Assembly: GCA_001005265.1 (NCBI GenBank)
Contig: CP011392.1
Coordinates: forward strand, 868,001 to 932,000
Direction: 5' to 3'
From: Dehalogenimonas sp. WBC-2
GTDB taxonomy: Bacteria; Chloroflexota; Dehalococcoidia; Dehalococcoidales; Dehalococcoidaceae
Length of the DNA: 64,000 bases
Shown: positions 1-64,000 of the stretch, in pieces
Numbering within the stretch: the first letter of the stretch is position 1
Layout: each line of letters opens with the position of its first letter
The notes under the pieces: generated by a model
What the model saw: only the letters and a program-made list of their open reading frames with translations
Database searches by the model: none
Told to the model about the DNA's origin: nothing
Translations under genes and position numbers: made by a program

Positions 1-369
1 GCCTGCTGCCAACACAAGCACTCCCAAATAGCTGCGCCTGTTGTAAAGATATATTCCTACCGCTGTCAGCAGTAACACAAACAATAAGGTGTGGCTGAAA
101 ATGCGGCCGTTGCTGAATTCATCTGAAAACAACCACATTCCCAGGGGTTTGTCGATAATATCGGGCAGCATAGACCCGATGAACAACATCCGGTAATCTA
201 AGGACGATTTCAGGTTATGGAGTGACCATAAAGATCGATCACCACTGCTATTCGACAAACCTGGTGCCCTATCGCCTGAGGCAACCGGCAGTCTTGAAAC
301 TGCAGGAACCGATTTCAGCGCTAACCAGACACAACCCACCGTTATTCCAGTATGTGCAAGAAGCAACAT
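1..369 (-). CDS. Membrane-bound metal-dependent hydrolase (YdjM-like), 3' end cut by window edge
   Basis: Partial gene, 123 codons, running off the left edge. The N-terminus reads MLLLAHTGITVG, and further on come MLPDIIDKPLG and SNGRIFSHTLLF, followed by a hydrophobic stretch. These are the hallmarks of the small inner-membrane YdjM/YvsG family annotated as metal-dependent hydrolases: His and Asp residues near the membrane, then transmembrane helices. The ATG at 369 is directly preceded in frame by a TAA, so the start cannot lie further upstream. The biochemical role of this family is poorly known. The family assignment is by motif recognition; function is inference. Confidence 0.72.
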   Translation of the reverse strand, partial: MLLLAHTGITVGCVWLALKSVPAVSRLPVASGDRAPGLSNSSGDRSLWSLHNLKSSLDYRMLFIGSMLPDIIDKPLGMWLFSDEFSNGRIFSHTLLFVLLLTAVGIYLYNRRSYLGVLVLAAG

Positions 370-470
370 TTATGTAAAACATGATAGCATGCTTTTAGCC
401 AGAATACACATACAGATTTCCCGTAGCATCTCAGGGCATAGGCTTCCTAGTTCTCAATCAACCTTCCGCT

Positions 471-815
471 CTATGCTAGGTCGAAATGTTCTTTAATTGC
501 TTCGTTTACGGCTACACGAATTTGTAGATCTGTAAGATAGCCCAATCGATTACCCAACCTCATCTTGGAAATCGTTCTGACCTGGTGAATCATGGCAATC
601 GAATCCAAAGGTTGACCGGCAATTCCCCTTGAAAGCAAAACCTCAGAAGGATACAACCGCCGTTTTGTTGAAGTTAGAGGAATGATTGTTACGTTTGGCA
701 TAATCTGATTAAATTCTTCGTTGCTTACGACCAATACTGGACGAGATCCTTTTTGTTCAGCTCCGACCACCGGATCAAGATTAGCCTCCATAATAGCCCA
801 TTTTAAGGTTGACAT
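471..815 (-). CDS. MazF/PemK-family toxin (mRNA interferase)
   Basis: 114 residues, the usual MazF/PemK length. The N-terminal signature is visible as LDPVVGAEQKGSRPVLVVSN, followed by a beta strand NVTIIPLTST and a central HQVRTISKMRLG; in this family the R and T around that position belong to the endoribonuclease active site. It would cleave mRNA unless bound by its antitoxin. The start ATG shares one base with the stop codon of the upstream antitoxin gene (TGATG), so the two are translationally coupled. It lies in a region with other mobile-element remnants, which fits the usual mobility of such modules. Confidence 0.88.
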   Translation of the reverse strand: MSTLKWAIMEANLDPVVGAEQKGSRPVLVVSNEEFNQIMPNVTIIPLTSTKRRLYPSEVLLSRGIAGQPLDSIAMIHQVRTISKMRLGNRLGYLTDLQIRVAVNEAIKEHFDLA

Positions 816-1081
816 CAGTCTATCTTTCCGCCAGTTTCGGCATCGGCAGACCTAAAAGAAATCTCAATATCTGATATATCGTTTAACAATAAGGAATCTT
901 TTGAGCCTTTCTTCCACTCAGCCTCTCTTATCTGTCTCCGAAATTCTTTCAATTCTTTAATCAACGCTTCTTCGACAAAAGCATTTTTGCTAGTTGCCAC
1001 ACCCCGAGCCATAGCTTCATCTAATTCATCAAGAACATCAGAATGCAAACTAAAGGTGGCTTTCTTTGTTTTAACTCTCAT
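815..1081 (-). CDS. Putative antitoxin of the MazF/PemK pair (RHH-like)
   Basis: 88 residues immediately upstream of the toxin gene and overlapping it by one base. The N-terminal half (KKATFSLHSDVLDELDEAM followed by a helix with NAFVEEALIKEL) has the strand-helix-helix pattern of ribbon-helix-helix DNA-binding antitoxins: a short alternating strand followed by two amphipathic helices. The acidic C-terminal half would wrap the toxin. In this family the antitoxin usually represses its own promoter, alone or with toxin. Family identity is inferred from the pattern and the neighbour, not from a strong signature. Confidence 0.75.
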   Translation of the reverse strand: MRVKTKKATFSLHSDVLDELDEAMARGVATSKNAFVEEALIKELKEFRRQIREAEWKKGSKDSLLLNDISDIEISFRSADAETGGKID

Positions 1082-1117
1082 ACGCTTTTCCTTGGCTCCC
1101 GATTTCGTTCGCTGATT

Positions 1118-1123
1118 ATTATA
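1118..1123 (-). promoter_or_regulatory. Possible -10 box of the toxin-antitoxin operon
   Basis: Reading the minus strand, a perfect TATAAT lies 36 bp upstream of the antitoxin start. A TTGCTA hexamer is present upstream, but at about 20 bp it is too far for a good -35 box. The call rests on the -10 box and its position only. Confidence 0.35.
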
Positions 1124-1264
1124 GTAGCAACGGCTTCCATTTATAGCAAGCTTTTGTGGGAAGTTATCCAGTCAATACTGGAAGTTTCAGGGATAGTTCG
1201 CCGCAGGAGGATAAACCTTCCAACGTAACCTGATCTTATGGAGACAAACCGAAAATCAATCAGA

Positions 1265-1438
1265 CTATTCAGCTTCATCAATCTGAGAGATAACCCCGTG
1301 ATGAGATCTGCTATCTTGTGATCTACCAGACCCGTCAAGTAACCCTACCGCCCATGATTTGTTTAGGTCAGTCACCGCGAGGTAGCGCTCGGTAATCGCT
1401 AAACTTGAGTGAGCAATTAGTGGAATTACCTCATAATG
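1265..1438 (-). pseudogene. Remnant of a tyrosine recombinase (phage integrase), C-terminal end
   Basis: Translation of the minus strand from 1438 down to the TAG at 1265 gives an open stretch containing IAHSSLAITERYLAVTDLN. This matches the C-terminal catalytic box of tyrosine recombinases: HSS..IT.RYL with the nucleophilic Tyr in ERYLA. An in-frame TAG directly precedes the fragment, and no initiation codon or upstream domain (the R and HxxR boxes) is present. It is therefore a truncated and dead gene. Its presence between the toxin-antitoxin pair and other mobile remnants supports a decayed integrated element. No gene is seen in the rest of the 1082-1536 interval. Confidence 0.8.
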
Positions 1439-1536
1439 CTAAATAATTCAGAATATTAGTTGCCTTTTTGTTCTTTCTGTGAGATATTCTACTCGTAACC
1501 ATTTCTTACCCACCGCAACTATGTGAGAGGTTTAAA

Positions 1537-2310
1537 ATGGACAGCAGCGCCCCGAAAGTGATTTCCCCAGACCTTACTTCGATCATTGAACAAATCAGCG
1601 AAAATCTTAGCCATATCATTGAAGAGGAAGGCGACCGTATCCGGGAAAGAGTCGGCGCTGAAACAGCACCGATCATTGCCCGTGCCAGAGATGAGTACAA
1701 GGAACGAATGTCACAGTTCCTTACCGAACAGGCTAAACAGATCAGGGATGAAGCGTCATGGGCTTCTTTCGATATCCTGACTAAGGCGATGGAGGAGAAG
1801 GAACAAATTCTCGCAGCCGCCAAATTAGAAGCCCAGGGAAAAGGCGAAAAATTAATTGCGGAAATGCGGGTTAAAGCCGAAAAGGACATTGCGACCGCCT
1901 CCAGTGTTGCCAGACAGGATGCAGAGCGTTCATTAAACGAATATCTGGCATTAAACCGCCGGAAAGCAGAACAAGAATCAATCAAGCTTATAGCTGAGGC
2001 AAAAGACAAAGCTGAAAACATAATCATCGAAGGTATCGAACGTTCGAAGAAGCAGGCTGAAGAACAAACTAAAGGGGAGATCAAACGTATCATCGATAAT
2101 GCCCAATCGAAGGCACAAGAAATACTCCTTCAAGCTCGTCGAACAGCAGAGGATGAAACAAAGAAGACCCTAGACAAAGCAAGCCGGGATGCCAAGATTT
2201 TAGCTGAGCAGGTTGCGGCTGAAGCGCTTAAAGAAGCCATGTCCAAGCTTGGTTCGAAACTCAAGGAATCTTTTGAGAAAAAGATCTCAGAGACAGGTTC
2301 CAATTCTTAA
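1537..2310 (+). CDS. Uncharacterised amphipathic coiled-coil protein
   Basis: 257 residues, almost wholly helical, rich in Ala, Glu, Lys and Arg. There is no signal peptide and no transmembrane segment. After a short N-terminal segment (to about residue 25) the chain is a long series of charged amphipathic repeats ending in a Lys-rich helix and a short polar tail. The pattern resembles peripheral stalk subunits (V-ATPase E or F-type b) but lacks a membrane anchor, and no ATPase genes are nearby, so that name is not used. A GAGAGG ribosome site precedes the ATG. It resembles in style, though not in length, the 882-residue coiled-coil protein at 8.4 kb. Function unknown. Confidence 0.75.
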   Translation: MDSSAPKVISPDLTSIIEQISENLSHIIEEEGDRIRERVGAETAPIIARARDEYKERMSQFLTEQAKQIRDEASWASFDILTKAMEEKEQILAAAKLEAQGKGEKLIAEMRVKAEKDIATASSVARQDAERSLNEYLALNRRKAEQESIKLIAEAKDKAENIIIEGIERSKKQAEEQTKGEIKRIIDNAQSKAQEILLQARRTAEDETKKTLDKASRDAKILAEQVAAEALKEAMSKLGSKLKESFEKKISETGSNS

Positions 2311-2419
2311 ATAGGATGGCTCCAATGGTGATTGTTGTTCGTTATTTAGTAGAACACCACTGTTTCCTGGAAAACTAAACTTCAACCGTGCGAAGGTCAA
2401 CTTGGAGGGATTATGTTGA

Positions 2420-2977
2420 ATGTGTGCCACTGATTTCCAGGACCCCAATTCTAAGAGTACCGTGGATAGTAAATTGCGCCGGGTTAAGGCGCTGGTTTTC
2501 ACCGTTAATGGTCTTTTTAATGGCTATGCTCTCTGCCAGCAAAATCAACGTTTATTAGATGCGCTTAACAAAGGCTTCCTCACCCCCAAATTGCACGTTG
2601 TCGGGAATTATTTAGCTTTATATGACGTTGATATGTACGGGTCTGAAAACGTCAGGGAGCATATGGATACAGTTTATCTTCGGAAAACCAATATATTGTT
2701 TGTTGGAGAACAGGCAACCAAACCTGAAGTAATATCGCCCCCTGCCTGTACCTTGCGTAAGAAGAAAAGAGTAAAAGTTGTAGTATCTTTACCGCAGGTT
2801 ACACTTAAAGGCGAACTGTACAGTGAGATGTGGGAAGAACTTCAAGATACTATTAATAAAAATGATCAGTTTATTCCAATTACCGACGTTGAACTTTCAG
2901 TACCCTTGCCCAATGGACTGAGTAATCTCCCATTCGTAGCAGTGAATATAGACTATATTGTGTATGTCGGCAACTAA
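2420..2977 (+). CDS. Hypothetical protein, 185 aa
   Basis: Not recognised. The first 90 residues form a mixed sheet/helix domain; a basic linker (LRKKKRVKVVV) leads to a second part ending VAVNIDYIVYVGN. That second part looks like a small beta domain in which strands such as KVVVSLPQVTLKGEL and FVAVNIDYIVYV alternate. The start at 2420 has a GGAGGG site 10 nt upstream; an ATG 7 nt earlier opens only a six-codon reading frame in another phase. It lies 109 bp downstream of the coiled-coil gene on the same strand and may be co-transcribed. No signal peptide or membrane segment is seen. Confidence 0.55.
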   Translation: MCATDFQDPNSKSTVDSKLRRVKALVFTVNGLFNGYALCQQNQRLLDALNKGFLTPKLHVVGNYLALYDVDMYGSENVREHMDTVYLRKTNILFVGEQATKPEVISPPACTLRKKKRVKVVVSLPQVTLKGELYSEMWEELQDTINKNDQFIPITDVELSVPLPNGLSNLPFVAVNIDYIVYVGN

Positions 2978-3042
2978 TTTAGGTGCCTTAGTATATTGAT
3001 TAATGGATAACAAGGGGTGATGGCTCCAGCTACAATAGAAAG

Positions 3043-3294
3043 GTGTTAGCAAGCACAAATCTATGTAGGATGAGCCACCAAATGAAGAATAGCGCCGCTA
3101 GGAATCGTAAGCAAGTCTCAACTGGGTACTTGGTGATCGGGATTGACCCACACAAAAAGAAGCATGCAGCAGTATTTATGACTCAGGATTTCACAACCCA
3201 GGGCAAGTTGAAATTCGATAATTCCAGAGAGGGCTTTGAAACGGTACTCAGCAGGGCTAAGAACGAGATGCTGAGGATGGGGACAATTTTTTAG
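3043..3294 (+). pseudogene. Truncated IS110-family transposase (N-terminal fragment)
   Basis: About 83 codons remain. The segment VIGIDPHKKKHAAVFM is the N-terminal start of the RuvC-like DEDD catalytic domain of IS110-family transposases, with the first catalytic Asp in GID. The typical following segment (FDNSREGFETVL) is also present, and then the frame ends after NEMLRMGTIF. The remaining roughly 300 residues, including the Ser-containing transposase_20 domain, are missing. The likely original start is the Met at residue 14. It cannot encode a functional enzyme and marks an old insertion in this region. Confidence 0.82.
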
Positions 3295-3371
3295 CTTTGT
3301 TGGTGGAGTTGTGGGGACGCGAACTATTGTGTCCGGTGGGATAAGTCTGTGGATTAGGTCTAACCCAGCTT

Positions 3372-4187
3372 TTATTTTATGATATCCTCCAACCGGTTTT
3401 TTATTTTATGCCGTTCGGAAGCGACCAACCTGCGCCTCCTTTCGTCGTCGGAAACATCAGCGCGAGGATTGAGACGATCTATTATTTCATATGCTCTACC
3501 TAATTTCAGGGGTTTCCCAACCTCGAGTTTGTCTGCAATATTAACCAGCGCTGACGGTCGTGACCGCTGAGGAATCCGATAACCAAGCCTCCTTAGCAAT
3601 TCCCTTATTTGTTGTTGGGCTTCTCTCTGTAGCTCTTGTGCGGCCTCCGGAGGATAATCTGGCGGTGTTTCCACCCTAAGGATAAAGGCAGTGCGCCAAG
3701 GCGGCTTTTGTAAGGGCTCAAGTTTGGTTTCTGGTTGGAAATGGTTCACGATTTTATTCTCCACTTCACCACACTTCTGATTAACATCAAGCCTTAGCAG
3801 GCCACCTTCATACGATAACCATCTGCCAAAAAGCTCATCTTGGCAATCCGTCACGACCGTTATACGCGGCCAAACGGTTTCCACCGGGAACGGCAATTTC
3901 ATCGGATCATAGTCGCTAACAAAGCAAAGCATTTCCAGGGTCCAATCCGTCAGACCAAACTTTTTGGCAACTGCCCTGCACTCTTCGTACCACTCTCTAA
4001 ATCCGGGACGTGATAAACGTTCTCGCGTCGGGCTCTTTGCCCAGGCATCTGAGGTAAAACGTTTCGTCCTACCGATTATCGCCAAGCCCCTCCTTCGTAG
4101 TCTGTCCACTTCGCCCGATTGCTGTAAAGCTATAAGACGCTCCTTTGTATTTCGCCTCCATCTTTCTTCTGGACTTAACTTGACCAT
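3372..4187 (-). CDS. Hypothetical protein, 271 aa, charged
   Basis: Not recognised. A start 51 bp further upstream is possible, but the ATG at 4187 is chosen because it is preceded by a near-perfect AAGGAGG ribosome site. The N-terminal third is strongly basic (KLSPEERWRRNTKERL and RLRRRGLAIIGR); the middle contains Trp-rich segments (FGLTDWTLEMLCF). The C-terminal third is helical with RELLRRLGYRIP and a basic end (RHKIKNRLEDIIK). There are no membrane segments. The basic helical ends suggest nucleic-acid contact, but this is inference. It lies among remnants of mobile elements, so an origin by transfer is plausible. Confidence 0.6.
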   Translation of the reverse strand: MVKLSPEERWRRNTKERLIALQQSGEVDRLRRRGLAIIGRTKRFTSDAWAKSPTRERLSRPGFREWYEECRAVAKKFGLTDWTLEMLCFVSDYDPMKLPFPVETVWPRITVVTDCQDELFGRWLSYEGGLLRLDVNQKCGEVENKIVNHFQPETKLEPLQKPPWRTAFILRVETPPDYPPEAAQELQREAQQQIRELLRRLGYRIPQRSRPSALVNIADKLEVGKPLKLGRAYEIIDRLNPRADVSDDERRRRLVASERHKIKNRLEDIIK

Positions 4188-4305
4188 ATTTCGCCTCCTT
4201 GTAGCTAAACAAGCGCCGCTTAACGGGAACCAATCCAAAATATACTAACTTATAATTTATATTGAAACCACAAATAGCACAAGGATTTAAAGGGTTGTAA
4301 TACTA

Positions 4306-4584
4306 ATGGGCAGCGGTATTTATCACGATAATTTTTCAGAGGTCTTTAAGTGGCTGCTGGATAAAACCGGCGTCTCCTGTTACCAGATTTGCTTTTTCAC
4401 GCATCTGGACCAGGGATACCTCAGCAGGCTCAAGAATGGGAGTAAAACTAATCCTAGTGCAGAAACCGTCATCAAGATAGCCCTAGCAATCTGTTGTTAC
4501 TCAAAGGCCGTTAAACTGTCCGAAATCGAAGCCCTTTTTCGCTCCGTAGGCCGTTCCTTGAATTTCGTATCTGCCAAATTCTAA
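4306..4584 (+). CDS. Small helix-turn-helix (XRE-like) protein
   Basis: 92 residues. The centre reads YQICFFTHLDQGYLSRLKNG followed by PSAETVIKIALAI, matching the helix-turn-helix of the Cro/CI (XRE) superfamily: recognition helix around YLSRLKNG and the next helix starting at ETVIKIA. It would act as a DNA-binding regulator, perhaps of the adjacent accessory genes or of the promoter with inverted repeats immediately downstream. No partner domain is present. The ribosome site is weak. Confidence 0.6.
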   Translation: MGSGIYHDNFSEVFKWLLDKTGVSCYQICFFTHLDQGYLSRLKNGSKTNPSAETVIKIALAICCYSKAVKLSEIEALFRSVGRSLNFVSAKF

Positions 4585-4631
4585 ATGTAAAATCTTTATG
4601 TAATGTACTAAAATAAATCACATCCAAGACA

Positions 4632-4673
4632 TACTTGTCTGGCTTCTGGTCGTGCTATAATGTCAGACAAGTA
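4632..4673 (+). promoter_or_regulatory. Extended -10 promoter flanked by a perfect 10-bp inverted repeat
   Basis: TACTTGTCTG at 4632-4641 and CAGACAAGTA at 4664-4673 are perfect reverse complements. Between them lies TGCTATAAT (4653-4661), an extended -10 element. The repeat centres are 32 bp apart, about three helical turns, as in dimeric-repressor operators. No start codon with a useful reading frame follows before the tRNA fragment and terminator at 4851, so a transcript from here would be non-coding. An alternative reading of the repeats as an RNA hairpin is also possible. Confidence 0.45.
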
Positions 4674-4786
4674 CCAGCGGTAAAAAGGAGCGGAAACTGA
4701 CACCCTGACTTAGGGAATAAATCAGGTGGTTTTTGCAAGTTTTAGCTTTGAAACCAGTTAGAAAAGTGACCCACCACAACCGCTAA

Positions 4787-4828
4787 CTTTTAATCAGGTT
4801 GTGCTGGGTTCGAGCCCCAGGCGGCTCA
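4787..4828 (+). other. 3' half of a tRNA-Lys(TTT), likely integration (att) scar
   Basis: From 4787 the sequence fits tRNA positions 32 to 73: anticodon loop CTTTTAA (anticodon TTT at 4789-4791), the stem half TCAGG, a 5-nt variable loop, a 5-bp T stem CTGGG/CCCAG with loop TTCGAGC, acceptor strand GCGGCTC and discriminator A. Upstream there is no D arm and no GAGCCGC acceptor strand, so the gene is not complete. A break at the anticodon loop is the usual crossover point of tyrosine recombinases in tRNA genes. This suggests a duplicated att end left by an integrated element, in keeping with the integrase remnant at 1265-1438. Confidence 0.7.
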
Positions 4829-4850
4829 TTCTATCACCTACTCTGAAAGA

Positions 4851-4896
4851 AAAACCGGCATCAATCATAATTTAAAGAAGTTGATGCCGGTTTTTT
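4851..4896 (+). terminator. Strong intrinsic terminator behind the tRNA-Lys fragment
   Basis: AAAACCGGCATCAA (4851-4864) pairs with TTGATGCCGGTTTT (4881-4894), a perfect 14-bp stem with a 16-nt loop, followed by further T residues. The A-tract on the 5' side could also let it work on the minus strand. Confidence 0.88.
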
Positions 4897-4935
4897 CTGT
4901 TAACTCTTATATCAACAGCAGTATTGTAGTGCTCA

Positions 4936-4944
4936 TGTTATAAT
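4936..4944 (+). promoter_or_regulatory. Extended -10 promoter for the winged-helix regulator gene
   Basis: TGTTATAAT lies 35 bp upstream of the start at 4979. No good -35 hexamer is present at the expected distance, as is common for extended -10 promoters. Confidence 0.5.
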
Positions 4945-4978
4945 ATCCAACAAAATGATGCGCCGAGAGATATTGTAA

Positions 4979-5764
4979 ATGGCTGACATACTCCACAATA
5001 AAAACGCTTCCACCAGGTTTCAAATATTAGTGGAAATAGCTTCAAAAGGGCCTGCAATTGAACAAAAAGCGATTGCCACCCAACTTGAGATCACCCCGCA
5101 AGCAATATCGGAATACCTTAAACATATGACGGCCGATAATTTAGTGCTTTCAGAAGGCAGGTCCAGGTACAGAGTTACCTCTGCCGGTGTTAACTGGATG
5201 CTTAAAGAACTCCGGGAACTAAACCTTTATGTCAATCTAGCCGAAAAAGCAGTAACCGATATATCAATAAATGCTGCTTTAGCGTTGGAAAACATCGAGG
5301 CTGGTCAGGAAGTCCGTTTAATGATGAAAGATGGCATCCTGGTTGCTTCTGTGACAAAACTCAATGGCGGGGCAAAGGGCAGAGCTTTCAACAGCGCCAA
5401 GGCCAACAGCGACGTTGGAATAACAGATGTGAATGGTATTATTCCCCTGGTTAGAGGCACTATTACGATTGCCGCTGTTCCAAGTATCGCCGAAGGCGGC
5501 TCCATAAAAGCTGATACCAATCGTTTATCCAAACTGGTTAATAATCAACACCATGTGGCTGCACTGGGCATAGAAGCCTTTGCCGCTTTACGTGGCATTG
5601 GTATTGAACCCCGTTATTTTTATGCGGTGCCGGAAGTAATTATAGATGCAGTCCGTTACGGGTTGGCACTTACTATCGTGTGTGCTTCAGAAGAATTACC
5701 AGAGCTTACCAGAAAACTTAAAGAAGCCAGTGTTGACTCTGTTTTCATTGACCTGAGACTATGA
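4979..5764 (+). CDS. Winged-helix transcriptional regulator with uncharacterised C-terminal domain
   Basis: 261 residues. Residues 10-70 form a winged helix-turn-helix of the MarR/ArsR type: TRFQILVEIASKGP, recognition helix ITPQAISEYLKHM and wing LVLSEGRSRYRVTSAG. The remainder (about 85-261) is a regular alpha/beta domain with no motif I can name; similar architecture is common in archaeal regulators. It has its own extended -10 promoter, and cbiA starts 41 bp downstream on the same strand, so the two may share a transcript. A role in corrinoid or metal regulation is a guess from this neighbour only. Confidence 0.7.
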   Translation: MADILHNKNASTRFQILVEIASKGPAIEQKAIATQLEITPQAISEYLKHMTADNLVLSEGRSRYRVTSAGVNWMLKELRELNLYVNLAEKAVTDISINAALALENIEAGQEVRLMMKDGILVASVTKLNGGAKGRAFNSAKANSDVGITDVNGIIPLVRGTITIAAVPSIAEGGSIKADTNRLSKLVNNQHHVAALGIEAFAALRGIGIEPRYFYAVPEVIIDAVRYGLALTIVCASEELPELTRKLKEASVDSVFIDLRL

Positions 5765-5805
5765 TATCGCTCTAAACCAAGGGGCAAACCAAATAATTCC
5801 TGCAG

Positions 5806-7194
5806 GTGTCCATTTTGCTAATTCCAAGAATTGTAATTGCGGGTACTTCAAGCGGCGTCGGGAAAACAACTATCGCTACCGGATTGACCTATGCCCTCCG
5901 CCGCCGGGGCCGAAAAATACAACCATATAAATGCGGCCCGGATTATATTGATCCCGGTTACCTCAGCATGGCGGCCGGAGCGCCCTGTCATAACCTTGAC
6001 ACCTGGATGTTACCCGAAGCGCACCTTAAAGAACTTTTTATGCAATTTGCCCGGGATAAAGATATAGCTCTCATTGAAGGAGTAATGGGGCTGTTTGATG
6101 GCCACCGGAAAACCAGCGGCGGTGGTTCTACTGCCCATTTGGCCAAGCTTTTAAAAGCGCCGGTGGTTTTAGTGCTCAATATTGCAAAAATGGGCGAAAG
6201 CGCCGCAGCGATGGCCCTGGGATATTGCTCTTATGACCCCGACCTCAAGATAACAGGCATTATCTTAAACCAGGTGGGAAGCCAAAGCCACCTGAACTCA
6301 GCGAAAACAGCTATTGAAGAACGATGCCACATACCGGTGATCGGTGCTCTTCCAAAAAATGCCGAATTAAACATTCCCGAACGACACCTTGGACTAACAC
6401 CTGTGGCTGAAAGTGAGACGGAGACTGCTTTCCTGGACAAATTAGGGGATATAATTGAAGCTAATATTGATATAGAGTTGCTGATGGAGCTGGCCGGACA
6501 GGCACCGGATTTCCCGTCTATAGACAATCCCATCCTTTTCCCCAAGAGTCCTATGCCACGTCGTTGCCGCATTGCCGTGGCTAGAGATGCCGCTTTTAAT
6601 TTTTATTATCAGGCCAATATAGAACTGCTCAACGCCTGGGGCGCGGATATTGTTTATTTCAGCCCTATTGCCGATGCCTGCCTGCCGGCAGGAGTAAACG
6701 GTGTATATATCGGCGGCGGTTTTCCTGAGGTTTTTTTACAGGAACTTGAAGCCAACTGCTCTATGAAACTGGCGATACAAAGCGCGGTGGCAGCAGGACT
6801 GCCCGTCTATGCTGAATGCGGTGGCCTGATGTATCTCTCTGAAAGCATCACTAATTTTGCGCATCAATCATTTAAGATGGTCGGTTTATTACCCGGCGGC
6901 TGTGTGATGCAGGGCAAACTTCAACGGTTAGGGTACACTGTCGCCGAAGCGCTCAAAGACACGCCACTGGCCGAAAAGGGACAGGAACTTAGGGGGCATA
7001 TGTTTCATTGGTCACACCTGGAGGCACCGGGCACCGCAGAAGCGGCTTACCATATCATAGAGCCCAATAATCATCTTGAAGGATTTGTAAGCGGCCCAAA
7101 GAATAATCTGCTGGCTAGCTATCTGCATCTGCATTTCGGGAGTGACACCCGGCTATATCACAGATTCATTGAGCATTGTTCCGCCGTCGTCTAG
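5806..7194 (+). CDS. cbiA: Cobyrinate a,c-diamide synthase
   Basis: 462 residues, normal for CbiA/CobB. It uses glutamine (or ammonia) and ATP to amidate the a and c carboxylates of cobyrinate in cobalamin synthesis or corrinoid remodelling. The N-terminal P-loop is IAGTSSGVGKTT, followed by KCGPDYIDPGY, typical of the dethiobiotin-synthetase-like ATPase domain. The C-terminal part is a class I glutamine amidotransferase with the nucleophile in YAECGGLMYL and a conserved His in HMFHWSHLE. The start codon is GTG at 5806. The 3' end precedes rlmN by about 30 bp. Together with cobQ at 48.8 kb it shows that corrinoid amidation is performed by this organism. Confidence 0.95.
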   Translation: MSILLIPRIVIAGTSSGVGKTTIATGLTYALRRRGRKIQPYKCGPDYIDPGYLSMAAGAPCHNLDTWMLPEAHLKELFMQFARDKDIALIEGVMGLFDGHRKTSGGGSTAHLAKLLKAPVVLVLNIAKMGESAAAMALGYCSYDPDLKITGIILNQVGSQSHLNSAKTAIEERCHIPVIGALPKNAELNIPERHLGLTPVAESETETAFLDKLGDIIEANIDIELLMELAGQAPDFPSIDNPILFPKSPMPRRCRIAVARDAAFNFYYQANIELLNAWGADIVYFSPIADACLPAGVNGVYIGGGFPEVFLQELEANCSMKLAIQSAVAAGLPVYAECGGLMYLSESITNFAHQSFKMVGLLPGGCVMQGKLQRLGYTVAEALKDTPLAEKGQELRGHMFHWSHLEAPGTAEAAYHIIEPNNHLEGFVSGPKNNLLASYLHLHFGSDTRLYHRFIEHCSAVV

Positions 7195-7225
7195 CTCAGT
7201 TTGCTACACTACAGTTTTAATCAAA

Positions 7226-8293
7226 ATGAACAATTTATCTTCAAGTCCGTTATCCATCCTGGGTATGACTACCAAAGAACTGCGTGCTATAGCGTCAGCC
7301 GAAGGGGCGGAAGCCTTTAGGGGTAATCAAATGGCTGAATGGCTTTATCACCGCGGGGTACATAGCTTCAATGAAATGGCTAATCTGCCGGAAATGCTGC
7401 GGAACAAGCTGGAAGCCGGATATACTATTGGCCGTTCACGGTGCATTAAAACACAACGGGCTTCTGACCAAACTGTCAAGCTGCTTCTTGAGACAACTGA
7501 CGGCGGCCGGCTGGAGAGCGTAGGTCTGCCATATAAATCATTCTATAGTTGCTGTGTTTCCACACAGATCGGATGCCCGATTCATTGCGCTTTTTGCGCT
7601 ACGGGCCAAAGTGGTTTCAAACGGGACTGTACCGCTGGTGAAATTATTGACCAGGTGTTATCAATCAATGAAACGGCCTTAGTCAAACAGAGTAACCAGG
7701 TGGGAAATAGCATCAAAACCGACCATGTAACCTTTATGGGCATGGGAGAACCGCTTCTCAATTACGATCAAACAATTAAGGCTTTGAGACTACTCATCGG
7801 AGAAATGGACATCAGCGCCAGGCATCTGACAGTCAGTACTATCGGACATGTGACTAATATCCGCCGTTTGGCACGTGAGGGAATTCCGGTAACCCTTGCC
7901 ATCTCACTACATGCCCCAAACGATGACCTGAGGCATGAATTGATCCCAAGTTTCACCCGGTGGACGATCAACGAAATTATTGAATCCGGGCAGGATTATG
8001 TATCAAGAACCGGCCGCAGGCTAACTATTGAGTATTGTCTGCTTGAAGGAGTAAATGATCATAAGGTTGAAGCCCAACAACTGGCACAACTGCTTAGAGG
8101 CATCAATTGTCATGTCAACTTGATCCCGTTTAACCCTGTTGAAGGGTTACCCTTTAAAACATCAAGCCCTCAAAGAGTGGTAGTTTTCAAAGACACTCTC
8201 ATTAAACTGGGTATTCAGGTCACTGAACGCGCCCGCCGCGGCGTTGATATTGATGCCGCCTGCGGGCAACTTCGCGGCCGCAGTGAAAATTAG
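7226..8293 (+). CDS. rlmN: 23S rRNA (adenine-2503-C2)-methyltransferase RlmN
   Basis: 355 residues from the ATG at 7226, the usual family length; a longer frame reading into the end of cbiA is unlikely. This radical-SAM enzyme methylates A2503 of 23S rRNA and A37 of some tRNAs. The cluster motif is CPIHCAFCATG, and GMGEPLLNYD is the SAM-binding GGE-like motif. A Cys near the C-terminus (DIDAACGQLRG) matches the second catalytic cysteine that carries the methyl group, and CVSTQIGC precedes the cluster. No strong ribosome site is seen before the ATG. It follows cbiA closely and may be co-transcribed. Confidence 0.96.
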   Translation: MNNLSSSPLSILGMTTKELRAIASAEGAEAFRGNQMAEWLYHRGVHSFNEMANLPEMLRNKLEAGYTIGRSRCIKTQRASDQTVKLLLETTDGGRLESVGLPYKSFYSCCVSTQIGCPIHCAFCATGQSGFKRDCTAGEIIDQVLSINETALVKQSNQVGNSIKTDHVTFMGMGEPLLNYDQTIKALRLLIGEMDISARHLTVSTIGHVTNIRRLAREGIPVTLAISLHAPNDDLRHELIPSFTRWTINEIIESGQDYVSRTGRRLTIEYCLLEGVNDHKVEAQQLAQLLRGINCHVNLIPFNPVEGLPFKTSSPQRVVVFKDTLIKLGIQVTERARRGVDIDAACGQLRGRSEN

Positions 8294-8361
8294 CATCTGC
8301 AAAAAAGCAGCGGTTACTCTAATTTGTACAGGTAGAGATTGATTGTTATCATAATGCCTGT

Positions 8362-8391
8362 TTGCGAATACATTCGTGGCTCGGTTACAAT
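8362..8391 (+). promoter_or_regulatory. Probable promoter of the 882-residue coiled-coil gene
   Basis: TTGCGA (8362-8367), an 18-bp spacer and TACAAT (8386-8391) form a sigma70-like promoter 38 bp upstream of the start at 8430. Confidence 0.5.
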
Positions 8392-8429
8392 GGTTAACAT
8401 CGAAAAGTAGTTTCATATTTGAGGTGTTT

Positions 8430-11078
8430 ATGTCTAGCAAGGAAGAACTTGAGTCAGCTGGTGATAAATCTATAAATGCTTCTAAAGAAGCTGTCCGGGA
8501 AGCTGCCGACCTGGCGCGGGCCGCCCGAAACATAGTTGATAATGCCGAAAGACAGGCGGTTGAAGCCGTAAAACAGGCGGAAAAAGCGGTAAAAACCGCC
8601 GAAGATACGGCCCGCAATTATGTAAAAAACTATGACCGGGCAATTGCCAGGGCGGATGATGCCGCCCGGAAGGCTCAGGAAATTACCGAGAAAAGCGGCC
8701 AGGATACGCAGGAGACAGTTAACCGCGCTGACTCTGCCATCGCTACAATGAAGACTGCGATTGATGAACTTAACCGTAACTATCGCGACAGCAGTCAAAA
8801 AGCTGAACTTACAATCAAAACTATTAAGGATGAAGTGTCTGAGGCAAGAAGAGAAGCCACTCAGGCGCTAACGGCAGCTGAATCAGCAACAAAAAGCATC
8901 AGTGCTGATTCTTCATCCGCCCTGCAGGCAGCTAAGGAATCAGTTGAAACTGCTGAAGAGGCCCGCCGCAGTGCCAAAGCTTTCTCTGAAAGCGGCATCA
9001 AGGCTGTCAATGAAGCTAAATCAGCAACTGAAATGGCGGTCACCGAAGCCAGAAAAGCACTAGAGAGTGTAACTGCTGAAGCTAAACGAGCGATTGAAAC
9101 TGCTGAAGCAAAAGCCAAAGAAGCCGTCAGACGCGCTGAAGCAGTTGTCCGCTCAACTGAAGAAAATTCCACCACGTATGCAGCGAATTACGAGAAAGCT
9201 ATCAATGCCGCGGAGAATGCTTCAATAACTGCCCGACTGGCTGCCGAACAGGCAGACAAGCTATCTAAAGAAGCGATCCAGCGGGCAGATAATTCCGGCC
9301 TCAAGGCAAAAGAAGCCGCAGAAAAGGCAATCCAGTTATCAAATCAAGCCAGCGAAGCCGCGGTTAAAATTGCTGAACAATCATCTGAAAATTGTGTCCG
9401 CGCCTCATCTGAAGCTATTTCCCGGGCAGAGGCAGCAGCCACTAAAGCAAATAAACTGGCCGAACAAATCAGAATCAAAGTTGATAGTGCAACGGCCAGC
9501 GCTGAAACTGCCGGCAGAACTGCCGCGGAAGCTAGTGTACTGGCTACAGGGGCAAAGGATCAGGCTAAAAAAGCCGAACAACAGGCTACAGAGGCTTTTA
9601 CCCAGGCTGAAGCATCTGCGCGGCAAACCGAGCAGACGATTGCTAATGTAGTTACCAAATATGACCAGGCAATTAAAATTGTTGATGTCGCCGCTGCCGA
9701 CGCCAGAAAAGCCGGTGAAAAAGCGGTTACTTTATCTGAAGAAGCGGCGCGGACCGCGGAATCCGCCGGGACTGCAGCTAAACTTGCGGCTGAAAACGCC
9801 GCCAAACTTTCTCAAAAGGCCAGTGAAACCGCGGTTAAAACCGCAGAAAAAGCACTCGACACCAGCGTCCGGACATCTACAGAAGCTATCGCTAAGGCAA
9901 ATGAAACAACCAACCTGGTGGAGAAGGTCGCCAAGGAAGTTACCGAGCTGGCAGCAGATGCTGTTGCCAGAGCTGAGTCTGCCTCAGGAGCCATCACAGG
10001 GGCAGAAATGGCATCTGCCGAAGCAAAACGCGCCGTCGAAACCTTTGAAAGCAAATCAAAGGATGTGGTCAAACGGGCGGAAACGCTGGCACGCCTGACA
10101 GAAAGCACCATTTCTAATAATGCCAAAAATTATGAGAAAGCCATAAAAATAGCCGAGGATACCGCCCTGTCTGCCCAGACAGCCGGAGAACGGGCTATTA
10201 ATTTATCCCAGGAAGCTATGAAACGGGCAGAAAGTGTCGGCCGTTCAGTCAAAGAAGAATCAGAAAAAGCCGCAAAAATGGCTGTTACCGCTAGTGAAAA
10301 TGCGGTCCAAGCGGCCGAGATGGCCAGCGAAACCTGTGTCCGTACTTCAGCAGAAGCAATCTCTAAGGCAGAAGACGCTACCCGTGCGGCGCGAAGGGCG
10401 GCGGAAGAAGCAGGGCGTAATGCTAAAGAAGCTGCTGTCAAAGCAGATGAAGCAGGAAAAGCGGCTACCGCTGCGGCTGAAGCATCTGTAAAAGCGTCTC
10501 AAGAAGCCTTGGAGCGTGTGGCACGGGTCACTGAGGCCGCCAAACTGACTGTTGCCACCTGGATCAAAGAAGCTCAGGTTCACATTCAAACAGTTGAAGA
10601 ACAGAGCCGTACCACGCGTGAAGCGGCTGAGGCTTCCGCCAAGTCTTCACAAGAAACCATGACCCAGATGCAGGCGCTTATTACGTCAGCACGGCAGGCA
10701 AGCGACGAATCTACAAAAGCCGCCCGCGACGCTGTTAAAGCGGCACGACGCGCCGCCCAGGAGGCTGCGAAGGCCTGGATTGATACTTTTCAGGAATTAT
10801 TACAGAGTGCCGGTGAAATTGGCGGTTTTACACGCCAGGTAATAACCGAAACCGGCCAAGAACTGAAGCGACCGGTTTCAAATACCACTTTAAAAACCAG
10901 ACGTTCTAATCCGGTGAAAGAGGAACAAATTGTAGCTCCCGTTATAACGCCAACCCCCAATCCGGAACCGATTAACCAGACACCGCCACCTCGTGAGATA
11001 CTGAAAAACAGAATGGAAATACTTGAGCAAATGTTTAAGGATGCAAAAAATCTGCCACCGGAACCGGCAGATGAATAA
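8430..11078 (+). CDS. Giant Ala-rich coiled-coil protein with 157-residue super-repeats
   Basis: 882 residues from the ATG at 8430, chosen because GAGGTG precedes it; an upstream ATG at 8376 has no ribosome site. There is no signal peptide or membrane segment. Residues about 15-790 are one continuous Ala/Glu/Lys helix. Within it a long module recurs: its mark [NK]Y[ED][KQ]AI begins at nucleotides 9186, 9657 and 10128, exactly 471 bp (157 codons) apart, and about 94 residues after each mark align without gaps, including LS.EA..RA and the R.S.EAI...A segment. A weaker copy starts at 8628. The C-terminus is a Pro-rich linker and an acidic helix (EILEQMFKDAKNLPPE). It faces a CetZ-like gene across a shared terminator. 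A cytoskeletal or scaffold role is inference. Confidence 0.85.
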   Translation: MSSKEELESAGDKSINASKEAVREAADLARAARNIVDNAERQAVEAVKQAEKAVKTAEDTARNYVKNYDRAIARADDAARKAQEITEKSGQDTQETVNRADSAIATMKTAIDELNRNYRDSSQKAELTIKTIKDEVSEARREATQALTAAESATKSISADSSSALQAAKESVETAEEARRSAKAFSESGIKAVNEAKSATEMAVTEARKALESVTAEAKRAIETAEAKAKEAVRRAEAVVRSTEENSTTYAANYEKAINAAENASITARLAAEQADKLSKEAIQRADNSGLKAKEAAEKAIQLSNQASEAAVKIAEQSSENCVRASSEAISRAEAAATKANKLAEQIRIKVDSATASAETAGRTAAEASVLATGAKDQAKKAEQQATEAFTQAEASARQTEQTIANVVTKYDQAIKIVDVAAADARKAGEKAVTLSEEAARTAESAGTAAKLAAENAAKLSQKASETAVKTAEKALDTSVRTSTEAIAKANETTNLVEKVAKEVTELAADAVARAESASGAITGAEMASAEAKRAVETFESKSKDVVKRAETLARLTESTISNNAKNYEKAIKIAEDTALSAQTAGERAINLSQEAMKRAESVGRSVKEESEKAAKMAVTASENAVQAAEMASETCVRTSAEAISKAEDATRAARRAAEEAGRNAKEAAVKADEAGKAATAAAEASVKASQEALERVARVTEAAKLTVATWIKEAQVHIQTVEEQSRTTREAAEASAKSSQETMTQMQALITSARQASDESTKAARDAVKAARRAAQEAAKAWIDTFQELLQSAGEIGGFTRQVITETGQELKRPVSNTTLKTRRSNPVKEEQIVAPVITPTPNPEPINQTPPPREILKNRMEILEQMFKDAKNLPPEPADE

Positions 11079-11102
11079 GTGCTGATGAGACTATTGGCAA
11101 TA

Positions 11103-11136
11103 AAAAGCGGCTGAAGCACGAACCTCAGCCGCTTTT
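11103..11136. terminator. Bidirectional terminator between coiled-coil and CetZ-like genes
   Basis: AAAAGCGGCTGA (11103-11114) and TCAGCCGCTTTT (11125-11136) form a perfect 12-bp stem with A and T tracts on either side. It can serve the convergent genes on both strands. Confidence 0.88.
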
Positions 11137-11155
11137 CTGTTATACAAAACCTGGT

Positions 11156-12325
11156 TTAAAGCAGTGACGGAATATCCTTGAATGATTCTTCCACTCCCCG
11201 GAAACCATACTCCAATCCTGACTGACGGCGGCGGGAGTTGTTGATATAGCCAATAGTTTTACTGAAGTAGTCCATCACCCGGCTGGAATTAACCAACTCT
11301 GAAAGCACGACAGTAACATCCAACGTTTTGTCACCTCGGGGATAGTCGCCGGTACGGATGGTAGCCTCGGTCGCCATGCCCTTGAGCGCGCCTGACATTT
11401 CGTTGATAAGGTCCATACTCATATCATCATTAGATGCAGTTAAGAGATATAGACCTCTTTTGGCGTCGGTTGCGTTGCAACGAAGGGAAAGATCGGCAAG
11501 GGCAGCACTGATCGCCTCAGCCCCTTTCCTTGTTTCATTGTTTTGTTCCCTGAAGTCTGCATTTTTGTTGAAGCGCAAATTCGGTGTTTTGGTCTGACCA
11601 AAACCGATAACTGTCCAGCCGGACAATGTCTGTATGATATCTCCGCCATCCATCACCTTGGAGCCCACATATTTCGGATTTTTTTCTTCGCCGGCACAAA
11701 GCAGGTTGTAAAACGGCTTAACCATATGATAATTAATTTTATCCAGATTTGCCCGGAGCGAATGACTGGCTTTGATGAATCGCTGGTTGTCCACTAGAAA
11801 TATCGCGTCGGCAACCAGATAGCAGGATTTAAGACATATACCGACATTAAAAATTGAGCGCTCCTCTGTAGCCTCTTCATATGCAAAAGGCAAAACAAGC
11901 ATATTATAAACCGGCTTTTCCGGAAAGCGTTCTTTAATCTGTTGCGATAATACGGATATTGAACCTGAACCGGTGCCGCCGGCAGCTCCGGCTATGAGTA
12001 GAAATGCGTCGGTCTCGGCATAATGCGGGGTATTCTTTATCGCTTCAATGACCTTGTCACCGTCATCCCGGGCGATTTCGGCTCCCATTTCGTTGATTTT
12101 ACCAACGCCATGACCCGAAGTCTTCTGTGACCCGATCAGGATTCGATGTTGATAATCTGATCGGATATGTTCCAACCCGGATAAATCAGTGACATCACTA
12201 TTTACGGCAAGCACGTTGGTCGCAATTTCCACACCGCGTTGAACACGGGCTACTCTGTTTAATTTCGCAAACTGATCAGCTATACGTCCGCCGCATTGTC
12301 CACAACCGACTATCATTAATTTCAT
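11156..12325 (-). CDS. CetZ-like tubulin/FtsZ-superfamily GTPase, paralogue 1
   Basis: 389 residues. The N-terminus MKLMIVGCGQCGGRIADQF is the Rossmann phosphate loop as found in CetZ (GxGQxGG), not the GxGGxG of FtsZ. Then come AVNSDVTDL, RILIG and GHGVG..NEMGAEIA, and the tubulin signature GAAGGTGSG. A T7-loop equivalent with the likely catalytic Asp is MDGGDIIQTLSGW. The C-terminal tail VEESFKDIPSLL resembles the partner-binding tail peptide of FtsZ. GGAGG precedes the ATG. CetZ proteins are known as cell-shape tubulins of archaea; that family knowledge is the basis for the name. A second paralogue lies at 31.7 kb. Polymerisation is predicted, not shown. Confidence 0.88.
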   Translation of the reverse strand: MKLMIVGCGQCGGRIADQFAKLNRVARVQRGVEIATNVLAVNSDVTDLSGLEHIRSDYQHRILIGSQKTSGHGVGKINEMGAEIARDDGDKVIEAIKNTPHYAETDAFLLIAGAAGGTGSGSISVLSQQIKERFPEKPVYNMLVLPFAYEEATEERSIFNVGICLKSCYLVADAIFLVDNQRFIKASHSLRANLDKINYHMVKPFYNLLCAGEEKNPKYVGSKVMDGGDIIQTLSGWTVIGFGQTKTPNLRFNKNADFREQNNETRKGAEAISAALADLSLRCNATDAKRGLYLLTASNDDMSMDLINEMSGALKGMATEATIRTGDYPRGDKTLDVTVVLSELVNSSRVMDYFSKTIGYINNSRRRQSGLEYGFRGVEESFKDIPSLL

Positions 12326-12373
12326 AATTGTTCCTCCGTTATCTTCCCAAGGGTGTCTCTAACAACTTTGGTG

Positions 12374-12403
12374 ATTTTAGCACATGCCATCATCTGGATG
12401 GAA
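12374..12403 (-). promoter_or_regulatory. Probable promoter of CetZ-like gene 1
   Basis: On the minus strand: TTCCAT (12398-12403), an 18-bp spacer and TAAAAT (12374-12379) preceded by TGC, an extended -10 element. It lies about 50 bp upstream of the start codon. Confidence 0.45.
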
Positions 12404-12489
12404 GCACGACTGATATTTTATCCAATACGGCTGTTGCTGTCATACTATTTAGCATAATACACTCTATAAGGTCATGCAAAATTGGATGA

Positions 12490-12518
12490 TTCCAAAATAT
12501 CTACTCAAGTGATATAAT
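12490..12518 (+). promoter_or_regulatory. Probable extended -10 promoter of the small zinc-finger-like gene
   Basis: TTCCAA (12490-12495), a 17-bp spacer and TATAAT (12513-12518) preceded by TGA, 26 bp upstream of the ATG at 12545. Confidence 0.5.
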
Positions 12519-12544
12519 CCCGTAAATGTCAGGAAAAACATTTT

Positions 12545-12772
12545 ATGTTCTCTAACGCTGTCGTCCAAGAGGCTTGGGTAAGGTCCTCTGGGAGATGCGA
12601 GTGTGTCCGTGGCAGTCACCAGCATGCTGGACGCTGCAATCGGCCTCTATTTTGGGAACGCCGTTCTGAGAGCGGGCCTGGCGGTTGGGTAGCAGACAGC
12701 AAAAGCGGTCTTTTTCAAAAAAGCGTAACGGACTGTGAAATAATTTGCTGGTATTGCAGCGCCAATACCTAA
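12545..12772 (+). CDS. Small HNH-like / zinc-binding protein
   Basis: 75 residues. AWVRSSGRCECVRGSHQHAG followed by GRCNRPL, and near the end CEIICWYC, give a pattern of paired cysteines with histidines like the zinc-binding frame of short HNH-type proteins. The catalytic HNH residues are not clearly present, so nuclease activity is doubtful. An extended -10 promoter and an AGGAAA site precede it, which speaks for a real gene rather than a chance frame. Its partner and role are unknown. Confidence 0.6.
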   Translation: MFSNAVVQEAWVRSSGRCECVRGSHQHAGRCNRPLFWERRSESGPGGWVADSKSGLFQKSVTDCEIICWYCSANT

Positions 12773-12819
12773 TCGGTAGCTTTGCGCTCATTTATTACCG
12801 TTATTCCATAGGAAAATAA

Positions 12820-13212
12820 TTGACACTTTCAGTCGAATATTTTTTACTGGTTCTGTTTGCCGCCTTGGCTGCCATCCAGTACGCCGTTAGTTCTGGGGGT
12901 TTTCGAGGGCTGATGTTGATTCAGGACACGATGTTGAATCGTGGACTGGCAACTGTTATGGCAACTCCAACAATGATTGCGCTATTTACCTGGAATGACC
13001 GCAACCCGGTAGGCGTTATTGAAGGCGCTCAGCAGGCCGGACTGTTCACCTTAGCCTCCCTGTTGGCCGTAATGCTTGTTTTATTTTTAAGCTCTATACT
13101 GAATCATCATAGATTCTCAAGTCCAACCGAAAAACAGGTTTTCGGTTTGGAAGCCCTCAAGAACATGACCTTTTTTCAAGCTCTTTTAAAGAGATTCACT
13201 TGGAAACACTGA
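12820..13212 (+). CDS. Small integral membrane protein, hypothetical
   Basis: 130 residues, start TTG with AGGAAAA upstream. Hydrophobic stretches at about residues 5-25, 43-57 and 72-92 suggest three transmembrane helices (EYFLLVLFAALAAIQYAV; GLFTLASLLAVMLVLFLSS). The C-terminal 35 residues are basic and polar. It overlaps the following PAP2-like gene by 13 bp, so the two are probably translated from one message and may work together in the membrane. The family is not recognised. Confidence 0.6.
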   Translation: MTLSVEYFLLVLFAALAAIQYAVSSGGFRGLMLIQDTMLNRGLATVMATPTMIALFTWNDRNPVGVIEGAQQAGLFTLASLLAVMLVLFLSSILNHHRFSSPTEKQVFGLEALKNMTFFQALLKRFTWKH

Positions 13213-13790
13213 TTCACTTAGATCAACTGCTGGCACAAGCCATTAATTCTTTAGCCGGACAGTTCTGGTTATTGGACGAACTAATGAAAGGCTTGGCGAA
13301 CGATTATTTCCTCATTGTCATCGCAAATTTAGGGTTATTGTATTTATGGTTTGGTACCTCTGAGCCAAAGCAAAGGGAATTAAACCAAAAACTGTCATTA
13401 CAGGCAATGGCCAGCCTGGGGATCAGTACCGGTCTAGTGGCTATAATTAACAACTTATTATTCCGTCCCCGTCCTTTCTCTGAATTACCCATTACAGTCC
13501 TGCTATATCGCCCAGGGGACTCTTCCTTCCCAGCCAATTCTGCAACGGTGCTATTTGCCATAGCAATGGCAATATGGCTGGGTAACAGAAAGGTGGGAAA
13601 CCTGTTTTTTATCCTGGCAGCTATTCACTCTTTAGCTCGTGTATTTGCCGGTATGTATTACCCACTGGACATCATCGGGGGCGCTATCATAGGTGTAGCA
13701 GTTGCTTTCTTTGTACGCTGGCTGTTCAAAGTCCTTAATCCGGTTGTATCATGGCTCTTGTTTCAGGCAAAACAAGTTTTTCTTGCCTGA
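13200..13790 (+). CDS. PAP2-family membrane protein with altered catalytic site
   Basis: 196 residues with several transmembrane helices, in the range of BcrC/PAP2 lipid phosphatases. The first motif RPRPF is intact. The second motif, normally P-S-x-H, reads FPANSATVLF; the third, normally R..x5-H-Y-P-x-D, reads ARVFAGMYYPLD. Both catalytic histidines are thus absent (Ser and Tyr in their place). A normal PAP2 enzyme would dephosphorylate undecaprenyl diphosphate or phosphatidate; this copy probably cannot use the usual phospho-His mechanism. It overlaps the upstream membrane gene and ends inside a terminator-like hairpin. Confidence 0.8.
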   Translation: METLIHLDQLLAQAINSLAGQFWLLDELMKGLANDYFLIVIANLGLLYLWFGTSEPKQRELNQKLSLQAMASLGISTGLVAIINNLLFRPRPFSELPITVLLYRPGDSSFPANSATVLFAIAMAIWLGNRKVGNLFFILAAIHSLARVFAGMYYPLDIIGGAIIGVAVAFFVRWLFKVLNPVVSWLLFQAKQVFLA

Positions 13791-13819
13791 AACAAGTCCG
13801 CTTTGAACATGTTCAAAGC
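13760..13819. terminator. Twin palindromes between convergent genes
   Basis: GTTTCAGGCAA (13760-13770) pairs with TTGCCTGAAAC (13783-13793), overlapping the stop of the PAP2-like gene. A perfect 20-bp palindrome centred on GAACATGTTC follows at 13800-13819. They lie before the end of the convergent cytochrome gene and probably terminate transcripts, although the T-tract is weak. Confidence 0.55.
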
Positions 13820-13828
13820 ATTTTAAAT

Positions 13829-14161
13829 TTATGTTGTTTTTAAGAATACAGCCAGGGCAGTGCGCTGACTTGCCACAAGGTTGAATTGAGGTTGATGGGT
13901 GGCGATAAACGCCGCAAGTTCTACTTCTGTAAGTCCGGTAATACGGGGCGAATCCTTGGTTATCGCCGGACCTTCTATTCCCTGCCGGTCAGCCCCATGG
14001 CAAGGCGCACAGTTCTTAATGAAGAGTTCAGAAGCAGTGAGCACTGTCTCTGAAGGCGCAATAGTTGTTGTTGGCTCGGAATCCCCAGCACAGGCGCTCA
14101 AACCAATAACACTAAGGATACTGACCAGGAGGAAAGTTATCACCATGACACCTTTATTCAT
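13829..14161 (-). CDS. c-type cytochrome lipoprotein, single heme
   Basis: 110 residues. The N-terminus is a lipoprotein signal: hydrophobic core VMVITFLLVSILSVIG and lipobox LSAC at about residue 24. After a Thr-rich linker comes the heme-binding motif CAPCHG in the context ELFIKNCAPCHGADRQG, typical of small class I cytochromes. The usual distal Met (in a MPA-like loop) is missing: the expected place reads IATHQPQFN, so a His may be the sixth ligand. It would be anchored outside the membrane. Presence of a cytochrome c is unusual if the host is a Dehalococcoidia member; the cytochrome maturation genes are not in this window. Confidence 0.85.
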   Translation of the reverse strand: MNKGVMVITFLLVSILSVIGLSACAGDSEPTTTIAPSETVLTASELFIKNCAPCHGADRQGIEGPAITKDSPRITGLTEVELAAFIATHQPQFNLVASQRTALAVFLKTT

Positions 14162-14300
14162 CGAAGCTTATTCCTTTCAATTTTTCCAACAACGACTCTA
14201 TTGTAATTCAAATCATGCCGTATCCCAATAAAACATCATTGCAGGGCTATTTCATTATTTCCCCTCTCCGGAACGAATCGCCGTTAAGAATGGAAAAGTG

Positions 14301-14306
14301 TAAAAT
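14301..14306 (+). promoter_or_regulatory. Candidate -10 box of sbcC, 6 nt from the ATG
   Basis: TAAAAT at 14301-14306 precedes the ATG at 14313 by only 6 nt, so a transcript starting at the normal distance would begin at the start codon. No ribosome-binding site is present. No clear -35 is seen. Confidence 0.35.
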
Positions 14307-14312
14307 TACGGC

Positions 14313-16904
14313 ATGATACCAGTCCGCCTGAAACTCAAGAATTTCCTGCCTTATCGCGGTGACCTGCCCGCCTTTTCGTTTGATGGGATTCATCTTGCAT
14401 GCATTTCTGGCGACAACGGCAGCGGTAAAACGTCTATAATTGATGCCATCACCTGGGCGCTCTGGGGCAAGTCACGGCTGCGGAGCAAGTCCACCTCAGA
14501 TGACGACCTCATAACTCAGGGTGAGTATGAGACATCAGTCACCTTTGATTTCAGGGCTGGAGACAGTCAGGTTTACCGTGTTGAGCGCCGGCGTACTAAA
14601 CCGAAACGTGCCGGTGGTGCAGGGCAAAGCGCTCTTAACCTCTTCATAGATTCCAAAGAAGGTTTCAAGACTGTTTCCGGCAATACTATAGGTGAAACCG
14701 AGGAGAGAATTAAGAATATCCTTCATCTTGATTATGAGACATTCATTAACAGTGCCTATCTGAAACAAGGTGAAGCCGACCATTTTACCGAACTCCGCCC
14801 CAGCGATCGCAAAGAGGTATTGGCCAAGATCTTAGGTTTGGATATTTATGATCAACTAGCCGAGAATGCCAAACACAAAGCCAGTGACGCCGCTGCGACC
14901 AAAAATCTTCTCTCTGACAGCATCGGGTTGGAACAACAGCAACTCGAACGAAGGCCAGAGTTGGAAGCGGCTCTGCAGATGGCTCAAAATGAACTGTCCG
15001 ACAGTGAGGCTGCCCTCAACCAGAAACGTAGCACTCTTGACGGTCTGCGAAACGCAAAACAATTACTTGAGTCACAAGAGACAACTTTGCAACAGTCGGA
15101 ATCGACGGTTAAAGACATAGAAGCGGACATTCATGCGAGGCAGTCTGATAAAGCCGAGATGGCTAAACGCATTATAGCGCATCAGGTTGTACTCTCTGGC
15201 CGTCAAGCCATTGAAGAAGGCTTTGCTCAATACCAGAACGCCCGCCGCCTTAACGATGAATTCAATCAAAAACTAGGCGAATTACGCCGAATAGAAAAGC
15301 GCCGTGATACCCACGAAAAAGCAATCACCGAAATTAGGCATAAACTGGAACTCACCCGTGACCGCTGGCAAGTCGCTCTGGATGATTTGAAGACCAAAGC
15401 GGCCAGAGTTGAAGTTACCAAGCAGTCTCTCTATGAACTGAAGCTGGAAATCGAGAAACTTGCTGCCGGGGAACGGCAGATGGAAATAGAGAGGCAAACA
15501 CTTAACACTCTCAATATTCAACTGGCCACTCTGACCGCAGAGGAAACAGGCCATCAGCGGCATCTGGCTGAGATCGCCGAGAAATCGGGGTTGCTCGTCA
15601 AGGCGGCCGAGGCTATATGTCCTGTGTGTGAGGCAGAGCTTCATGAGGACCGTTTGGAAATGGTCCAGGCAAAATACGCCGCCGACCGTACCGCAACACA
15701 AAGCCGCATCAACGAAATCGCCGCTGCCAAAGCAGAGCAAATGGCGCAGATCACCGCATTGGAACGACATCTGGCAACAGATACCTCTCTCAAAGCTGAC
15801 CAAGCTAAATTGACCGTCCGTGAAGCTAGACTGCTTCAAGAGATTGATGAAGCGGAAAATGCCGCCAGACGGCTTCCCGAAGGTGAGAGACAAATTAACA
15901 GCTTAACCTTAGAGATAGCTCGCGCTGAATATGCTCCTGATGAACAAAAGCTCATCTCAGTGCTGGACGCGGAGATAAAGGCTTTAGATTACGATATAAA
16001 GGCCCATGAAAGGGCAAATTCAGAAACAAAAACGCTGGAGGCTTTCGAGCATCGATATCGTGAACTCACTGAGGCCGATAAAATGCTGGCTTCAGAGGAA
16101 ATCGCTTTGCGGAAAACCGAGTATGCCATAGCAAGCCTGGAAGAACGGCTGGCAACGCGTCGTTTGGAAGTTCTAAAAAACAAAACTCTGCTTGATAAAC
16201 TGCCGCGTATCGACCCCGCTGAATTGACCCGGACTGAATCTGAGGTTAAAGCGCTGGCGGCGGTCATGAGTGCCGCCTCGGAGCGGGTAGGCAGCTTGAA
16301 ACAAGGTCTCATTCATCTGGATGAACTTAAAACCAGACTTGCCGATAAAGCATCTGACCTTAAACGATATGCCGCCGAAGAAAGCCTTTATAAGGAGCTG
16401 CAACAAGCCTTTGGCAAAAACGGCATCCAGGCCATTCTTATTGAAAACGCTATACCTGAAATGGAATCAGAGGCAAACCGGCTGCTGGCCAGGATGACCG
16501 ACAACCGTATGAGTCTTAAGATTGAGCCGATGAGAGCCACCAAAAAAGGTGATATGATCGAAACCTTTGACATCATGATCGCTGATGAACTGGGCACGCG
16601 TGATTATGACCTGTTCAGCGGTGGAGAGGCCTTCCGCATCAATTTCGCCTTACGGCTGGCACTATCCCGTTTGTTGGCCCATCGCGCCGGCGCTCCCTTA
16701 CGGACGCTTATTATTGACGAGGGTTTCGGCACTCAGGACGCCTCTGGAATCGAAAAATTGAAGGAGGCTATATCCAGCATCCAGAATCAGTTCGATTGTA
16801 TCCTGGTCATCACCCACATTGAGGAGTTCAAGGATGCTTTCCCGGCCCGCATTGAAGTCTTCAAGACCGCGGACGGCAGCAGTATCAAGGTAAGTTACAA
16901 CTAA
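14313..16904 (+). CDS. sbcC: Exonuclease subunit SbcC (Rad50-like SMC ATPase)
   Basis: 863 residues. The Walker A motif ISGDNGSGKTSIIDAITW is near residue 35; two long coiled-coil arms follow, interrupted in the middle by the zinc hook CPVCEAEL. The C-terminal ATPase lobe carries the signature LFSGGEAFRINFALRLAL and the Walker B TLIIDEGFGTQD. SbcC with SbcD opens and trims DNA hairpins and double-strand ends. The usual sbcD partner is not adjacent, so it must lie elsewhere if present. The 3' end overlaps the convergent HD hydrolase gene by 4 bp. Confidence 0.95.
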   Translation: MIPVRLKLKNFLPYRGDLPAFSFDGIHLACISGDNGSGKTSIIDAITWALWGKSRLRSKSTSDDDLITQGEYETSVTFDFRAGDSQVYRVERRRTKPKRAGGAGQSALNLFIDSKEGFKTVSGNTIGETEERIKNILHLDYETFINSAYLKQGEADHFTELRPSDRKEVLAKILGLDIYDQLAENAKHKASDAAATKNLLSDSIGLEQQQLERRPELEAALQMAQNELSDSEAALNQKRSTLDGLRNAKQLLESQETTLQQSESTVKDIEADIHARQSDKAEMAKRIIAHQVVLSGRQAIEEGFAQYQNARRLNDEFNQKLGELRRIEKRRDTHEKAITEIRHKLELTRDRWQVALDDLKTKAARVEVTKQSLYELKLEIEKLAAGERQMEIERQTLNTLNIQLATLTAEETGHQRHLAEIAEKSGLLVKAAEAICPVCEAELHEDRLEMVQAKYAADRTATQSRINEIAAAKAEQMAQITALERHLATDTSLKADQAKLTVREARLLQEIDEAENAARRLPEGERQINSLTLEIARAEYAPDEQKLISVLDAEIKALDYDIKAHERANSETKTLEAFEHRYRELTEADKMLASEEIALRKTEYAIASLEERLATRRLEVLKNKTLLDKLPRIDPAELTRTESEVKALAAVMSAASERVGSLKQGLIHLDELKTRLADKASDLKRYAAEESLYKELQQAFGKNGIQAILIENAIPEMESEANRLLARMTDNRMSLKIEPMRATKKGDMIETFDIMIADELGTRDYDLFSGGEAFRINFALRLALSRLLAHRAGAPLRTLIIDEGFGTQDASGIEKLKEAISSIQNQFDCILVITHIEEFKDAFPARIEVFKTADGSSIKVSYN

Positions 16905-17449
16905 AGACCAAGGTCATCGGAAATACTTTGCATAGCTTTCAATGAAAGTTCAATGAATTCCTGCAGTGTCAGCCCGATATCGGTACATTTAGCTATCTGC
17001 TCACGGTTGGCTCCTGCCGCAAAGCTCTTTTCTTTGAAACGCTTCAGGATGGATTTGGTTTCAACAACCGCTAATTGTTTCTCTGGCCGGATGAGTGCCC
17101 CGGCTGTTATTAGTCCGGTAACCGGATCAGCACAATAAAGTGCTTTATCCATAAGCGTCTCAAACGGTTCACCCAGCATACCGTGACACAAAATGGCATG
17201 ACATACGCTTTCTGAAACACCCATATCTCTTGCCATGTCTGCCGACATCCGCCCGTGGACGGTCATATCACCTTGGCATTCATCGAGATCAATATCATGT
17301 AGCAGACCAGCCAGCCCCCACTCCGCCACATCCTCGCCAAAGTTCTCGGCCAGGGCGTGCATCACCGCCTCGGTAGCCAGCATATGTTTGATCAAATTTG
17401 GGTTGTTTACCCTGGTTTTAACAGCCTCTAAAGCTTGTTCTCTGTTCAT
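16901..17449 (-). CDS. HD-domain hydrolase
   Basis: 182 residues. The HD metal-binding motif is HDIDLDE in GLAGLLHDIDLDE, preceded by a conserved His in LIKHMLATEAVMHAL and followed by further ligands in VHGRMSADM and AILCHG. This is the arrangement of HDIG-type phosphohydrolases acting on nucleotides or nucleotide second messengers; the exact substrate cannot be read from sequence. It is convergent with sbcC and diverges from the alpha/beta hydrolase remnant. Confidence 0.85.
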   Translation of the reverse strand: MNREQALEAVKTRVNNPNLIKHMLATEAVMHALAENFGEDVAEWGLAGLLHDIDLDECQGDMTVHGRMSADMARDMGVSESVCHAILCHGMLGEPFETLMDKALYCADPVTGLITAGALIRPEKQLAVVETKSILKRFKEKSFAAGANREQIAKCTDIGLTLQEFIELSLKAMQSISDDLGL

Positions 17450-17490
17450 CTTATTCTCCCTGACGCCATATTAATCAGGCAAGAGCACCA

Positions 17491-18386
17491 TTGTCAAAAC
17501 AGGTGGCTGCTGTTATATTAAAGCCTGTGTCTCACATAGAAAACACTTTTAAAGTCAGCCCCAAAATTGAACTTTTCTATCAAGCATGGCTGCCCGATTA
17601 CCAGGCGAATGCGGTTGTTGTCCTGGTCCACGGCCTGGCTGACCATTCCAGCCGTTACGGCAATGTAGTCAATCACCTGTTACCCAAGGGTTTTGCGATA
17701 TGGAATTACGACCAAAGAGGGCACGGCCGTTCACCAGGTAAGCGCTGTTATACCAGCCGTTTCACGGACCTTGTCAATGATCTAGATAAGTTTGTAACCC
17801 TGGTTAAACAACAGAATCCTGAGTTACCGCTATTCATCATCGGACACAGTTTGGGAGCGTTAGAAAGTGTCTCCTTAGTGGCAAAGCATCAACCTCAGGG
17901 TATCGCCGGACTGGTAGTATCCGGATTGGTACTCAAAATAGGTCAAAGCGTGCCACAAATAATGCTTTCGCTGGCAGGAGTGATTTCAGTCCTGGCACCG
18001 AGGCTTGGGGTGCAGCATCTTGATTGCAATGCCATCAGCAGTGATGATTCTGTCGTTGAAGGCTATGTTAAAGACCCACTGGTTCATACCGGTAAAATAC
18101 CTGCGCGTATGGTGCTGAGATGATTAACGCAATGTCTTCAGTACAGTCAGAGTTGCCTGCTATCAAATTACCGGTGCTTATCCTGCACGGTGTGTCTGAT
18201 CGGCTGGCAGAACCGTCAGGAAGCCAATTCATGTATGATAACGTCGGTTCAACCGATAAAAAACTGCACCTGTTGCCGGACTGTTTCCACGAGATATTCA
18301 ACGAACCTTGCCGTGATGTCGTACTGAGTATAACTGCTGATTGGCTCTTGGAACATTTCCCGGCTAGGCCGGCAGCACCTTTTTGA
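17491..18386 (+). pseudogene. Alpha/beta hydrolase (monoacylglycerol-lipase type), split by a frameshift
   Basis: Two adjoining frames together make a complete serine hydrolase of about 295 residues. The first frame (17491-18123, TTG start) holds VLVHGLADHSSRYG and the nucleophile motif GHSLG. The second (18120-18386) holds the acid loop LILHGVSDRLAEP and the catalytic His in DCFHEIFNEP. The break is at ARMVLR-stop, where one base is missing to read on into EMINAM. The overlap is ATGA, so re-initiation is conceivable, but the split inside the fold argues for an inactive gene or a base error in the assembly. The 3' end overlaps uvrA, which is convergent. Confidence 0.75.
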
Positions 18387-21192
18387 GATACTCTCCTGTT
18401 GCCGATTCAGGCACTTGTGCCACCTGCTCCGGTGTGCCCACCGCAACAATCTCACCCCCCCGGTGCCCCGCACCGGGACCCAGATCTATGACCCAGTCTG
18501 CGTTCTTGATAATATCCAGTTGGTGTTCGATGACCACTACCGAATTGCCAGCAGTGACCAGTCTCTGCATAACCTTGAGTAATGCCGCTACGTCGTCAAA
18601 TGACAGCCCGGTAGTCGGCTCGTCGAGAATATACATAGTGTGTCCCACCGCCCGGCGCGCTAGTTCTGAGGCTAGTTTGATGCGTTGCGCTTCACCGCCG
18701 GACAGCGTCGGTGCCGGTTGCCCCAGCCGGATATAACCTAACCCGACATCATGCATGCTTTTCAATTTTGATTTGATCGACGGGACATGCTCAAAAAAAT
18801 CCAGGGCGTAGTCCACTGTCATATTTAGAACTTCGGCAATGTTCTTGTCTTTGAAGCGGATATCAAGCACTTCCCGAGAATAGCGTTGGCCATGGCAAAC
18901 TTCGCAAGGCACGGTCACATCAGGTAAAAACTGCATCTCGATCTCAATATAGCCCTCGCCGTGGCAGGTCTCACAACGTCCGCCTTTGATGTTAAATGAG
19001 AACCTGCCGGCGTTATAGCCGCGCATCCGTGCCTCGGGCAAAGTGGCAAATATCTCACGGATCGGCGTGAAGGCGCCGGTATAAGTTGCCGGATTGCTCC
19101 TGGGCGTGCGGCCAATAGGAGACTGGTCAATAGCGATAACCTTATCAATATATTCCAGCCCGTCAATACCATCATGGTCGCCGGGTTTTTCCCGTGTTCC
19201 ATTGAAGGCTTGCGCCAGCTTCTTAAATAGGATTTCGTTAACCAGTGTGCTTTTACCAGAGCCGGAAACACCGGCGATACAGACCAAATTACCGAGTGGT
19301 ATATGAACATCAATATTCTTCAGGTTATTTTGGCGTGCGCCACGGATAACCATTTCCTTGCCGTTACCCGGCCGCCGGTGCTCCGGTAGCGGTATAGATT
19401 TACGGCCGGAGAGGTACTGGCCGGTTATTGAATGCGGGCAGGCAAGGACTTCTTCAAGAGGTCCTGAGACAATAAGGTGTCCGCCGTGTTCTCCTGCGCC
19501 GGGGCCAAGATCAATAATCCAGTCTGCGGCGCGCATCATGGCCTCATCGTGTTCCACTACCAGAATGGAATTTCCCAGATTGCGTAGGCGCTTCAATGTC
19601 TCAATCAATCTGGAATCGTCAGCCGGATGCAGTCCCACTGTCGGCTCATCGCAAATATACAGTACTCCCATCAGACCAGAGCCGATCTGGGTAGCCAGAC
19701 GGATGCGTTGTGACTCGCCACCCGACAAAGTGGCAGAGGCACGGTCTATTGACAGATAATCCAGACCAACATCCTCCAAAAAGCCCAGCCTGGACTTCAA
19801 TTCCTTGAGTATCTGGCTGGCAATAATCTGTTCCCTCTCCGAAAGAACCGTTTTTATATCTGCAAGCCGCTCAACCCATCCCAGGCTGTCTACTATTGAC
19901 ATGGCACTGATTTCAGCTATGTTTTTACCGTCAATGAACACCGAAAGCGCTTCCGGTTTTAGGCGTTTACCGCCACAGGTGGGACATGGGATAGAAACCA
20001 TATAACGGGCGATACTGCTTTTCACCTGTTCTGATTCAGAGTCTTTGTAAAGCCGCTCCAGCCGCGGAATGACACCTTCAAATCCGGAGGAATACTGACG
20101 CGTCTTACCAAAGCGGTTTTTAATTTTATAATTCTCACCGCCTTCACCGTAGAGAATTATCTCCATCTGATCTGCAGTCAGGTCTTTTACCGGTGAGTTA
20201 AGATTAAAGTGGTGGCGCCGGGACACCTCCTCAAGTTGAGAAAAATACCATGTCTGCCATTGGTACGGGTGAATAGCACCTTCGGCCAGGGACAATTTTC
20301 TGTTTGGGATAACCAGATCAGGGTCAAACTCCATCTTAACGCCCAAGCCGGTGCAGTCTGGACAGGCACCGTGGGGTGAGTTGAAACTAAAACTCCGGGG
20401 TTCTATCTCCCCCATGGAAATATTGCAGTCCGCACAGGCGAATTTCTCGGAGAACATGAATTCTTGTCCGTCTAGAATGGAAATCATGACTATGCCGTCG
20501 CCCAGTTTTAGTGCCGTTTCAATAGAATCAGCCAAACGGCTTTGGGTATCGGATTGACCGATGACAAGCCGGTCAATGACCACTTCTACGCGGTGTTTCT
20601 TCTTTTTATCCAGCTCAATATCATCAGCAAGATCGCGCACCATACCATCAATGCGAATGCGGGCGTAACCTGACTTCCTGAGTTCTTTGAACATGGCCTG
20701 ATGTTCGCCTTTGCGGTCTTTTACCACAGGCGATAGCACCATTATACGTGAGCCTTCCGGCAATGATCTGACCGTATCTACAATTTGTTCCACAGCCTGC
20801 ATGGTAATCTCGCGCCCGCAATTTGGACAATGCGGATGACCGATCCGGGCGAAAAGTAATCTCAGATAATCATATATTTCTGTGGTAGTGCCTACGGTTG
20901 AACGCGGATTACGCGAAGCGCCCTTTTGATCGATGGATATGGCTGGTGATAGGCCTTCAATGTAGTCTACATCCGGTTTTTCCATGCGCCCCAAAAACTG
21001 CCGGGCGTAAGCAGACAGAGACTCCATATATCGGCGCTGACCTTCAGCATAAATGGTGTCGAATGCCAGTGAACTTTTACCCGACCCCGAAGCACCGGTG
21101 ATGACAACCAGCTTGTCCCGCGGTATTGTAACGTCTATATTTTTAAGATTGTGCTCTCTGGCACCTTTGACGATAATCTTATCTAAAGGCAT
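18364..21192 (-). CDS. uvrA: Excinuclease ABC subunit A
   Basis: 942 residues from the ATG at 21192 (MPLDKIIVKGAREHNLKN), preferred because AGGAG precedes it; a TTG 15 bp upstream is also possible. UvrA finds bulky DNA lesions and loads UvrB. Two ABC ATPase units are present: Walker A GASGSGKSSLAFDTIYAEG and GVSGSGKSTLVNEIL, signatures LSGGESQRIRLA and LSGGEAQRIKLA. Zinc modules include HCPNCG, ACADC..., TCGGKRL and CETCHGEGY. All domains look intact. It stands alone on the minus strand between the hydrolase remnant and dnaX. Confidence 0.98.
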   Translation of the reverse strand: MPLDKIIVKGAREHNLKNIDVTIPRDKLVVITGASGSGKSSLAFDTIYAEGQRRYMESLSAYARQFLGRMEKPDVDYIEGLSPAISIDQKGASRNPRSTVGTTTEIYDYLRLLFARIGHPHCPNCGREITMQAVEQIVDTVRSLPEGSRIMVLSPVVKDRKGEHQAMFKELRKSGYARIRIDGMVRDLADDIELDKKKKHRVEVVIDRLVIGQSDTQSRLADSIETALKLGDGIVMISILDGQEFMFSEKFACADCNISMGEIEPRSFSFNSPHGACPDCTGLGVKMEFDPDLVIPNRKLSLAEGAIHPYQWQTWYFSQLEEVSRRHHFNLNSPVKDLTADQMEIILYGEGGENYKIKNRFGKTRQYSSGFEGVIPRLERLYKDSESEQVKSSIARYMVSIPCPTCGGKRLKPEALSVFIDGKNIAEISAMSIVDSLGWVERLADIKTVLSEREQIIASQILKELKSRLGFLEDVGLDYLSIDRASATLSGGESQRIRLATQIGSGLMGVLYICDEPTVGLHPADDSRLIETLKRLRNLGNSILVVEHDEAMMRAADWIIDLGPGAGEHGGHLIVSGPLEEVLACPHSITGQYLSGRKSIPLPEHRRPGNGKEMVIRGARQNNLKNIDVHIPLGNLVCIAGVSGSGKSTLVNEILFKKLAQAFNGTREKPGDHDGIDGLEYIDKVIAIDQSPIGRTPRSNPATYTGAFTPIREIFATLPEARMRGYNAGRFSFNIKGGRCETCHGEGYIEIEMQFLPDVTVPCEVCHGQRYSREVLDIRFKDKNIAEVLNMTVDYALDFFEHVPSIKSKLKSMHDVGLGYIRLGQPAPTLSGGEAQRIKLASELARRAVGHTMYILDEPTTGLSFDDVAALLKVMQRLVTAGNSVVVIEHQLDIIKNADWVIDLGPGAGHRGGEIVAVGTPEQVAQVPESATGEYLKKVLPA

Positions 21193-21380
21193 CTCGGCTC
21201 CTGACAAACAGCCTTAGATTATACCCCGCTTACACCATTTTGAACAATCTGCAGATTGGATATCAATCGTAAAACAGCTTGATATTTCGGGTTAGTTTTG
21301 TGATACGCCACGAAACCTTATGACCCAATCAATTATAATCAAAATAGAAACCTCTGCTGACATAATTATAGGAACTCTCT

Positions 21381-21410
21381 TTAGTAATGCCTCACTATTT
21401 AAGGTATAAT
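21381..21410 (+). promoter_or_regulatory. Promoter of dnaX with very short leader
   Basis: TTAGTA (21381-21386), an 18-bp spacer and a perfect TATAAT (21405-21410). The ATG at 21421 follows only 10 nt later and has no ribosome-binding site, so the mRNA would be nearly leaderless. Confidence 0.55.
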
Positions 21411-21420
21411 CACAGCGCTT

Positions 21421-23067
21421 ATGTCTTGCCAGGTCTATTATCGCAAATGGCGCCCCCAAACCCTCGGTGAGGTGGTGGGACAAGCGCCGATAACCACTAC
21501 TCTGCTCTCTGCGCTTCGGCAACGACGCATGGCTCAGGCATACCTGTTCTGTGGGCCGAGGGGCACCGGCAAAACCTCTACCGGCCGCATTCTGGCTAAA
21601 GCCGTTAACTGTCTCACCAACGAAGGTCTGGGTGAACCATGTAATACCTGTGATATGTGCCGCGCCATCACTGAAGGCCGCGCTATGGATATCATTGAGA
21701 TTGATGCCGCTTCCAATACCGGCGTTGAAGATATCCGGGAGCTAAAAGAACGTGCCAACTACTCCCCCGCCGAAGCCCGCTACAAGGTATATATTATTGA
21801 TGAAGTCCATATGCTTTCAACCAGTGCCTCTAACGCGCTTTTGAAGACCCTTGAAGAGCCTCCGCCGCAGGTCATATTTGTTCTGGCCACCACGGAGTTG
21901 CATAAGATATTACCTACTATTATGTCACGTTGCCAGCGTTTTGATTTCCGCCGTTTATCAACCACTGACATAGCAGCCAAACTCAGTGAGATTGCCTTGG
22001 CGGAGGGTGTTGATATTGACGCTGATGGCGTCGCTTTGCTGGCTCGCGCTTCAGGCGGCAGTCTTCGTGATGCTGAAAACCTGCTTCAACAGATCGCCAC
22101 CGTGAATTTAAGCAACATCACCCTCCGTCAAGTACAATCCGGATTGGGACTAACCGGTGATGACCGGTCAAACCGGCTGATCAATCATCTGATTGCCAAA
22201 GACGCCTCAGCCGGGATGCGTCTTATATCGGAAATAGCCGCCGATGGTGTGGATTTAAAACAATTTAACCGTGAGTTGGTTGAAAAACTGCACCATTTAT
22301 TGATGGTCAAGGCCGGTGCTGCCGGAGCAGTGGGTCTTACTGCAGAGGAACTCTCCGAAGCCAAATCCAACGCCGCAACGGCTACTATTGAGCATATTAT
22401 GGCGGCGCTTAAAGGCTTCACTGCCTTGTTCAACGGCGCTGACATGACCAGTCCCCTGGCAATGGAGATGGCGTTGATAGACGTTACCAACAAACCGGGG
22501 CCGGCAACCGCCGCACCGGAAATTGCCAAATCAACACAAGATAAACCTTTATCAATTGAATCATCACCACCAAAGATACAGGCACAACCAATATCTCCGG
22601 TGATACAAAAACCGGCACCGGCAGTAACAACAACGGTTCCTGAAACTACAGTAGTTGCATCTATTGAAGCTCAGGAGCAAAGCCCGCGAAAGCCTCCGGC
22701 TGAGCTGAATGCCAGTCCGATAAAAACCCTGGATGAATTGGTGGCTCAATGGCCTCAGATACTCACAGCAGCGCCGCCGCAGCTAAGGCGCTCATCAGCG
22801 CTGGCTATTTTACGCAGCGCCGGCGTGCAGCCTGTTGCTTTTGAAAACGGTATGGTGACATTATGCTTTAAATTTCCTATTCACATGAACAAGATCAATG
22901 AGATAGAGAATAAGAAGGTTACATCAGAAATTTTATCAAGCTGTTTGGGCATCACATGCCAGGTGAATTGCATTCATGAGGCACCCAGTAACCATTTAGT
23001 CAAAGAAGCACAGCGCCGCGGTGCTGAAATAATAAGCGTGGAGGATAAATGGACTTCTCAAGGGTAA
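21421..23067 (+). CDS. dnaX: DNA polymerase III subunit gamma/tau
   Basis: 548 residues. It is the motor of the clamp-loader complex in replication. The start YRKWRPQTLGEVVGQ, Walker A CGPRGTGKTSTGRILAKA, a four-Cys zinc module (CLTNEGLGEPCNTCDMC), Walker B VYIIDEVHMLS and the sensor ATTELHKILPTIMSRC are present. Residues about 360-440 are a Pro/Ala-rich linker, and the last 100 residues form a tau-like domain (LDELVAQWPQIL). No slippery sequence for a gamma frameshift product was found. The 3' end overlaps ybaB by 19 bp. Confidence 0.97.
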   Translation: MSCQVYYRKWRPQTLGEVVGQAPITTTLLSALRQRRMAQAYLFCGPRGTGKTSTGRILAKAVNCLTNEGLGEPCNTCDMCRAITEGRAMDIIEIDAASNTGVEDIRELKERANYSPAEARYKVYIIDEVHMLSTSASNALLKTLEEPPPQVIFVLATTELHKILPTIMSRCQRFDFRRLSTTDIAAKLSEIALAEGVDIDADGVALLARASGGSLRDAENLLQQIATVNLSNITLRQVQSGLGLTGDDRSNRLINHLIAKDASAGMRLISEIAADGVDLKQFNRELVEKLHHLLMVKAGAAGAVGLTAEELSEAKSNAATATIEHIMAALKGFTALFNGADMTSPLAMEMALIDVTNKPGPATAAPEIAKSTQDKPLSIESSPPKIQAQPISPVIQKPAPAVTTTVPETTVVASIEAQEQSPRKPPAELNASPIKTLDELVAQWPQILTAAPPQLRRSSALAILRSAGVQPVAFENGMVTLCFKFPIHMNKINEIENKKVTSEILSSCLGITCQVNCIHEAPSNHLVKEAQRRGAEIISVEDKWTSQG

Positions 23068-23348
23068 AACAGGCAATGGAACTTAAATCACAATTGGATA
23101 AAATACAGAAAGAGTTAGCCAAGGTGGTTGTTGAAGCTGAGAAAGGGCCGGTTAAAGTCACTGCAAACGGGCAGCAGAAGATCCTGACCATCACTATTGA
23201 TCCCGATGCCTTAAAACCTGAAAAAGCCAAACAGCTTGAAGACACTGTTCTAAAAGTGATCAATGATGCTCTGGAAAAAGCCAAAAAGGCCTCCAGTAAG
23301 GAAATGGCCGGTATGATGGGTGGCATGAACATCCCGGGTCTGACCTAA
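23049..23348 (+). CDS. YbaB/EbfC-family nucleoid-associated protein
   Basis: 99 residues, overlapping the end of dnaX. Typical features are the helix [20 protein letters not shown], the central strand region [18 protein letters not shown], and the Met/Gly-rich end [12 protein letters not shown]. Such small dimers bind DNA and are regularly found between dnaX and recR, as here. The stop is 4 bp from recR. Confidence 0.95.
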
Positions 23349-23352
23349 AATC

Positions 23353-23964
23353 ATGAAAGAAGGTCCAAAGTCCACCGCGGCGGCGGTCAATCGTCTGACC
23401 GATGTGCTTGGCCGGTTGCCTGGCATAGGGCCAAAAAGCGCTCAACGTCTTGCGTATCATATTCTTAAAGCAAACGAGGAGCAGGTGAAAGACCTGGCAG
23501 CCGCCCTGATTGACGTAAAGACAAAGACCAGGCTTTGCCGGATCTGTTGTAATATTACTGACGCCGAAGTTTGTAGTATTTGCGCCAGTCCTGTGCGCGA
23601 CCAGACACGTGTTTGTGTTGTAGAACAGCCTCAGGATATGTTGACGCTGGAACATACCGGTGCTTTCAAAGGCGTCTACCACGTACTGCACGGCGCCATC
23701 TCACCCACTGATGGTATCGGTACTGATGACATCCGTCTGAGAGAACTTCTAACACGACTGGAAAGCGGTGCTTTGACGGAGGTGATACTGGCCACTAACG
23801 CCAACGTGGAAGGTGAGACAACGGCAATGTATGTGCAGCGTCTGGTCACACCACTCGGCATTAAAGTCACCCGGTTGGCTCGCGGTCTGCCCTTTGGCGG
23901 TGAGATAGAATATGCTGATGATGTTACCTTATCTCGCGCCATGGAAAATCGGCAGGAGTTTTAA
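23353..23964 (+). CDS. recR: Recombination mediator RecR
   Basis: 203 residues. The N-terminal helix-hairpin-helix is [17 protein letters not shown]; the zinc finger is [16 protein letters not shown]; the Toprim domain contains [11 protein letters not shown] and the acidic [13 protein letters not shown]. The C-terminal Walker-like segment is [17 protein letters not shown]. RecR acts with RecO (encoded at 25.8 kb) and RecF in loading RecA on single-strand gaps. Its position after dnaX and ybaB is the classic arrangement. Confidence 0.98.
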
Positions 23965-23976
23965 GCGGAGTAAGTC

Positions 23977-25041
23977 ATGCCCCGAGAAGTTTTAAACCAG
24001 TCCACTAAGGCGGGAACGCTCCCCGGAACGGTTATACATGTCGGTAAAAGACGGACAGAGACACCCCGGATAGTCCTTTTTAGATATGATGCTTCGCAAT
24101 ATCAAGAAAAGCCGTTGGAAGATATTGCAGGAGAACTCGAGTCTGGTGACACAGGCTCAGTCACCTGGATAAATGTTGACGGTCTTCATGAACCCTCAAT
24201 AATAGAACAATTTGGCCGTCATTTTGAACTTCACCCTCTTATACAGGAAGATATCGCCAATACCCAGCAACGTCCAAAGTTGGAGGATTACGAGCAATAC
24301 CTGTTTATAGTTCTCAAAATGCTTTATCGTGACACAACTGAAGATGAGATTATTGCTGAGCAGGTCAGTCTGGTAATTGGCAATAATTATGTTTTATCCT
24401 TCCAGGAAGGTGCAGGAGACCCTTTCGATCATGTACGTGAACGTTTACGTAATAATAAAGGATTATTACGTAAACTAGGTTCTGATGCTTTGGCCTACGC
24501 CCTTATTGATGCCATTGTAGACAACTATTTCGTTGTGTTGGAGAGTTTCGGTGAAATTACCGAGACACTGGAAGAGAATCTCCTGCTGTCGCCGACCAGC
24601 GATACGCTTTCAATTATAAAAAATCTTAAACGAGAGATACTGTTCATGCGTCGAAGTGTCTGGCCGCTTCGAGAAGTCATTGGCGGTTTGCGCCATTCCG
24701 ACTCACCGCTTATCCACGACGTAACCCGGCCTTATATTCAGGATGTATATGATCACACTATTCAGGTGATGGATAGCATTGATAACTCACGTGAAATGCT
24801 ATCTGACCTGCTTGATATCTACCTTTCCAGTGTTTCCAACCGCCTCAACGAAGTGATGAAAGTGCTCACTATCATCGCCACTATTTTCATTCCGCTGACC
24901 TTCATCTCGGGAGTATACGGCATGAATTTTACAAATATGCCCGAGCTTGACTGGCGCTGGGGATATTTTAGTGTATTGGTATTTATGGGAATTGTAGGCT
25001 TAGCCTTGTTGTATTATTTCCGGCGTAAAAAATGGTTGTAA
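23977..25041 (+). CDS. corA: CorA-type magnesium/cobalt transporter
   Basis: 354 residues. The N-terminal two-thirds form the cytoplasmic funnel with long helices; the C-terminus has two transmembrane segments (ILTIIATIFIPLTFISGVYG and FSVLVFMGIVGLALLYYF) separated by the selectivity motif YGMNFTNMP, where GMN is the family signature. The positively charged end RRKKWL is typical. Thirteen base pairs separate it from recR. Cobalt uptake would suit a corrinoid user, but Mg is the usual substrate. Confidence 0.94.
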   Translation: MPREVLNQSTKAGTLPGTVIHVGKRRTETPRIVLFRYDASQYQEKPLEDIAGELESGDTGSVTWINVDGLHEPSIIEQFGRHFELHPLIQEDIANTQQRPKLEDYEQYLFIVLKMLYRDTTEDEIIAEQVSLVIGNNYVLSFQEGAGDPFDHVRERLRNNKGLLRKLGSDALAYALIDAIVDNYFVVLESFGEITETLEENLLLSPTSDTLSIIKNLKREILFMRRSVWPLREVIGGLRHSDSPLIHDVTRPYIQDVYDHTIQVMDSIDNSREMLSDLLDIYLSSVSNRLNEVMKVLTIIATIFIPLTFISGVYGMNFTNMPELDWRWGYFSVLVFMGIVGLALLYYFRRKKWL

Positions 25042-25147
25042 CCCGTGGAAACTGTCAATTATGATATTTTGCACGGCTCGATACCAACATGTTTACAGAT
25101 GACAACCATGTTCTACTGGTGCCGCCAGATGGGGATGTCTACCCGGG

Positions 25148-25852
25148 GTGCCGAATCTTGTGAATCAATCCGGTGAACTTATCAATGAACTTAGGAAGCT
25201 TTCTAATCCGGCAAATATAGCCGGTATGGCCCGTTTTGGCATAAGCCCAGATAATACGCTAGGCGTATCAATGCCTGTTTTAAGGTTAATGGCCAAAAAA
25301 CATCGTCATCAACATTCACTGGCGATTGAGTTATGGAATTCGGGCGTTCATGAAGCAAGGATACTGGCAAGCCTGATAGATGATCCTGCCCTGGTTTCCT
25401 TAAAACAGATGGATGATTGGACGCATGATTTTGATTCCCGGGATGTTTGCGACCAGGTTTGTGCCAATCTATGGGAGAGGACTCCCTATGCTTATACCAA
25501 GGCTTTCGAATGGTGCCGTCATCAGGAAGAATTTGTTAAACGCGCTGGTTTTGTCCTTATGGCACGATTGGCAGTCAGCGATAAGAAAATGCCTGATGAA
25601 ACAATAGCTACATTTCTTGGTGAGATCGTAAAAGGATCGGATGATCGGCGTAATTTTGTAAAAAAGGCGGTCAATTGGGCGCTACGCCAAATAGGAAAAC
25701 GCTCAATTGAATTAAACAGACAGGCAGTTAACACCGCCGCAGAAATTGCAGTGTCTGATAATCCTGCAGCCCGCTGGATTGCCGCCGATGCATTGCGTGA
25801 GCTTCAAAGCACAGCCGTCCAGATCCGTTTAAAAACGAGAAGCGATGACTGA
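25148..25852 (+). CDS. DNA alkylation repair protein, AlkD-like
   Basis: 234 residues, all-helical with the HEAT-like repeats of the AlkC/AlkD family. Recognisable parts are FGISPDNTLGVSMPVLRLMAK, WNSGVHEARILASLIDDP, DSRDVCDQVCANLW and the later KKAVNWALRQIG. AlkD excises positively charged alkylated bases such as 3- and 7-methyl purines. The GTG at 25148 is used as the start. The stop overlaps recO by 8 bp, so the two are coupled. Confidence 0.88.
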   Translation: MPNLVNQSGELINELRKLSNPANIAGMARFGISPDNTLGVSMPVLRLMAKKHRHQHSLAIELWNSGVHEARILASLIDDPALVSLKQMDDWTHDFDSRDVCDQVCANLWERTPYAYTKAFEWCRHQEEFVKRAGFVLMARLAVSDKKMPDETIATFLGEIVKGSDDRRNFVKKAVNWALRQIGKRSIELNRQAVNTAAEIAVSDNPAARWIAADALRELQSTAVQIRLKTRSDD

Positions 25853-26606
25853 ACCTCGTGAGATCAAGACCCCGGCAGTGGTCATCAGAAGGTTCAGACT
25901 TAATGACGCTGACCGAGTCATTACTCTTTTCACCCAGGAAATGGGTAAAGTATCTGCCATAGCAAAGGGTGTCAGAAAGTCAACAAGCAAGCTCGCCGGT
26001 CATCTGGAGCCACTTACCTTCACCAGCATAACTCTGACTCGGGGTAAAAATTTAAAAATCATCACCGGCAGTCAAACTATTAAACCGTTCCTGCATATCC
26101 GCAATTCCCTTGAAGGCACTGCCCATGCATTATACTATACCGAATTAATCTACCATTTCACCCCGGAGGATCAACCAAACCCTTCAGTCTTTGGTCTATT
26201 GACTGAGGTTTTGGATACTCTGGATAACGTGGCCAGCCCCGCCATTTTGAGCCGCTACTTTGAGCTGAATTTATTAAAATATCTGGGTTATCAACCAGTG
26301 CTCAGGCGCTGTCAGGATTGTGGTGCGGAGCTTCAGTCTGTGGTTAACTATTTTTCTGTTGCCCATGGAGGCATACTATGCCCAACCTGTACCACTGCAT
26401 CAGCATTGCCGTTGTCCTGCAACGGGCTCAAAGTAATACGATTTATTTTAGAGAATGAATTTGACCTTGTAAGAAAATTGAAATGCGACCTGGTTTTAAA
26501 CAGAGAGATCCAAAATATTTCCAGGAGCTATCTACGCTACCTACTGGAAAAAGAGCCAAAAAGCGCTGCGTGGCTCGATGAACTTAATACCAACATCTCT
26601 CAATAA
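25845..26606 (+). CDS. recO: DNA repair protein RecO
   Basis: 253 residues. The N-terminal OB fold holds AVVIRRFRLNDADRVITLFT and AIAKGVRKSTSKLAGHLEP; the C-terminal helical part carries a zinc finger CQDCGAELQ followed by CPTC. RecO anneals SSB-coated strands and with RecR promotes RecA loading. The overlap with the alkylation repair gene suggests joint expression. Confidence 0.95.
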   Translation: MTEPREIKTPAVVIRRFRLNDADRVITLFTQEMGKVSAIAKGVRKSTSKLAGHLEPLTFTSITLTRGKNLKIITGSQTIKPFLHIRNSLEGTAHALYYTELIYHFTPEDQPNPSVFGLLTEVLDTLDNVASPAILSRYFELNLLKYLGYQPVLRRCQDCGAELQSVVNYFSVAHGGILCPTCTTASALPLSCNGLKVIRFILENEFDLVRKLKCDLVLNREIQNISRSYLRYLLEKEPKSAAWLDELNTNISQ

Positions 26607-26643
26607 GGAACTCTCTATCTGTCCCGTGTAGTCATACAACTCG

Positions 26644-26672
26644 TTGACAATAACGTAAGTATTAATTACCAT
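26644..26672 (+). promoter_or_regulatory. Promoter candidate for the 1597-residue surface protein
   Basis: TTGACA (26644-26649), a 17-bp spacer and TACCAT (26667-26672), a consensus -35 with a weaker -10, 78 bp upstream of the GTG start. CCGTGTA and TACACGG flank the site as an inverted repeat. Confidence 0.45.
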
Positions 26673-26749
26673 ACACGGATTATCCTACAAGTAATCTTGG
26701 AACAGGTTTATTTTCTTTGCACTAATCTCTTGATTGAAAGGTAGATTGG

Positions 26750-29700
26750 GTGAATAGTAAATTTATCTTCCGGTGGTTGCTCGTTCTAATATTCATTCAT
26801 CCTTTATGGGACTTTGAGATACAATCCGGTCTATCATCTGATGAATTCTTGCCCCCGCCATCAATGCAAATCAGTCAACAAGCCACTGATTTAACGATAC
26901 GGCCAACCACGTTGTTTACAACCGTTGTTGGTGCTCAGTTGGCAGATACTGGTCGGCAGATGACAAACATTGCAGTTCTTACCAGAACACCCTCAGCCAA
27001 TGCCCTGGATATCCCTGTTGACTCCAACGTAGAAGTACACTTTAATACCAACATAGCTGAAGGCAGTCTAAATCCCGCCAACTTTATTACATACGGGTCT
27101 ATCTCCGGTAGGATCAATGGTGTTTTTTCACTAATTGACGCGGCGACAGTCATATTCAATCCCGCAACTTATTTCAGTCCTGGTGAAACTATTACTATCA
27201 CCTTAAAGAGTGGGCTTCAAAGTATTGACGGAGGGTATTTAGCTGCACCCACAATATGGCAATTCTCTGTGGCGGGAGGGCAGGGACCAGCGGTGTTTTT
27301 GCCGGGGCAGATTTCAGGCGAGTTCACTAGCAATGACGTGGCATTAGGCGATCTTAACAATGATGGCTTTATTGATGCCTTCATAGCTAACAGCGGCGCC
27401 AATCAGGTATATCTTAATGATGGCAATGGCAGCTTTAGTGACAGCGGGCAATCACTGGGTGATTCGGTCAGCAATGGGGTTAGTTTGGGTGACCTGGATG
27501 GCGACGGCGACCTGGATGCCTTTGTTGCCAACGGCGATGCCAACAAAGTATGGCTCAATAATGGTGCTGGGATTTTCGCCGACAGTGGACAGGTTTTAGG
27601 TAATACGGAAAGTTTGGATGTGGCTTTGGGTGATCTCGATGGTGATGGAGATTTGGATGCTTTCATTGCCAACTTCGGAAGTAACAAAGTGTGGCTAAAT
27701 AACGGAGCAGGAATTTTTACTGAAAGCCAGTCAATGACCGCTGCCAACAGCAACGGCGTCGCGCTAGGCGATCTTGATTCAGATGGTGACCTGGACGCAT
27801 TTGTGGCTAACAGCGTCGTTGCCAACGAGGTTTGGCTTAACAACGGCAACGGGGTTTTTACCAGAAGCTGGATCTCAACCAACGCCGTCACAAGCCTTTC
27901 TGTTTCTCTGGGTGATCTCGATCACGATGGAGATTTAGACGCCTTCATCGCCAACCGTTATGCTAACGAAGTTTGGTTCAACAGCGGCAATGCCAGTTTT
28001 ACCAACAGTGGGCAATCTATCGGAGGCAGTATTTGGAGCACAGATACCGCACTCAGTGATTTTGATGGTGACGGAGATTTGGATGCTTTCACCACAAACG
28101 GGGTGTTAGTCAATACAAATAAATTATGGCTCAACAATGGAAGCGGCGTATTTAGCGCCACTACTCAATCATTAGGTAATACCAATAGCACCGGGGTTGC
28201 TTTGGGAGATTTCAATGGTGATGGTTATATTGATGTCTTTGTTACCAACACCACCTCCAACGAGATCTGGTTGAACGCCAATCCTGGCATTACTATTACA
28301 TCTCCAGTCAATGGAGCAAGTTGGCCAATTGCATCATCCCAAATTATCAGATGGACATCAGTTGGTATTTCAGAAGATATCACAATAGAAATATCCCGCA
28401 ATAACGGTCTTGACTGGGCAACTGTGGCAACCTCAATCACAAATAATGGCTCCTATCCCTGGGTGGTGTCGGGACCTGTCACCAGTCAGGCCAGGATCAG
28501 GATAAGTTCATCAACCAATTCCTCAATCAACAGTGTTTCGGCGTCTTTCACTATTGGCGGGTTGCCGTCCATCACCCAGCATCCCCAAGGGCAGACCATA
28601 ACCTACGGCGCCGATGTCACCTTCAATTCATCCGCCACCGGTGACCCCGAGCCAACCATCCAATGGCAATTAAGTACTGACAGCGGAGAATCCTGGTCTG
28701 ACATACCAAATGCAAACGATACCAGTTATAGCGTGACCAAACCGACTATAAACATGAGTGACTGGCGCTACCGCGCCGTGTTTGAGAATAGCAACGGCAC
28801 CGTAATCACAGACACCGCAATATTAACCATCACTCCTCGTTCCGTAACGGTGAGCGCTGTGGCAAAGAACAAAATTTACGGTGACACGGACCCTGAACTA
28901 ACCTACATTATAACCAATGGCACACTCATCGGTGGAGACAGTTTCTCAGGAGATTTAACCCGCACAAGCGGTGAAAACGTCAGTATCTACGCTATATCAC
29001 AGGGAACACTGGCACTAAACTCCAACTATGTATTGGGTTTTAACGGCGCCAGTCTGAATATTAACAGCAAAGCCGCCTCTGTATCTCCGGGTGCTGAAAC
29101 CAAGATCTACGGCGAAGCTGATCCTGTCTTTACCGGCACGCTCAACGGATTTCTTCCAGCAGACAACGTAACAGCAAATTACAGCCGGGAACCGGGTGAG
29201 GTAGCTGGAACTTATATCATCAGCGCCACCTTAAGCCCGTCAGGTGTTTTGGGTAATTACAACATCATTTACCAAACTGCCACCTTTACCATCATTGCCG
29301 ATCCGGCCCCGGTCTTTACTCAGCAACCGTTGGATCAACAAGTAATCTACGGTGCCGTTGCCACATTTGCCGTCATTATTACCGGAAATCCAACGCCGGA
29401 TATTCAATGGCAGACAAGTACTGATCATGGCATAACCTGGATGGATATAGCAGAGGCGGATACCACTAGTTATGTAATAAGCCGTCCGACGGTTGCTATG
29501 AATGGATGGCAATACCGGGCACTTCTTAGTAACACATCCGGAACAGCTATATCCAACACCGTTTCACTTTTAGTTGATGCCCGGCCAGTCACCGTTGCCG
29601 CCGATGCCCAGGCAAAATTATATGGCAATAATGACCCTTTTCTAAGCTATCAGTTAACTGTAGGTGCATTAGTAAATGGGGATGCTTTTTACGGTAACTT

Positions 29701-31543
29701 GAATCGCACCAGCGGTGAAAATGTTGGTCCGTATCTGATTGACCAAGGCACCCTGTCACTGAATTCTAATTACATATTGCATTTCATAGCAGGCAGTTTG
29801 TCCATCGCACCACGGCCTGTCACAGTTACCGCAGACCCTCAAGCCATAATCTACGGCGATGATGAACCTGTATTAACGTGGCATGTCACTAATAGTTCAT
29901 TAGCCTTTAATGATGTTTTTATCGGCAGTCTCAACCGCGACGTTGGCAATAGTGTTGGCGAATACGTTATTTATCAAGGAAGTCTTGATATTAATCCAAA
30001 TTACTTGCTCAGTTTCAGCGTCGCTTCACTGACTATTGGAGCCAAACCCGCCGCAGTAAACCCGAACCCGCTGAGCAAAATCGTTGGTACCCCGGACCCG
30101 GAATTAACAGGCATTTTAAGCGGATTTTTACCAGCAGACAACATCACCGCCAGTTATCAACGCGTTGGAGGTGAAACCCTCGGCAGCTATATTATAAACG
30201 CCATTCTGAACCCTGTATCAGTTTTGAACAATTACAGCATTACCTATAACACAGCTAGTTTTGTTATCACCACTGATCCATCTCCAGTCATCATCCAACA
30301 ACCGGTGGCTCAAACAATAACATATGGCAACAATGTGTTCTTTTCCTCTAATGCTAGCGGTACTCCCATGCCGTCTGTACAGTGGCAGGTAAGTACCGAT
30401 CAAGGTAACATCTGGACTTATATTCAAGATGCAGCCCAGTTAACCCTCACAATCATCAAACCCACTGTTGATATGAACGGCAGACAATACCGTGCGGTTT
30501 TTACCAATTCAGCAGGTTCCCGATATACCGATGCTGTTCTCCTAACGGTGGAGCCTAAATTAGCCACACCTTCTGTTTTGATTGCCAGCAAGACTTATGA
30601 CGGCACACTAACCGCAACAATAGTCTCAAGGTCACTGTCCGGCGTTATTCAAGGGGATGATGTTACCCTGTATGGCGGTAGCGCTGTCTTTACTACTAAA
30701 GATATTGACAACAACAAAACTGTTACCATTACTGGTCTGACCCTGGGTGGTTTGCAGGCCGGTAATTACCAATTATCACTGAATGTTATCTCCACAATAG
30801 CCAACATAACCACACCGCTGTTGGCCGGAACCAGCTTTACCGGGTCACAGATTGGAGGTTACGGCTTTACCGGCAATTCTCCCTTTATAGATGATAGCGG
30901 CAAAACCGTCACCGCCGGGATGTTATCCACCGAAAACGGCCAACTGAGTCTATTTATCCCGGACGGTGTGTATATTTGGAACAGTGCCGGTACGGTTCAA
31001 TTATCTCTGTCAGTCCTCAGTCTAACGGAACCGCCTGACCAGTCGCCTCAAAACGGATTGTTGTTTGCTTATGAACTTGGTCCCAGCGGTAGCATCTTCA
31101 ACCCGGGTATTTCTCTAACCTGCTCTTATACAGCCTCATTGCTGCCGTCCGACAGTATTGAAACTGACCTGTATATTGCCTGGTGGGATGGCTATCAATG
31201 GATTAGGCTGGCTAGCGCAGTCGACACAAACAATCACACTGTCACGACATTAATTAAACACTTTTCCACCTACGCTCTTTTTGCCCAAACACCCACACCG
31301 GTTGCTGAGGTTGTTACTCCGACTCCAGATATAGAAGCGGATGTTACTTCAATACCAGTTCCAGTGACTGACATGACCCCGCCTCAGACCGATGCATCGT
31401 CGGCAACCCCTGTTATAACTCCATTGGATAATCATAAATCTGACACTTTAACATTCATTCTTGTAGCCCTGTGTGCGGTTTCAGTTTTAGGTATCATCAT
31501 GCTCAGATTAAGACGAAACAGGCGGTACAATCATTATCCTTAG
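26750..31543 (+). CDS. Large secreted, membrane-anchored adhesin-like protein (FG-GAP, Ig-like, MBG repeats)
   Basis: 1597 residues, GTG start. Order: signal peptide (1-29); SbsA-type Ig domain (about 75-173); seven FG-GAP/VCBS repeats of 46-48 residues, each with a calcium loop like DLDGDGDLDAF (about 178-505), enough for one seven-bladed propeller; a Ser/Thr-rich Ig-like domain (510-600); three Ig-like domains near 603-695, 850-943 and 1175-1268, each with IQWQ or VQWQ; five MBG-type repeats (marks KIYGD, KLYGN, IIYGD) between them; one YDG domain (1270-1355); a C-terminal globular part; a Pro/Thr stalk; and a transmembrane helix at about 1566-1585 followed by RLRRNRR. It would stand on the outer face of the cell membrane. 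Binding partner unknown. Confidence 0.9.
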   Translation: MNSKFIFRWLLVLIFIHPLWDFEIQSGLSSDEFLPPPSMQISQQATDLTIRPTTLFTTVVGAQLADTGRQMTNIAVLTRTPSANALDIPVDSNVEVHFNTNIAEGSLNPANFITYGSISGRINGVFSLIDAATVIFNPATYFSPGETITITLKSGLQSIDGGYLAAPTIWQFSVAGGQGPAVFLPGQISGEFTSNDVALGDLNNDGFIDAFIANSGANQVYLNDGNGSFSDSGQSLGDSVSNGVSLGDLDGDGDLDAFVANGDANKVWLNNGAGIFADSGQVLGNTESLDVALGDLDGDGDLDAFIANFGSNKVWLNNGAGIFTESQSMTAANSNGVALGDLDSDGDLDAFVANSVVANEVWLNNGNGVFTRSWISTNAVTSLSVSLGDLDHDGDLDAFIANRYANEVWFNSGNASFTNSGQSIGGSIWSTDTALSDFDGDGDLDAFTTNGVLVNTNKLWLNNGSGVFSATTQSLGNTNSTGVALGDFNGDGYIDVFVTNTTSNEIWLNANPGITITSPVNGASWPIASSQIIRWTSVGISEDITIEISRNNGLDWATVATSITNNGSYPWVVSGPVTSQARIRISSSTNSSINSVSASFTIGGLPSITQHPQGQTITYGADVTFNSSATGDPEPTIQWQLSTDSGESWSDIPNANDTSYSVTKPTINMSDWRYRAVFENSNGTVITDTAILTITPRSVTVSAVAKNKIYGDTDPELTYIITNGTLIGGDSFSGDLTRTSGENVSIYAISQGTLALNSNYVLGFNGASLNINSKAASVSPGAETKIYGEADPVFTGTLNGFLPADNVTANYSREPGEVAGTYIISATLSPSGVLGNYNIIYQTATFTIIADPAPVFTQQPLDQQVIYGAVATFAVIITGNPTPDIQWQTSTDHGITWMDIAEADTTSYVISRPTVAMNGWQYRALLSNTSGTAISNTVSLLVDARPVTVAADAQAKLYGNNDPFLSYQLTVGALVNGDAFYGNLNRTSGENVGPYLIDQGTLSLNSNYILHFIAGSLSIAPRPVTVTADPQAIIYGDDEPVLTWHVTNSSLAFNDVFIGSLNRDVGNSVGEYVIYQGSLDINPNYLLSFSVASLTIGAKPAAVNPNPLSKIVGTPDPELTGILSGFLPADNITASYQRVGGETLGSYIINAILNPVSVLNNYSITYNTASFVITTDPSPVIIQQPVAQTITYGNNVFFSSNASGTPMPSVQWQVSTDQGNIWTYIQDAAQLTLTIIKPTVDMNGRQYRAVFTNSAGSRYTDAVLLTVEPKLATPSVLIASKTYDGTLTATIVSRSLSGVIQGDDVTLYGGSAVFTTKDIDNNKTVTITGLTLGGLQAGNYQLSLNVISTIANITTPLLAGTSFTGSQIGGYGFTGNSPFIDDSGKTVTAGMLSTENGQLSLFIPDGVYIWNSAGTVQLSLSVLSLTEPPDQSPQNGLLFAYELGPSGSIFNPGISLTCSYTASLLPSDSIETDLYIAWWDGYQWIRLASAVDTNNHTVTTLIKHFSTYALFAQTPTPVAEVVTPTPDIEADVTSIPVPVTDMTPPQTDASSATPVITPLDNHKSDTLTFILVALCAVSVLGIIMLRLRRNRRYNHYP

Positions 31544-31615
31544 ATTTAGCCCAGTTATTTACGGAATCAGCTCTAATAATCCTTCTTTTCAGTACCACGA
31601 TAATCTATCAGGTTA

Positions 31616-31644
31616 TTGACAAACACTCATCACCCCTTTAGACT
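31616..31644 (+). promoter_or_regulatory. Strong promoter of CetZ-like gene 2
   Basis: TTGACA (31616-31621), a 17-bp spacer and TAGACT (31639-31644). It lies 34 bp upstream of the ATG, with an AGGAGG ribosome site between. This makes the gene independent of the adhesin gene upstream. Confidence 0.65.
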
Positions 31645-31678
31645 CAAACTTGAAATAAGTATCAGGAGGAACCCCTAA

Positions 31679-32857
31679 ATGAAGCTGGTCGTAGTCGGTT
31701 TGGGACAGGCCGGGGGCAGACTCGCGGATGAATTCGCCCGGATCGCCATCAAAGCACGGCAGGAGCGGAACTTGAGCATCGCCACCGATATCCTGGCGAT
31801 AAATACTGATACTGCTGATCTTTCCTCTCTGACTAGAGTGAAAAAGGATTCCCATCACCGCATTCTCATAGGTGTCGGCCAAACCGGGGGTCACGGTGTA
31901 GCCAAAATATCCGAAACTGGCGCCGAGATAGCTAAAGAGGAAACCAGCGCCCTCATTGGTATAATGAAAAAAAACAAGCATTTTTATGACGCTGATGCCC
32001 TGCTGTTGATGGCTTCAGGCGGTGGCGGAACTGGTTCAGGCAGTTTGCCGGTACTGGCACAGGCATTCAGGGAAAATTTTCGGGACAAACCGGTCTATTC
32101 TATGGTGGCTCTGCCTTTTGAGCACGAACGGCAGAATGAAGAGCGTGCCGTTTTTAACACCGCCATGTGTCTCAAATCTGCCAATCAAGTGTCAGACGCA
32201 GTGATCCTGGTGGACAATCAGCGATTCATCCGCAAGAACCAGACCCTTGCAAGCAATTTTCAAAAGATCAACGAAATGATTGTCACGCCGTTTTTTAATC
32301 TGCTTTGCTCAGGCGAGGAACGTAAAACAAAGTCTATCGGTACATCAGTGCTGGATACCGGTGACATAAAAGAGACCCTCAGAGGTTGGACTGGTATTGG
32401 TTATGGCACTGTGCCACTTGATCTTATCGTATTGCCGTTTGAAAAGACCCGTGATTATCTCAAGAAGAATTTTGAGAATCAGCGTGGGCTTTACGCCATG
32501 GATGAGGCGCTGGCGGAAATGTCGGTTGCCTGCAATCCTGTAGATACAGGCCGGGCTGGCTTGCTGGTGTCCGGTCCTACCCGGGAAATCAGTGTGGAAC
32601 TAATGAAGGATCTTTCTGAACGGCTGCGGGAAGTGGCTCCATCGGCTCAACAGCGTATCGGCGACTACCCCCGGGAACGTGGCATCCTGGATGTCACTCT
32701 TATTTTATCTGATCTTTCAGATGTCCCTATCCTACGGCAATTTTACCAAGACTCAACCGACCTGGCAGCAGAATTCAAAGCGCGGCAGAAGACCCACGCT
32801 GCAAAAAGCGACCTGACTATGGAAGCCGCCGAAGGTATCCCGACGCTGTTAGACTAA
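31679..32857 (+). CDS. CetZ-like tubulin/FtsZ-superfamily GTPase, paralogue 2
   Basis: 392 residues, clearly related to the protein at 11156-12325 over its whole length. The phosphate loop is VVGLGQAGGRLADEFA; then AINTDTADL, HRILIGVGQTGGHGV and ETGAEIA; the tubulin signature is SGGGGTGSG, a better match to the consensus than in paralogue 1. The T7-loop equivalent is LDTGDIKETLRGW. Shared blocks are KPVYSM..LPFE, FNTAMCLKS and LVDNQRFI. The tail ends in GIPTLLD, like the DIPSLL end of paralogue 1. It has its own TTGACA promoter and AGGAGG site, suggesting good expression. The predicted role is a GTP-dependent filament; whether the two co-polymerise is unknown. Confidence 0.9.
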   Translation: MKLVVVGLGQAGGRLADEFARIAIKARQERNLSIATDILAINTDTADLSSLTRVKKDSHHRILIGVGQTGGHGVAKISETGAEIAKEETSALIGIMKKNKHFYDADALLLMASGGGGTGSGSLPVLAQAFRENFRDKPVYSMVALPFEHERQNEERAVFNTAMCLKSANQVSDAVILVDNQRFIRKNQTLASNFQKINEMIVTPFFNLLCSGEERKTKSIGTSVLDTGDIKETLRGWTGIGYGTVPLDLIVLPFEKTRDYLKKNFENQRGLYAMDEALAEMSVACNPVDTGRAGLLVSGPTREISVELMKDLSERLREVAPSAQQRIGDYPRERGILDVTLILSDLSDVPILRQFYQDSTDLAAEFKARQKTHAAKSDLTMEAAEGIPTLLD

Positions 32858-32939
32858 CCACATCTACCGTCGGTCCTCGTAAGCCAATATCAGATTGCTA
32901 ATAAAATAGTGTAAAATACACTGGTAACTAGTGGTAAGG

Positions 32940-32969
32940 TTGTCATTTCCAGCCAATTAGTTATATACT
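32940..32969 (+). promoter_or_regulatory. Promoter candidate for the complex I operon
   Basis: TTGTCA (32940-32945), an 18-bp spacer and TATACT (32964-32969), 42 bp upstream of nuoA. The ribosome site GGAGG lies in a short palindrome CCTCCCCGGAGG, which could modulate translation. Confidence 0.5.
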
Positions 32970-33011
32970 GCCTATAACTTTTGGCCTAGTACCTCCCCGG
33001 AGGCTAATGTT

Positions 33012-33386
33012 ATGTTAACCCAGTTCGCCTATGTCGGGCTTTTTTTAATTATAGCCGTGGTGTTCATTTTAGTGACGCTGTTGATTCCGATTGTCCTCGG
33101 CCGGCTAACCAAGATCGTTCCCAGAAACCCGTCTCAGGTTAAACAGGAGACTTATGAGTGTGGCATGGAAACGACCGGACGCTCATGGGTGCAATTCAAT
33201 TTTCGTTATTACATCTATGCTCTGATGCTCATTGTCATGGACGTACTGGCAATTTTCCTTTACCCTTGGGCTGCCAGCCTGCATGAACTGGGCACTGCTG
33301 CCTTCTTTATGATGTTGTTCTTTCTCTTTGTTGTAACCGTGGGTTATTTTTACGCCTGGAAGAAAGGGGCGCTGGAATGGCAATAG
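33012..33386 (+). CDS. nuoA: NADH-quinone oxidoreductase subunit A (complex I membrane subunit)
   Basis: 124 residues with three transmembrane helices. The loop between helices 1 and 2 carries the conserved [12 protein letters not shown], in which the Cys is a family mark and the acidic residues lie near the quinone channel. First gene of an eleven-gene operon; overlaps nuoB by 10 bp. GGAGG precedes the ATG by 8 nt. Confidence 0.96.
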
Positions 33387-33988
33387 AGCCACTACGCAAG
33401 TTTGCCTATTCCGATATAGAACTTGATATGCGTGAAGGTGAGATAGTTGAGAGTTTTCTCAAAGACCACCAGACCGCCATCTCTGACCCGGTGGATTGGC
33501 TGAACGCACCCCCTTTGGCATCCAATGTCCTGTTGACCAGCGTTGACAAGGTTATTAACTGGTCCCGCCATTATTCCATGTGGCCGGTAACATTCGGGCT
33601 TGCCTGTTGCGCTATTGAGATGATGTGTACCGCCGCCTCCCGCTTTGACCTGGCACGCTTCGGCATGGAAATCTTCCGCGCCTCACCGCGGCAGGCTGAC
33701 TTGATGATCGTGGCCGGTACCCTAACCTGGAAAATGGCGCCCTGGCTCAAACGCATATATGATCAGATGCCTGACCCCAAATGGGTATTGGCTATGGGTT
33801 CTTGCGGTACATCCGGCGGCCTTTTCAAGGGCTCTTACTCTGTAGTGCCCGGATTTAATCAAGTGGTGCCTATAGATGTTTATGTGCCCGGTTGTCCGCC
33901 GCGGCCGGAAGCGTTGCTGCAAGCTATCATGGAAATCCATGCCAAAGTGGATAAAATGAGCCCGACCAGAAGGGCTGTCAAAAGCTGA
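33377..33988 (+). CDS. nuoB: Complex I subunit B (N2 iron-sulfur cluster)
   Basis: 203 residues. The four ligands of cluster N2 are visible: the double Cys in [11 protein letters not shown], the Cys in MGSCGTSGG and the Cys in [15 protein letters not shown]. The subunit passes electrons to quinone at the end of the chain. A longer N-terminal extension (about 55 residues before the core) is present. It overlaps the next gene by one base. Confidence 0.97.
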
Positions 33989-34437
33989 TGCGGCACCTGG
34001 ACTTACCGGCGGTCCAAGAAAGGCTGAAGGACAAGTTCGACGAAGATTCAGTTGCCGCGGATACCGGGCACCTTGTCATTAAGGCGCTACGGCTTGCCGA
34101 AATTGCCGCCTTCCTACGCGATGACACCGAGTATCAATTTGACTATCTGAACTCAGTCACTGGTGTTGATTACAAGACCCATTTCAGCCTGATCTATCAC
34201 CTTACGTCTCTCACCTTCAAGCACCACCTGGAGTTTAGAGTCGATATCAACGACCGCAACCAACCCGCGGTTCCTTCTGTGACCCCGGTGTGGCGCGGTG
34301 CCGATTTACAGGAGCGGGAGATTTATGATCTATTTGGTATCGATTTTACCGGTCATCCTAATCTGAAACGTATCTTTATGTGGGAAGGCTTCCCCGGCTA
34401 TCCCCTCAGGAAAGATTGGGTAAACCGTGACGCTTAA
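33988..34437 (+). CDS. nuoC: Complex I subunit C (30 kDa)
   Basis: 149 residues, the separate short form. Signature region: ADLQEREIYDLFGIDFTGHP followed by RIFMWEGFPGYPLRKD, the 30-kDa subunit mark. It forms part of the connecting module with NuoD. It starts on the last base of the nuoB stop and overlaps nuoD by 11 bp. Confidence 0.96.
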   Translation: MRHLDLPAVQERLKDKFDEDSVAADTGHLVIKALRLAEIAAFLRDDTEYQFDYLNSVTGVDYKTHFSLIYHLTSLTFKHHLEFRVDINDRNQPAVPSVTPVWRGADLQEREIYDLFGIDFTGHPNLKRIFMWEGFPGYPLRKDWVNRDA

Positions 34438-35530
34438 GACGGAACATTATGTCATCAACGTCGGGCCGCAACACCCTAGCACTCACGGCGTTTTTCGTTT
34501 GCGCCTGACGCTTGATGGTGAGGTTATCGTTGATGTGGAGCCAATCTTCGGCTACCTCCACCGGGGTATGGAAAAAATTGCCGAAAGCAGAAATTACACC
34601 AAAAATATCCCCCTTACTGATCGCCTTGACTACCTCACTTCAATGATCAACAACCAGGCATACTGCATGGCGGTGGAGGCACTTTTAAAGATCGAAGTAC
34701 CGGAGCGGGCTCAGTATATCCGGGTCATTATGGCTGAATTGCAGCGCATCGCCTCCCACCTGGCCGGAATCGGTTTTTTTATGAACGATCTCGGCGCTTT
34801 TTCCACACCGTTGCTTTACATGTTCCGGGAGCGTGAAAAGATAGTCGAGTTGTTCGATATGGTCTGCGGGCAGCGTCTCAATTACAATTATATGCGTTTC
34901 GGTGGAGTCTCAATGGACTTACCGGAAGAGTTTTTGCCGGCGCTGAATAAACTCCTAAGTGAATTTCCTGGCTTTATCGATGAGTACGATAAGCTGATTT
35001 CTAGCAATGAAATCATGCTGGTACGCTCCAAAGGTGTGGGCATCCTTACTAAAGAACTGGCCATCAACTCCTCAGCTGCCGGGCCGGTATTGCGGGGCAG
35101 CGGCGTCAAATGGGACTTACGCAAGGATCAGCCCTATTCCATCTATGATCGCTTTGACTTCGATATCCCTGTCGGCAACAACGGTGATACTTATGACCGT
35201 TACCTGGTGCGACTTGAAGAGATGCGGCAGAGCGTTCGCATCGTAAAACAGGCAGTTGAACAAATACCAGAGGGTGAAATAATCGCCAAAGTCTCCAAGT
35301 TGATCCGCCCTCCGGCCGGTGATGTTTATACCGCTGTCGAGGGAGCCAAGGGTGAACTGGGGTTTTTTATTGTTGCCGACGGCACGGAAAACCCCTACCG
35401 CTGGCACGTGCGCGCCCCCAGTCTTATCAATTTGACCGCTCTGCGCGAAATGCTGGTTGGCTGGAAAGTGGCTGACTTGATGGCCATTTTTGGCAGCATC
35501 GATATCGTCATGGGCGAGGTTGACCGCTGA
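34427..35530 (+). CDS. nuoD: Complex I subunit D (49 kDa, quinone site)
   Basis: 367 residues, GTG start inside the end of nuoC. NVGPQHPSTHGVFRLRL at the N-terminus contains the quinone-site His, followed by GYLHRGMEKIAE; further on RLNYNYMRFGGV and the C-terminal SIDIVMGEVDR are typical. The Ni ligands of the related hydrogenases are absent, as expected for a complex I subunit. The stop overlaps the nuoH start by one base. Confidence 0.97.
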   Translation: MTLKTEHYVINVGPQHPSTHGVFRLRLTLDGEVIVDVEPIFGYLHRGMEKIAESRNYTKNIPLTDRLDYLTSMINNQAYCMAVEALLKIEVPERAQYIRVIMAELQRIASHLAGIGFFMNDLGAFSTPLLYMFREREKIVELFDMVCGQRLNYNYMRFGGVSMDLPEEFLPALNKLLSEFPGFIDEYDKLISSNEIMLVRSKGVGILTKELAINSSAAGPVLRGSGVKWDLRKDQPYSIYDRFDFDIPVGNNGDTYDRYLVRLEEMRQSVRIVKQAVEQIPEGEIIAKVSKLIRPPAGDVYTAVEGAKGELGFFIVADGTENPYRWHVRAPSLINLTALREMLVGWKVADLMAIFGSIDIVMGEVDR

Positions 35531-36582
35531 TGGACTGGCTGCATTTCTTCATTTTTACTTTGCTTCTTTTTGCCTTCGTTATCGCAGGTGTTCTCTTCTT
35601 CATCTGGTATGAGCGCCGCGGACTGGGCCGTTTTCAGATCCGCCCCGGCCCCAACCGCGCCGGCACTTTCGGACTGTTGCAGCCTCTCGCTGACGCTATC
35701 AAGATTTTACTTAAAGAAGACATTGTTCCGGCGTTGGCCGACAAACCGGTTCATTTCCTGGCGCCGCTGGTAGCCTTCGTACCAGCGATGGCTGTCTTTG
35801 CTGTTATACCTTTCGGTGACGGAGCGCTCCTTGCCGACCTCAACATCGGCATCCTCTACATCATGGCCATCAGTTCAGTCGTCGTCATCGGTATCTTCAT
35901 GGCTGGTTGGGCATCCTCCAATAAATATTCTCTCCTTGGAGCCATGCGCACCATTGCCCAGGAAGTCAGCTATGAAATTCCGCTTGTCCTGTCGATACTG
36001 GGGGTAGTCATGCTGGCCGGGTCGCTGTCACTTAATGATATTGTCAAAGAGCAAAACATACCCTTCGTTTTCCTGCAACCGTTGGGTTTTCTTATCTACA
36101 TCACCGCCGCCATGGCCGAGATAAACCGTACTCCTTTCGATTTGCTGGAAGCGGATTCTGAAATCATCGCTGGCTTCCAGACAGAGTATTCAGGGATGAA
36201 ATTCGGCCTGTTCTACCTTACCGAATATGCTGAGACATTGTCTGTTTCCGCAATTGCCAGCACCCTTTTTCTCGGCGGCTGGGCGGGGCCATTCCTGCCC
36301 GGCTTCATGTGGCTCATTATCAAGATATTAGCCGTTTTTACGCTGATCATGTGGGTGCGTGCCACTTTCCCGCGCCTGCGCATAGACCAGGTCATGGCTT
36401 TCGGTTGGAAGTTTCTTCTACCTCTAGCGCTCCTTAACCTGTTGCTGACCGCGGTGCTGGTATTAACCGGCGTATCCGATCAGTTATGGCTGGCAATCCC
36501 GCTTAATTTTGGACTGGCGGCCACTCTTATATTCATAATGAGCAGGCAGTTCCGCACTGGAGGCGGTCATGCCGTCACCTAA
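35530..36582 (+). CDS. nuoH: Complex I subunit H (membrane, quinone channel)
   Basis: 350 residues, about eight transmembrane helices. Typical blocks are RRGLGRFQIRPGPNRAG, LADAIKILLKED and ITAAMAEINRTPFDLLEADS with the conserved acidic residues that line the E-channel. It links the peripheral arm to the proton-pumping subunits. Overlaps nuoI by 14 bp. Confidence 0.97.
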   Translation: MDWLHFFIFTLLLFAFVIAGVLFFIWYERRGLGRFQIRPGPNRAGTFGLLQPLADAIKILLKEDIVPALADKPVHFLAPLVAFVPAMAVFAVIPFGDGALLADLNIGILYIMAISSVVVIGIFMAGWASSNKYSLLGAMRTIAQEVSYEIPLVLSILGVVMLAGSLSLNDIVKEQNIPFVFLQPLGFLIYITAAMAEINRTPFDLLEADSEIIAGFQTEYSGMKFGLFYLTEYAETLSVSAIASTLFLGGWAGPFLPGFMWLIIKILAVFTLIMWVRATFPRLRIDQVMAFGWKFLLPLALLNLLLTAVLVLTGVSDQLWLAIPLNFGLAATLIFIMSRQFRTGGGHAVT

Positions 36583-37153
36583 ACATTACGGTGAAGGACT
36601 AGTCCGCGGCCTCCAGACTACCATCAAACATCTGGGGCGCAAATGGATCACGGTGCAGTATCCGGAACAGCGGCTTACCATGTCGCGGCGACTGCGCGGC
36701 ACCGACATCATCTGGGACCGGGAAAGCTGTATTTCTTGTAAAGCCTGTGAAAGAGCCTGCCCTGTCGGTGCTATCAAAATGGAGGTATCCCGGAACGAAG
36801 ACAGAAAACTCAAAACCGATGATTTTGTCGTGGATCTCGGATTATGCCTTTACTGCGGGTTGTGCATTGAGGCCTGCCCCACCGGTATCTCCATCTATCT
36901 GGGCTACAATTACACTAATACCACCTACCGCTGCACCAGTTTCGAGGGTGCCAAGACCGGCAATACCCCTTCCGACGGCCGCTGCCTGGAGCTAACCAAG
37001 AGCAACGATGAACTGCTTGTCGATGATACCAGACGGCCTCGTTCCGGCTATTACCGCCCCGATACTGCTGCTGCCTTGCCGCTGCAAACTCTTCTTATCA
37101 ACCAGACAACTTATGCCGAAGATCGCCGAAAGAAGGCCAAAAAATGGAAATAG
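36569..37153 (+). CDS. nuoI: Complex I subunit I (two 4Fe-4S clusters)
   Basis: 194 residues. Two ferredoxin-type motifs are intact: CISCKACERACPVGAIKM and CLYCGLCIEACPTG, binding clusters N6a and N6b. Because nuoE, nuoF and nuoG are missing from the operon, this subunit is a likely entry point for electrons from an unknown donor such as ferredoxin or another oxidoreductase. A basic C-terminus (RRKKAKKWK) might serve such docking; that is inference. Confidence 0.96.
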   Translation: MPSPKHYGEGLVRGLQTTIKHLGRKWITVQYPEQRLTMSRRLRGTDIIWDRESCISCKACERACPVGAIKMEVSRNEDRKLKTDDFVVDLGLCLYCGLCIEACPTGISIYLGYNYTNTTYRCTSFEGAKTGNTPSDGRCLELTKSNDELLVDDTRRPRSGYYRPDTAAALPLQTLLINQTTYAEDRRKKAKKWK

Positions 37154-37626
37154 GCTTTTTCATTTTCGCAGCAGGCATCATTTTAAGTGCTTTAGCGGTA
37201 GTGATACTCAAAAACGTTTTCCGCGCTTCTTTGATGCTGGTATTGTGTTTCTTCCTGGTGGCTGGCTTATTCATCACTCTTTCCGCTGATTTCCTGGCAG
37301 CTATTCAGGTATTGATATACGTCGGCGCTATCTCCGTTCTTATTATCCTTGCTATCATGCTGACCCGTGAGATCCAGTTAGGCAGCCTCAACAACAAATT
37401 ACGGCTACCAGGTCTGTTGGCCGCCGGAGCTATTTCAACAGCTCTTATTATCACCACCCTGTCCACCGACTGGAACATTTCTTCAGCGCTGCCGGTCGAT
37501 GACACCACCCCCGCATTGGCCACCCTGCTATTCTCCCCCGATGGTTACATGCTGCCGCTGGAGATGGCTGGCGTACTGATGTTGACCGCCATCATCGGCG
37601 CTATCATTCTGGTGAGGGACAAGTAA
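37144..37626 (+). CDS. nuoJ: Complex I subunit J
   Basis: 160 residues with five predicted transmembrane helices (IFAAGIILSALAVVILKN; LMLVLCFFLVAGLFITL). Conserved AIQVLIYVGAISVLIILAIM is the helix 3 region with the pi-bulge important for coupling. It overlaps nuoI by 10 bp and nuoK by one base. Confidence 0.95.
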   Translation: MEIGFFIFAAGIILSALAVVILKNVFRASLMLVLCFFLVAGLFITLSADFLAAIQVLIYVGAISVLIILAIMLTREIQLGSLNNKLRLPGLLAAGAISTALIITTLSTDWNISSALPVDDTTPALATLLFSPDGYMLPLEMAGVLMLTAIIGAIILVRDK

Positions 37627-37937
37627 TGGAAGTTGGACTGAACCACTATCTGGTACTTTCGGCGATACTGTTCGGCATCGGGCTTTGGGGTGCGTTGTCA
37701 AAGCGCAGCGCCGTAGTCATCCTGATGTGTATTGAGCTGATGCTCAACGCCGCAGCCATTGCTATGGTCGCCTTTTCCCGTTTCATCGTCCCGGAATTGC
37801 TCACCGGCCAGATATTTACCATCTTCATCATTGTCGTTGCTGCCGCGGAGGCTACCGTAGCCCTTGCTATTATTATGTCAATCTACCGCAGCCGAGACAC
37901 CATTGATGCCACCAAGATAGATCTAATGAAATGGTAA
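37626..37937 (+). CDS. nuoK: Complex I subunit K
   Basis: 103 residues, three transmembrane helices. The conserved membrane Glu is in VILMCIELMLNAAAIAMVAF, and a second in AAAEATVALAIIMSIYR. Homologous to the MrpC antiporter subunit. It lies between nuoJ and nuoL without gaps of note. Confidence 0.96.
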   Translation: MEVGLNHYLVLSAILFGIGLWGALSKRSAVVILMCIELMLNAAAIAMVAFSRFIVPELLTGQIFTIFIIVVAAAEATVALAIIMSIYRSRDTIDATKIDLMKW

Positions 37938-37953
37938 AGAAAGTGACCAGGAA

Positions 37954-39918
37954 TTGATAACGGCGCCGTTCATCTGGGCCATCTTTGTGCTGCCTCTGGC
38001 GGCCTTCGCCCTTATCGCGTTGGTCCTCAAACCGCTCTTAAAACTGCGGCCTGAGGTCAGCGGTTATATCAGCATTGCTGCTATTGGCGGCGCACTCCTG
38101 CTTTCCTTGTGGGCGCTTACCGGCGTCATCGGCGCCGAAAACCATGAAATATTTATCGCGCCTATCAACTGGGTCGCCGTTGCCGGGCTTGATATCCACT
38201 TCGGCATCATCCTTGATGGCCTGACTGCCGTCATGCTGGTGGTCATCACCTTCGTGGCTCTCATGGTCAATATCTACTCTCAGGGTTACATGCACGGCGA
38301 TCCAGGTTATGAGCGTTATTACGCCTTTCTATCGCTATTCAGCGCCGCAATGATCGGGTTGGTCCTTTCAGACAACCTGTTTATCACCTTCGCCTTCTGG
38401 GAATTGGTCGGCCTTTGTTCTTATCTTCTTATCGGCTTCTGGTTTGAGCGCCCCGCCGCTGCCGCGGCCGCCAAGAAGGCTTTTATCGTTACCCGCATCG
38501 GCGACTTTGGTTTCCTGGCCGCCCTCGTACTGCTTTTTGCCAATAGCGGGACTCTTGATATTCGTGAACTTAACCAACTGGCAGTAGCCGGCATTCTGGC
38601 CGGCAGTGTTCTCACTTGGGCGGCGCTGGGGGTTTTCCTGGGGGCGGTAGGTAAAAGCGCCCAGTTCCCTCTCCACGTCTGGTTGCCGGACGCTATGGAG
38701 GGTCCCACCCCCGTCTCTGCTCTGATCCACGCCGCTACCATGGTTGCCGCTGGGGTATTCCTGGTAGCCCGCATGTATCCCATGTTTGAGCATTCAACGA
38801 CGGCGCTGACCACCGTTGCCGTTATCGGTGGTATCACCGCCATTTTCGCCGCCACTATGGGACTGGTGATGCATGACATGAAGCGGGTTCTGGCCTACTC
38901 TACCGTATCCCAACTTGGATACATGATGCTGGGTCTGGGCACCGGCGGCGTCGCCATCGCCATGTTCCACCTGATGAACCACGCTTTTTTCAAAAGCCTG
39001 CTCTTCCTGGGTTCCGGCTCGGTCAACCATGCTACCGGCACCTTCGACATGCGGCAGATGGGGGGCCTTAAAAAGGTCATGCCCCGGACCTATTACACCA
39101 TGCTTATAGCCTCAGTATCGATGGCGGGAATCTGGCCGTTATCCGGCTTCTTCTCCAAAGACGAGATCATCAGCGGATCTTCGAGTCAGCCGATATTATT
39201 TACCCTTGCTCTGATCACTGTCTTTTTGACCGCTTTTTACATGTTCCGGCTGATGTTCCTGGGATTCCATGGGAAGTACCGCGGTCATAGTCATCCGCAT
39301 GAATCACCGGCGGTGATGACCGTTCCATTGCTTATTCTGGCTGTACCCGCTGCGTTCTCTGGTTTTTTGAATCTGACTGGTGGTTTCGGAGCGCTTTTTG
39401 GCCACGGTGAGTCAGTGAGTCTGATCGAAGGTCTTTTTGGCGCTTTCACGCATCCTGTTACATGGTTATCACTGGCTTTGGCCGCCGCTGGAATCTTCCT
39501 GGCTTACTCAATGTACATTAAACAGTGGGTTTCCGCCGAAGCTATCTCCCGCCGCTTTGGTGTCCTTTACGAGCTGGCAAAGCGGAAATACTTCTTCGAT
39601 GAACTTTATGAAAAGATCATCGGCGAGTTGGTATTGTTACGCGGTTTATTCGCTGGGATGCAGTTTTTCGATAGCCGGTTGTTAGACAACGGTTTGAATA
39701 CCATAATTGTTGAGAACGCTATCACCCGCAAACTGTTCGGTCGCTTCAAGCATTTTGATGAAAAAGCGGTGGACGGCACGGTCAACGCCGTAGCAGACAC
39801 CGCTGTCGCCGCCGGTTCGGTCTTGCGACGGGCACAGACTGGCCAGCTGCAAACTTACGGCATGTTTATAACTTTCGGAATTTTAACTATCATCGTCGTA
39901 GTATTTCTCACTGGCTAG
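37954..39918 (+). CDS. nuoL: Complex I subunit L (antiporter-like)
   Basis: 654 residues, TTG start. About 15 or 16 transmembrane helices plus the long lateral helix at the C-terminus. Conserved lines are FWELVGLCSYLLIGFWFERP with the pump Glu, SAQFPLHVWLPDAMEGPTP with the Lys/His chain, and STVSQLGYMMLGLG. It is the most distal ion-translocating subunit. Its C-terminal 80 residues are more divergent than the core. Confidence 0.97.
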   Translation: MITAPFIWAIFVLPLAAFALIALVLKPLLKLRPEVSGYISIAAIGGALLLSLWALTGVIGAENHEIFIAPINWVAVAGLDIHFGIILDGLTAVMLVVITFVALMVNIYSQGYMHGDPGYERYYAFLSLFSAAMIGLVLSDNLFITFAFWELVGLCSYLLIGFWFERPAAAAAAKKAFIVTRIGDFGFLAALVLLFANSGTLDIRELNQLAVAGILAGSVLTWAALGVFLGAVGKSAQFPLHVWLPDAMEGPTPVSALIHAATMVAAGVFLVARMYPMFEHSTTALTTVAVIGGITAIFAATMGLVMHDMKRVLAYSTVSQLGYMMLGLGTGGVAIAMFHLMNHAFFKSLLFLGSGSVNHATGTFDMRQMGGLKKVMPRTYYTMLIASVSMAGIWPLSGFFSKDEIISGSSSQPILFTLALITVFLTAFYMFRLMFLGFHGKYRGHSHPHESPAVMTVPLLILAVPAAFSGFLNLTGGFGALFGHGESVSLIEGLFGAFTHPVTWLSLALAAAGIFLAYSMYIKQWVSAEAISRRFGVLYELAKRKYFFDELYEKIIGELVLLRGLFAGMQFFDSRLLDNGLNTIIVENAITRKLFGRFKHFDEKAVDGTVNAVADTAVAAGSVLRRAQTGQLQTYGMFITFGILTIIVVVFLTG

Positions 39919-39934
39919 AGGAGGTGTTGTTTAA

Positions 39935-41431
39935 TTGGATATGCCGTATTTAACGCTCACCATTTTCATTCCCATCGCCGGAGCGTTGTTGATAGCTCTT
40001 TGGCCGAGGTTGTCGTCCAAGACAATCAGATATATCTCCATTCTGGCGACGGCGCTGCCGCTCCTTCTTTCGATTATCGTTTTCGCCGGTTTTGATCGCT
40101 CTCCGGAGATGAGCGGCGTCATCCAGTTCGCGGAAAAGGTTTCGTGGATTCCGCTGATCAACGCTAACTATTCTCTGGGTGTGGACGGACTGTCGTTGCC
40201 ATTCCTCCTCCTGACCACCCTCCTCGGCTTTCTGGTGATTCTGATCTCCTGGAAGATAGATCTTAGAGTCCGTGAATACTTCGCCTGGATACTATTGCTT
40301 CAGGCTGCCATCACCGGCGTTTTCATTTCGCTGGATTTCCTGCTCTTTTTCATTTTCTGGGAACTGGAACTTATCCCAATGTACTTCCTCATCGCCATCT
40401 GGGGCGCCGGACGCAAAGAATACTCCGCGCTTAAATACGTCCTGTACACTCTCCTCGGTGGCGCTTTTATCCTGGCCGGCATTCTTATCCTTTATTTCGG
40501 TACCGGTTCGCTGGATATGACCACAATAATGAATACCGACCTGACCGAGCTTTTGAAATCCGGCGCCCTGGCGCTGACATTCATCTTTTTCTTTTTGGGC
40601 TTCGCCATCAAGCTGCCGGTCTTCCCTTTCCACACCTGGCTGCCTGACGCTCATACCGATGCTCCCACTGCCGTTTCGGTAATACTGGCCGGTACGCTCT
40701 TGAAAATGGGTGGTTACGCCATGCTGCGTATCAATGTCGCCATGTTCCCGGACGAAGCGCTTAGATTCGCCCCGATTATCCTGGTTCTGGCAGTCATCAA
40801 TATCATCTACGGCGGCGCCGTAACTCTCAGGCAGACAGACATCAAGCGATTGATCGCTTATTCTTCCATCAGTCACATGGGATTCGTACTGTTGGGCATC
40901 TTTGCCTTAAGTAATTTATCGATGATTGGCGCTTCATTACAGATGGTCTCCCATGGCATTATCACTGGTCTGCTCTTTGCCATCACCGGTGTGATAATGC
41001 ACAATACACACGAACGCTCCATTCCCAAGCTGGGCGGTCTGGCGCACCAGATGCCGAAAACCGCTGTTATTTTCATCCTGGGTGGTTTGGGCGCCATGGC
41101 AGTCCCGGCTACTTCCGGCTTTATCGCGGAGATTTGGACTTTCCTGGGGGCCTTCTCCAGCGGCGTCGTTGACGGCATCCAAGTCTTTACCATGTTCAGC
41201 TTACTGGGCATTCTGCTGGCCGCTGCTTACATCCTTTGGACTATCCAGCGGGTATTCTTCGGGCAGCCATTACCCCGCTTCGAGAAAGTTAAGGACGCCG
41301 ACCGCGTTGAAGGCATTTTCGCTACCGTTTTCATCATCGCTATGTTCATCATCGGCCTTTACCCGCGTATCCTGACCGACGTTTTTGAAGGCGGTATCAA
41401 ACCGATAGCCGCGCTATTTGGAGCAAGTTAA
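39935..41431 (+). CDS. nuoM: Complex I subunit M (antiporter-like)
   Basis: 498 residues, TTG start with a strong GAGGAGGTG site; an ATG two codons later would also fit. Motifs include FFIFWELELIPMYFLI with the key Glu, KLPVFPFHTWLPDAHTDAP and AYSSISHMGFVLLGI. It is one of three ion-pumping membrane subunits. Separated from nuoL by only 16 bp. Confidence 0.97.
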   Translation: MDMPYLTLTIFIPIAGALLIALWPRLSSKTIRYISILATALPLLLSIIVFAGFDRSPEMSGVIQFAEKVSWIPLINANYSLGVDGLSLPFLLLTTLLGFLVILISWKIDLRVREYFAWILLLQAAITGVFISLDFLLFFIFWELELIPMYFLIAIWGAGRKEYSALKYVLYTLLGGAFILAGILILYFGTGSLDMTTIMNTDLTELLKSGALALTFIFFFLGFAIKLPVFPFHTWLPDAHTDAPTAVSVILAGTLLKMGGYAMLRINVAMFPDEALRFAPIILVLAVINIIYGGAVTLRQTDIKRLIAYSSISHMGFVLLGIFALSNLSMIGASLQMVSHGIITGLLFAITGVIMHNTHERSIPKLGGLAHQMPKTAVIFILGGLGAMAVPATSGFIAEIWTFLGAFSSGVVDGIQVFTMFSLLGILLAAAYILWTIQRVFFGQPLPRFEKVKDADRVEGIFATVFIIAMFIIGLYPRILTDVFEGGIKPIAALFGAS

Positions 41432-42892
41432 TTGGATTTTAGCTACTTGATACCAGAACTCATTATACTGGGCACTGCCATTGCAGTGATCCTGACCGAT
41501 CTCTTTATCGAAAAAAAGAAGGTAATCATCGGCATGTCTCTGGTCGGTGTATCCGCCGCCGTGATTGCCGCCATAATTCAGTGGCCGGATTCGTCACAAA
41601 GCCTGTTCGGCGGCATGATCTCCCATGACGCTTTCGCTTCATTCTTCAAGATATTCTTTCCGGTGATGACCGGCCTGGTTATCATGGCGTCTGTTGATTG
41701 GACGGACAAGTTTCGCCGCTTTCAGGGAGAATATCACGCTCTGGTACTCATTGCCTCACTGGGCATGATGCTCATGGCCTCGGCTACCAACCTTATCACC
41801 CTGTATCTCGCTCTCGAGATTACCGCTGTAGCCTTCTACGTACTGGTCGGTATCCAAAAAGACAAAAAAGCCACTGAGTCTGCCCTCAAATATGTGCTGC
41901 TGTCCGGCGTCGCCTCAGCGGTGCTGCTATACGGCATGGCGCTGGTATTCGGCTTCACCGGCACCACCGGTTTGGCTGAGATTGCCGCCTCACTGCAATT
42001 GATGTCTCCTGCCGCTATCCTTGATTCCCCCGGTCTTCTGATGGGGCTGGTGCTTATTATCGCCGGCGTGGGCTTCAAAATCGCTGCGGTACCTTTCCAG
42101 TTCTGGGTGCCGGATGTTTATGAGGGTGCCCCAACGCCCATCACCATGTACCTGTCTATCGCCTCTAAGGCCGCCGGTTTCGCCCTCATTCTACGCATTC
42201 TCGGTACCGCTTTTATTGACCCCAACGCGTTGGCGCAGCAATGGGCTCCAGTCATCGCCGCAATAGCCGCCATCGGTATGACCCTTGGCAACCTCATGGC
42301 CATCCCTCAGAAAAACATCAAGCGCCTGCTCGGTTTCTCCACCGTGGCCCATGCCGGTTATGTCCTTATCGGTCTTGCCGCCATGGGCAATGAGCCCGCA
42401 CTTTCAACACTGGCCGTTGGCAGTGTTATTTTCTACCTCATCGCCTTCGCCGTAAGTGACTTGGCCGCCTTCATTAGCATTATCGCCATTTCTAAAAAGC
42501 TGAAAAGCGATAAATTTGCAGATTACGCCGGTCTGGCACGCACCTCACCATTCATCGGCGGCATGTTAACGTTGTCCCTGTTATCTCTCATCGGTTTCCC
42601 GCCTACTGCCGGTTTCCTGGCCAAATTTTATATTTTCAGCGCCGGTGTTCAGGCGGATCTTCTGTGGCTGGTGGTCATTGCCGCCATCAACACCGTCATT
42701 TCAGCTTATTACTATTTCGGCGTCATCAAGGTCCTATGGCTCAAAGAACCGGCGCAGCAAAGTCCGGTGCCTGCCTCTGGTTCTCTGAAAATTGCATTAG
42801 CCGTTTCGTCTTTTGGTATCCTACTCTTCGGTATCCTGCCCGCCGCTGCCATGAAACTGGCCGAAGCAGCGGCTTCGGTATTCATCCCGTAA
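41432..42892 (+). CDS. nuoN: Complex I subunit N (antiporter-like)
   Basis: 486 residues, TTG start directly after the nuoM stop. Conserved blocks are LYLALEITAVAFYVLVG, AAVPFQFWVPDVYEGAPTP and GFSTVAHAGYVLIGLAA. This is the last gene of the operon; no terminator of clear strength follows before tatD. No nuoE, nuoF or nuoG lies in the window. Confidence 0.97.
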   Translation: MDFSYLIPELIILGTAIAVILTDLFIEKKKVIIGMSLVGVSAAVIAAIIQWPDSSQSLFGGMISHDAFASFFKIFFPVMTGLVIMASVDWTDKFRRFQGEYHALVLIASLGMMLMASATNLITLYLALEITAVAFYVLVGIQKDKKATESALKYVLLSGVASAVLLYGMALVFGFTGTTGLAEIAASLQLMSPAAILDSPGLLMGLVLIIAGVGFKIAAVPFQFWVPDVYEGAPTPITMYLSIASKAAGFALILRILGTAFIDPNALAQQWAPVIAAIAAIGMTLGNLMAIPQKNIKRLLGFSTVAHAGYVLIGLAAMGNEPALSTLAVGSVIFYLIAFAVSDLAAFISIIAISKKLKSDKFADYAGLARTSPFIGGMLTLSLLSLIGFPPTAGFLAKFYIFSAGVQADLLWLVVIAAINTVISAYYYFGVIKVLWLKEPAQQSPVPASGSLKIALAVSSFGILLFGILPAAAMKLAEAAASVFIP

Positions 42893-42967
42893 TTGAACCT
42901 GTATGAATGGCGCCATGCAACGCCCGCGCCGTCATCTTAAATTATATAAAAGAGATACTCAGCACTT

Positions 42968-43750
42968 ATGAAACTGATTGATTCCCACGCCCACCTTGAC
43001 CTGCCGGAGTTCGCCCCGGACTTTGACGATGTTCTTAAAAGAGCCGCATCTGCCGGTGTGGAAAAGATCATCACTATCGGCATTGACCTGTCTTCAAGCA
43101 AAAAGGCCGTTGAATTGGCCGCCACCCATACCGATATTTATGCTACCGTCGGCATTCATCCCTGCGACTCCGCAACGGCAACCGATGAAGCTTTGGCGGA
43201 AATTGCCAACCTGGCAGCCAGTCCCAAAGTTGTCGGCATCGGTGAAACAGGCCTGGACTTTTACCATAAGCCTTTTTCGGAAGCCGACCAGCTTAAAGCA
43301 CTGCGCTTCCATTTGCAGCTTGCCGCCAGCACAAACCTGCCGGTAGTCATCCACAGCCGACAGGCAGACACAGCCATAATACCGGTGCTGATCAATTGGG
43401 CTAAAGCCCATCCATCTCACCCAAAAGGCGTCTTCCACTGCTTCAATGGCAGCATTGAAACCGCCAGTCAATACCTGGATGCCGGTTTTTTTATCGCTCT
43501 TGGCGGTTATGTCACCTACCCGTCCGCAAAGAAGACTCATGACGTGTTCCGCTACATACCGCTGGACCGCCTGCTATTGGAAACAGACTGCTCTTTCCTG
43601 CCGCCGCAATCACATCGCGGTCAGCGCAATGAGCCTTCATACATCGTTCAGACGGCACAGACGTTGGCGGGGATAAGAGACATGCCTGTCGAAGAACTAG
43701 CTCGGACTACAGTGGAGAATAGCAGGCGGTTGTTCGGTCTGGGCCGGTGA
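42968..43750 (+). CDS. tatD: TatD-family metal-dependent DNase
   Basis: 260 residues, TIM-barrel amidohydrolase. Metal ligands are seen in DSHAHLDLPEF, GETGLDFYH, PVVIHSRQAD, GVFHCFNGS and LLLETDCSFL. Such enzymes act as 3'-5' exonucleases or deoxyribonucleases in DNA quality control. It lies 75 bp downstream of nuoN on the same strand and could be transcribed with the operon. Confidence 0.94.
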   Translation: MKLIDSHAHLDLPEFAPDFDDVLKRAASAGVEKIITIGIDLSSSKKAVELAATHTDIYATVGIHPCDSATATDEALAEIANLAASPKVVGIGETGLDFYHKPFSEADQLKALRFHLQLAASTNLPVVIHSRQADTAIIPVLINWAKAHPSHPKGVFHCFNGSIETASQYLDAGFFIALGGYVTYPSAKKTHDVFRYIPLDRLLLETDCSFLPPQSHRGQRNEPSYIVQTAQTLAGIRDMPVEELARTTVENSRRLFGLGR

Positions 43751-44262
43751 ACTCAACCTGCTGCGACAGGTTACAATCGTCTCGTTTTAACCGCCATTTA
43801 TCAAGTAGTCAAAATTGGTAGTTGCAGACTGCTTTGGTAATCTATTCCAGCCTCCTCCGGCGGCTTGTACCCGGCAGGTCGCTGAAAAAGTCGGCCTAAA
43901 AATAAATGCACCCCGTGATTAAGATAAATAGAGCCCTTTGATCTTAATATCATGAATCCGGCATTTCATGTCCTCTCAATCAATAGTCCATAAAATGCTC
44001 TGAAAGCCGCACTACTCAAAAAGGCTAGTACTAAAGTTAGGAGGGGATACTTTAGTACTAGCCTTAAGTTTCCTCAATAATAACAGTAGTTACCAAAGTA
44101 CTATATGAATATACCCAGATACCAGCAATAATATATGCTTGTGTAGTCTCAACTACCTCCGAGGCAGTAAGATAGTAATAAGAGGTGTAATTAAGTACTT
44201 TAAACCAGCAGAAGTTTGCAAAGAGTTAAATTGAGCAGGGCGCTTTGCTGGTTTCATGGGGG
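43751..44262. other. Non-coding stretch between tatD and the IS element
   Basis: AT-rich, no convincing gene on either strand. It holds the long hairpin at 44021-44065. A 50-codon open stretch on the minus strand just upstream of that hairpin has no usable start codon near its beginning and was not called. Confidence 0.6.
44021..44065 (-). terminator. Long hairpin with U-tract on the minus strand and C-rich loop
   Basis: Perfect 17-bp inverted repeat: 44021-44037 with 44049-44065. On the minus strand the stem is followed by TTTTT, the form of an intrinsic terminator, and the loop reads ATCCCCTCCTA. On the plus strand the loop reads TAGGAGGGGAT, similar to a ribosome site. The transcript it ends is unknown. 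Confidence 0.7.
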
Positions 44263-44267
44263 TGACC

Positions 44268-45092
44268 TTACCCCACCTTTAGTAGCATTCCGGAGTAGAG
44301 TCCAGAACTAGCCTCAGCATACTCCTGCGGTGTTTGACCTTTCAATGAAGTGTGTGGCCTGACCTCGTTATAATCAATCCTCCATTCCTCGATGATTTCC
44401 CGGGCTTCTTTCAAGCTCATGAACCAGTTTTCATTCAGACATTCATCCCTGAATCTACCGTTAAAGCTCTCGGCGAAGGCGTTTTCTATCGGTTTGCCCG
44501 GACGTATAAAATTCAGTTTTACACCCCTCCGATAAGCCCATTCATCAAGTGCCCGGCCGGCAAACTCAGGTCCGTTATCGATCGTGATGACCTCGGGCAA
44601 GCCTCGAATCTCAGCCAACCTTTCCAGAACGCTCACCACCCTGGCGCCGCCGATAGATGTATCCACTTCAATCGCCGGGCATTCTCTGGTGAAGTTATCC
44701 ACAATGGTCAGTGTCCTGAAACGCCTCCCGGTCACGGTGGAATCAGAGACGAAGTCCATGCTCCACCTCTGGTTAGGTCTATCGGGCAGCGGCAAGATGA
44801 TCCGATTAACGGCTGTGCCTTTACGTTTGCGCTTCCTCCTTAACGCCAATCCTTCTTCCTTGTAGATCCGCTCGGTCCGCTTGTGATTGACCACCAGCCC
44901 CTCCCGTTTAAGCATGATGTGGAGCCGCGGGCTGCCAAAGCGCTTCCGCTGTCCGGCCAGATCCCGTAGACGATGGCGCAAGGCAATATCATCGTCTAGT
45001 TTTGGCTTGTAACGGTAGGCCGATGGTGAAATACCGACAAGCAGACAAGCTCTTCTTTCACTGAGCCCAAGATTCCCCCTGGCAAACTCCAC
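44268..45092 (-). CDS. IS3-family transposase OrfB (DDE integrase domain)
   Basis: 274 residues. It carries the rve integrase core with the DDE triad: Asp in RWSMDFVSD, Asp in [10 protein letters not shown] and Glu in [16 protein letters not shown]. The upstream HTH_21 region is [19 protein letters not shown]. The frame is open upstream to the orfA slippery site A-AAA-AAC, where a -1 shift would yield the OrfAB fusion; a GTG at 45092 could start OrfB alone. The typical end [13 protein letters not shown] is present. Confidence 0.95.
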
Positions 45093-45115
45093 CGCCTCCC
45101 GCCTGACCTTGGGCT

Positions 45116-45382
45116 CTAGAAGTTTTTTGCGAGAAGCTCTTTAAGCGCCCAATTATCAAGCGCCTGGTCGGCCACGATCTGCTTGAGACGGCGGTTTTCA
45201 TCTTCCAGAGTTTTAAGCCGTTTAAGCTCACTAACGGAAAGACCCGCATATTTGGCTTTCCACTTATAGTAGGTGGCGTCACTGACTCCATGCTTTCGGC
45301 ACAATTCGCCGATTTTAGCCCCGGCTTCGGCCTCTTTGAGCACGGTGATGATTTGCTCTTCGGTGAACCTTTTCCTGATCAA
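45116..45382 (-). CDS. IS3-family transposase OrfA (helix-turn-helix)
   Basis: 88 residues. [20 protein letters not shown] and [20 protein letters not shown] form the HTH_Tnp_1 DNA-binding domain; a leucine-zipper helix ([17 protein letters not shown]) follows for oligomerisation. The gene ends GCA AAA AAC TTC TAG, giving the heptamer A-AAA-AAC for programmed -1 frameshifting into OrfB. Confidence 0.95.
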
Positions 45383-45701
45383 TTGAGCCCTCCTTGAACG
45401 CTTTATTTTAGCGGAGGACTCTACATCTCGGCGATACTAATTACGGGGGTAGGGTCAGGGGATGCTTAATATCTTTTTGAAGACCAAAGGGATTGGCAGT
45501 TTTTTCTGAACAAGTTATAGAAGCAATTAAGACTAAATCAACCAGTACCTTTTCTAGCAAAGTTTGCGTAAGTTCATTCTTGATTATAGATTTCTTTCCT
45601 TGACAGAGGTGAATATATCACGTTGAAATTGAAAACTAATCAAATCTGCGTTTTTATTGATGATAACGAATCTTATCCTCGAAAACGGCGGTTAACCTAA
45701 A

Positions 45702-47576
45702 TTGTTCTTCGTGCGTGACCGTTATTTCTGGTATGTCATTATTCTAATGGTCCTGATTGGAATACTGAGCTTTCCTATATCTGCTGGCCGGATTGAATTT
45801 CTTATCCCGTTACAACGGGGTACCTTCCTTCTTACTATCGCTATTGCTGCTTGGCGATTCGGTTCGATAACCGGATGGTTAATAAGCGCCATTGCTGGTT
45901 TCTTAATACTGGCAAAATACATTCTTCCCAATACAATTATTCCAACCTCACCTGACTTAATTGTTGAATCAGGGCTAATCAGTTTGGGGTTTTTAAGCAG
46001 CTGGTTTTTCGGTCGATACCAAACAGGCGTGAACCAGCTTCATATGTCTGAGCAAAGATTGCGCTCTGCTGCTGAAGAATGGCGAACTACTTTTGATTCT
46101 ATCACTGACATGATTGTGATCCTTGACTCTGACCGCATTATTCAAAGGGTTAATACAGCATTTGCTAATGCTGTATCAAAAACACCGCAGAAACTCATCG
46201 GCAAACACTGTTACGAAATAGTCCATGATTTAAAAGAGCCCCACCATCTTTGTACGTTTGATAAGGCTCTGTCTCAAAAACAATCATGCAGCCATGAATT
46301 GTATGAACCCACCATGGGTAAATTCCTTGAATGCACCATGTCTCCTATTTTCGATGAGAGCCACAATATCAAAGGAGTAGTGCATATTTTCAAAGATATC
46401 ACCAGTCGCAAGAAGGCTGAAACTGAGCAACAGCAACTCCGTGAAAAGGCAGAAATATCCAGCCGATTAGCCGCTGTAGGCGAGATGGCCGCCGGTATTG
46501 CCCACGAGATCAATAACCCTTTAACCGGTGTTATTGGATTCTCGGAATTATTATTGGGCCGAAAAGATCTTCCTCCAGACATTAGAGAGGAACTCGAGAT
46601 CATAAATGACGGCAGTCAGAGGGTGAAAGACATTGTCAGGCGCATGTTAACCTTTGCGCGGCAGGATAAACCTTCAAAAAGCGCCGTCAGTATTATTGAG
46701 CTTCTGGAGCATGCCCTTGGACTTCGGAGCTACGTATTACGGACTGCCAACATCGAGGTCGTTAAAAATTATGATTCTGATTTACCATGGGTTACTGCAG
46801 ACGCCGGCCAATTGCAACAGGTATTTCTAAATATGATTGTTAACGCTGAATACGCCATGAAGAAGGCTCATGATAAAGGCATACTAACTATTAAAACAGA
46901 AAGTCTTGTGGACTATATTCGTATCTCAATTGCAGATGATGGGACAGGTATACCCAAGGAGATACAGGATAAACTTTTTCAACCCTTCTTTACAACAAAA
47001 AACCCGGGGGAAGGCACTGGGTTAGGTCTGTCTCTCTCGCTGGGCATCATACAAGAGCATGGCGGCAAGATCAGTGTTGATAGTGAACAAGGGAAGGGTA
47101 CCACGTTCAATATCGATTTACCTATTAGGTTAAGGACTAAAATAACTGAGGTCCCAGAATCTGTTGTTGATAGAGTTCGATCAGTTAAAACAGGTAAGAT
47201 ATTAGTTATTGATGATGAGTTGTCTGTAATAACGCTTATTAAAACCGTTCTGGTTAAGGATGGACATGAGGTAGAGAGTTGCCAGAATTCAAAACAGGCG
47301 CTGGAGAACCTTCAAAAGAATAATTACGATGTCATAATTTTAGATATCCGTATGCCGGGAATAAGCGGTATTGAATTATACGAAATAATTGCCAACCGAT
47401 GGCCGGAAAAATCTGGTAGCGTTATCTTTATAACCGGGGATGCCTCTGATTCTATAACCAAAGAATATCTCAATACGCACCGGATACCTTACATCGTTAA
47501 ACCCTTCGAAATAATAGCATTGGAAGATAACGTCAACTCTTTCTTGCAGAGGAATCAACCTTATGATTCAGTTTAA
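45702..47576 (+). CDS. Hybrid sensor histidine kinase (membrane, PAS, HisKA, HATPase, receiver)
   Basis: 624 residues, TTG start. Residues 1-105 hold three or four transmembrane helices; a PAS domain follows at about 125-235 (TFDSITDMIVILDSDRIIQ), with two Cys and His residues (GKHCYEIVHDLKEPHHLC) that could bind a cofactor or metal. The HisKA box with the phospho-acceptor is AAGIAHEINNPLTGV; the ATPase has NAEYAMKKA, DDGTGIPKE and GTGLGLSLS. A receiver domain ends the protein: VIDDE, LDIRMPG and the Lys in YIVKPF. Signal and target are unknown; comparable kinases in Dehalococcoidia often accompany reductive dehalogenase genes, but none lies here. Confidence 0.92.
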   Translation: MFFVRDRYFWYVIILMVLIGILSFPISAGRIEFLIPLQRGTFLLTIAIAAWRFGSITGWLISAIAGFLILAKYILPNTIIPTSPDLIVESGLISLGFLSSWFFGRYQTGVNQLHMSEQRLRSAAEEWRTTFDSITDMIVILDSDRIIQRVNTAFANAVSKTPQKLIGKHCYEIVHDLKEPHHLCTFDKALSQKQSCSHELYEPTMGKFLECTMSPIFDESHNIKGVVHIFKDITSRKKAETEQQQLREKAEISSRLAAVGEMAAGIAHEINNPLTGVIGFSELLLGRKDLPPDIREELEIINDGSQRVKDIVRRMLTFARQDKPSKSAVSIIELLEHALGLRSYVLRTANIEVVKNYDSDLPWVTADAGQLQQVFLNMIVNAEYAMKKAHDKGILTIKTESLVDYIRISIADDGTGIPKEIQDKLFQPFFTTKNPGEGTGLGLSLSLGIIQEHGGKISVDSEQGKGTTFNIDLPIRLRTKITEVPESVVDRVRSVKTGKILVIDDELSVITLIKTVLVKDGHEVESCQNSKQALENLQKNNYDVIILDIRMPGISGIELYEIIANRWPEKSGSVIFITGDASDSITKEYLNTHRIPYIVKPFEIIALEDNVNSFLQRNQPYDSV

Positions 47577-47693
47577 AGAGTCCAATCAGGTTTACGAGCG
47601 GTTTAAGAATAAGCCAGAGTAAGCATCTCTGGCTCAATGCATTACGCTTAATTAATCTTAAGATTTACCGATTCTAACATCTGGGTGCCGCAA

Positions 47694-47819
47694 TCAGAGT
47701 ATATTCTTGTTTTTTTTGATATAAATTTGCAAAGCCTTAACGGTCAAATTTAGTACATAAAGTAAACCTATCAGCAATAGAGCGCCAGCCACAAAGAAAA
47801 CAAATCCTAATCCAGCCAT
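47694..47819 (-). CDS. 41-residue single-span membrane peptide
   Basis: A short open frame with a strong AGGAGG site 9 nt before its ATG, 33 bp downstream of nth on the same strand. The sequence begins MAGLGFVFFVAGALLLIGLL, one transmembrane helix, followed by a basic end (IYIKKNKNIL), so the C-terminus would face the cytoplasm. No family is recognised. The good ribosome site and clean topology argue for a real gene; function unknown. Confidence 0.6.
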   Translation of the reverse strand: MAGLGFVFFVAGALLLIGLLYVLNLTVKALQIYIKKNKNIL

Positions 47820-47852
47820 GTCACATATCCTCCTGGTTAAACTTTACTACTA

Positions 47853-48491
47853 CTACACCTTGAACGCTGACGGGCAGATATCATTCAAAAAGCACTCTGC
47901 GCACTTAGGTTTCCGCGCTATGCACACCGACCTGCCGTGATCCTGCAGCAGGTGGGCAAAGCGGCCCCAGTCTCCATGCGGTACTATCTTCATCAGGTCG
48001 CGCTCGATCTTCACCGGGTCTTTTTGTTCGGTGAAGCCCAGGCGCTGCGATAGCCTCACTACGTGGGTATCCACCGCGATACCCTCAATCTTGCCGAAAG
48101 CGTTCCACAGCACGATATTGGCTGTCTTCCGCGCCGCGCCGGGGATCTGCACCAGTTCTGCCATCGTCTGTGGCACCTGTCCGTCGAATTTCTGCTCAAG
48201 CGTCTGACCCATGCCGATCAGGCTCTTAGCCTTATTATGGTAGAAGCCGGACCGCTTGATGATATTTTCGAGTTCTGTGACGTCGGCCTCGGCATAGTTT
48301 TTGGCTGTTTTGTACTTGGCAAAAAGTGCAGGAGTTACCGAGTTGATGGCAACATCCGTAGTCTGTGCGGATAGAATGACAGCAGCCAAAAGTTCCAGTG
48401 GGCTGGAGAAGTTCAATGCGATATGAGTCCGGGGATACCCCTTCTTCAGTCGATTGATGACTTCGGTAACATCAGCAGTTTTCTCAGGCAT
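47853..48491 (-). CDS. nth: Endonuclease III (base excision repair glycosylase)
   Basis: 212 residues. It removes oxidised pyrimidines and cuts the abasic site. The helix-hairpin-helix with the catalytic Lys is LVQIPGAARKTANIVL, the catalytic Asp is in VDTHVVRLSQRLG, and the 4Fe-4S loop is CIARKPKCAECFLNDICP with the C-x6-C-x2-C-x5-C spacing. Length and domains are normal. The small membrane peptide gene follows it. Confidence 0.96.
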   Translation of the reverse strand: MPEKTADVTEVINRLKKGYPRTHIALNFSSPLELLAAVILSAQTTDVAINSVTPALFAKYKTAKNYAEADVTELENIIKRSGFYHNKAKSLIGMGQTLEQKFDGQVPQTMAELVQIPGAARKTANIVLWNAFGKIEGIAVDTHVVRLSQRLGFTEQKDPVKIERDLMKIVPHGDWGRFAHLLQDHGRSVCIARKPKCAECFLNDICPSAFKV

Positions 48492-48833
48492 GGATTAATT
48501 TTATTCTCCGTATCTGTGTTTATCAATAATTTTCTCCATTCCTCATTTTTTCAGCTATCATCATCATGGCTTTTGCAAATCCCTGTCCCGTCGTCCTGTG
48601 TTCTGACGAGTCGAGGAGCGAAGTCGAAAGGTATTCCTTTCCAGAATTTTTGCTTTAAATCAAACCTTCAATTACAAATAACAGGTATTTGTGTCAAAAC
48701 AATTCGCCCATCCGCCTTTAAGCATCTTGCGCTTGCGATTTGAATTTTTTCATATTTTGGGGTTCGTGATTCGGAATTTCTCTGAAGGGGGAATAATAGC
48801 CAATTCAAAAGCGAAATTGATATAATGTAGATT
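48492..48833. other. Intergenic region between divergent nth and cobQ
   Basis: 342 bp with no supported gene. No cobalamin riboswitch could be recognised. The only clear signal is the extended -10 promoter of cobQ at its right end. Nothing else is seen. Confidence 0.6.
48818..48826 (+). promoter_or_regulatory. Extended -10 promoter of cobQ, probably leaderless
   Basis: TGATATAAT with TATAAT at 48821-48826; the ATG at 48834 follows after 7 nt. A transcript would start at or next to the start codon. No ribosome-binding site is present. Confidence 0.55.
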
Positions 48834-50351
48834 ATGTCTAACACAAAAGTTATTATGATCCAAGGCACTTCTTCCAATGTCGGCAAAAGCGTCCTGGTTG
48901 CCGCGCTCTGCCGTATCTTTAAGCAGGACGGTTATAAGGTGGCACCCTTCAAGTCCCAGAATATGGCTCTGAACGCCTTTGTGACGCCCGAGGGCGGCGA
49001 GATTGGACGCGCCCAGGCAATGCAGGCGGAGGCCGCCGGTATCGCTCCCAGCATCCACATGAACCCTGTGCTCTTAAAACCGGAGGCCAATTCCCGCTCC
49101 CAGATCATCCTTCACGGCAAGGTCTATAATAATACTTCCGCCGCGGATTATTATCAGCACACCAAATTTCTCCTCGACAAGGTCGAGGAATCCTTTAATT
49201 ATCTTAAAGAAAGATATGACATCATCGTCATTGAGGGTGCCGGTTCTCCGGCAGAGATTAACCTGAAGTCACGTGAGATCGCCAATATGCGCATGGCAAA
49301 ACTGGCTAAATCCCCTGTGCTGCTGGTCGGAGATATTGACCGCGGCGGTGTTTATGCCTCATTCGTCGGCACTCTTGAGCTCCTTGACGACGATGAAAAA
49401 AAGATGATCAAAGGCTTCATCATCAACAAATTCCGTGGCGATGTCAGCCTCATCAAAGACGCAAATGATTACCTTGAGAACCGCACCCAATTGCCGGTGC
49501 TGGGCGTGGTACCTTACTATCGCGATATTCTCCTGGCGCAGGAGGATTCGGTCTATCTCGATGAACGTCAGGATGGGGTGTCAGAGGCGGACCTGGACAT
49601 CGCCATTATTCGCAGCCCCCGCATCTCCAATTACGATGATTTTGACCCGCTGGCAGAGGATGGTGCCCGCCTGAGATATATCACCCGCCCTGAAGAATTA
49701 GGCAACCCTGACCTCATTATCATCCCGGGTTCCAAGACCACCGTTCCTGATCTCCAGGCCATCCGCCAATCAGGAGTCGCCGCCGCCGTAATAAAAAAGG
49801 CAAAGATGGGCACTCCAGTCTTCGGCGTCTGTGGCGGTTATCAGATGCTGGGTAAGCTCATCCACGACCCGTACCACATGGAGTCGGACAGTGACACTGT
49901 GGACGGTTTAGGTTTGATCGACGCTGAGACCACCTTCGCCAGGGAAAAAGCTACCACGCAGGTCAAAGGCGTCATTGTTGATGACCGTGGTCTGTTGTCA
50001 GGTCTTAAAGGTGAGATACTCAGCGGCTACGAGATCCATATGGGGCGCACGGTGAGTCCGCACCGGCCGTTCCATATCAATGAGACACAGGAGGGTCCGG
50101 CAGACTACGCCGACGGCAGCATCAACGAAAATGGCACCATCATCGGCAGCTACATACACGGCATATTTCTAAGCCATGGCTTCCGCCGCGGACTGCTCAA
50201 CAATCTGCGCCGGCGCAAAGGCCTGCCGGAGCGGCTCTATGACGCGCCACTGGACAAAGAGAAGCACTATGACGCTCTGGCCGACCTGGTCAGAAAATCG
50301 CTGGATATAGAAGCCGTCTACCGCATCCTCAACCAGGGGTTGGACGTTTGA
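48834..50351 (+). CDS. cobQ: Cobyric acid synthase (adenosylcobyrinate a,c-diamide amidohydrolase)
   Basis: 505 residues. It amidates positions b, d, e and g of adenosylcobyrinate a,c-diamide. P-loop MIQGTSSNVGKSVLVAALCR, KSQNMALNAFVTPEGGEIGR is the family mark, and the glutamine amidotransferase domain has the nucleophile in FGVCGGYQMLGK and His in YIHGIF. With cbiA at 5.8 kb it completes the amide side chains of the corrin ring. The stop overlaps the next gene. Confidence 0.97.
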   Translation: MSNTKVIMIQGTSSNVGKSVLVAALCRIFKQDGYKVAPFKSQNMALNAFVTPEGGEIGRAQAMQAEAAGIAPSIHMNPVLLKPEANSRSQIILHGKVYNNTSAADYYQHTKFLLDKVEESFNYLKERYDIIVIEGAGSPAEINLKSREIANMRMAKLAKSPVLLVGDIDRGGVYASFVGTLELLDDDEKKMIKGFIINKFRGDVSLIKDANDYLENRTQLPVLGVVPYYRDILLAQEDSVYLDERQDGVSEADLDIAIIRSPRISNYDDFDPLAEDGARLRYITRPEELGNPDLIIIPGSKTTVPDLQAIRQSGVAAAVIKKAKMGTPVFGVCGGYQMLGKLIHDPYHMESDSDTVDGLGLIDAETTFAREKATTQVKGVIVDDRGLLSGLKGEILSGYEIHMGRTVSPHRPFHINETQEGPADYADGSINENGTIIGSYIHGIFLSHGFRRGLLNNLRRRKGLPERLYDAPLDKEKHYDALADLVRKSLDIEAVYRILNQGLDV

Positions 50352-50773
50352 GTAAGGAAAATATTGAGATGCTTCGGAGCGGCAGCGCCGTCGAGCCGGT
50401 GTGGCGTTTTCTCGGCATCGAACTGATCGAAATCGAAGAAGGTTATGCCAAAGCAGGACTTAAACTGAAACCGGAGTTTTTAAACTTTGCCGGATTGGTG
50501 CACGGCGGCATTATCATGACATTGGCAGATTCGGTATTCGGCTATGCGGTAAACACCCTGCACTTTCCCACCGTAGCCTGTCAATTTAACACCCATCTTT
50601 TAGCTCCACCGCTGCCCGATGATAAACTCATCGCGGAGTGCCGGGTGGTTAAATCTGGTAAACGTATGGTCATGGCTGAAATAAGCGTGGAAAATCAGGA
50701 TGGGAAAATTATCGCCAAAGCTACCGGCACCAGTATCCCGTTAGAAAGACGTCAAAAATCCAGTAATGATTAA
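50348..50773 (+). CDS. Hotdog-fold thioesterase, PaaI-like
   Basis: 141 residues, TTG start overlapping the cobQ stop. The hotdog motif FAGLVHGGIIMTLADSVFGYA is typical of PaaI/YdiI-type acyl-CoA thioesterases (HGG followed by an acidic residue on the helix). It would hydrolyse acyl-CoA esters. The acyl-CoA/PaaK-like ligase cluster encoded nearby on the opposite strand could provide or share substrates, but that link is only spatial. Confidence 0.88.
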   Translation: MSKENIEMLRSGSAVEPVWRFLGIELIEIEEGYAKAGLKLKPEFLNFAGLVHGGIIMTLADSVFGYAVNTLHFPTVACQFNTHLLAPPLPDDKLIAECRVVKSGKRMVMAEISVENQDGKIIAKATGTSIPLERRQKSSND

Positions 50774-50798
50774 CACCGAAAAAACTATAAGGTATAAT
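50770..50798 (+). promoter_or_regulatory. Promoter of the small Cys-containing gene, short leader
   Basis: TTAACA (50770-50775), a 17-bp spacer and TATAAT (50793-50798). The ATG at 50807 is only 8 nt downstream, again without a ribosome site. Confidence 0.55.
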
Positions 50799-50806
50799 AA
50801 CGCGTT

Positions 50807-51070
50807 ATGAAGAAGCCTGACTGGCAGGTCACCGCCACCACCATCAAATGCGATGCCGTGGAAGATGAAATCACCATCATGGTCCACCCCGATGGTTCTG
50901 CTAAATGCGCCAGCTACGTCAAATACGGGGCAACAAAGAATAAAACCATCTCTGATATGGCCAAAAGAGCTAAAAAGATGGGCTTGACCCTCAAATGTGA
51001 AGGCCCGCTGTGCCACCGTGTAATTGACTACCGTGACAAGATTATGGCAGAAGAAGAGACTGCTGTTTAA
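50807..51070 (+). CDS. Hypothetical protein, 87 aa
   Basis: Not recognised. Four Cys residues (TTIKCDAVED, SAKCASYVK, LKCEGPLCHR) are spread over the chain and could bind a metal. The predicted fold is alpha/beta; no signal peptide. It has its own near-consensus promoter with a very short leader, which supports a real gene. The 3' end overlaps livG, which is convergent, by 4 bp. Confidence 0.6.
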   Translation: MKKPDWQVTATTIKCDAVEDEITIMVHPDGSAKCASYVKYGATKNKTISDMAKRAKKMGLTLKCEGPLCHRVIDYRDKIMAEEETAV

Positions 51071-51918
51071 TTGGCGGCGCTCTGTCCCAAATAGGCTGAA
51101 ATAACCTCGGGGTTGTTGCGTATCTCTTCCGGTGTCCCTTCTGCAATCTTACGGCCAAAGTCCAGCACCACAATACGGTCTGCCAGATCCATGACCACGC
51201 CCATGTCATGTTCAATAAGGACAATAGTACGAACACCGTCACGGAGCACCGGGGTATCCGGATAACACGCACCCTGGCCTTCAAATATATCAACGATAAA
51301 ACGGGCAATGTCTTCCTTTTCTTCGTTGTTCATGCCTGCCATCGGCTCATCGAGCAGCAGTGCTTTGGGCTCAAGCGCCAGGGCGCGGGCAAACTCAATA
51401 CGTTTTCTCATGCCGTAAGGCAGGGTGGCAACCACTTGGTGGCGCACCGCTTCTATCTCCAGGAAGTCAATAATATCTTCCACCACCCGGCGATGCTTTA
51501 TCTCTTCATTATGCGCCGGACCGAAGTACAAGGCACCGGTCAGGAGATTCTGTTTCATAAATACATGGCGCGCCGCCATGGCATTCTCCAGAGTGGTCAG
51601 GCCGGAGAATAACTCAATATTCTGGAAAGTGCGTGCCAGTCCCATTTTGGCGGCCTTGTCCGGGCGGATACGGCTGATATCCTTGCCCTCAAAGATGATC
51701 TCCCCTTTCTGGGGCTTGTAGAAGCCGTTGAGGCAATTCAGCAAACAGGTCTTGCCGGCGCCATTAGGCCCGATGATGGCTAATATCTCATTCTCCCGGA
51801 TATCCACCGATACGTCTTTAAGCGCCGTAATGCCCCCGAAGGATAACGTCAGATTACGCATGCTGATCTTAACCGGCTTATCTACTTTGGTGTCGCCGGG
51901 CATGATATTATCAGTCAT
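51067..51918 (-). CDS. livG: Branched-chain amino acid type ABC transporter, ATP-binding protein LivG
   Basis: 283 residues from the ATG at 51918, which lies just behind the stop of the ligase gene upstream; starts up to 48 bp earlier are possible. Walker A IIGPNGAGKTCLLNCLNGF, a family-typical FQNIELFSGLTTLENAM, Walker B LEPKALLLDEPMAGMN and the switch His in VLIEHDMGVVMDLAD. The canonical LSGGQ signature is replaced by LPYGMRKRIEFARAL, common for LivG. Last gene of the cluster. Confidence 0.93.
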   Translation of the reverse strand: MTDNIMPGDTKVDKPVKISMRNLTLSFGGITALKDVSVDIRENEILAIIGPNGAGKTCLLNCLNGFYKPQKGEIIFEGKDISRIRPDKAAKMGLARTFQNIELFSGLTTLENAMAARHVFMKQNLLTGALYFGPAHNEEIKHRRVVEDIIDFLEIEAVRHQVVATLPYGMRKRIEFARALALEPKALLLDEPMAGMNNEEKEDIARFIVDIFEGQGACYPDTPVLRDGVRTIVLIEHDMGVVMDLADRIVVLDFGRKIAEGTPEEIRNNPEVISAYLGQSAAN

Positions 51919-51919
51919 A

Positions 51920-53185
51920 TTAGTCCCATTTCCGTTCATCAATGACAGTTTTAGCCTCAGCGGCAATATCTCCGGGTGCTACCACTTGGATGTCATCCAG
52001 TTTGATTACACAGGCATTTTGAAAAGCCTGGCTAATCCTACCTTTTAGAGCGCTCATATCCTTAGTATCAGGTCGGACTTCCAGTTTCAGCGTCAGATTG
52101 TCACGGTTGACGTCACGACGGACAATTAACTGGAACCTGCCGACTTCAGGTAATAGCGCCAAAATCCCTTCAACCTGTTTGGGGACGACGAACATACCGC
52201 GGACTTTCACCGCCTCTCCGGAACGGCCAAGTAATCCTGCCAGTTTTGGCGCAGTACGACCGCAGGGGCAGTTATCAATGATCAATTTAGATAGATCCCC
52301 GGTGCCGAAGCGCAGCAAACCCCAATGATGATTGTGTAAAGGAGTGACAACCACTTCCCCGATTTGGCCGGGAGCCAGTTGTTTACCACTGGCAGGGTCG
52401 ACTATCTCAATGATATAGTCATCCATCAAATGTAATCCGGATTTATCGGCACATTCGTAAGCCAATGCCCCACCCGGTTCAGTCACGGCATAGGCCTGAT
52501 AAGTATCAATACCATATTCACCTTCAAGTATTTTCCTCATTGACGGTGAAAGCATCTCACCGGTAAACCAGGCTTTTTTAACGTGAAAATCTTTTTTGAA
52601 TTTGCCGGTATCTTCAATTTTATTAATGACCGTCATCAGATAGCTTGGCGTACCGACAAAACCATCAACCCTTAAATCTTTCATCGTCTTAATATGAACA
52701 TCGGTATTGCCCGCCCCCGCCACCACCACCGTTGCACCGCAGTGCCGTAACGCCTCGCCAAAAAGCGTACCCGCCGGCGACAAGTGATAAGTGAAGGTAT
52801 TGATAACCACATCACCTTTCCGGAAACCCGCCGCCCAGAAAGAACGGGTGAACCACTCAATTTTTGAGGAATGCAAAGGTTCATATACGGGACCAGGCGA
52901 GATAAAGATACGTTCTATATCTTCCGGTTTTCCGATGTAATAGCCGCCATATGGCAGATTTTTTTGCTGCATCTCAATCAGGTCAGGCTTCCGGGTGATA
53001 GGCAGTTTTTCCAGATCTTCAATCGTCTTGATCCCTGACGGTCTAACTCCGGCACGTTGCATCATTTCTCTGGCAGCAGGTGCACCGCGGTAAGCGCGGG
53101 CAACAGCCTTAACCAGTCTGGTATCAAGATATACCTGTCTTTCCCCGATGGTCATTGACTCAAGTTTATCGTAATGCTCATTCAT
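51920..53185 (-). CDS. Phenylacetate-CoA ligase (PaaK)-family protein
   Basis: 421 residues, of PaaK length and domain order: adenylation domain up to about 320, then the small C-terminal domain (IIVDERKWD region). Recognisable are TFTYHLSPAGTLFGEALR, YQAYAVTEPGGALAYEC and LLRFGTGDLS. The usual phosphate loop SSGTTG.P is replaced by ISPGPVYEP, so ATP use may differ. It sits between livF and livG on the same strand; activation of an imported aryl or acyl acid to its CoA ester would suit the cluster, but the substrate is unknown. Confidence 0.85.
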   Translation of the reverse strand: MNEHYDKLESMTIGERQVYLDTRLVKAVARAYRGAPAAREMMQRAGVRPSGIKTIEDLEKLPITRKPDLIEMQQKNLPYGGYYIGKPEDIERIFISPGPVYEPLHSSKIEWFTRSFWAAGFRKGDVVINTFTYHLSPAGTLFGEALRHCGATVVVAGAGNTDVHIKTMKDLRVDGFVGTPSYLMTVINKIEDTGKFKKDFHVKKAWFTGEMLSPSMRKILEGEYGIDTYQAYAVTEPGGALAYECADKSGLHLMDDYIIEIVDPASGKQLAPGQIGEVVVTPLHNHHWGLLRFGTGDLSKLIIDNCPCGRTAPKLAGLLGRSGEAVKVRGMFVVPKQVEGILALLPEVGRFQLIVRRDVNRDNLTLKLEVRPDTKDMSALKGRISQAFQNACVIKLDDIQVVAPGDIAAEAKTVIDERKWD

Positions 53186-53259
53186 AATAAGGAGTGTCTA
53201 TCTTCATTTTAACAATCTACTAATATCAGGCTTAGGATACCAAATTTAACTGCGCCTGA

Positions 53260-54051
53260 TTAAAGCCATCTCTTGCGTCTTTTATAATGCTTGACATCAC
53301 GGTAGCTTTTTTTCTGGCCTACTGCGGATAGTCCCATGTAGAACTCTTTTACATCCTCGTTATTCTTAAGAAAGTCGGCGGTACCGTCAAGCACCACTCG
53401 CCCACTTTCCATGACATATCCATAATGGGCAATAGACAATGCTATACGGACATTCTGTTCCACCAGCAATACTGAAGTCTGTTGTTCATCATTAAACCGC
53501 TTGATAATGGAGTAAATTTCATCTACCAGCAGTGGCGCCAGCCCCAGTGATGGCTCATCCAGCATCATCAATTTCGGTTTGGCCATCATCGCACGGCCGA
53601 TAACCACCATCTGTTGCTCACCGCCGGAAAGGTAACCTGCGGTATTATTACGCAGGTTTTTAAGCCGGGGAAAATAATTATAGACCATTTCCAGGTCATC
53701 TTTGACCGACTGACGGTCTTTACGGTTAAAAGCCCCAACCATCAGATTTTCTTCCGCAGTCAAATGCTCGAATACACGCCGGCCTTCCAAGGCTTGAACT
53801 ATGCCCAGGCGCCCGATATGTTCAGGACTCCTCCGGTCAATCCTTTCGCCATTCCATTCTATATTACCGTCGGTAACTTCACCCTCTTCTATGTGCAACA
53901 AACCGGAAATTGCCTTAAGGGTTGTCGTTTTACCAGCGCCATTGGCTCCTAACAAAGTAACAATCTGCCCATCCGGCACCGATAATGATACACCGTGTAA
54001 TACACGGATGACATTCAGATAAGCGACTTCAATGTTGTTCAGTTTAAGCAT
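53260..54051 (-). CDS. livF: ABC transporter ATP-binding protein LivF
   Basis: 263 residues. Walker A LLGANGAGKTTTLKAISG, signature YLSGGEQQMVVIGRAMM, Walker B PKLMMLDEPSLGLAP and the switch region LLVEQNVRIALSIA. The C-terminal end (KKSYRDVKHYKRRKRWL) is more basic than in most homologues. It partners with LivG on the cytoplasmic face of LivHM. Confidence 0.94.
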   Translation of the reverse strand: MLKLNNIEVAYLNVIRVLHGVSLSVPDGQIVTLLGANGAGKTTTLKAISGLLHIEEGEVTDGNIEWNGERIDRRSPEHIGRLGIVQALEGRRVFEHLTAEENLMVGAFNRKDRQSVKDDLEMVYNYFPRLKNLRNNTAGYLSGGEQQMVVIGRAMMAKPKLMMLDEPSLGLAPLLVDEIYSIIKRFNDEQQTSVLLVEQNVRIALSIAHYGYVMESGRVVLDGTADFLKNNEDVKEFYMGLSAVGQKKSYRDVKHYKRRKRWL

Positions 54052-54081
54052 TTTTCTCGATTATCACACTTGATTTGATAG

Positions 54082-54119
54082 GGCAGGAGGAGATGCTTTT
54101 AAAGGCATCTCCTCCTGCC
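54082..54119 (-). repeat. Perfect 15-bp hairpin between livK and livF
   Basis: 54082-54096 pairs perfectly with 54105-54119 around an 8-nt loop. No U-tract follows on the minus strand, so it is more likely an RNA-stabilising or attenuating element. Such a hairpin behind the binding-protein gene often raises its mRNA level relative to downstream transporter genes. The arms contain GGAGGAG and CTCCTCC. Confidence 0.8.
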
Positions 54120-54129
54120 AGGCATTCTG

Positions 54130-55410
54130 TTAACTGAATCCGTAGTCAATATAGGCCGCGTTGATCCAATCACTAATGGCGGTAATAACACCGCTCTTAA
54201 CTTGGAAGACACGCATTGCTTTACTTAGCCGGTTATCACCGGGAGTATAGTCCACTGGACCGTGCAAACCCGCCACATCATAGTTCAACATTTGAAAACC
54301 GTATTTCTCTACGTTTTCCGGGGTCAGATTAGCTGCTCCGCCGGGGGTATTTTGGATAGCTGTTTCCAATATTTTGGCTATGAGCAGGCCTTCAGCCCAG
54401 GCAGTAATATAGTCCATGTTATTAGCAAAGTCGGAGTGGTATTTATTTACGTATTCGGTCATCTTGGCCATACCGGCCACATTTTCACCCCAATTGGCTG
54501 TCGGAAAAACGCCATAAACACCTTCGAGTTTGGCAGCCCCAGCTAAGGTGACCAATTCGCTGGTATAGCTGGCATGACCGCAGCCAATAGTTACACCAAC
54601 TAGCCGTGGGTTGGCCGTATTTGATTGAAGAGTCCGAATATTTTGAACAATAGTTGAGGTTGGCTTTGGCGTGCTTGAAATAAAAATCACATCTGGATTC
54701 TTGGCAGCAATATTCACCAAAGCTGTCGTTTCATCGGATGTATCCGAAGCGTGAGTTTCAATAGCCACAATTTCAATACCCATTGAAGCAGCTAATTTAT
54801 CGGCAGCGTCTTTGGCTCCTGAACCAGTTGAGTTATTGAGCAGCATCAAAGCCATTTTAGGCTTACCAGTGCCTTTCCATATATTATCCATATAGTACTG
54901 GGCAAATACTGCCCAACCATCGCCGTAATCCGGCATTTGGGCGTAAATATGCTTGGCTGGTTGTGTTATCGCCGGTGCAGAAAAGACGGCAAAACCGGGT
55001 AATGAGGCTTCATTGGCAATGCCCATGACCGCGGTCATCATGGCTGAGGCTTGGGTTGTGAACATCAACACGTTGCTTGAGATAAATTGACTAATAATTG
55101 TAGTGGCCGTAGCCGCACTATAGCCGTTGTCGCGCCCGATAACCTCAATTTGATGGCCCAAAACACCGCCAAGTTCTTCATTAACATATTTGATGGCATC
55201 CAGCACACCCGCAGACATCGGCTGTCCTTTTGACGATGCTCCACCGGTCTGGGGGTACATGATACCGACTTTAAGCGGTTGCTTCACCGTGGCGGTTGGA
55301 TCTACTTCCTCATCGTTGCCTCCACAGCCCGCGGCTAATACCGGCAGACTAACCAACAATAGTGTCAATACCATTATTGATAATTTTTTAATCCGGTTCA
55401 TTCTTCTCAT
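54130..55410 (-). CDS. livK: Liv-type ABC transporter substrate-binding lipoprotein
   Basis: 426 residues. Signal peptide with lipobox LAAGC near residue 28, then an acidic linker. The periplasmic-binding fold type I follows: VGIMYPQTGGASSKGQPM, VIGRDNGYSAATAT, and later TKPNPTS-type segments (ISSTPKPTSTIVQNIR). Homologues bind branched amino acids, amides or aromatic acids; the ligand here is unknown. It is placed between livM and livF with a hairpin behind it. Confidence 0.92.
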   Translation of the reverse strand: MRRMNRIKKLSIMVLTLLLVSLPVLAAGCGGNDEEVDPTATVKQPLKVGIMYPQTGGASSKGQPMSAGVLDAIKYVNEELGGVLGHQIEVIGRDNGYSAATATTIISQFISSNVLMFTTQASAMMTAVMGIANEASLPGFAVFSAPAITQPAKHIYAQMPDYGDGWAVFAQYYMDNIWKGTGKPKMALMLLNNSTGSGAKDAADKLAASMGIEIVAIETHASDTSDETTALVNIAAKNPDVIFISSTPKPTSTIVQNIRTLQSNTANPRLVGVTIGCGHASYTSELVTLAGAAKLEGVYGVFPTANWGENVAGMAKMTEYVNKYHSDFANNMDYITAWAEGLLIAKILETAIQNTPGGAANLTPENVEKYGFQMLNYDVAGLHGPVDYTPGDNRLSKAMRVFQVKSGVITAISDWINAAYIDYGFS

Positions 55411-55482
55411 GGTTCTCTCCTTTCGATACTTATTGCATCACTGCTAGATTTTCGTTCTCACATAAATCTATCCCTCCAACCG

Positions 55483-56538
55483 TCAATGTGAAAACGGCCA
55501 CAGCCGGTAGGAAGCTTTAAATAGATGCCAGCGGTGTGCCAGTCCTCTTGGTTCCAGTATCAGGAAAAGTACAATAAACAAACCAAACACAAACGGGGCC
55601 AACCCGGCGGTGAATCCGGACGGCAACTTATCAATCGAAGATTCAAGCAGCGGTGAAACAAATGTTACCCCTTGCTGCAATAGGCGGATGGCAATGGCCC
55701 CAAATATCGGGCCCACAGTAGTACCTGCTCCGCCTATGATGATCATACCTATATATAAAATAGAATCAGTAATGGAAAAATGTTCTGTACTGACATAGCC
55801 AATCCAATGTGCGGTTAGTGAACCGGCAATACCAGCTAAAAAACAACCAATAAAAAAAGCCAGCAGCTTGTAACGGAACAGGTTGATACCCATGACCTCC
55901 GCAGCCAGGTCGTTATCCCGTACCGCCACAAAAGCCCGGCCAATGCGGGTTCGTGCCAGATTCTTGGCAAAGAAAACAACTATTAAGGCTACAATCATTA
56001 TCAGAAAGAACAGGCTCTGTGGTGACCGGAAAGTAATACCAAAGATTTCCGCCCGGGGTACACTCATGCCGGAAAAACCGCCGGTAACGCCCAGATGGTT
56101 GATAACCCATATAATGATAATCTGAGCAGCGATAGTGGCAATGGCCAGATAAAAACCTTTGACCCTTAGAGAAGCGATACCAAACAGCAAACCAACCAAC
56201 CCTGCGCCAAGGCCGGCCAGCGGTAGAGCTATCAGGAACGGCAGATTTAGTTGGGCAGTAAGCACCGCCGAGGTAAAGGCGCCAACGGCGATGAAACCGG
56301 CATGCCCCACTGACAACTGTCCGCAGTAACCGGTTAATAAGTTAAGACCGGTGGCAGCAACGATGGTAATACCGATCAGGTTGACCACTCCCAGCCAGTA
56401 CACCGATAAGTATAATGGTGCTGTGAAAAGCACAATCAACCCGCCGAGGAGTAAGGCCCAATGTGTCTTGGTGCGGAATATGGCCATATCCGCCGCATAA
56501 TTAAAGTTACGCGTGCCGCAGGGTAAACCGCTGCTCAT
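55483..56538 (-). CDS. livM: ABC transporter permease LivM
   Basis: 351 residues, about ten transmembrane helices. Typical blocks are ATGLNLLTGYCGQLSVGHAG, ASLRVKGFYLAIATIA and the coupling-helix region VGRA-like RIGRAFVAVRDNDLAAEVMG. The start at 56538 has no good ribosome site; an ATG 51 bp downstream before AIFRTKTHW may be used. Its pair LivH lies upstream. Confidence 0.93.
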   Translation of the reverse strand: MSSGLPCGTRNFNYAADMAIFRTKTHWALLLGGLIVLFTAPLYLSVYWLGVVNLIGITIVAATGLNLLTGYCGQLSVGHAGFIAVGAFTSAVLTAQLNLPFLIALPLAGLGAGLVGLLFGIASLRVKGFYLAIATIAAQIIIIWVINHLGVTGGFSGMSVPRAEIFGITFRSPQSLFFLIMIVALIVVFFAKNLARTRIGRAFVAVRDNDLAAEVMGINLFRYKLLAFFIGCFLAGIAGSLTAHWIGYVSTEHFSITDSILYIGMIIIGGAGTTVGPIFGAIAIRLLQQGVTFVSPLLESSIDKLPSGFTAGLAPFVFGLFIVLFLILEPRGLAHRWHLFKASYRLWPFSH

Positions 56539-56588
56539 ATGATCGTCAGTCCATTCAAAATGTAATATGCCGTTGCGATATGCAAGAA

Positions 56589-57473
56589 CTAAATCCTCTC
56601 TATCCGCACCTGACCAAAAAGGCCATAAGGTTTAATGAATAACACGATGATGATGATGATAAAAGGAATAACATCCTTGATACCTGACCATGTCAGTTGC
56701 GTCAGATAACCGCCGCCCAGATTTTCCGCCAGGCCTATGATCGGGCCAGCCACCATTGCCCCCAGGAAAGAGTCCAGGCCGCCAAGAATTACCACAGAAA
56801 ATGACTTCAAACCGGTTTCAACCAGGCCGTAAGTAATGCCGCCGATACTAGACATCAGAACCCCACCGATTGCCGCCAATGCTCCGGCAAACATCCATGA
56901 CACAGAAAATATCTTAGTAACCGGTATACCGCAGGCCCAGACCGCCATCTGATCATCAGCGGTAGCCCGCATGGCAACACCCATTTTATGGTAGCGGAAG
57001 AAAATACTGACCAGGATAAACAACACCAGGGCAATGCCTGCCGCCCATAGGTATTCCTGGGAGACAACGGCGCCAAATATCTGCACCGGTTCATCGGGGA
57101 TGAAATCTGGCATAGCGGCGGTGGAGATTGGCCAGAACATGGATACCAATCCTTCAAAAACAAAAGCTATTCCAAGGGTAACCGTGATCAATGATAGTAT
57201 CGGCTGCCCGATCAACGGCCGAAGCGCCACTCTTTCCAGTATCCAACCCATGGCAGCCGCTGCGGCAATGGTCACCGGCAGTCCCGCCCAAAAGGGCAGC
57301 CCTGCCTGATGCATGGTACCGTAGGCTATCCACGAGAATAAAAGTACCATCTGCCCCAATGCCAAGTTGGCCACGCTGGATGACTTCCAGATAAAAGTAA
57401 ACCCAAGCGCTATGAGAGAGTAAACCATGCCCACTGTGATACCGGTCAACACAAACTGCATCAGGTCGGCCAT
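56589..57473 (-). CDS. livH: ABC transporter permease LivH
   Basis: 294 residues with about eight transmembrane helices. Blocks GMVYSLIALGFTFIWKSS, NLALGQMVLLFSW and KMGVAMRATADDQMAVWACG correspond to the LivH permease and its coupling helix; GGLDSFLGAMVAGPIIG near the end is conserved. The start overlaps the stop of the acyl-CoA synthetase gene by one base, so translation is coupled. Confidence 0.94.
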   Translation of the reverse strand: MADLMQFVLTGITVGMVYSLIALGFTFIWKSSSVANLALGQMVLLFSWIAYGTMHQAGLPFWAGLPVTIAAAAAMGWILERVALRPLIGQPILSLITVTLGIAFVFEGLVSMFWPISTAAMPDFIPDEPVQIFGAVVSQEYLWAAGIALVLFILVSIFFRYHKMGVAMRATADDQMAVWACGIPVTKIFSVSWMFAGALAAIGGVLMSSIGGITYGLVETGLKSFSVVILGGLDSFLGAMVAGPIIGLAENLGGGYLTQLTWSGIKDVIPFIIIIIVLFIKPYGLFGQVRIERI

Positions 57474-59401
57474 TATATCTCCCTAACCTTAATTGATGTC
57501 GTTACTACGCCCTTACGTCCGTCGCGGTAGGTAACGGGCGCTTCTACTTTAACTTCTCGACTTTCCTCCACATACATGGCATCGATAAGTTCCTTATAAC
57601 GCTCGTACATAGCGCCCCGCCGCAGCTTTCTGGTGCGCGTTAATTCAGCTTCATCAGGATCAAATTCTTTATGTAATATAACAAACTTTTTAACCCTGGA
57701 ATGCTCCGGTAAAAAGCCGTTGACCCGCATCACATCCTTGGCCACCAGATCAGCAATTTCCTTTCTTTGTGACAGGTCAACATAGGTAGTGAAATTAAGA
57801 TGGTTATTCTGTGCCCACTTGCTGACCATAGAAAAGTCGATATTAATGATTGCTGACACATGTTCTCGGTCTTTATCACCCAGCACCATAGCGTCCTTGA
57901 TATACGGCGAAAAGCGCAACCGGCCTTCAATATACTGGGGCGCAAACTTCACCCCGCTTTTAAGTTCACCCATATCCTTGAGACGGTCAAGAAAGATGAC
58001 ATGTCCCGCCTCGTTGATGTTAACCGCATCACCGGTGCGGAACCAGCCGCCGTGTGCGAAGCTTGCTTTAGTCTTAGCCTCATCTTTGTAGTACCCGGTA
58101 AACATGCAATCAGAGCGGACAAAAAGCTCACCTTCACCGGTCAGCCGCACCTCCGTATTTAGTGCGGGTCTGCCGACACTCTCAAAGGCAATCTCACCAC
58201 CGGAATGAGATGAAATAAAACCAGCCTCAGTACTGGCATAATTCTGTCTTAGTTCAATTCCTATAGCATGAATAAGTTTGAAAGTATCCAGGGCAAGCAC
58301 CGATGACCCGGTGACGGCGCAACGTACCCTTGATAATCCCAGCCGGTCCTTAAGAGGTCGAAACATCAACCCATCTGACACCTTACCTAATGTCTTCCAT
58401 AGCAGGCCGGGTTCTTTACCCGATAACCGCGCTTCTGCCAACCGATAACCGACTGGCAATAATGTCTTATACGCCAGACGTTTGAAAGGGTGGGCATCCA
58501 TCATCTTCACCTGAATATCAGAAACCACACCTTCCCACTGCCGCGGGCCATAGATAACAAAATGAGGTCCAATCTCTCGTGTGTCTGCCGCGATGGTTTC
58601 GGGTTCCTCAGGAAAGTTCAATCTGGCGCCGGAGATCAAATGCGGCACAGTAGCAAAAAAACTATCACCAACCCAGGCCGCCGGGAAATTAGAAATCAGA
58701 TCGCTCTTAGCATCCAGCGGATACCGGGTGACAAAGCCTGAAGCGGTAGATATAAGCGCCCTGTGTGTCAGAATAGCAGCTTTCTGCTGCCCGGTGGTGC
58801 CGGAGGTGTAGTAGATAAAAGCAGTATCTGTCGGTTTTATACTAGCCAGATTGTGTTCAAATATGTCTGGATGCTCTTTATCATAGGCCTTGCCCAGTTC
58901 AATAACATCATTAAATTCCGCCAGCAGCGGGTCGTGGTAATTCTTTAAGCCTTTGGGGTCCCAGTAGATTACTTTCTTAAGCTGTGGCGTCTCTGCTCTT
59001 ATCTCTAAAAATTTATCAGCTTGCTCCTGATCGTTGACTATGGCAAAACTGGTCTCAGAATGATTTACAATGAATTTAACTTCATCTGGTACTGCATCAA
59101 CATAGATACCGGTCGGTATCGCGCCCGCCGCCTGTACGGCAAACTCTCCCCAGAACCACTCTGGTTCATTATCTCCAATGATGGATACTACATCGCCGTA
59201 CTCAAGCCCCAGGCTCACCAGACCGAGCGAGAAATACTTTACCTTATCATAATACTGCCGCCATGAATAACGGTGCCACACACCGAAGTTTTTGTAACAC
59301 ATAGCCGGTCTATCCGGCCAGCATTCGGCGTTTCGCTTAATTAATCCCGGTATGGTTTGCGGCTCCAACTTGTTTTGGCACCCCCCATAATCAGAAACCA
59401 C
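57473..59401 (-). CDS. Long-chain acyl-CoA synthetase-like AMP-forming ligase
   Basis: 642 residues, of the AMP-binding COG1022 type. Phosphate loop YYTSGTTGQQKAAILTHRAL, then QNYASTEAGFIS, GWFRTGDAV and FLDRLKDMGEL; the expected catalytic Lys lies in RTRKLRRGAMY. It activates a carboxylic acid with ATP and CoA. The GTG at 59401 lies inside a hairpin; a TTG at 59368 behind a GGGGGG stretch is an alternative start. First gene of the Liv cluster, and its position suggests that the imported substrate is turned into a CoA ester; substrate unknown. Confidence 0.88.
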   Translation of the reverse strand: MVSDYGGCQNKLEPQTIPGLIKRNAECWPDRPAMCYKNFGVWHRYSWRQYYDKVKYFSLGLVSLGLEYGDVVSIIGDNEPEWFWGEFAVQAAGAIPTGIYVDAVPDEVKFIVNHSETSFAIVNDQEQADKFLEIRAETPQLKKVIYWDPKGLKNYHDPLLAEFNDVIELGKAYDKEHPDIFEHNLASIKPTDTAFIYYTSGTTGQQKAAILTHRALISTASGFVTRYPLDAKSDLISNFPAAWVGDSFFATVPHLISGARLNFPEEPETIAADTREIGPHFVIYGPRQWEGVVSDIQVKMMDAHPFKRLAYKTLLPVGYRLAEARLSGKEPGLLWKTLGKVSDGLMFRPLKDRLGLSRVRCAVTGSSVLALDTFKLIHAIGIELRQNYASTEAGFISSHSGGEIAFESVGRPALNTEVRLTGEGELFVRSDCMFTGYYKDEAKTKASFAHGGWFRTGDAVNINEAGHVIFLDRLKDMGELKSGVKFAPQYIEGRLRFSPYIKDAMVLGDKDREHVSAIINIDFSMVSKWAQNNHLNFTTYVDLSQRKEIADLVAKDVMRVNGFLPEHSRVKKFVILHKEFDPDEAELTRTRKLRRGAMYERYKELIDAMYVEESREVKVEAPVTYRDGRKGVVTTSIKVREI

Positions 59402-59531
59402 CCCCGCTTGGGAGGTGGTCTTTAAGTTTCGCCTTCTTTGAATGTTGTTAGTTGATTTTCGACCCGCCCAAGCGCACTCTGGTGCGCTTGGTAAAGGCGA
59501 ATGTGTAGCTAAACCTGCCTAAATACATAAT
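59397..59531 (-). promoter_or_regulatory. Structured 5' leader of the ligase-liv operon, possible cis-regulatory RNA
   Basis: On the minus strand the leader contains an outer 8-bp helix (59494-59501 with 59428-59435), enclosing a perfect 10-bp hairpin (59482-59491 with 59468-59477, 4-nt loop), followed by a second hairpin (59397-59419, nine pairs with one bulge) that overlaps the GTG start. It is not a riboswitch class I can identify. A sequence resembling preQ1 elements (AGGTTTAGCTACA) occurs at its beginning, but the rest does not fit. Confidence 0.5.
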
Positions 59532-59537
59532 GGCGAT

Positions 59538-59567
59538 AGACTAGCACATACTTTTAAAAGGTGTCAA
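59538..59567 (-). promoter_or_regulatory. Promoter of the ligase-liv operon
   Basis: On the minus strand: TTGACA (59562-59567), an 18-bp spacer and TAGTCT (59538-59543) preceded by TGC. It gives a leader of about 130 nt and separates this operon from jag upstream. Confidence 0.65.
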
Positions 59568-59615
59568 ATCAGACTATGACTTTAGAACTAGTCCTGATAA
59601 AGCTATTCCATAGTG

Positions 59616-60305
59616 CTATTTTAATGGAGCATCTCGTAACGCCACAACAACCTTACGCTCTTCACCAATGCCGACACTCTGAGTGGTGACAGCCGGATCA
59701 TTCGCCAAAACCAAGTGAACAATTCGCCGCTCAAAGGCTGGCATAGGTTCCAAAGAAAACGGCATCCGCTTGATGCGAACCTGCTCTGCAGTACGCCGAG
59801 CTAATACTTCTAAGGCTTTAAACCGCCTTTGCCGGTAACCATTAACATCAACAACAATAGGTAAATATTCCCCAATCCGCTGAGCGACTAAAATGCGCAC
59901 CAAATATTGAAAATTGGACAATGTTTGCCCATGTCGGCCAATCAATAATCCTAAGTCATCACCCAGCACATCAAAGACCATGCCTGACTCATTCCCAGAC
60001 TCTTCGGTCACCATGGCATCGGGTAAGTATTCCACACCGGCGTCCAGATCCATGTGGTCTAACAGATTTTGGACTACCTCTGTGATAACGGCAACAGCAT
60101 CATTAGCGCGGGTAACCGGCTTGGATACAGAACTATCTTTAAATCGCACAATAATACAAGCCTCTTCAGCCCCCAAACCAAACAGACCGTGATTACCTTC
60201 GCTTATGACGTCTATCTCCACCTCTTCCCTGCTTGCTTTTAGTTTGTCCAGAGCGCGGCTTGTCGCTTCTTCCACTGTCCGCCCGAATATCTCCAGGTCT
60301 TTCAT
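59616..60305 (-). CDS. jag: RNA-binding protein Jag (KhpB/EloR)
   Basis: 229 residues from the ATG at 60305, which has a GAGGAG site 7 nt upstream. Order: Jag_N domain (MKDLEIFGRTVEEATSRAL, with GLFGLG), a middle KH domain with LGLLIGRHGQTLSNFQYL, and an R3H domain with RRFKALEVLARRTA and PAFERRIVH. It binds RNA and acts with the neighbouring insertase in envelope biology in other bacteria. Its first 113 bp lie within the end of yidC in another frame, an unusually long overlap. Confidence 0.95.
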   Translation of the reverse strand: MKDLEIFGRTVEEATSRALDKLKASREEVEIDVISEGNHGLFGLGAEEACIIVRFKDSSVSKPVTRANDAVAVITEVVQNLLDHMDLDAGVEYLPDAMVTEESGNESGMVFDVLGDDLGLLIGRHGQTLSNFQYLVRILVAQRIGEYLPIVVDVNGYRQRRFKALEVLARRTAEQVRIKRMPFSLEPMPAFERRIVHLVLANDPAVTTQSVGIGEERKVVVALRDAPLK

Positions 60306-61146
60306 CAATTAACTCCTCAGTCTGGTCCACCACCACTTGAACAGGCGGCTTGACAGTTGCTTTTTGAACTCTGGTAACGCGTGCTTTTGCATCTTTATCA
60401 CGATCAAAACGAGCTATCAATCCTTGAAACCAAGGCTTAAGTTCACCGGGGCCGGTGGCAAAAAACTGAATAACTACTCTTAACATACTGGATGTCAACC
60501 AATATAAAGCCAAACCGGCTGGAAAGGTAATAGAGATAAAGACAAACATTGCCGGCATCATGAACAACATCATCTTACCTTGTGCCGCCACTTTGGGGTC
60601 AGTGGAAGCCGGTGTTGTCATTTTTTGTTGGAGAAGCATGACAGCACCAACCAGGATGGCAAGTGCGTAATCCGGAACAGACAGATCTATCCATAAAAAA
60701 TGACTGTTCAGAGGCAATGACTGGTACAGTACCGGCCAGTTATATAAACGTTCAGAAAGGTTGAGAAAATCTTCCGGAGTTACCGCCAGCACCCGTATTA
60801 TTGATTGATACAGGGCAATCCAGACCGGCATCTGAATAAGCATCGGCACCAAACACCCAGTGGCGCTGGTGCCGGATTCTTTCATCAATGCCATTTGTTC
60901 CTGGGCCAACCGCTGACGGTCCTTGGCATATTTTTTCTGCAGCGCCTGAATTTTGGGCTGTAATTCCTGCATGGCTTTTGCAGCCCGCATCTGTTTTAAG
61001 GTCAACGGGTACAATACGGCAAAGATAATCGCCGTCAGCACAATCACGGTTAAACCAAAATTATGAAATAAGATACTGGATAGCCATACCATTCCGTTTA
61101 TTAACGGGTTGAGGATGATCAGATCCCAAATAGCGCCTATACTCAC
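60193..61146 (-). CDS. yidC: Membrane protein insertase YidC/OxaI
   Basis: 317 residues, the short (non-proteobacterial) form without the large periplasmic domain. Five hydrophobic segments with the conserved QKKYAKDRQRLAQEQMALMK loop after the first core helix, and FPAGLALYWLTSSM near the last. The C-terminal 60 residues are a basic tail ending in QGRGGDRRHKRR, of the kind that contacts the ribosome. This tail is encoded where jag already begins. It inserts membrane proteins with or without the Sec translocon. Confidence 0.95.
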   Translation of the reverse strand: MSIGAIWDLIILNPLINGMVWLSSILFHNFGLTVIVLTAIIFAVLYPLTLKQMRAAKAMQELQPKIQALQKKYAKDRQRLAQEQMALMKESGTSATGCLVPMLIQMPVWIALYQSIIRVLAVTPEDFLNLSERLYNWPVLYQSLPLNSHFLWIDLSVPDYALAILVGAVMLLQQKMTTPASTDPKVAAQGKMMLFMMPAMFVFISITFPAGLALYWLTSSMLRVVIQFFATGPGELKPWFQGLIARFDRDKDAKARVTRVQKATVKPPVQVVVDQTEELIDERPGDIRADSGRSDKPRSGQTKSKQGRGGDRRHKRR

Positions 61147-61161
61147 TAAAATACCTCTTTT

Positions 61162-62232
61162 TTACTGCGCCTTATAAAGCCACAATTGAGCACCACTGGT
61201 GGTATCCAAAGCATAGATGGCCTCATTCGTCTGAGAATGCACATAAATTATGTTGCCGCTAGCTGCCAAAGGTGCACGCACAGTGACTTCCAAATCCGCT
61301 AGTTTTCTCACCAAACCTGAGATCGGATCAATAATACTTATTAGTCCACCCTGTGTGGCTACAACGATCTCACCGTTAACAACCACCGGAGATGATGAAA
61401 CGGATGCTGCCATATCATATTGTTTTAACTTTGTACCGTCATTAACATTGATAGCATACACGCTTCCGTCAGTATTGGGGGCATAAATTGTATCACCGAA
61501 AACTACTGGCGTTGCCCAAAACCAACTTGCCGCAGTAAATTGCCATTCTTTATTCCCTGTTTGTGTATCCAGAGCATATAAACTCCGGTCAAGAGAGGCA
61601 ATAATAACTGTATTGTCAGCAATAATCGCCGAAGCGGTAAACACGCCTTCGGCTTCAAAATCCCAGAGTTCGCTGCCACTATCAGCAGACAAAGCATAAA
61701 AATGATTATCAAAGGATCCAATGTAGAGTACACCATCGTCTACTACCGGTGAAGCCCAAATCTTATCTTCGGTGGTAAATTCCCAGACTTTGGCACCGGA
61801 GTCGGCATCCAGCGCATACACTTTGCCATCTGTACTGCCATAATACAGCCGTCCACTGTCATAAACCAATCCGGTAACAACTGAATGTGGCAGTTTAGTG
61901 TCAGTTGGGTATTTCCATTTCAGATTGCCAGCGCTATTGACGGCAAATATAAAACCACTATAAGTAGCTATATATACTGTATCACCAACCACAAGCGGCG
62001 ACCCATACACCCCTTTGGCATTCTCCATATCATATTGCCACCGCGGATTACCGGTTGCTATATCAAGGGAAATCAGACGTCCTGTGAGAGTAGCGTAGTA
62101 CAAGTCATCACCAGATACGGTCGCACCGCTCCAGCCCAAAGGCTTACTACCGCCACCCAGACAACCACTGGTTACAACAATCAATAAACACAGCGAACCA
62201 ACTAATGCCGCTGTTTTCTTAAGAACACTCAA
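61162..62232 (-). CDS. PQQ-like beta-propeller lipoprotein (BamB-like)
   Basis: 356 residues. Signal peptide with lipobox TSGC near residue 24. The rest is a run of seven or eight propeller blades, each with the tryptophan-docking mark such as LDIATGNPRWQYD, LDADSGAKVWEFTTED, LSADSGSELWDFEAEG and LDTQTGNKEWQF. No PQQ-ligand or catalytic set is evident, so a scaffold role outside the membrane is likely. Its place between yidD and yidC is unusual for this conserved gene cluster. Confidence 0.9.
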   Translation of the reverse strand: MSVLKKTAALVGSLCLLIVVTSGCLGGGSKPLGWSGATVSGDDLYYATLTGRLISLDIATGNPRWQYDMENAKGVYGSPLVVGDTVYIATYSGFIFAVNSAGNLKWKYPTDTKLPHSVVTGLVYDSGRLYYGSTDGKVYALDADSGAKVWEFTTEDKIWASPVVDDGVLYIGSFDNHFYALSADSGSELWDFEAEGVFTASAIIADNTVIIASLDRSLYALDTQTGNKEWQFTAASWFWATPVVFGDTIYAPNTDGSVYAINVNDGTKLKQYDMAASVSSSPVVVNGEIVVATQGGLISIIDPISGLVRKLADLEVTVRAPLAASGNIIYVHSQTNEAIYALDTTSGAQLWLYKAQ

Positions 62233-62244
62233 GGGATTCTCCTT

Positions 62245-62463
62245 TTATAGCCGTTCCGGCACAGGATCATAACCACCTTTATTTAGAGGGTGGCAACGTG
62301 CTAAACGTTTAATACCGAGCCAAACGCCCCTCAGTACCCCAAACCGGCTAATTGCTTCATAGGTATAATGCGAACAGGTTGGTTGAAATCGGCAGGAAGG
62401 CGGCAATACCCTAGAGATGGTGTGCTGATATAACCTAATTAACCAGAGCGCTGTCTTTTTCAT
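62245..62463 (-). CDS. yidD: Membrane protein insertion efficiency factor YidD
   Basis: 72 residues. [31 protein letters not shown] and [17 protein letters not shown] are the family marks, including three conserved Cys. A small amphipathic protein at the inner face of the membrane that helps YidC. It overlaps rnpA by 29 bp. Confidence 0.96.
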
Positions 62464-62812
62464 TTTCTGTACTTAATATTCCAATGCGTCCAATTTGTTT
62501 CAGGACACTTGCTCTCAGTTCCATGAATTGAGCATCACCAGCCGCATGCCGGGCTATCACCACTACATCCCAGCCGTTTCGCAGACTCACTTGTTGAAAG
62601 ATCGCTCTGAGCCGCCGCCTGACCAGGTTGCGGTCAACCGCTCCCCCCACCTTTTTGCTTGTCACAATCCCAACCCTGCTCTTGATGCCACATCCGGCAG
62701 CCACCTTCAGCACCAGATATTTATCCGAAACACTTTTCCCCAAACCCATTACCCTTTGGTAATCCTCACACCTGCGTAAGCATCCCTCTCTTTTTCCCGT
62801 ATATACCTCCAA
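62435..62812 (-). CDS. rnpA: Ribonuclease P protein component
   Basis: 125 residues, TTG start. The family core is [17 protein letters not shown] followed by [10 protein letters not shown], the RNR box that contacts the catalytic RNA. It helps process tRNA precursors. The gene lies between rpmH and yidD in the ancestral order. Confidence 0.94.
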
Positions 62813-62825
62813 ACAGTAAGTCCGG

Positions 62826-62966
62826 TTAAACGACAGTCAGACGCTTTCTTCCCTTAGCGCGACGTGCTTTTAGCACATCACGTCCGCCCCGCGTGGCCAT
62901 GCGAGCCAAAAAACCATGTTCCCGCTTACGGGGAATCTTTTTAGGTTGGTACGTCCTTTTAGGCAC
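62826..62966 (-). CDS. rpmH: 50S ribosomal protein L34
   Basis: 46 residues, GTG start with GAGG 7 nt upstream. The sequence [20 protein letters not shown] and the end [12 protein letters not shown] are characteristic of L34. Short but unmistakable, and in its expected place before rnpA. Confidence 0.97.
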
Positions 62967-62994
62967 TATAATACCTCATTCAAATCTAAGTAAT

Positions 62995-63444
62995 TTATTC
63001 CTGTGAAGGGTTTACTACAATATCCACTGTCTCTTCGACGGCAGTTTGCACTTGGTCTTGAACAGGCATTACTGTTGATTTATTTTCAATACCTGTTTCC
63101 GCCGCTTTTGGAACGGCAGGACTCATAGTCCAGAAACTACCGGCCAGCCGGATATGCTCAGGGACGAACGGTAAAAGTGCTATAGTACGTGCCTGTTTGA
63201 TGGCCGTAGCCAAAACACGCTGATGGCGGGCACACGTACCGCTGCGGCGTCGTGGATTGATTTTACCACGTTCGGAAATATAGCGGCTAAGCCGCGCCGT
63301 ATCTTTATAATCTATTGTAATATTCTTGTCAGCACAGAAAGCGCAAACCTTGCGTCGTGCCTGAAAACGCCCCCGGCCCCCACCGAAACGGCCAGCTGGG
63401 CGACCGCTTTGCGGCCTCGATCCAAAACTTCTCGCAACTACCAA
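62995..63444 (-). CDS. rpsR: 30S ribosomal protein S18 with C-terminal extension
   Basis: 149 residues; ordinary S18 has about 70-100. The core spans about 30-100: [35 protein letters not shown] and [20 protein letters not shown]. Upstream is a Gly/Arg-rich arm ([11 protein letters not shown]). After the core come about 50 residues of acidic, low-complexity character ([17 protein letters not shown]) not found in typical S18; function unknown. It follows ssb at 38 bp. Confidence 0.94.
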
Positions 63445-63482
63445 GTTCTATCTCCTGTATATTAAAGTATAATGTACTACCG

Positions 63483-63896
63483 TTAAAAAGGAAGGTCTTC
63501 GGGAGCTATCTCACCACTAACATCGCCACTGGAATTATCTCCTGCCGTAACCGGGGCTCGATCCAAAAACAACACCTTGTTTGCCACAATATCAATGCTA
63601 AAATGTTTTTGACCGTCCTGCCCGTCCCAGGTACGTGACTTCAATCGGCCTTCCACATAAACCAACTTGCCTTTTCCCAGCATTTGGTTACACTGTTCAG
63701 CTAATTTATCCCAGGCGGTCACATTGAACCACTCGGTTTCTTTCTTGCGTTCGCCTTCTGAAGTGTTGGTAATCCAGTTGGTGGCCACGCTGAAGGATGT
63801 TACCGGATGACCGCTGGGGGTGAAACGCATTTCTGGTTCACCACCCACATTACCTATAATAATGATTTTATTTAGACTGACCATGGATAACTCCAA
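63483..63896 (-). CDS. ssb: Single-stranded DNA-binding protein
   Basis: 137 residues. OB fold with NKIIIIGNVGGEPEMRFTPS, WFNVTAWDKLAEQCNQML and KGKLVYVEGRLKSRTW, then a short acidic tail ending in PEDLPF, which recruits partner proteins such as RecO. The linker is much shorter than in E. coli. Gene order rpsF-ssb-rpsR is the common bacterial one. Confidence 0.97.
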   Translation of the reverse strand: MELSMVSLNKIIIIGNVGGEPEMRFTPSGHPVTSFSVATNWITNTSEGERKKETEWFNVTAWDKLAEQCNQMLGKGKLVYVEGRLKSRTWDGQDGQKHFSIDIVANKVLFLDRAPVTAGDNSSGDVSGEIAPEDLPF

Positions 63897-63912
63897 AACA
63901 AATTTAGACAGT

Positions 63913-64000
63913 TCAGCTTTCCTGTAAGACCACCATATCTCTTAAAACATCTTCCGAAATACGCAGGTCCCCGGTAATCTTCTTAATCAGTGAAGAAGCG
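63913..64000 (-). CDS. rpsF: 30S ribosomal protein S6, C-terminal fragment at window edge
   Basis: Only the last 28 codons lie in the window. The translation contains SEDVLRYMVVLQES before the TGA, and the block DVLRYMVV is the C-terminal mark of S6. Its place before ssb agrees. Confidence 0.85.
   Translation of the reverse strand, partial: ASSLIKKITGDLRISEDVLRDMVVLQES

Follow-up and report, generated by a model that had tools for sequence, protein, structure and literature searches.

A CetZ-like tubulin homologue and a neighbouring rod protein as a candidate cytoskeletal module of wall-less Dehalococcoidales

What is a tubulin relative of CetZ type doing in the bacterium Dehalogenimonas sp. 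WBC-2, and with what does it work? The gene lies in a stretch of 64,000 nucleotides (the window; positions 868001-932000 of the single contig, CP011392.1, of a 1,725,728-bp genome; window GC content 48%), to which all coordinates refer unless the genome is named. The initial annotation read the ORF at 11156-12325 as a CetZ-like homologue and quoted four peptides from it; all four are present, and the strand is minus. The features are:

11156-12325, minus strand: cetZ-A, a CetZ-family tubulin of 389 residues (ORF, Pfam, trees, AlphaFold model).
12281-12307, minus strand: T1 nucleotide-binding loop GCGQCGGRI, residues 7-15; G7, G9, Q10 and G12 never vary among 63 homologues.
12071-12115, minus strand: the GHGVGKINEMGAEIA block, residues 71-85, common to H. 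volcanii CetZ1 (GHGVGADNELGAEIA).
11963-11989, minus strand: T4 phosphate loop and tubulin signature GAAGGTGSG, residues 113-121 (ORF, alignment).
11639-11650, minus strand: T7-loop acids D226 and D229, both invariant in 63 of 63 homologues.
11159-11176, minus strand: C-terminal peptide DIPSLL, residues 384-389, the last residues of the protein.

The gene starts with ATG, a short distance downstream of GGAGG. Its assignment to the CetZ family holds up against profiles, predicted structure and phylogeny. CetZ-A matches Pfam Tubulin (PF00091) at 1.5e-28 (100.9 bits; curated cut-off 33) and CetZ_C (PF21011) at 6.3e-19 (68.5 bits; curated cut-off 21.6), whereas it scores 49.7 bits against the FtsZ equivalog TIGR00065, far under the cut-off of 295.2, and yields no match up to E 0.1 to FtsZ_C (PF12327), a domain that both FtsZ proteins of the host genome possess. 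The best matches of a CetZ-A profile search are H. volcanii CetZ1 (1.6e-60) and CetZ2 (2.5e-45). An AlphaFold2 model built from an alignment of 63 relatives (pLDDT 87.7, pTM 0.88) gives a predicted CetZ fold: among solved structures, H. volcanii CetZ2 (4b45, Z 44.8) and CetZ1 (4b46, Z 44.5) stand at the top and Methanosaeta thermophila CetZ (3zid, Z 38.1) follows, all three ahead of FtsZ (Z 35.1 and below). TubZ, BtubA/B and the Asgard tubulins share the superfamily fold, with lower structural scores for OdinTubulin (Z 33.7) and BtubA (Z 32.9). The guanine-nucleotide motifs are intact: N42, the GGTGSG core, N180, D226 and D229 are invariant in the alignment of 63 proteins. D229 aligns with E218 of H. 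volcanii CetZ1, reportedly the GTPase residue that the first CetZ study altered.

Several simpler accounts of the gene were discarded. Duplication of an ftsZ is ruled out by Pfam, TIGR00065 and the trees, and chance occurrence of the motifs by Pfam scores over the cut-off together with the conserved tail motif. Viral tubulin domains match at only 23-32% identity, which disposes of a phage source; plasmid matches (22-33%) are all haloarchaeal, which disposes of a plasmid source. Assembly contamination is rejected on the grounds that the genome is one contig and that orthologues extend across the whole order.

Two trees, of 78 and 36 rows, refine the assignment. Their archaeal rows are mostly haloarchaeal (plasmid-borne genes and PDB entries), and their only tubulin rows are four viral metagenome sequences. 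FtsZ separates from the CetZ side, CetZ-A included, at 100/100 in both trees, and the four viral tubulins are placed outside in the 36-row tree. The Dehalococcoidia-type CetZ proteins form a clade of their own apart from haloarchaeal CetZ (archaeal side 90/97 and 94/94), containing three groups: A, with support of 100/97 or better, B (100/92), and C, which is partly a grade. In these two trees, with archaea mostly haloarchaeal, CetZ-A does not lie inside the canonical archaeal CetZ clade, and it is filed here as CetZ-like, on a bacterial branch. Eight genomes from other families of Dehalococcoidia carry a CetZ of archaeal type that clusters with haloarchaeal CetZ, probably a second acquisition; since this archaeal-type protein sits on the haloarchaeal side of the tree, the class holds two CetZ lineages. 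Archaeal-type genes at seven loci match CetZ_C at E 1e-26 to 1e-40 and have no IP tail.

CetZ-A is not the only such protein of its host, whose genome encodes five members of the tubulin superfamily: the FtsZ of two ftsA-ftsZ pairs, and three proteins of CetZ type, A, B and C. The second lies within the window and had been overlooked, as had the third and the gene adjoining cetZ-A:

31679-32857, plus strand: cetZ-B, a second CetZ-family paralogue of 392 residues ending in GIPTLLD, directly upstream of the nuo operon.

It is 20 kb from cetZ-A, and other Dehalogenimonas genomes place it likewise beside nuo. Host cetZ-C lies elsewhere in the genome, behind GAPDH. Two short fragments at genome positions 294927-295180 (minus strand), resembling CetZ residues 300-358 and 1-24, are perhaps the remnant of a fourth gene. 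Just upstream of cetZ-B, at 26750-31543 (plus strand), is an ORF of 1597 residues in which FG-GAP/VCBS-like and MBG-like repeats and a C-terminal membrane helix were recognised by eye; its product is a probable surface protein.

Of 41 Dehalococcoidales genomes, 35 contain CetZ_C, and in a sample of 400 genomes from the phylum all 25 matches fall within the class Dehalococcoidia. A scan of GTDB contigs returned 291 relatives; among the best 78 loci, nearly every title names Dehalococcoidales, Dehalococcoidia or Chloroflexi. CetZ genes also turn up in four metagenome-assembled loci titled Deltaproteobacteria or Syntrophaceae; gene order at one of them, L114, is Dehalococcoidales-like (gapA-cetZ-cetZ-dnaX-ybaB), and these assemblies are probably misnamed or misbinned. 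At three loci, in Dehalogenimonas genomes that have none of groups A, B and C, there is a CetZ devoid of the tail (group X). The existence of three orthologous CetZ groups across Dehalococcoidales appears to be new.

The bare existence of CetZ-like proteins in Dehalococcoidia is not: Santana-Molina et al. 2023 (PMC9871819) mention them in one phylogeny sentence as 'sparse paraphyletic groups', very probably the same proteins or relatives, and remark on coiled-coil genes in the neighbourhood of archaeal CetZ-like ones. The text examined of that paper does not contain the orthologous groups, the tail, the rod partner, their joint loss or the exclusion of penicillin-binding proteins described below, and the literature searched yielded no description of the last four. 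The initial annotation described CetZ as chiefly known from archaea. Recent papers still call it archaea-specific (PMC9856176, PMC11621097); its Dehalococcoidia relatives had been noted in 2023 (PMC9871819). With archaeal CetZ (H. volcanii CetZ1 and CetZ2, M. thermophila CetZ) CetZ-A shares the tubulin GTPase domain and CetZ_C, the T1, T4 and T7 motifs, the fold and a short conserved end peptide after a variable linker; it differs from that mostly haloarchaeal set in its own bacterial clade at about 30% identity, a proline in the tail, Asp for Glu in the T7 column, and a rod partner. With bacterial FtsZ it shares the superfamily, the GTPase motifs and an IP-containing C-terminal peptide; in addition to the profile and tree differences, no ftsA adjoins its gene.

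That peptide, DIPSLL, was also likened at the outset to the tail by which FtsZ binds its partners. The C-terminal IP-containing peptide of FtsZ binds FtsA, ZipA or SepF. Scored as [ILV]-P-x-[LFV] following a small or acidic residue within the last 12 residues, the tail motif (consensus [DE]-[IVL]-P-[ST]-L-L) is carried by 146 of the 153 distinct CetZ proteins of Dehalococcoidia type, in 84 cases as DIPSLL itself; only 2 of 1098 other ORFs have it. Pro386 is invariant in all 63 aligned proteins (entropy 0), whereas the linker before the tail is variable (2.27 bits per column). Archaeal-type CetZ of Dehalococcoidia and group X are without the tail. The tail does resemble that of FtsZ: the FtsZ tail peptides of the host are LEIPAFLR and LDVPSFLR, those of host and relatives generally are [DE][IV]P[AST]F[LM]R-like, and DIPSLL shares [DE]IP[ST]; but L replaces F, DIPSLL is the protein end with no basic residues following, and archaeal CetZ also has a conserved peptide at the same place, proline-free (GELDPLF, GELDALF, DELDSIFN, DRLENLF). 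With likenesses to both, the Dehalococcoidia tail is intermediate, and as a terminal peptide of CetZ it appears to be new. SepF, sought in the host genome only, was not found there and was dropped as a candidate adaptor. Because the host has two FtsA proteins and no detectable SepF, FtsA, common to both FtsZ, is the likeliest partner, and the CetZ tail may bind it.

The stable neighbour of cetZ-A is a gene for a rod-like protein:

8376-11078, plus strand: long Ala-rich helical rod protein, 900 residues as listed, convergent with cetZ-A (a likelier start is the ATG at 8430).
11010-11036, plus strand: rod end motif RMEILEQMF, residues 879-887 (consensus R[LM][ED]xLx[RKQ]M[YF]).
11103-11136, no strand assigned: intergenic hairpin (z -3.7) with a run of A and a run of T at its sides, probably a terminator for both convergent genes.

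The rod ORF has no match in Pfam or NCBIfam. A single sharp period of hydrophobicity and charge, 3.57 residues, runs along its full length, and other members of the family have periods of 3.57-3.59; these fall between 3.50 and 3.67, so that a plain heptad or 11-residue coil is excluded. Repeat offsets are 11, 18, 25 and 157 residues. An AlphaFold prediction made without an alignment (pLDDT 55) is usable solely for the statement that nearly all of the protein is helix. Another ORF of coil-like composition (257 residues; few Pro or Gly, few aromatics) lies at 1537-2310, plus strand.

Adjacency was scored by an automatic rule of amino-acid composition and position, the rods being of low complexity; by this rule 58 of the 68 group-A loci that could be scored have a convergent coil. 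Among the ten that do not, at least three (L035, L063, L076) possess a rod bearing the end motif but narrowly missed by the rule, and at L052 the rod is on the other side. The end motif lies within 75 residues of the C-terminus in 60 of 63 CetZ-linked rods and in 4 of 1500 background ORFs. Rod homologues are present in all six genomes with a tailed CetZ (G000, G001, G002, G006, G011, G012) and in none of six without one (G003, G004, G005, G007, G013, G014); in G003, G004 and G007 the only CetZ is tail-less group X. The pairing and the joint loss of tailed CetZ and rod appear to be new. Common expression or common descent may account for the gene pairing and for the joint presence.

In most families a third gene stands between cetZ-A and the rod, encoding a helical protein of 130-190 residues with a conserved AYxAYxEAQ core; the window has none. 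The commonest layout, probably ancestral, is eno-gapA-cetZ-A, then rod and small gene on the opposite strand, then cetZ-C-dnaX-ybaB-recR. Such neighbours raise the thought that these paralogues serve as scaffolds for metabolism or for DNA transactions, with group C in an eno-gapA-cetZ-dnaX-ybaB-recR cluster and group B beside nuo: GAPDH is immediately upstream and dnaX, ybaB and recR are downstream in many families, CetZ-B precedes nuo genes in several genomes, and links between CetZ and metabolism genes have been proposed for archaea (PMC9856176). The cetZ-A of the window genome, however, does not adjoin these genes, and what stays beside it is the rod; this explanation is highly improbable.

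A second class of rods has KPLPQILDEM in its N-terminal part and, at the C-terminus, a hydrophobic helix whose hydropathy averages 2.7-2.9 across 19 residues. The examined loci contain seven members, two of them near cetZ and five by ftsA1-ftsZ1: directly beside it in four Dehalogenimonas genomes (G000, G001, G002, G006) and near it in G011. In the host this tail-anchored Ala-rich rod (730 residues; L016:6241-8433, genome positions 689240-691432) is convergent with ftsA1-ftsZ1, and more family members lie near genome positions 824000 and 1571000. Homologues occur in many members of the order, Dehalococcoides included, and none that is convincing in the six genomes without tailed CetZ; weak matches in G003 and G007 (E 8e-5 and 5e-4) correspond to a different gene, which has its equivalent in the host genome. 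Some CetZ-bearing draft genomes (G016, G022, G027) are without a tail-anchored rod, which is therefore not obligatory.

The position of these rods bears on the possibility that CetZ-A serves chiefly as an accessory to division, with a tail competing for or sharing FtsA with FtsZ1 and FtsZ2 and helping to build or constrict the ring, as may be compared with archaea that have more than one FtsZ. The resemblance of CetZ and FtsZ tails within one genome, the two FtsA of the host with SepF not found, and a tail-anchored rod beside or near ftsA1-ftsZ1 in five genomes all fit. On the other hand, two ftsA-ftsZ pairs are already at hand, two FtsZ persist in genomes without CetZ A, B or C, cetZ-A lies outside any division gene cluster, and archaeal CetZ has proline-free tails at the same place. 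A primarily divisional role is unlikely, though it deserves to be kept in sight.

The setting in which CetZ-A operates is a cell without a peptidoglycan wall. The wall-poor host that the initial annotation supposed is corroborated across the order sample: a PBP transpeptidase is found in 0 of 13 genomes of the order by a search that finds it in 10 of 14 controls. Among 148 Dehalococcoidia genomes, 34 have CetZ, 67 have a PBP transpeptidase and none has both (hypergeometric P 2e-11, uncorrected for common descent). There was one ancestral loss of peptidoglycan (PMC10284905), and the exclusion, resting largely on it, does not represent many independent events; as an observation in Dehalococcoidia it appears to be new. 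MreB was dropped as a component of the host cytoskeleton when its matches in the host genome proved to be only FtsA and DnaK, the same pattern being seen in relatives.

It had been suggested that Dehalococcoidia cells owe their flat or disc-like form to a CetZ filament. With wall and MreB absent, shape must have another source, and CetZ is confined to genomes without PBP. Against this, the module-bearing genomes include both Dehalococcoides (G010) and Dehalogenimonas, whose reported shapes differ, and G003 and G007, of the 4OHTPN or apparent D. alkenigignens clade, have neither CetZ A, B or C nor rods. CetZ1 does govern shape in H. volcanii (PMC11621097). Cells of D. alkenigignens, however, are given as 'irregular cocci to disk-shaped' (PMC4918011); such a species, with an apparent clade that is without the module, does not favour CetZ as the determinant of the disc, and this suggestion is improbable.

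The account preferred here, on which belief and doubt are about evenly balanced, is that the product of cetZ-A is the GTPase that polymerises within a conserved cytoskeletal module, forming with the rod a cortical scaffold in wall-less Dehalococcoidales. It draws on what genome sequences provide directly: the family, the intact active site, the conserved peptides, the pairing and co-occurrence, and the wall-less setting. CetZ-A would bind GTP and form filaments, which the rod would bundle, space or bridge, perhaps by way of its R[LM][ED]xLxxM[YF] end. The DIPSLL tail would dock on an adaptor, FtsA for preference, placing CetZ, rod and FtsA in presumptive contact, and the network would be held to the membrane by the tail-anchored rods whose genes adjoin ftsZ1 or cetZ. 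Such a module would organise the cell envelope and division without peptidoglycan or MreB, and would not be a specific switch for the disc shape. It is dispensable, for several Dehalogenimonas have lost tailed CetZ and rods and yet live as cocci or discs. A more ambitious version, doubtful as a whole but a genuine possibility, is a composite cytoskeleton in which straight coiled-coil rods of up to ~900 residues join CetZ filaments through terminal peptides while tail-anchored rods attach both this network and the FtsZ ring to the membrane, the whole having spread after the loss of peptidoglycan and taken over the mechanics of the wall.

No description of a CetZ-coiled-coil module, or of Dehalococcoides coiled coils, was found in the literature searched, and the pairing of CetZ-A with the rod points to an undescribed internal skeleton. 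A bacterial order without wall and MreB (and, in the window genome, SepF) possesses as many as three CetZ-like proteins or more. Archaeal CetZ has few known partners, and the rod is a candidate for one. How wall-less cells keep their shape and divide thereby becomes accessible to experiment in dechlorinating bacteria that are in culture and of environmental importance, and strains that have naturally lost the genes can serve as controls.
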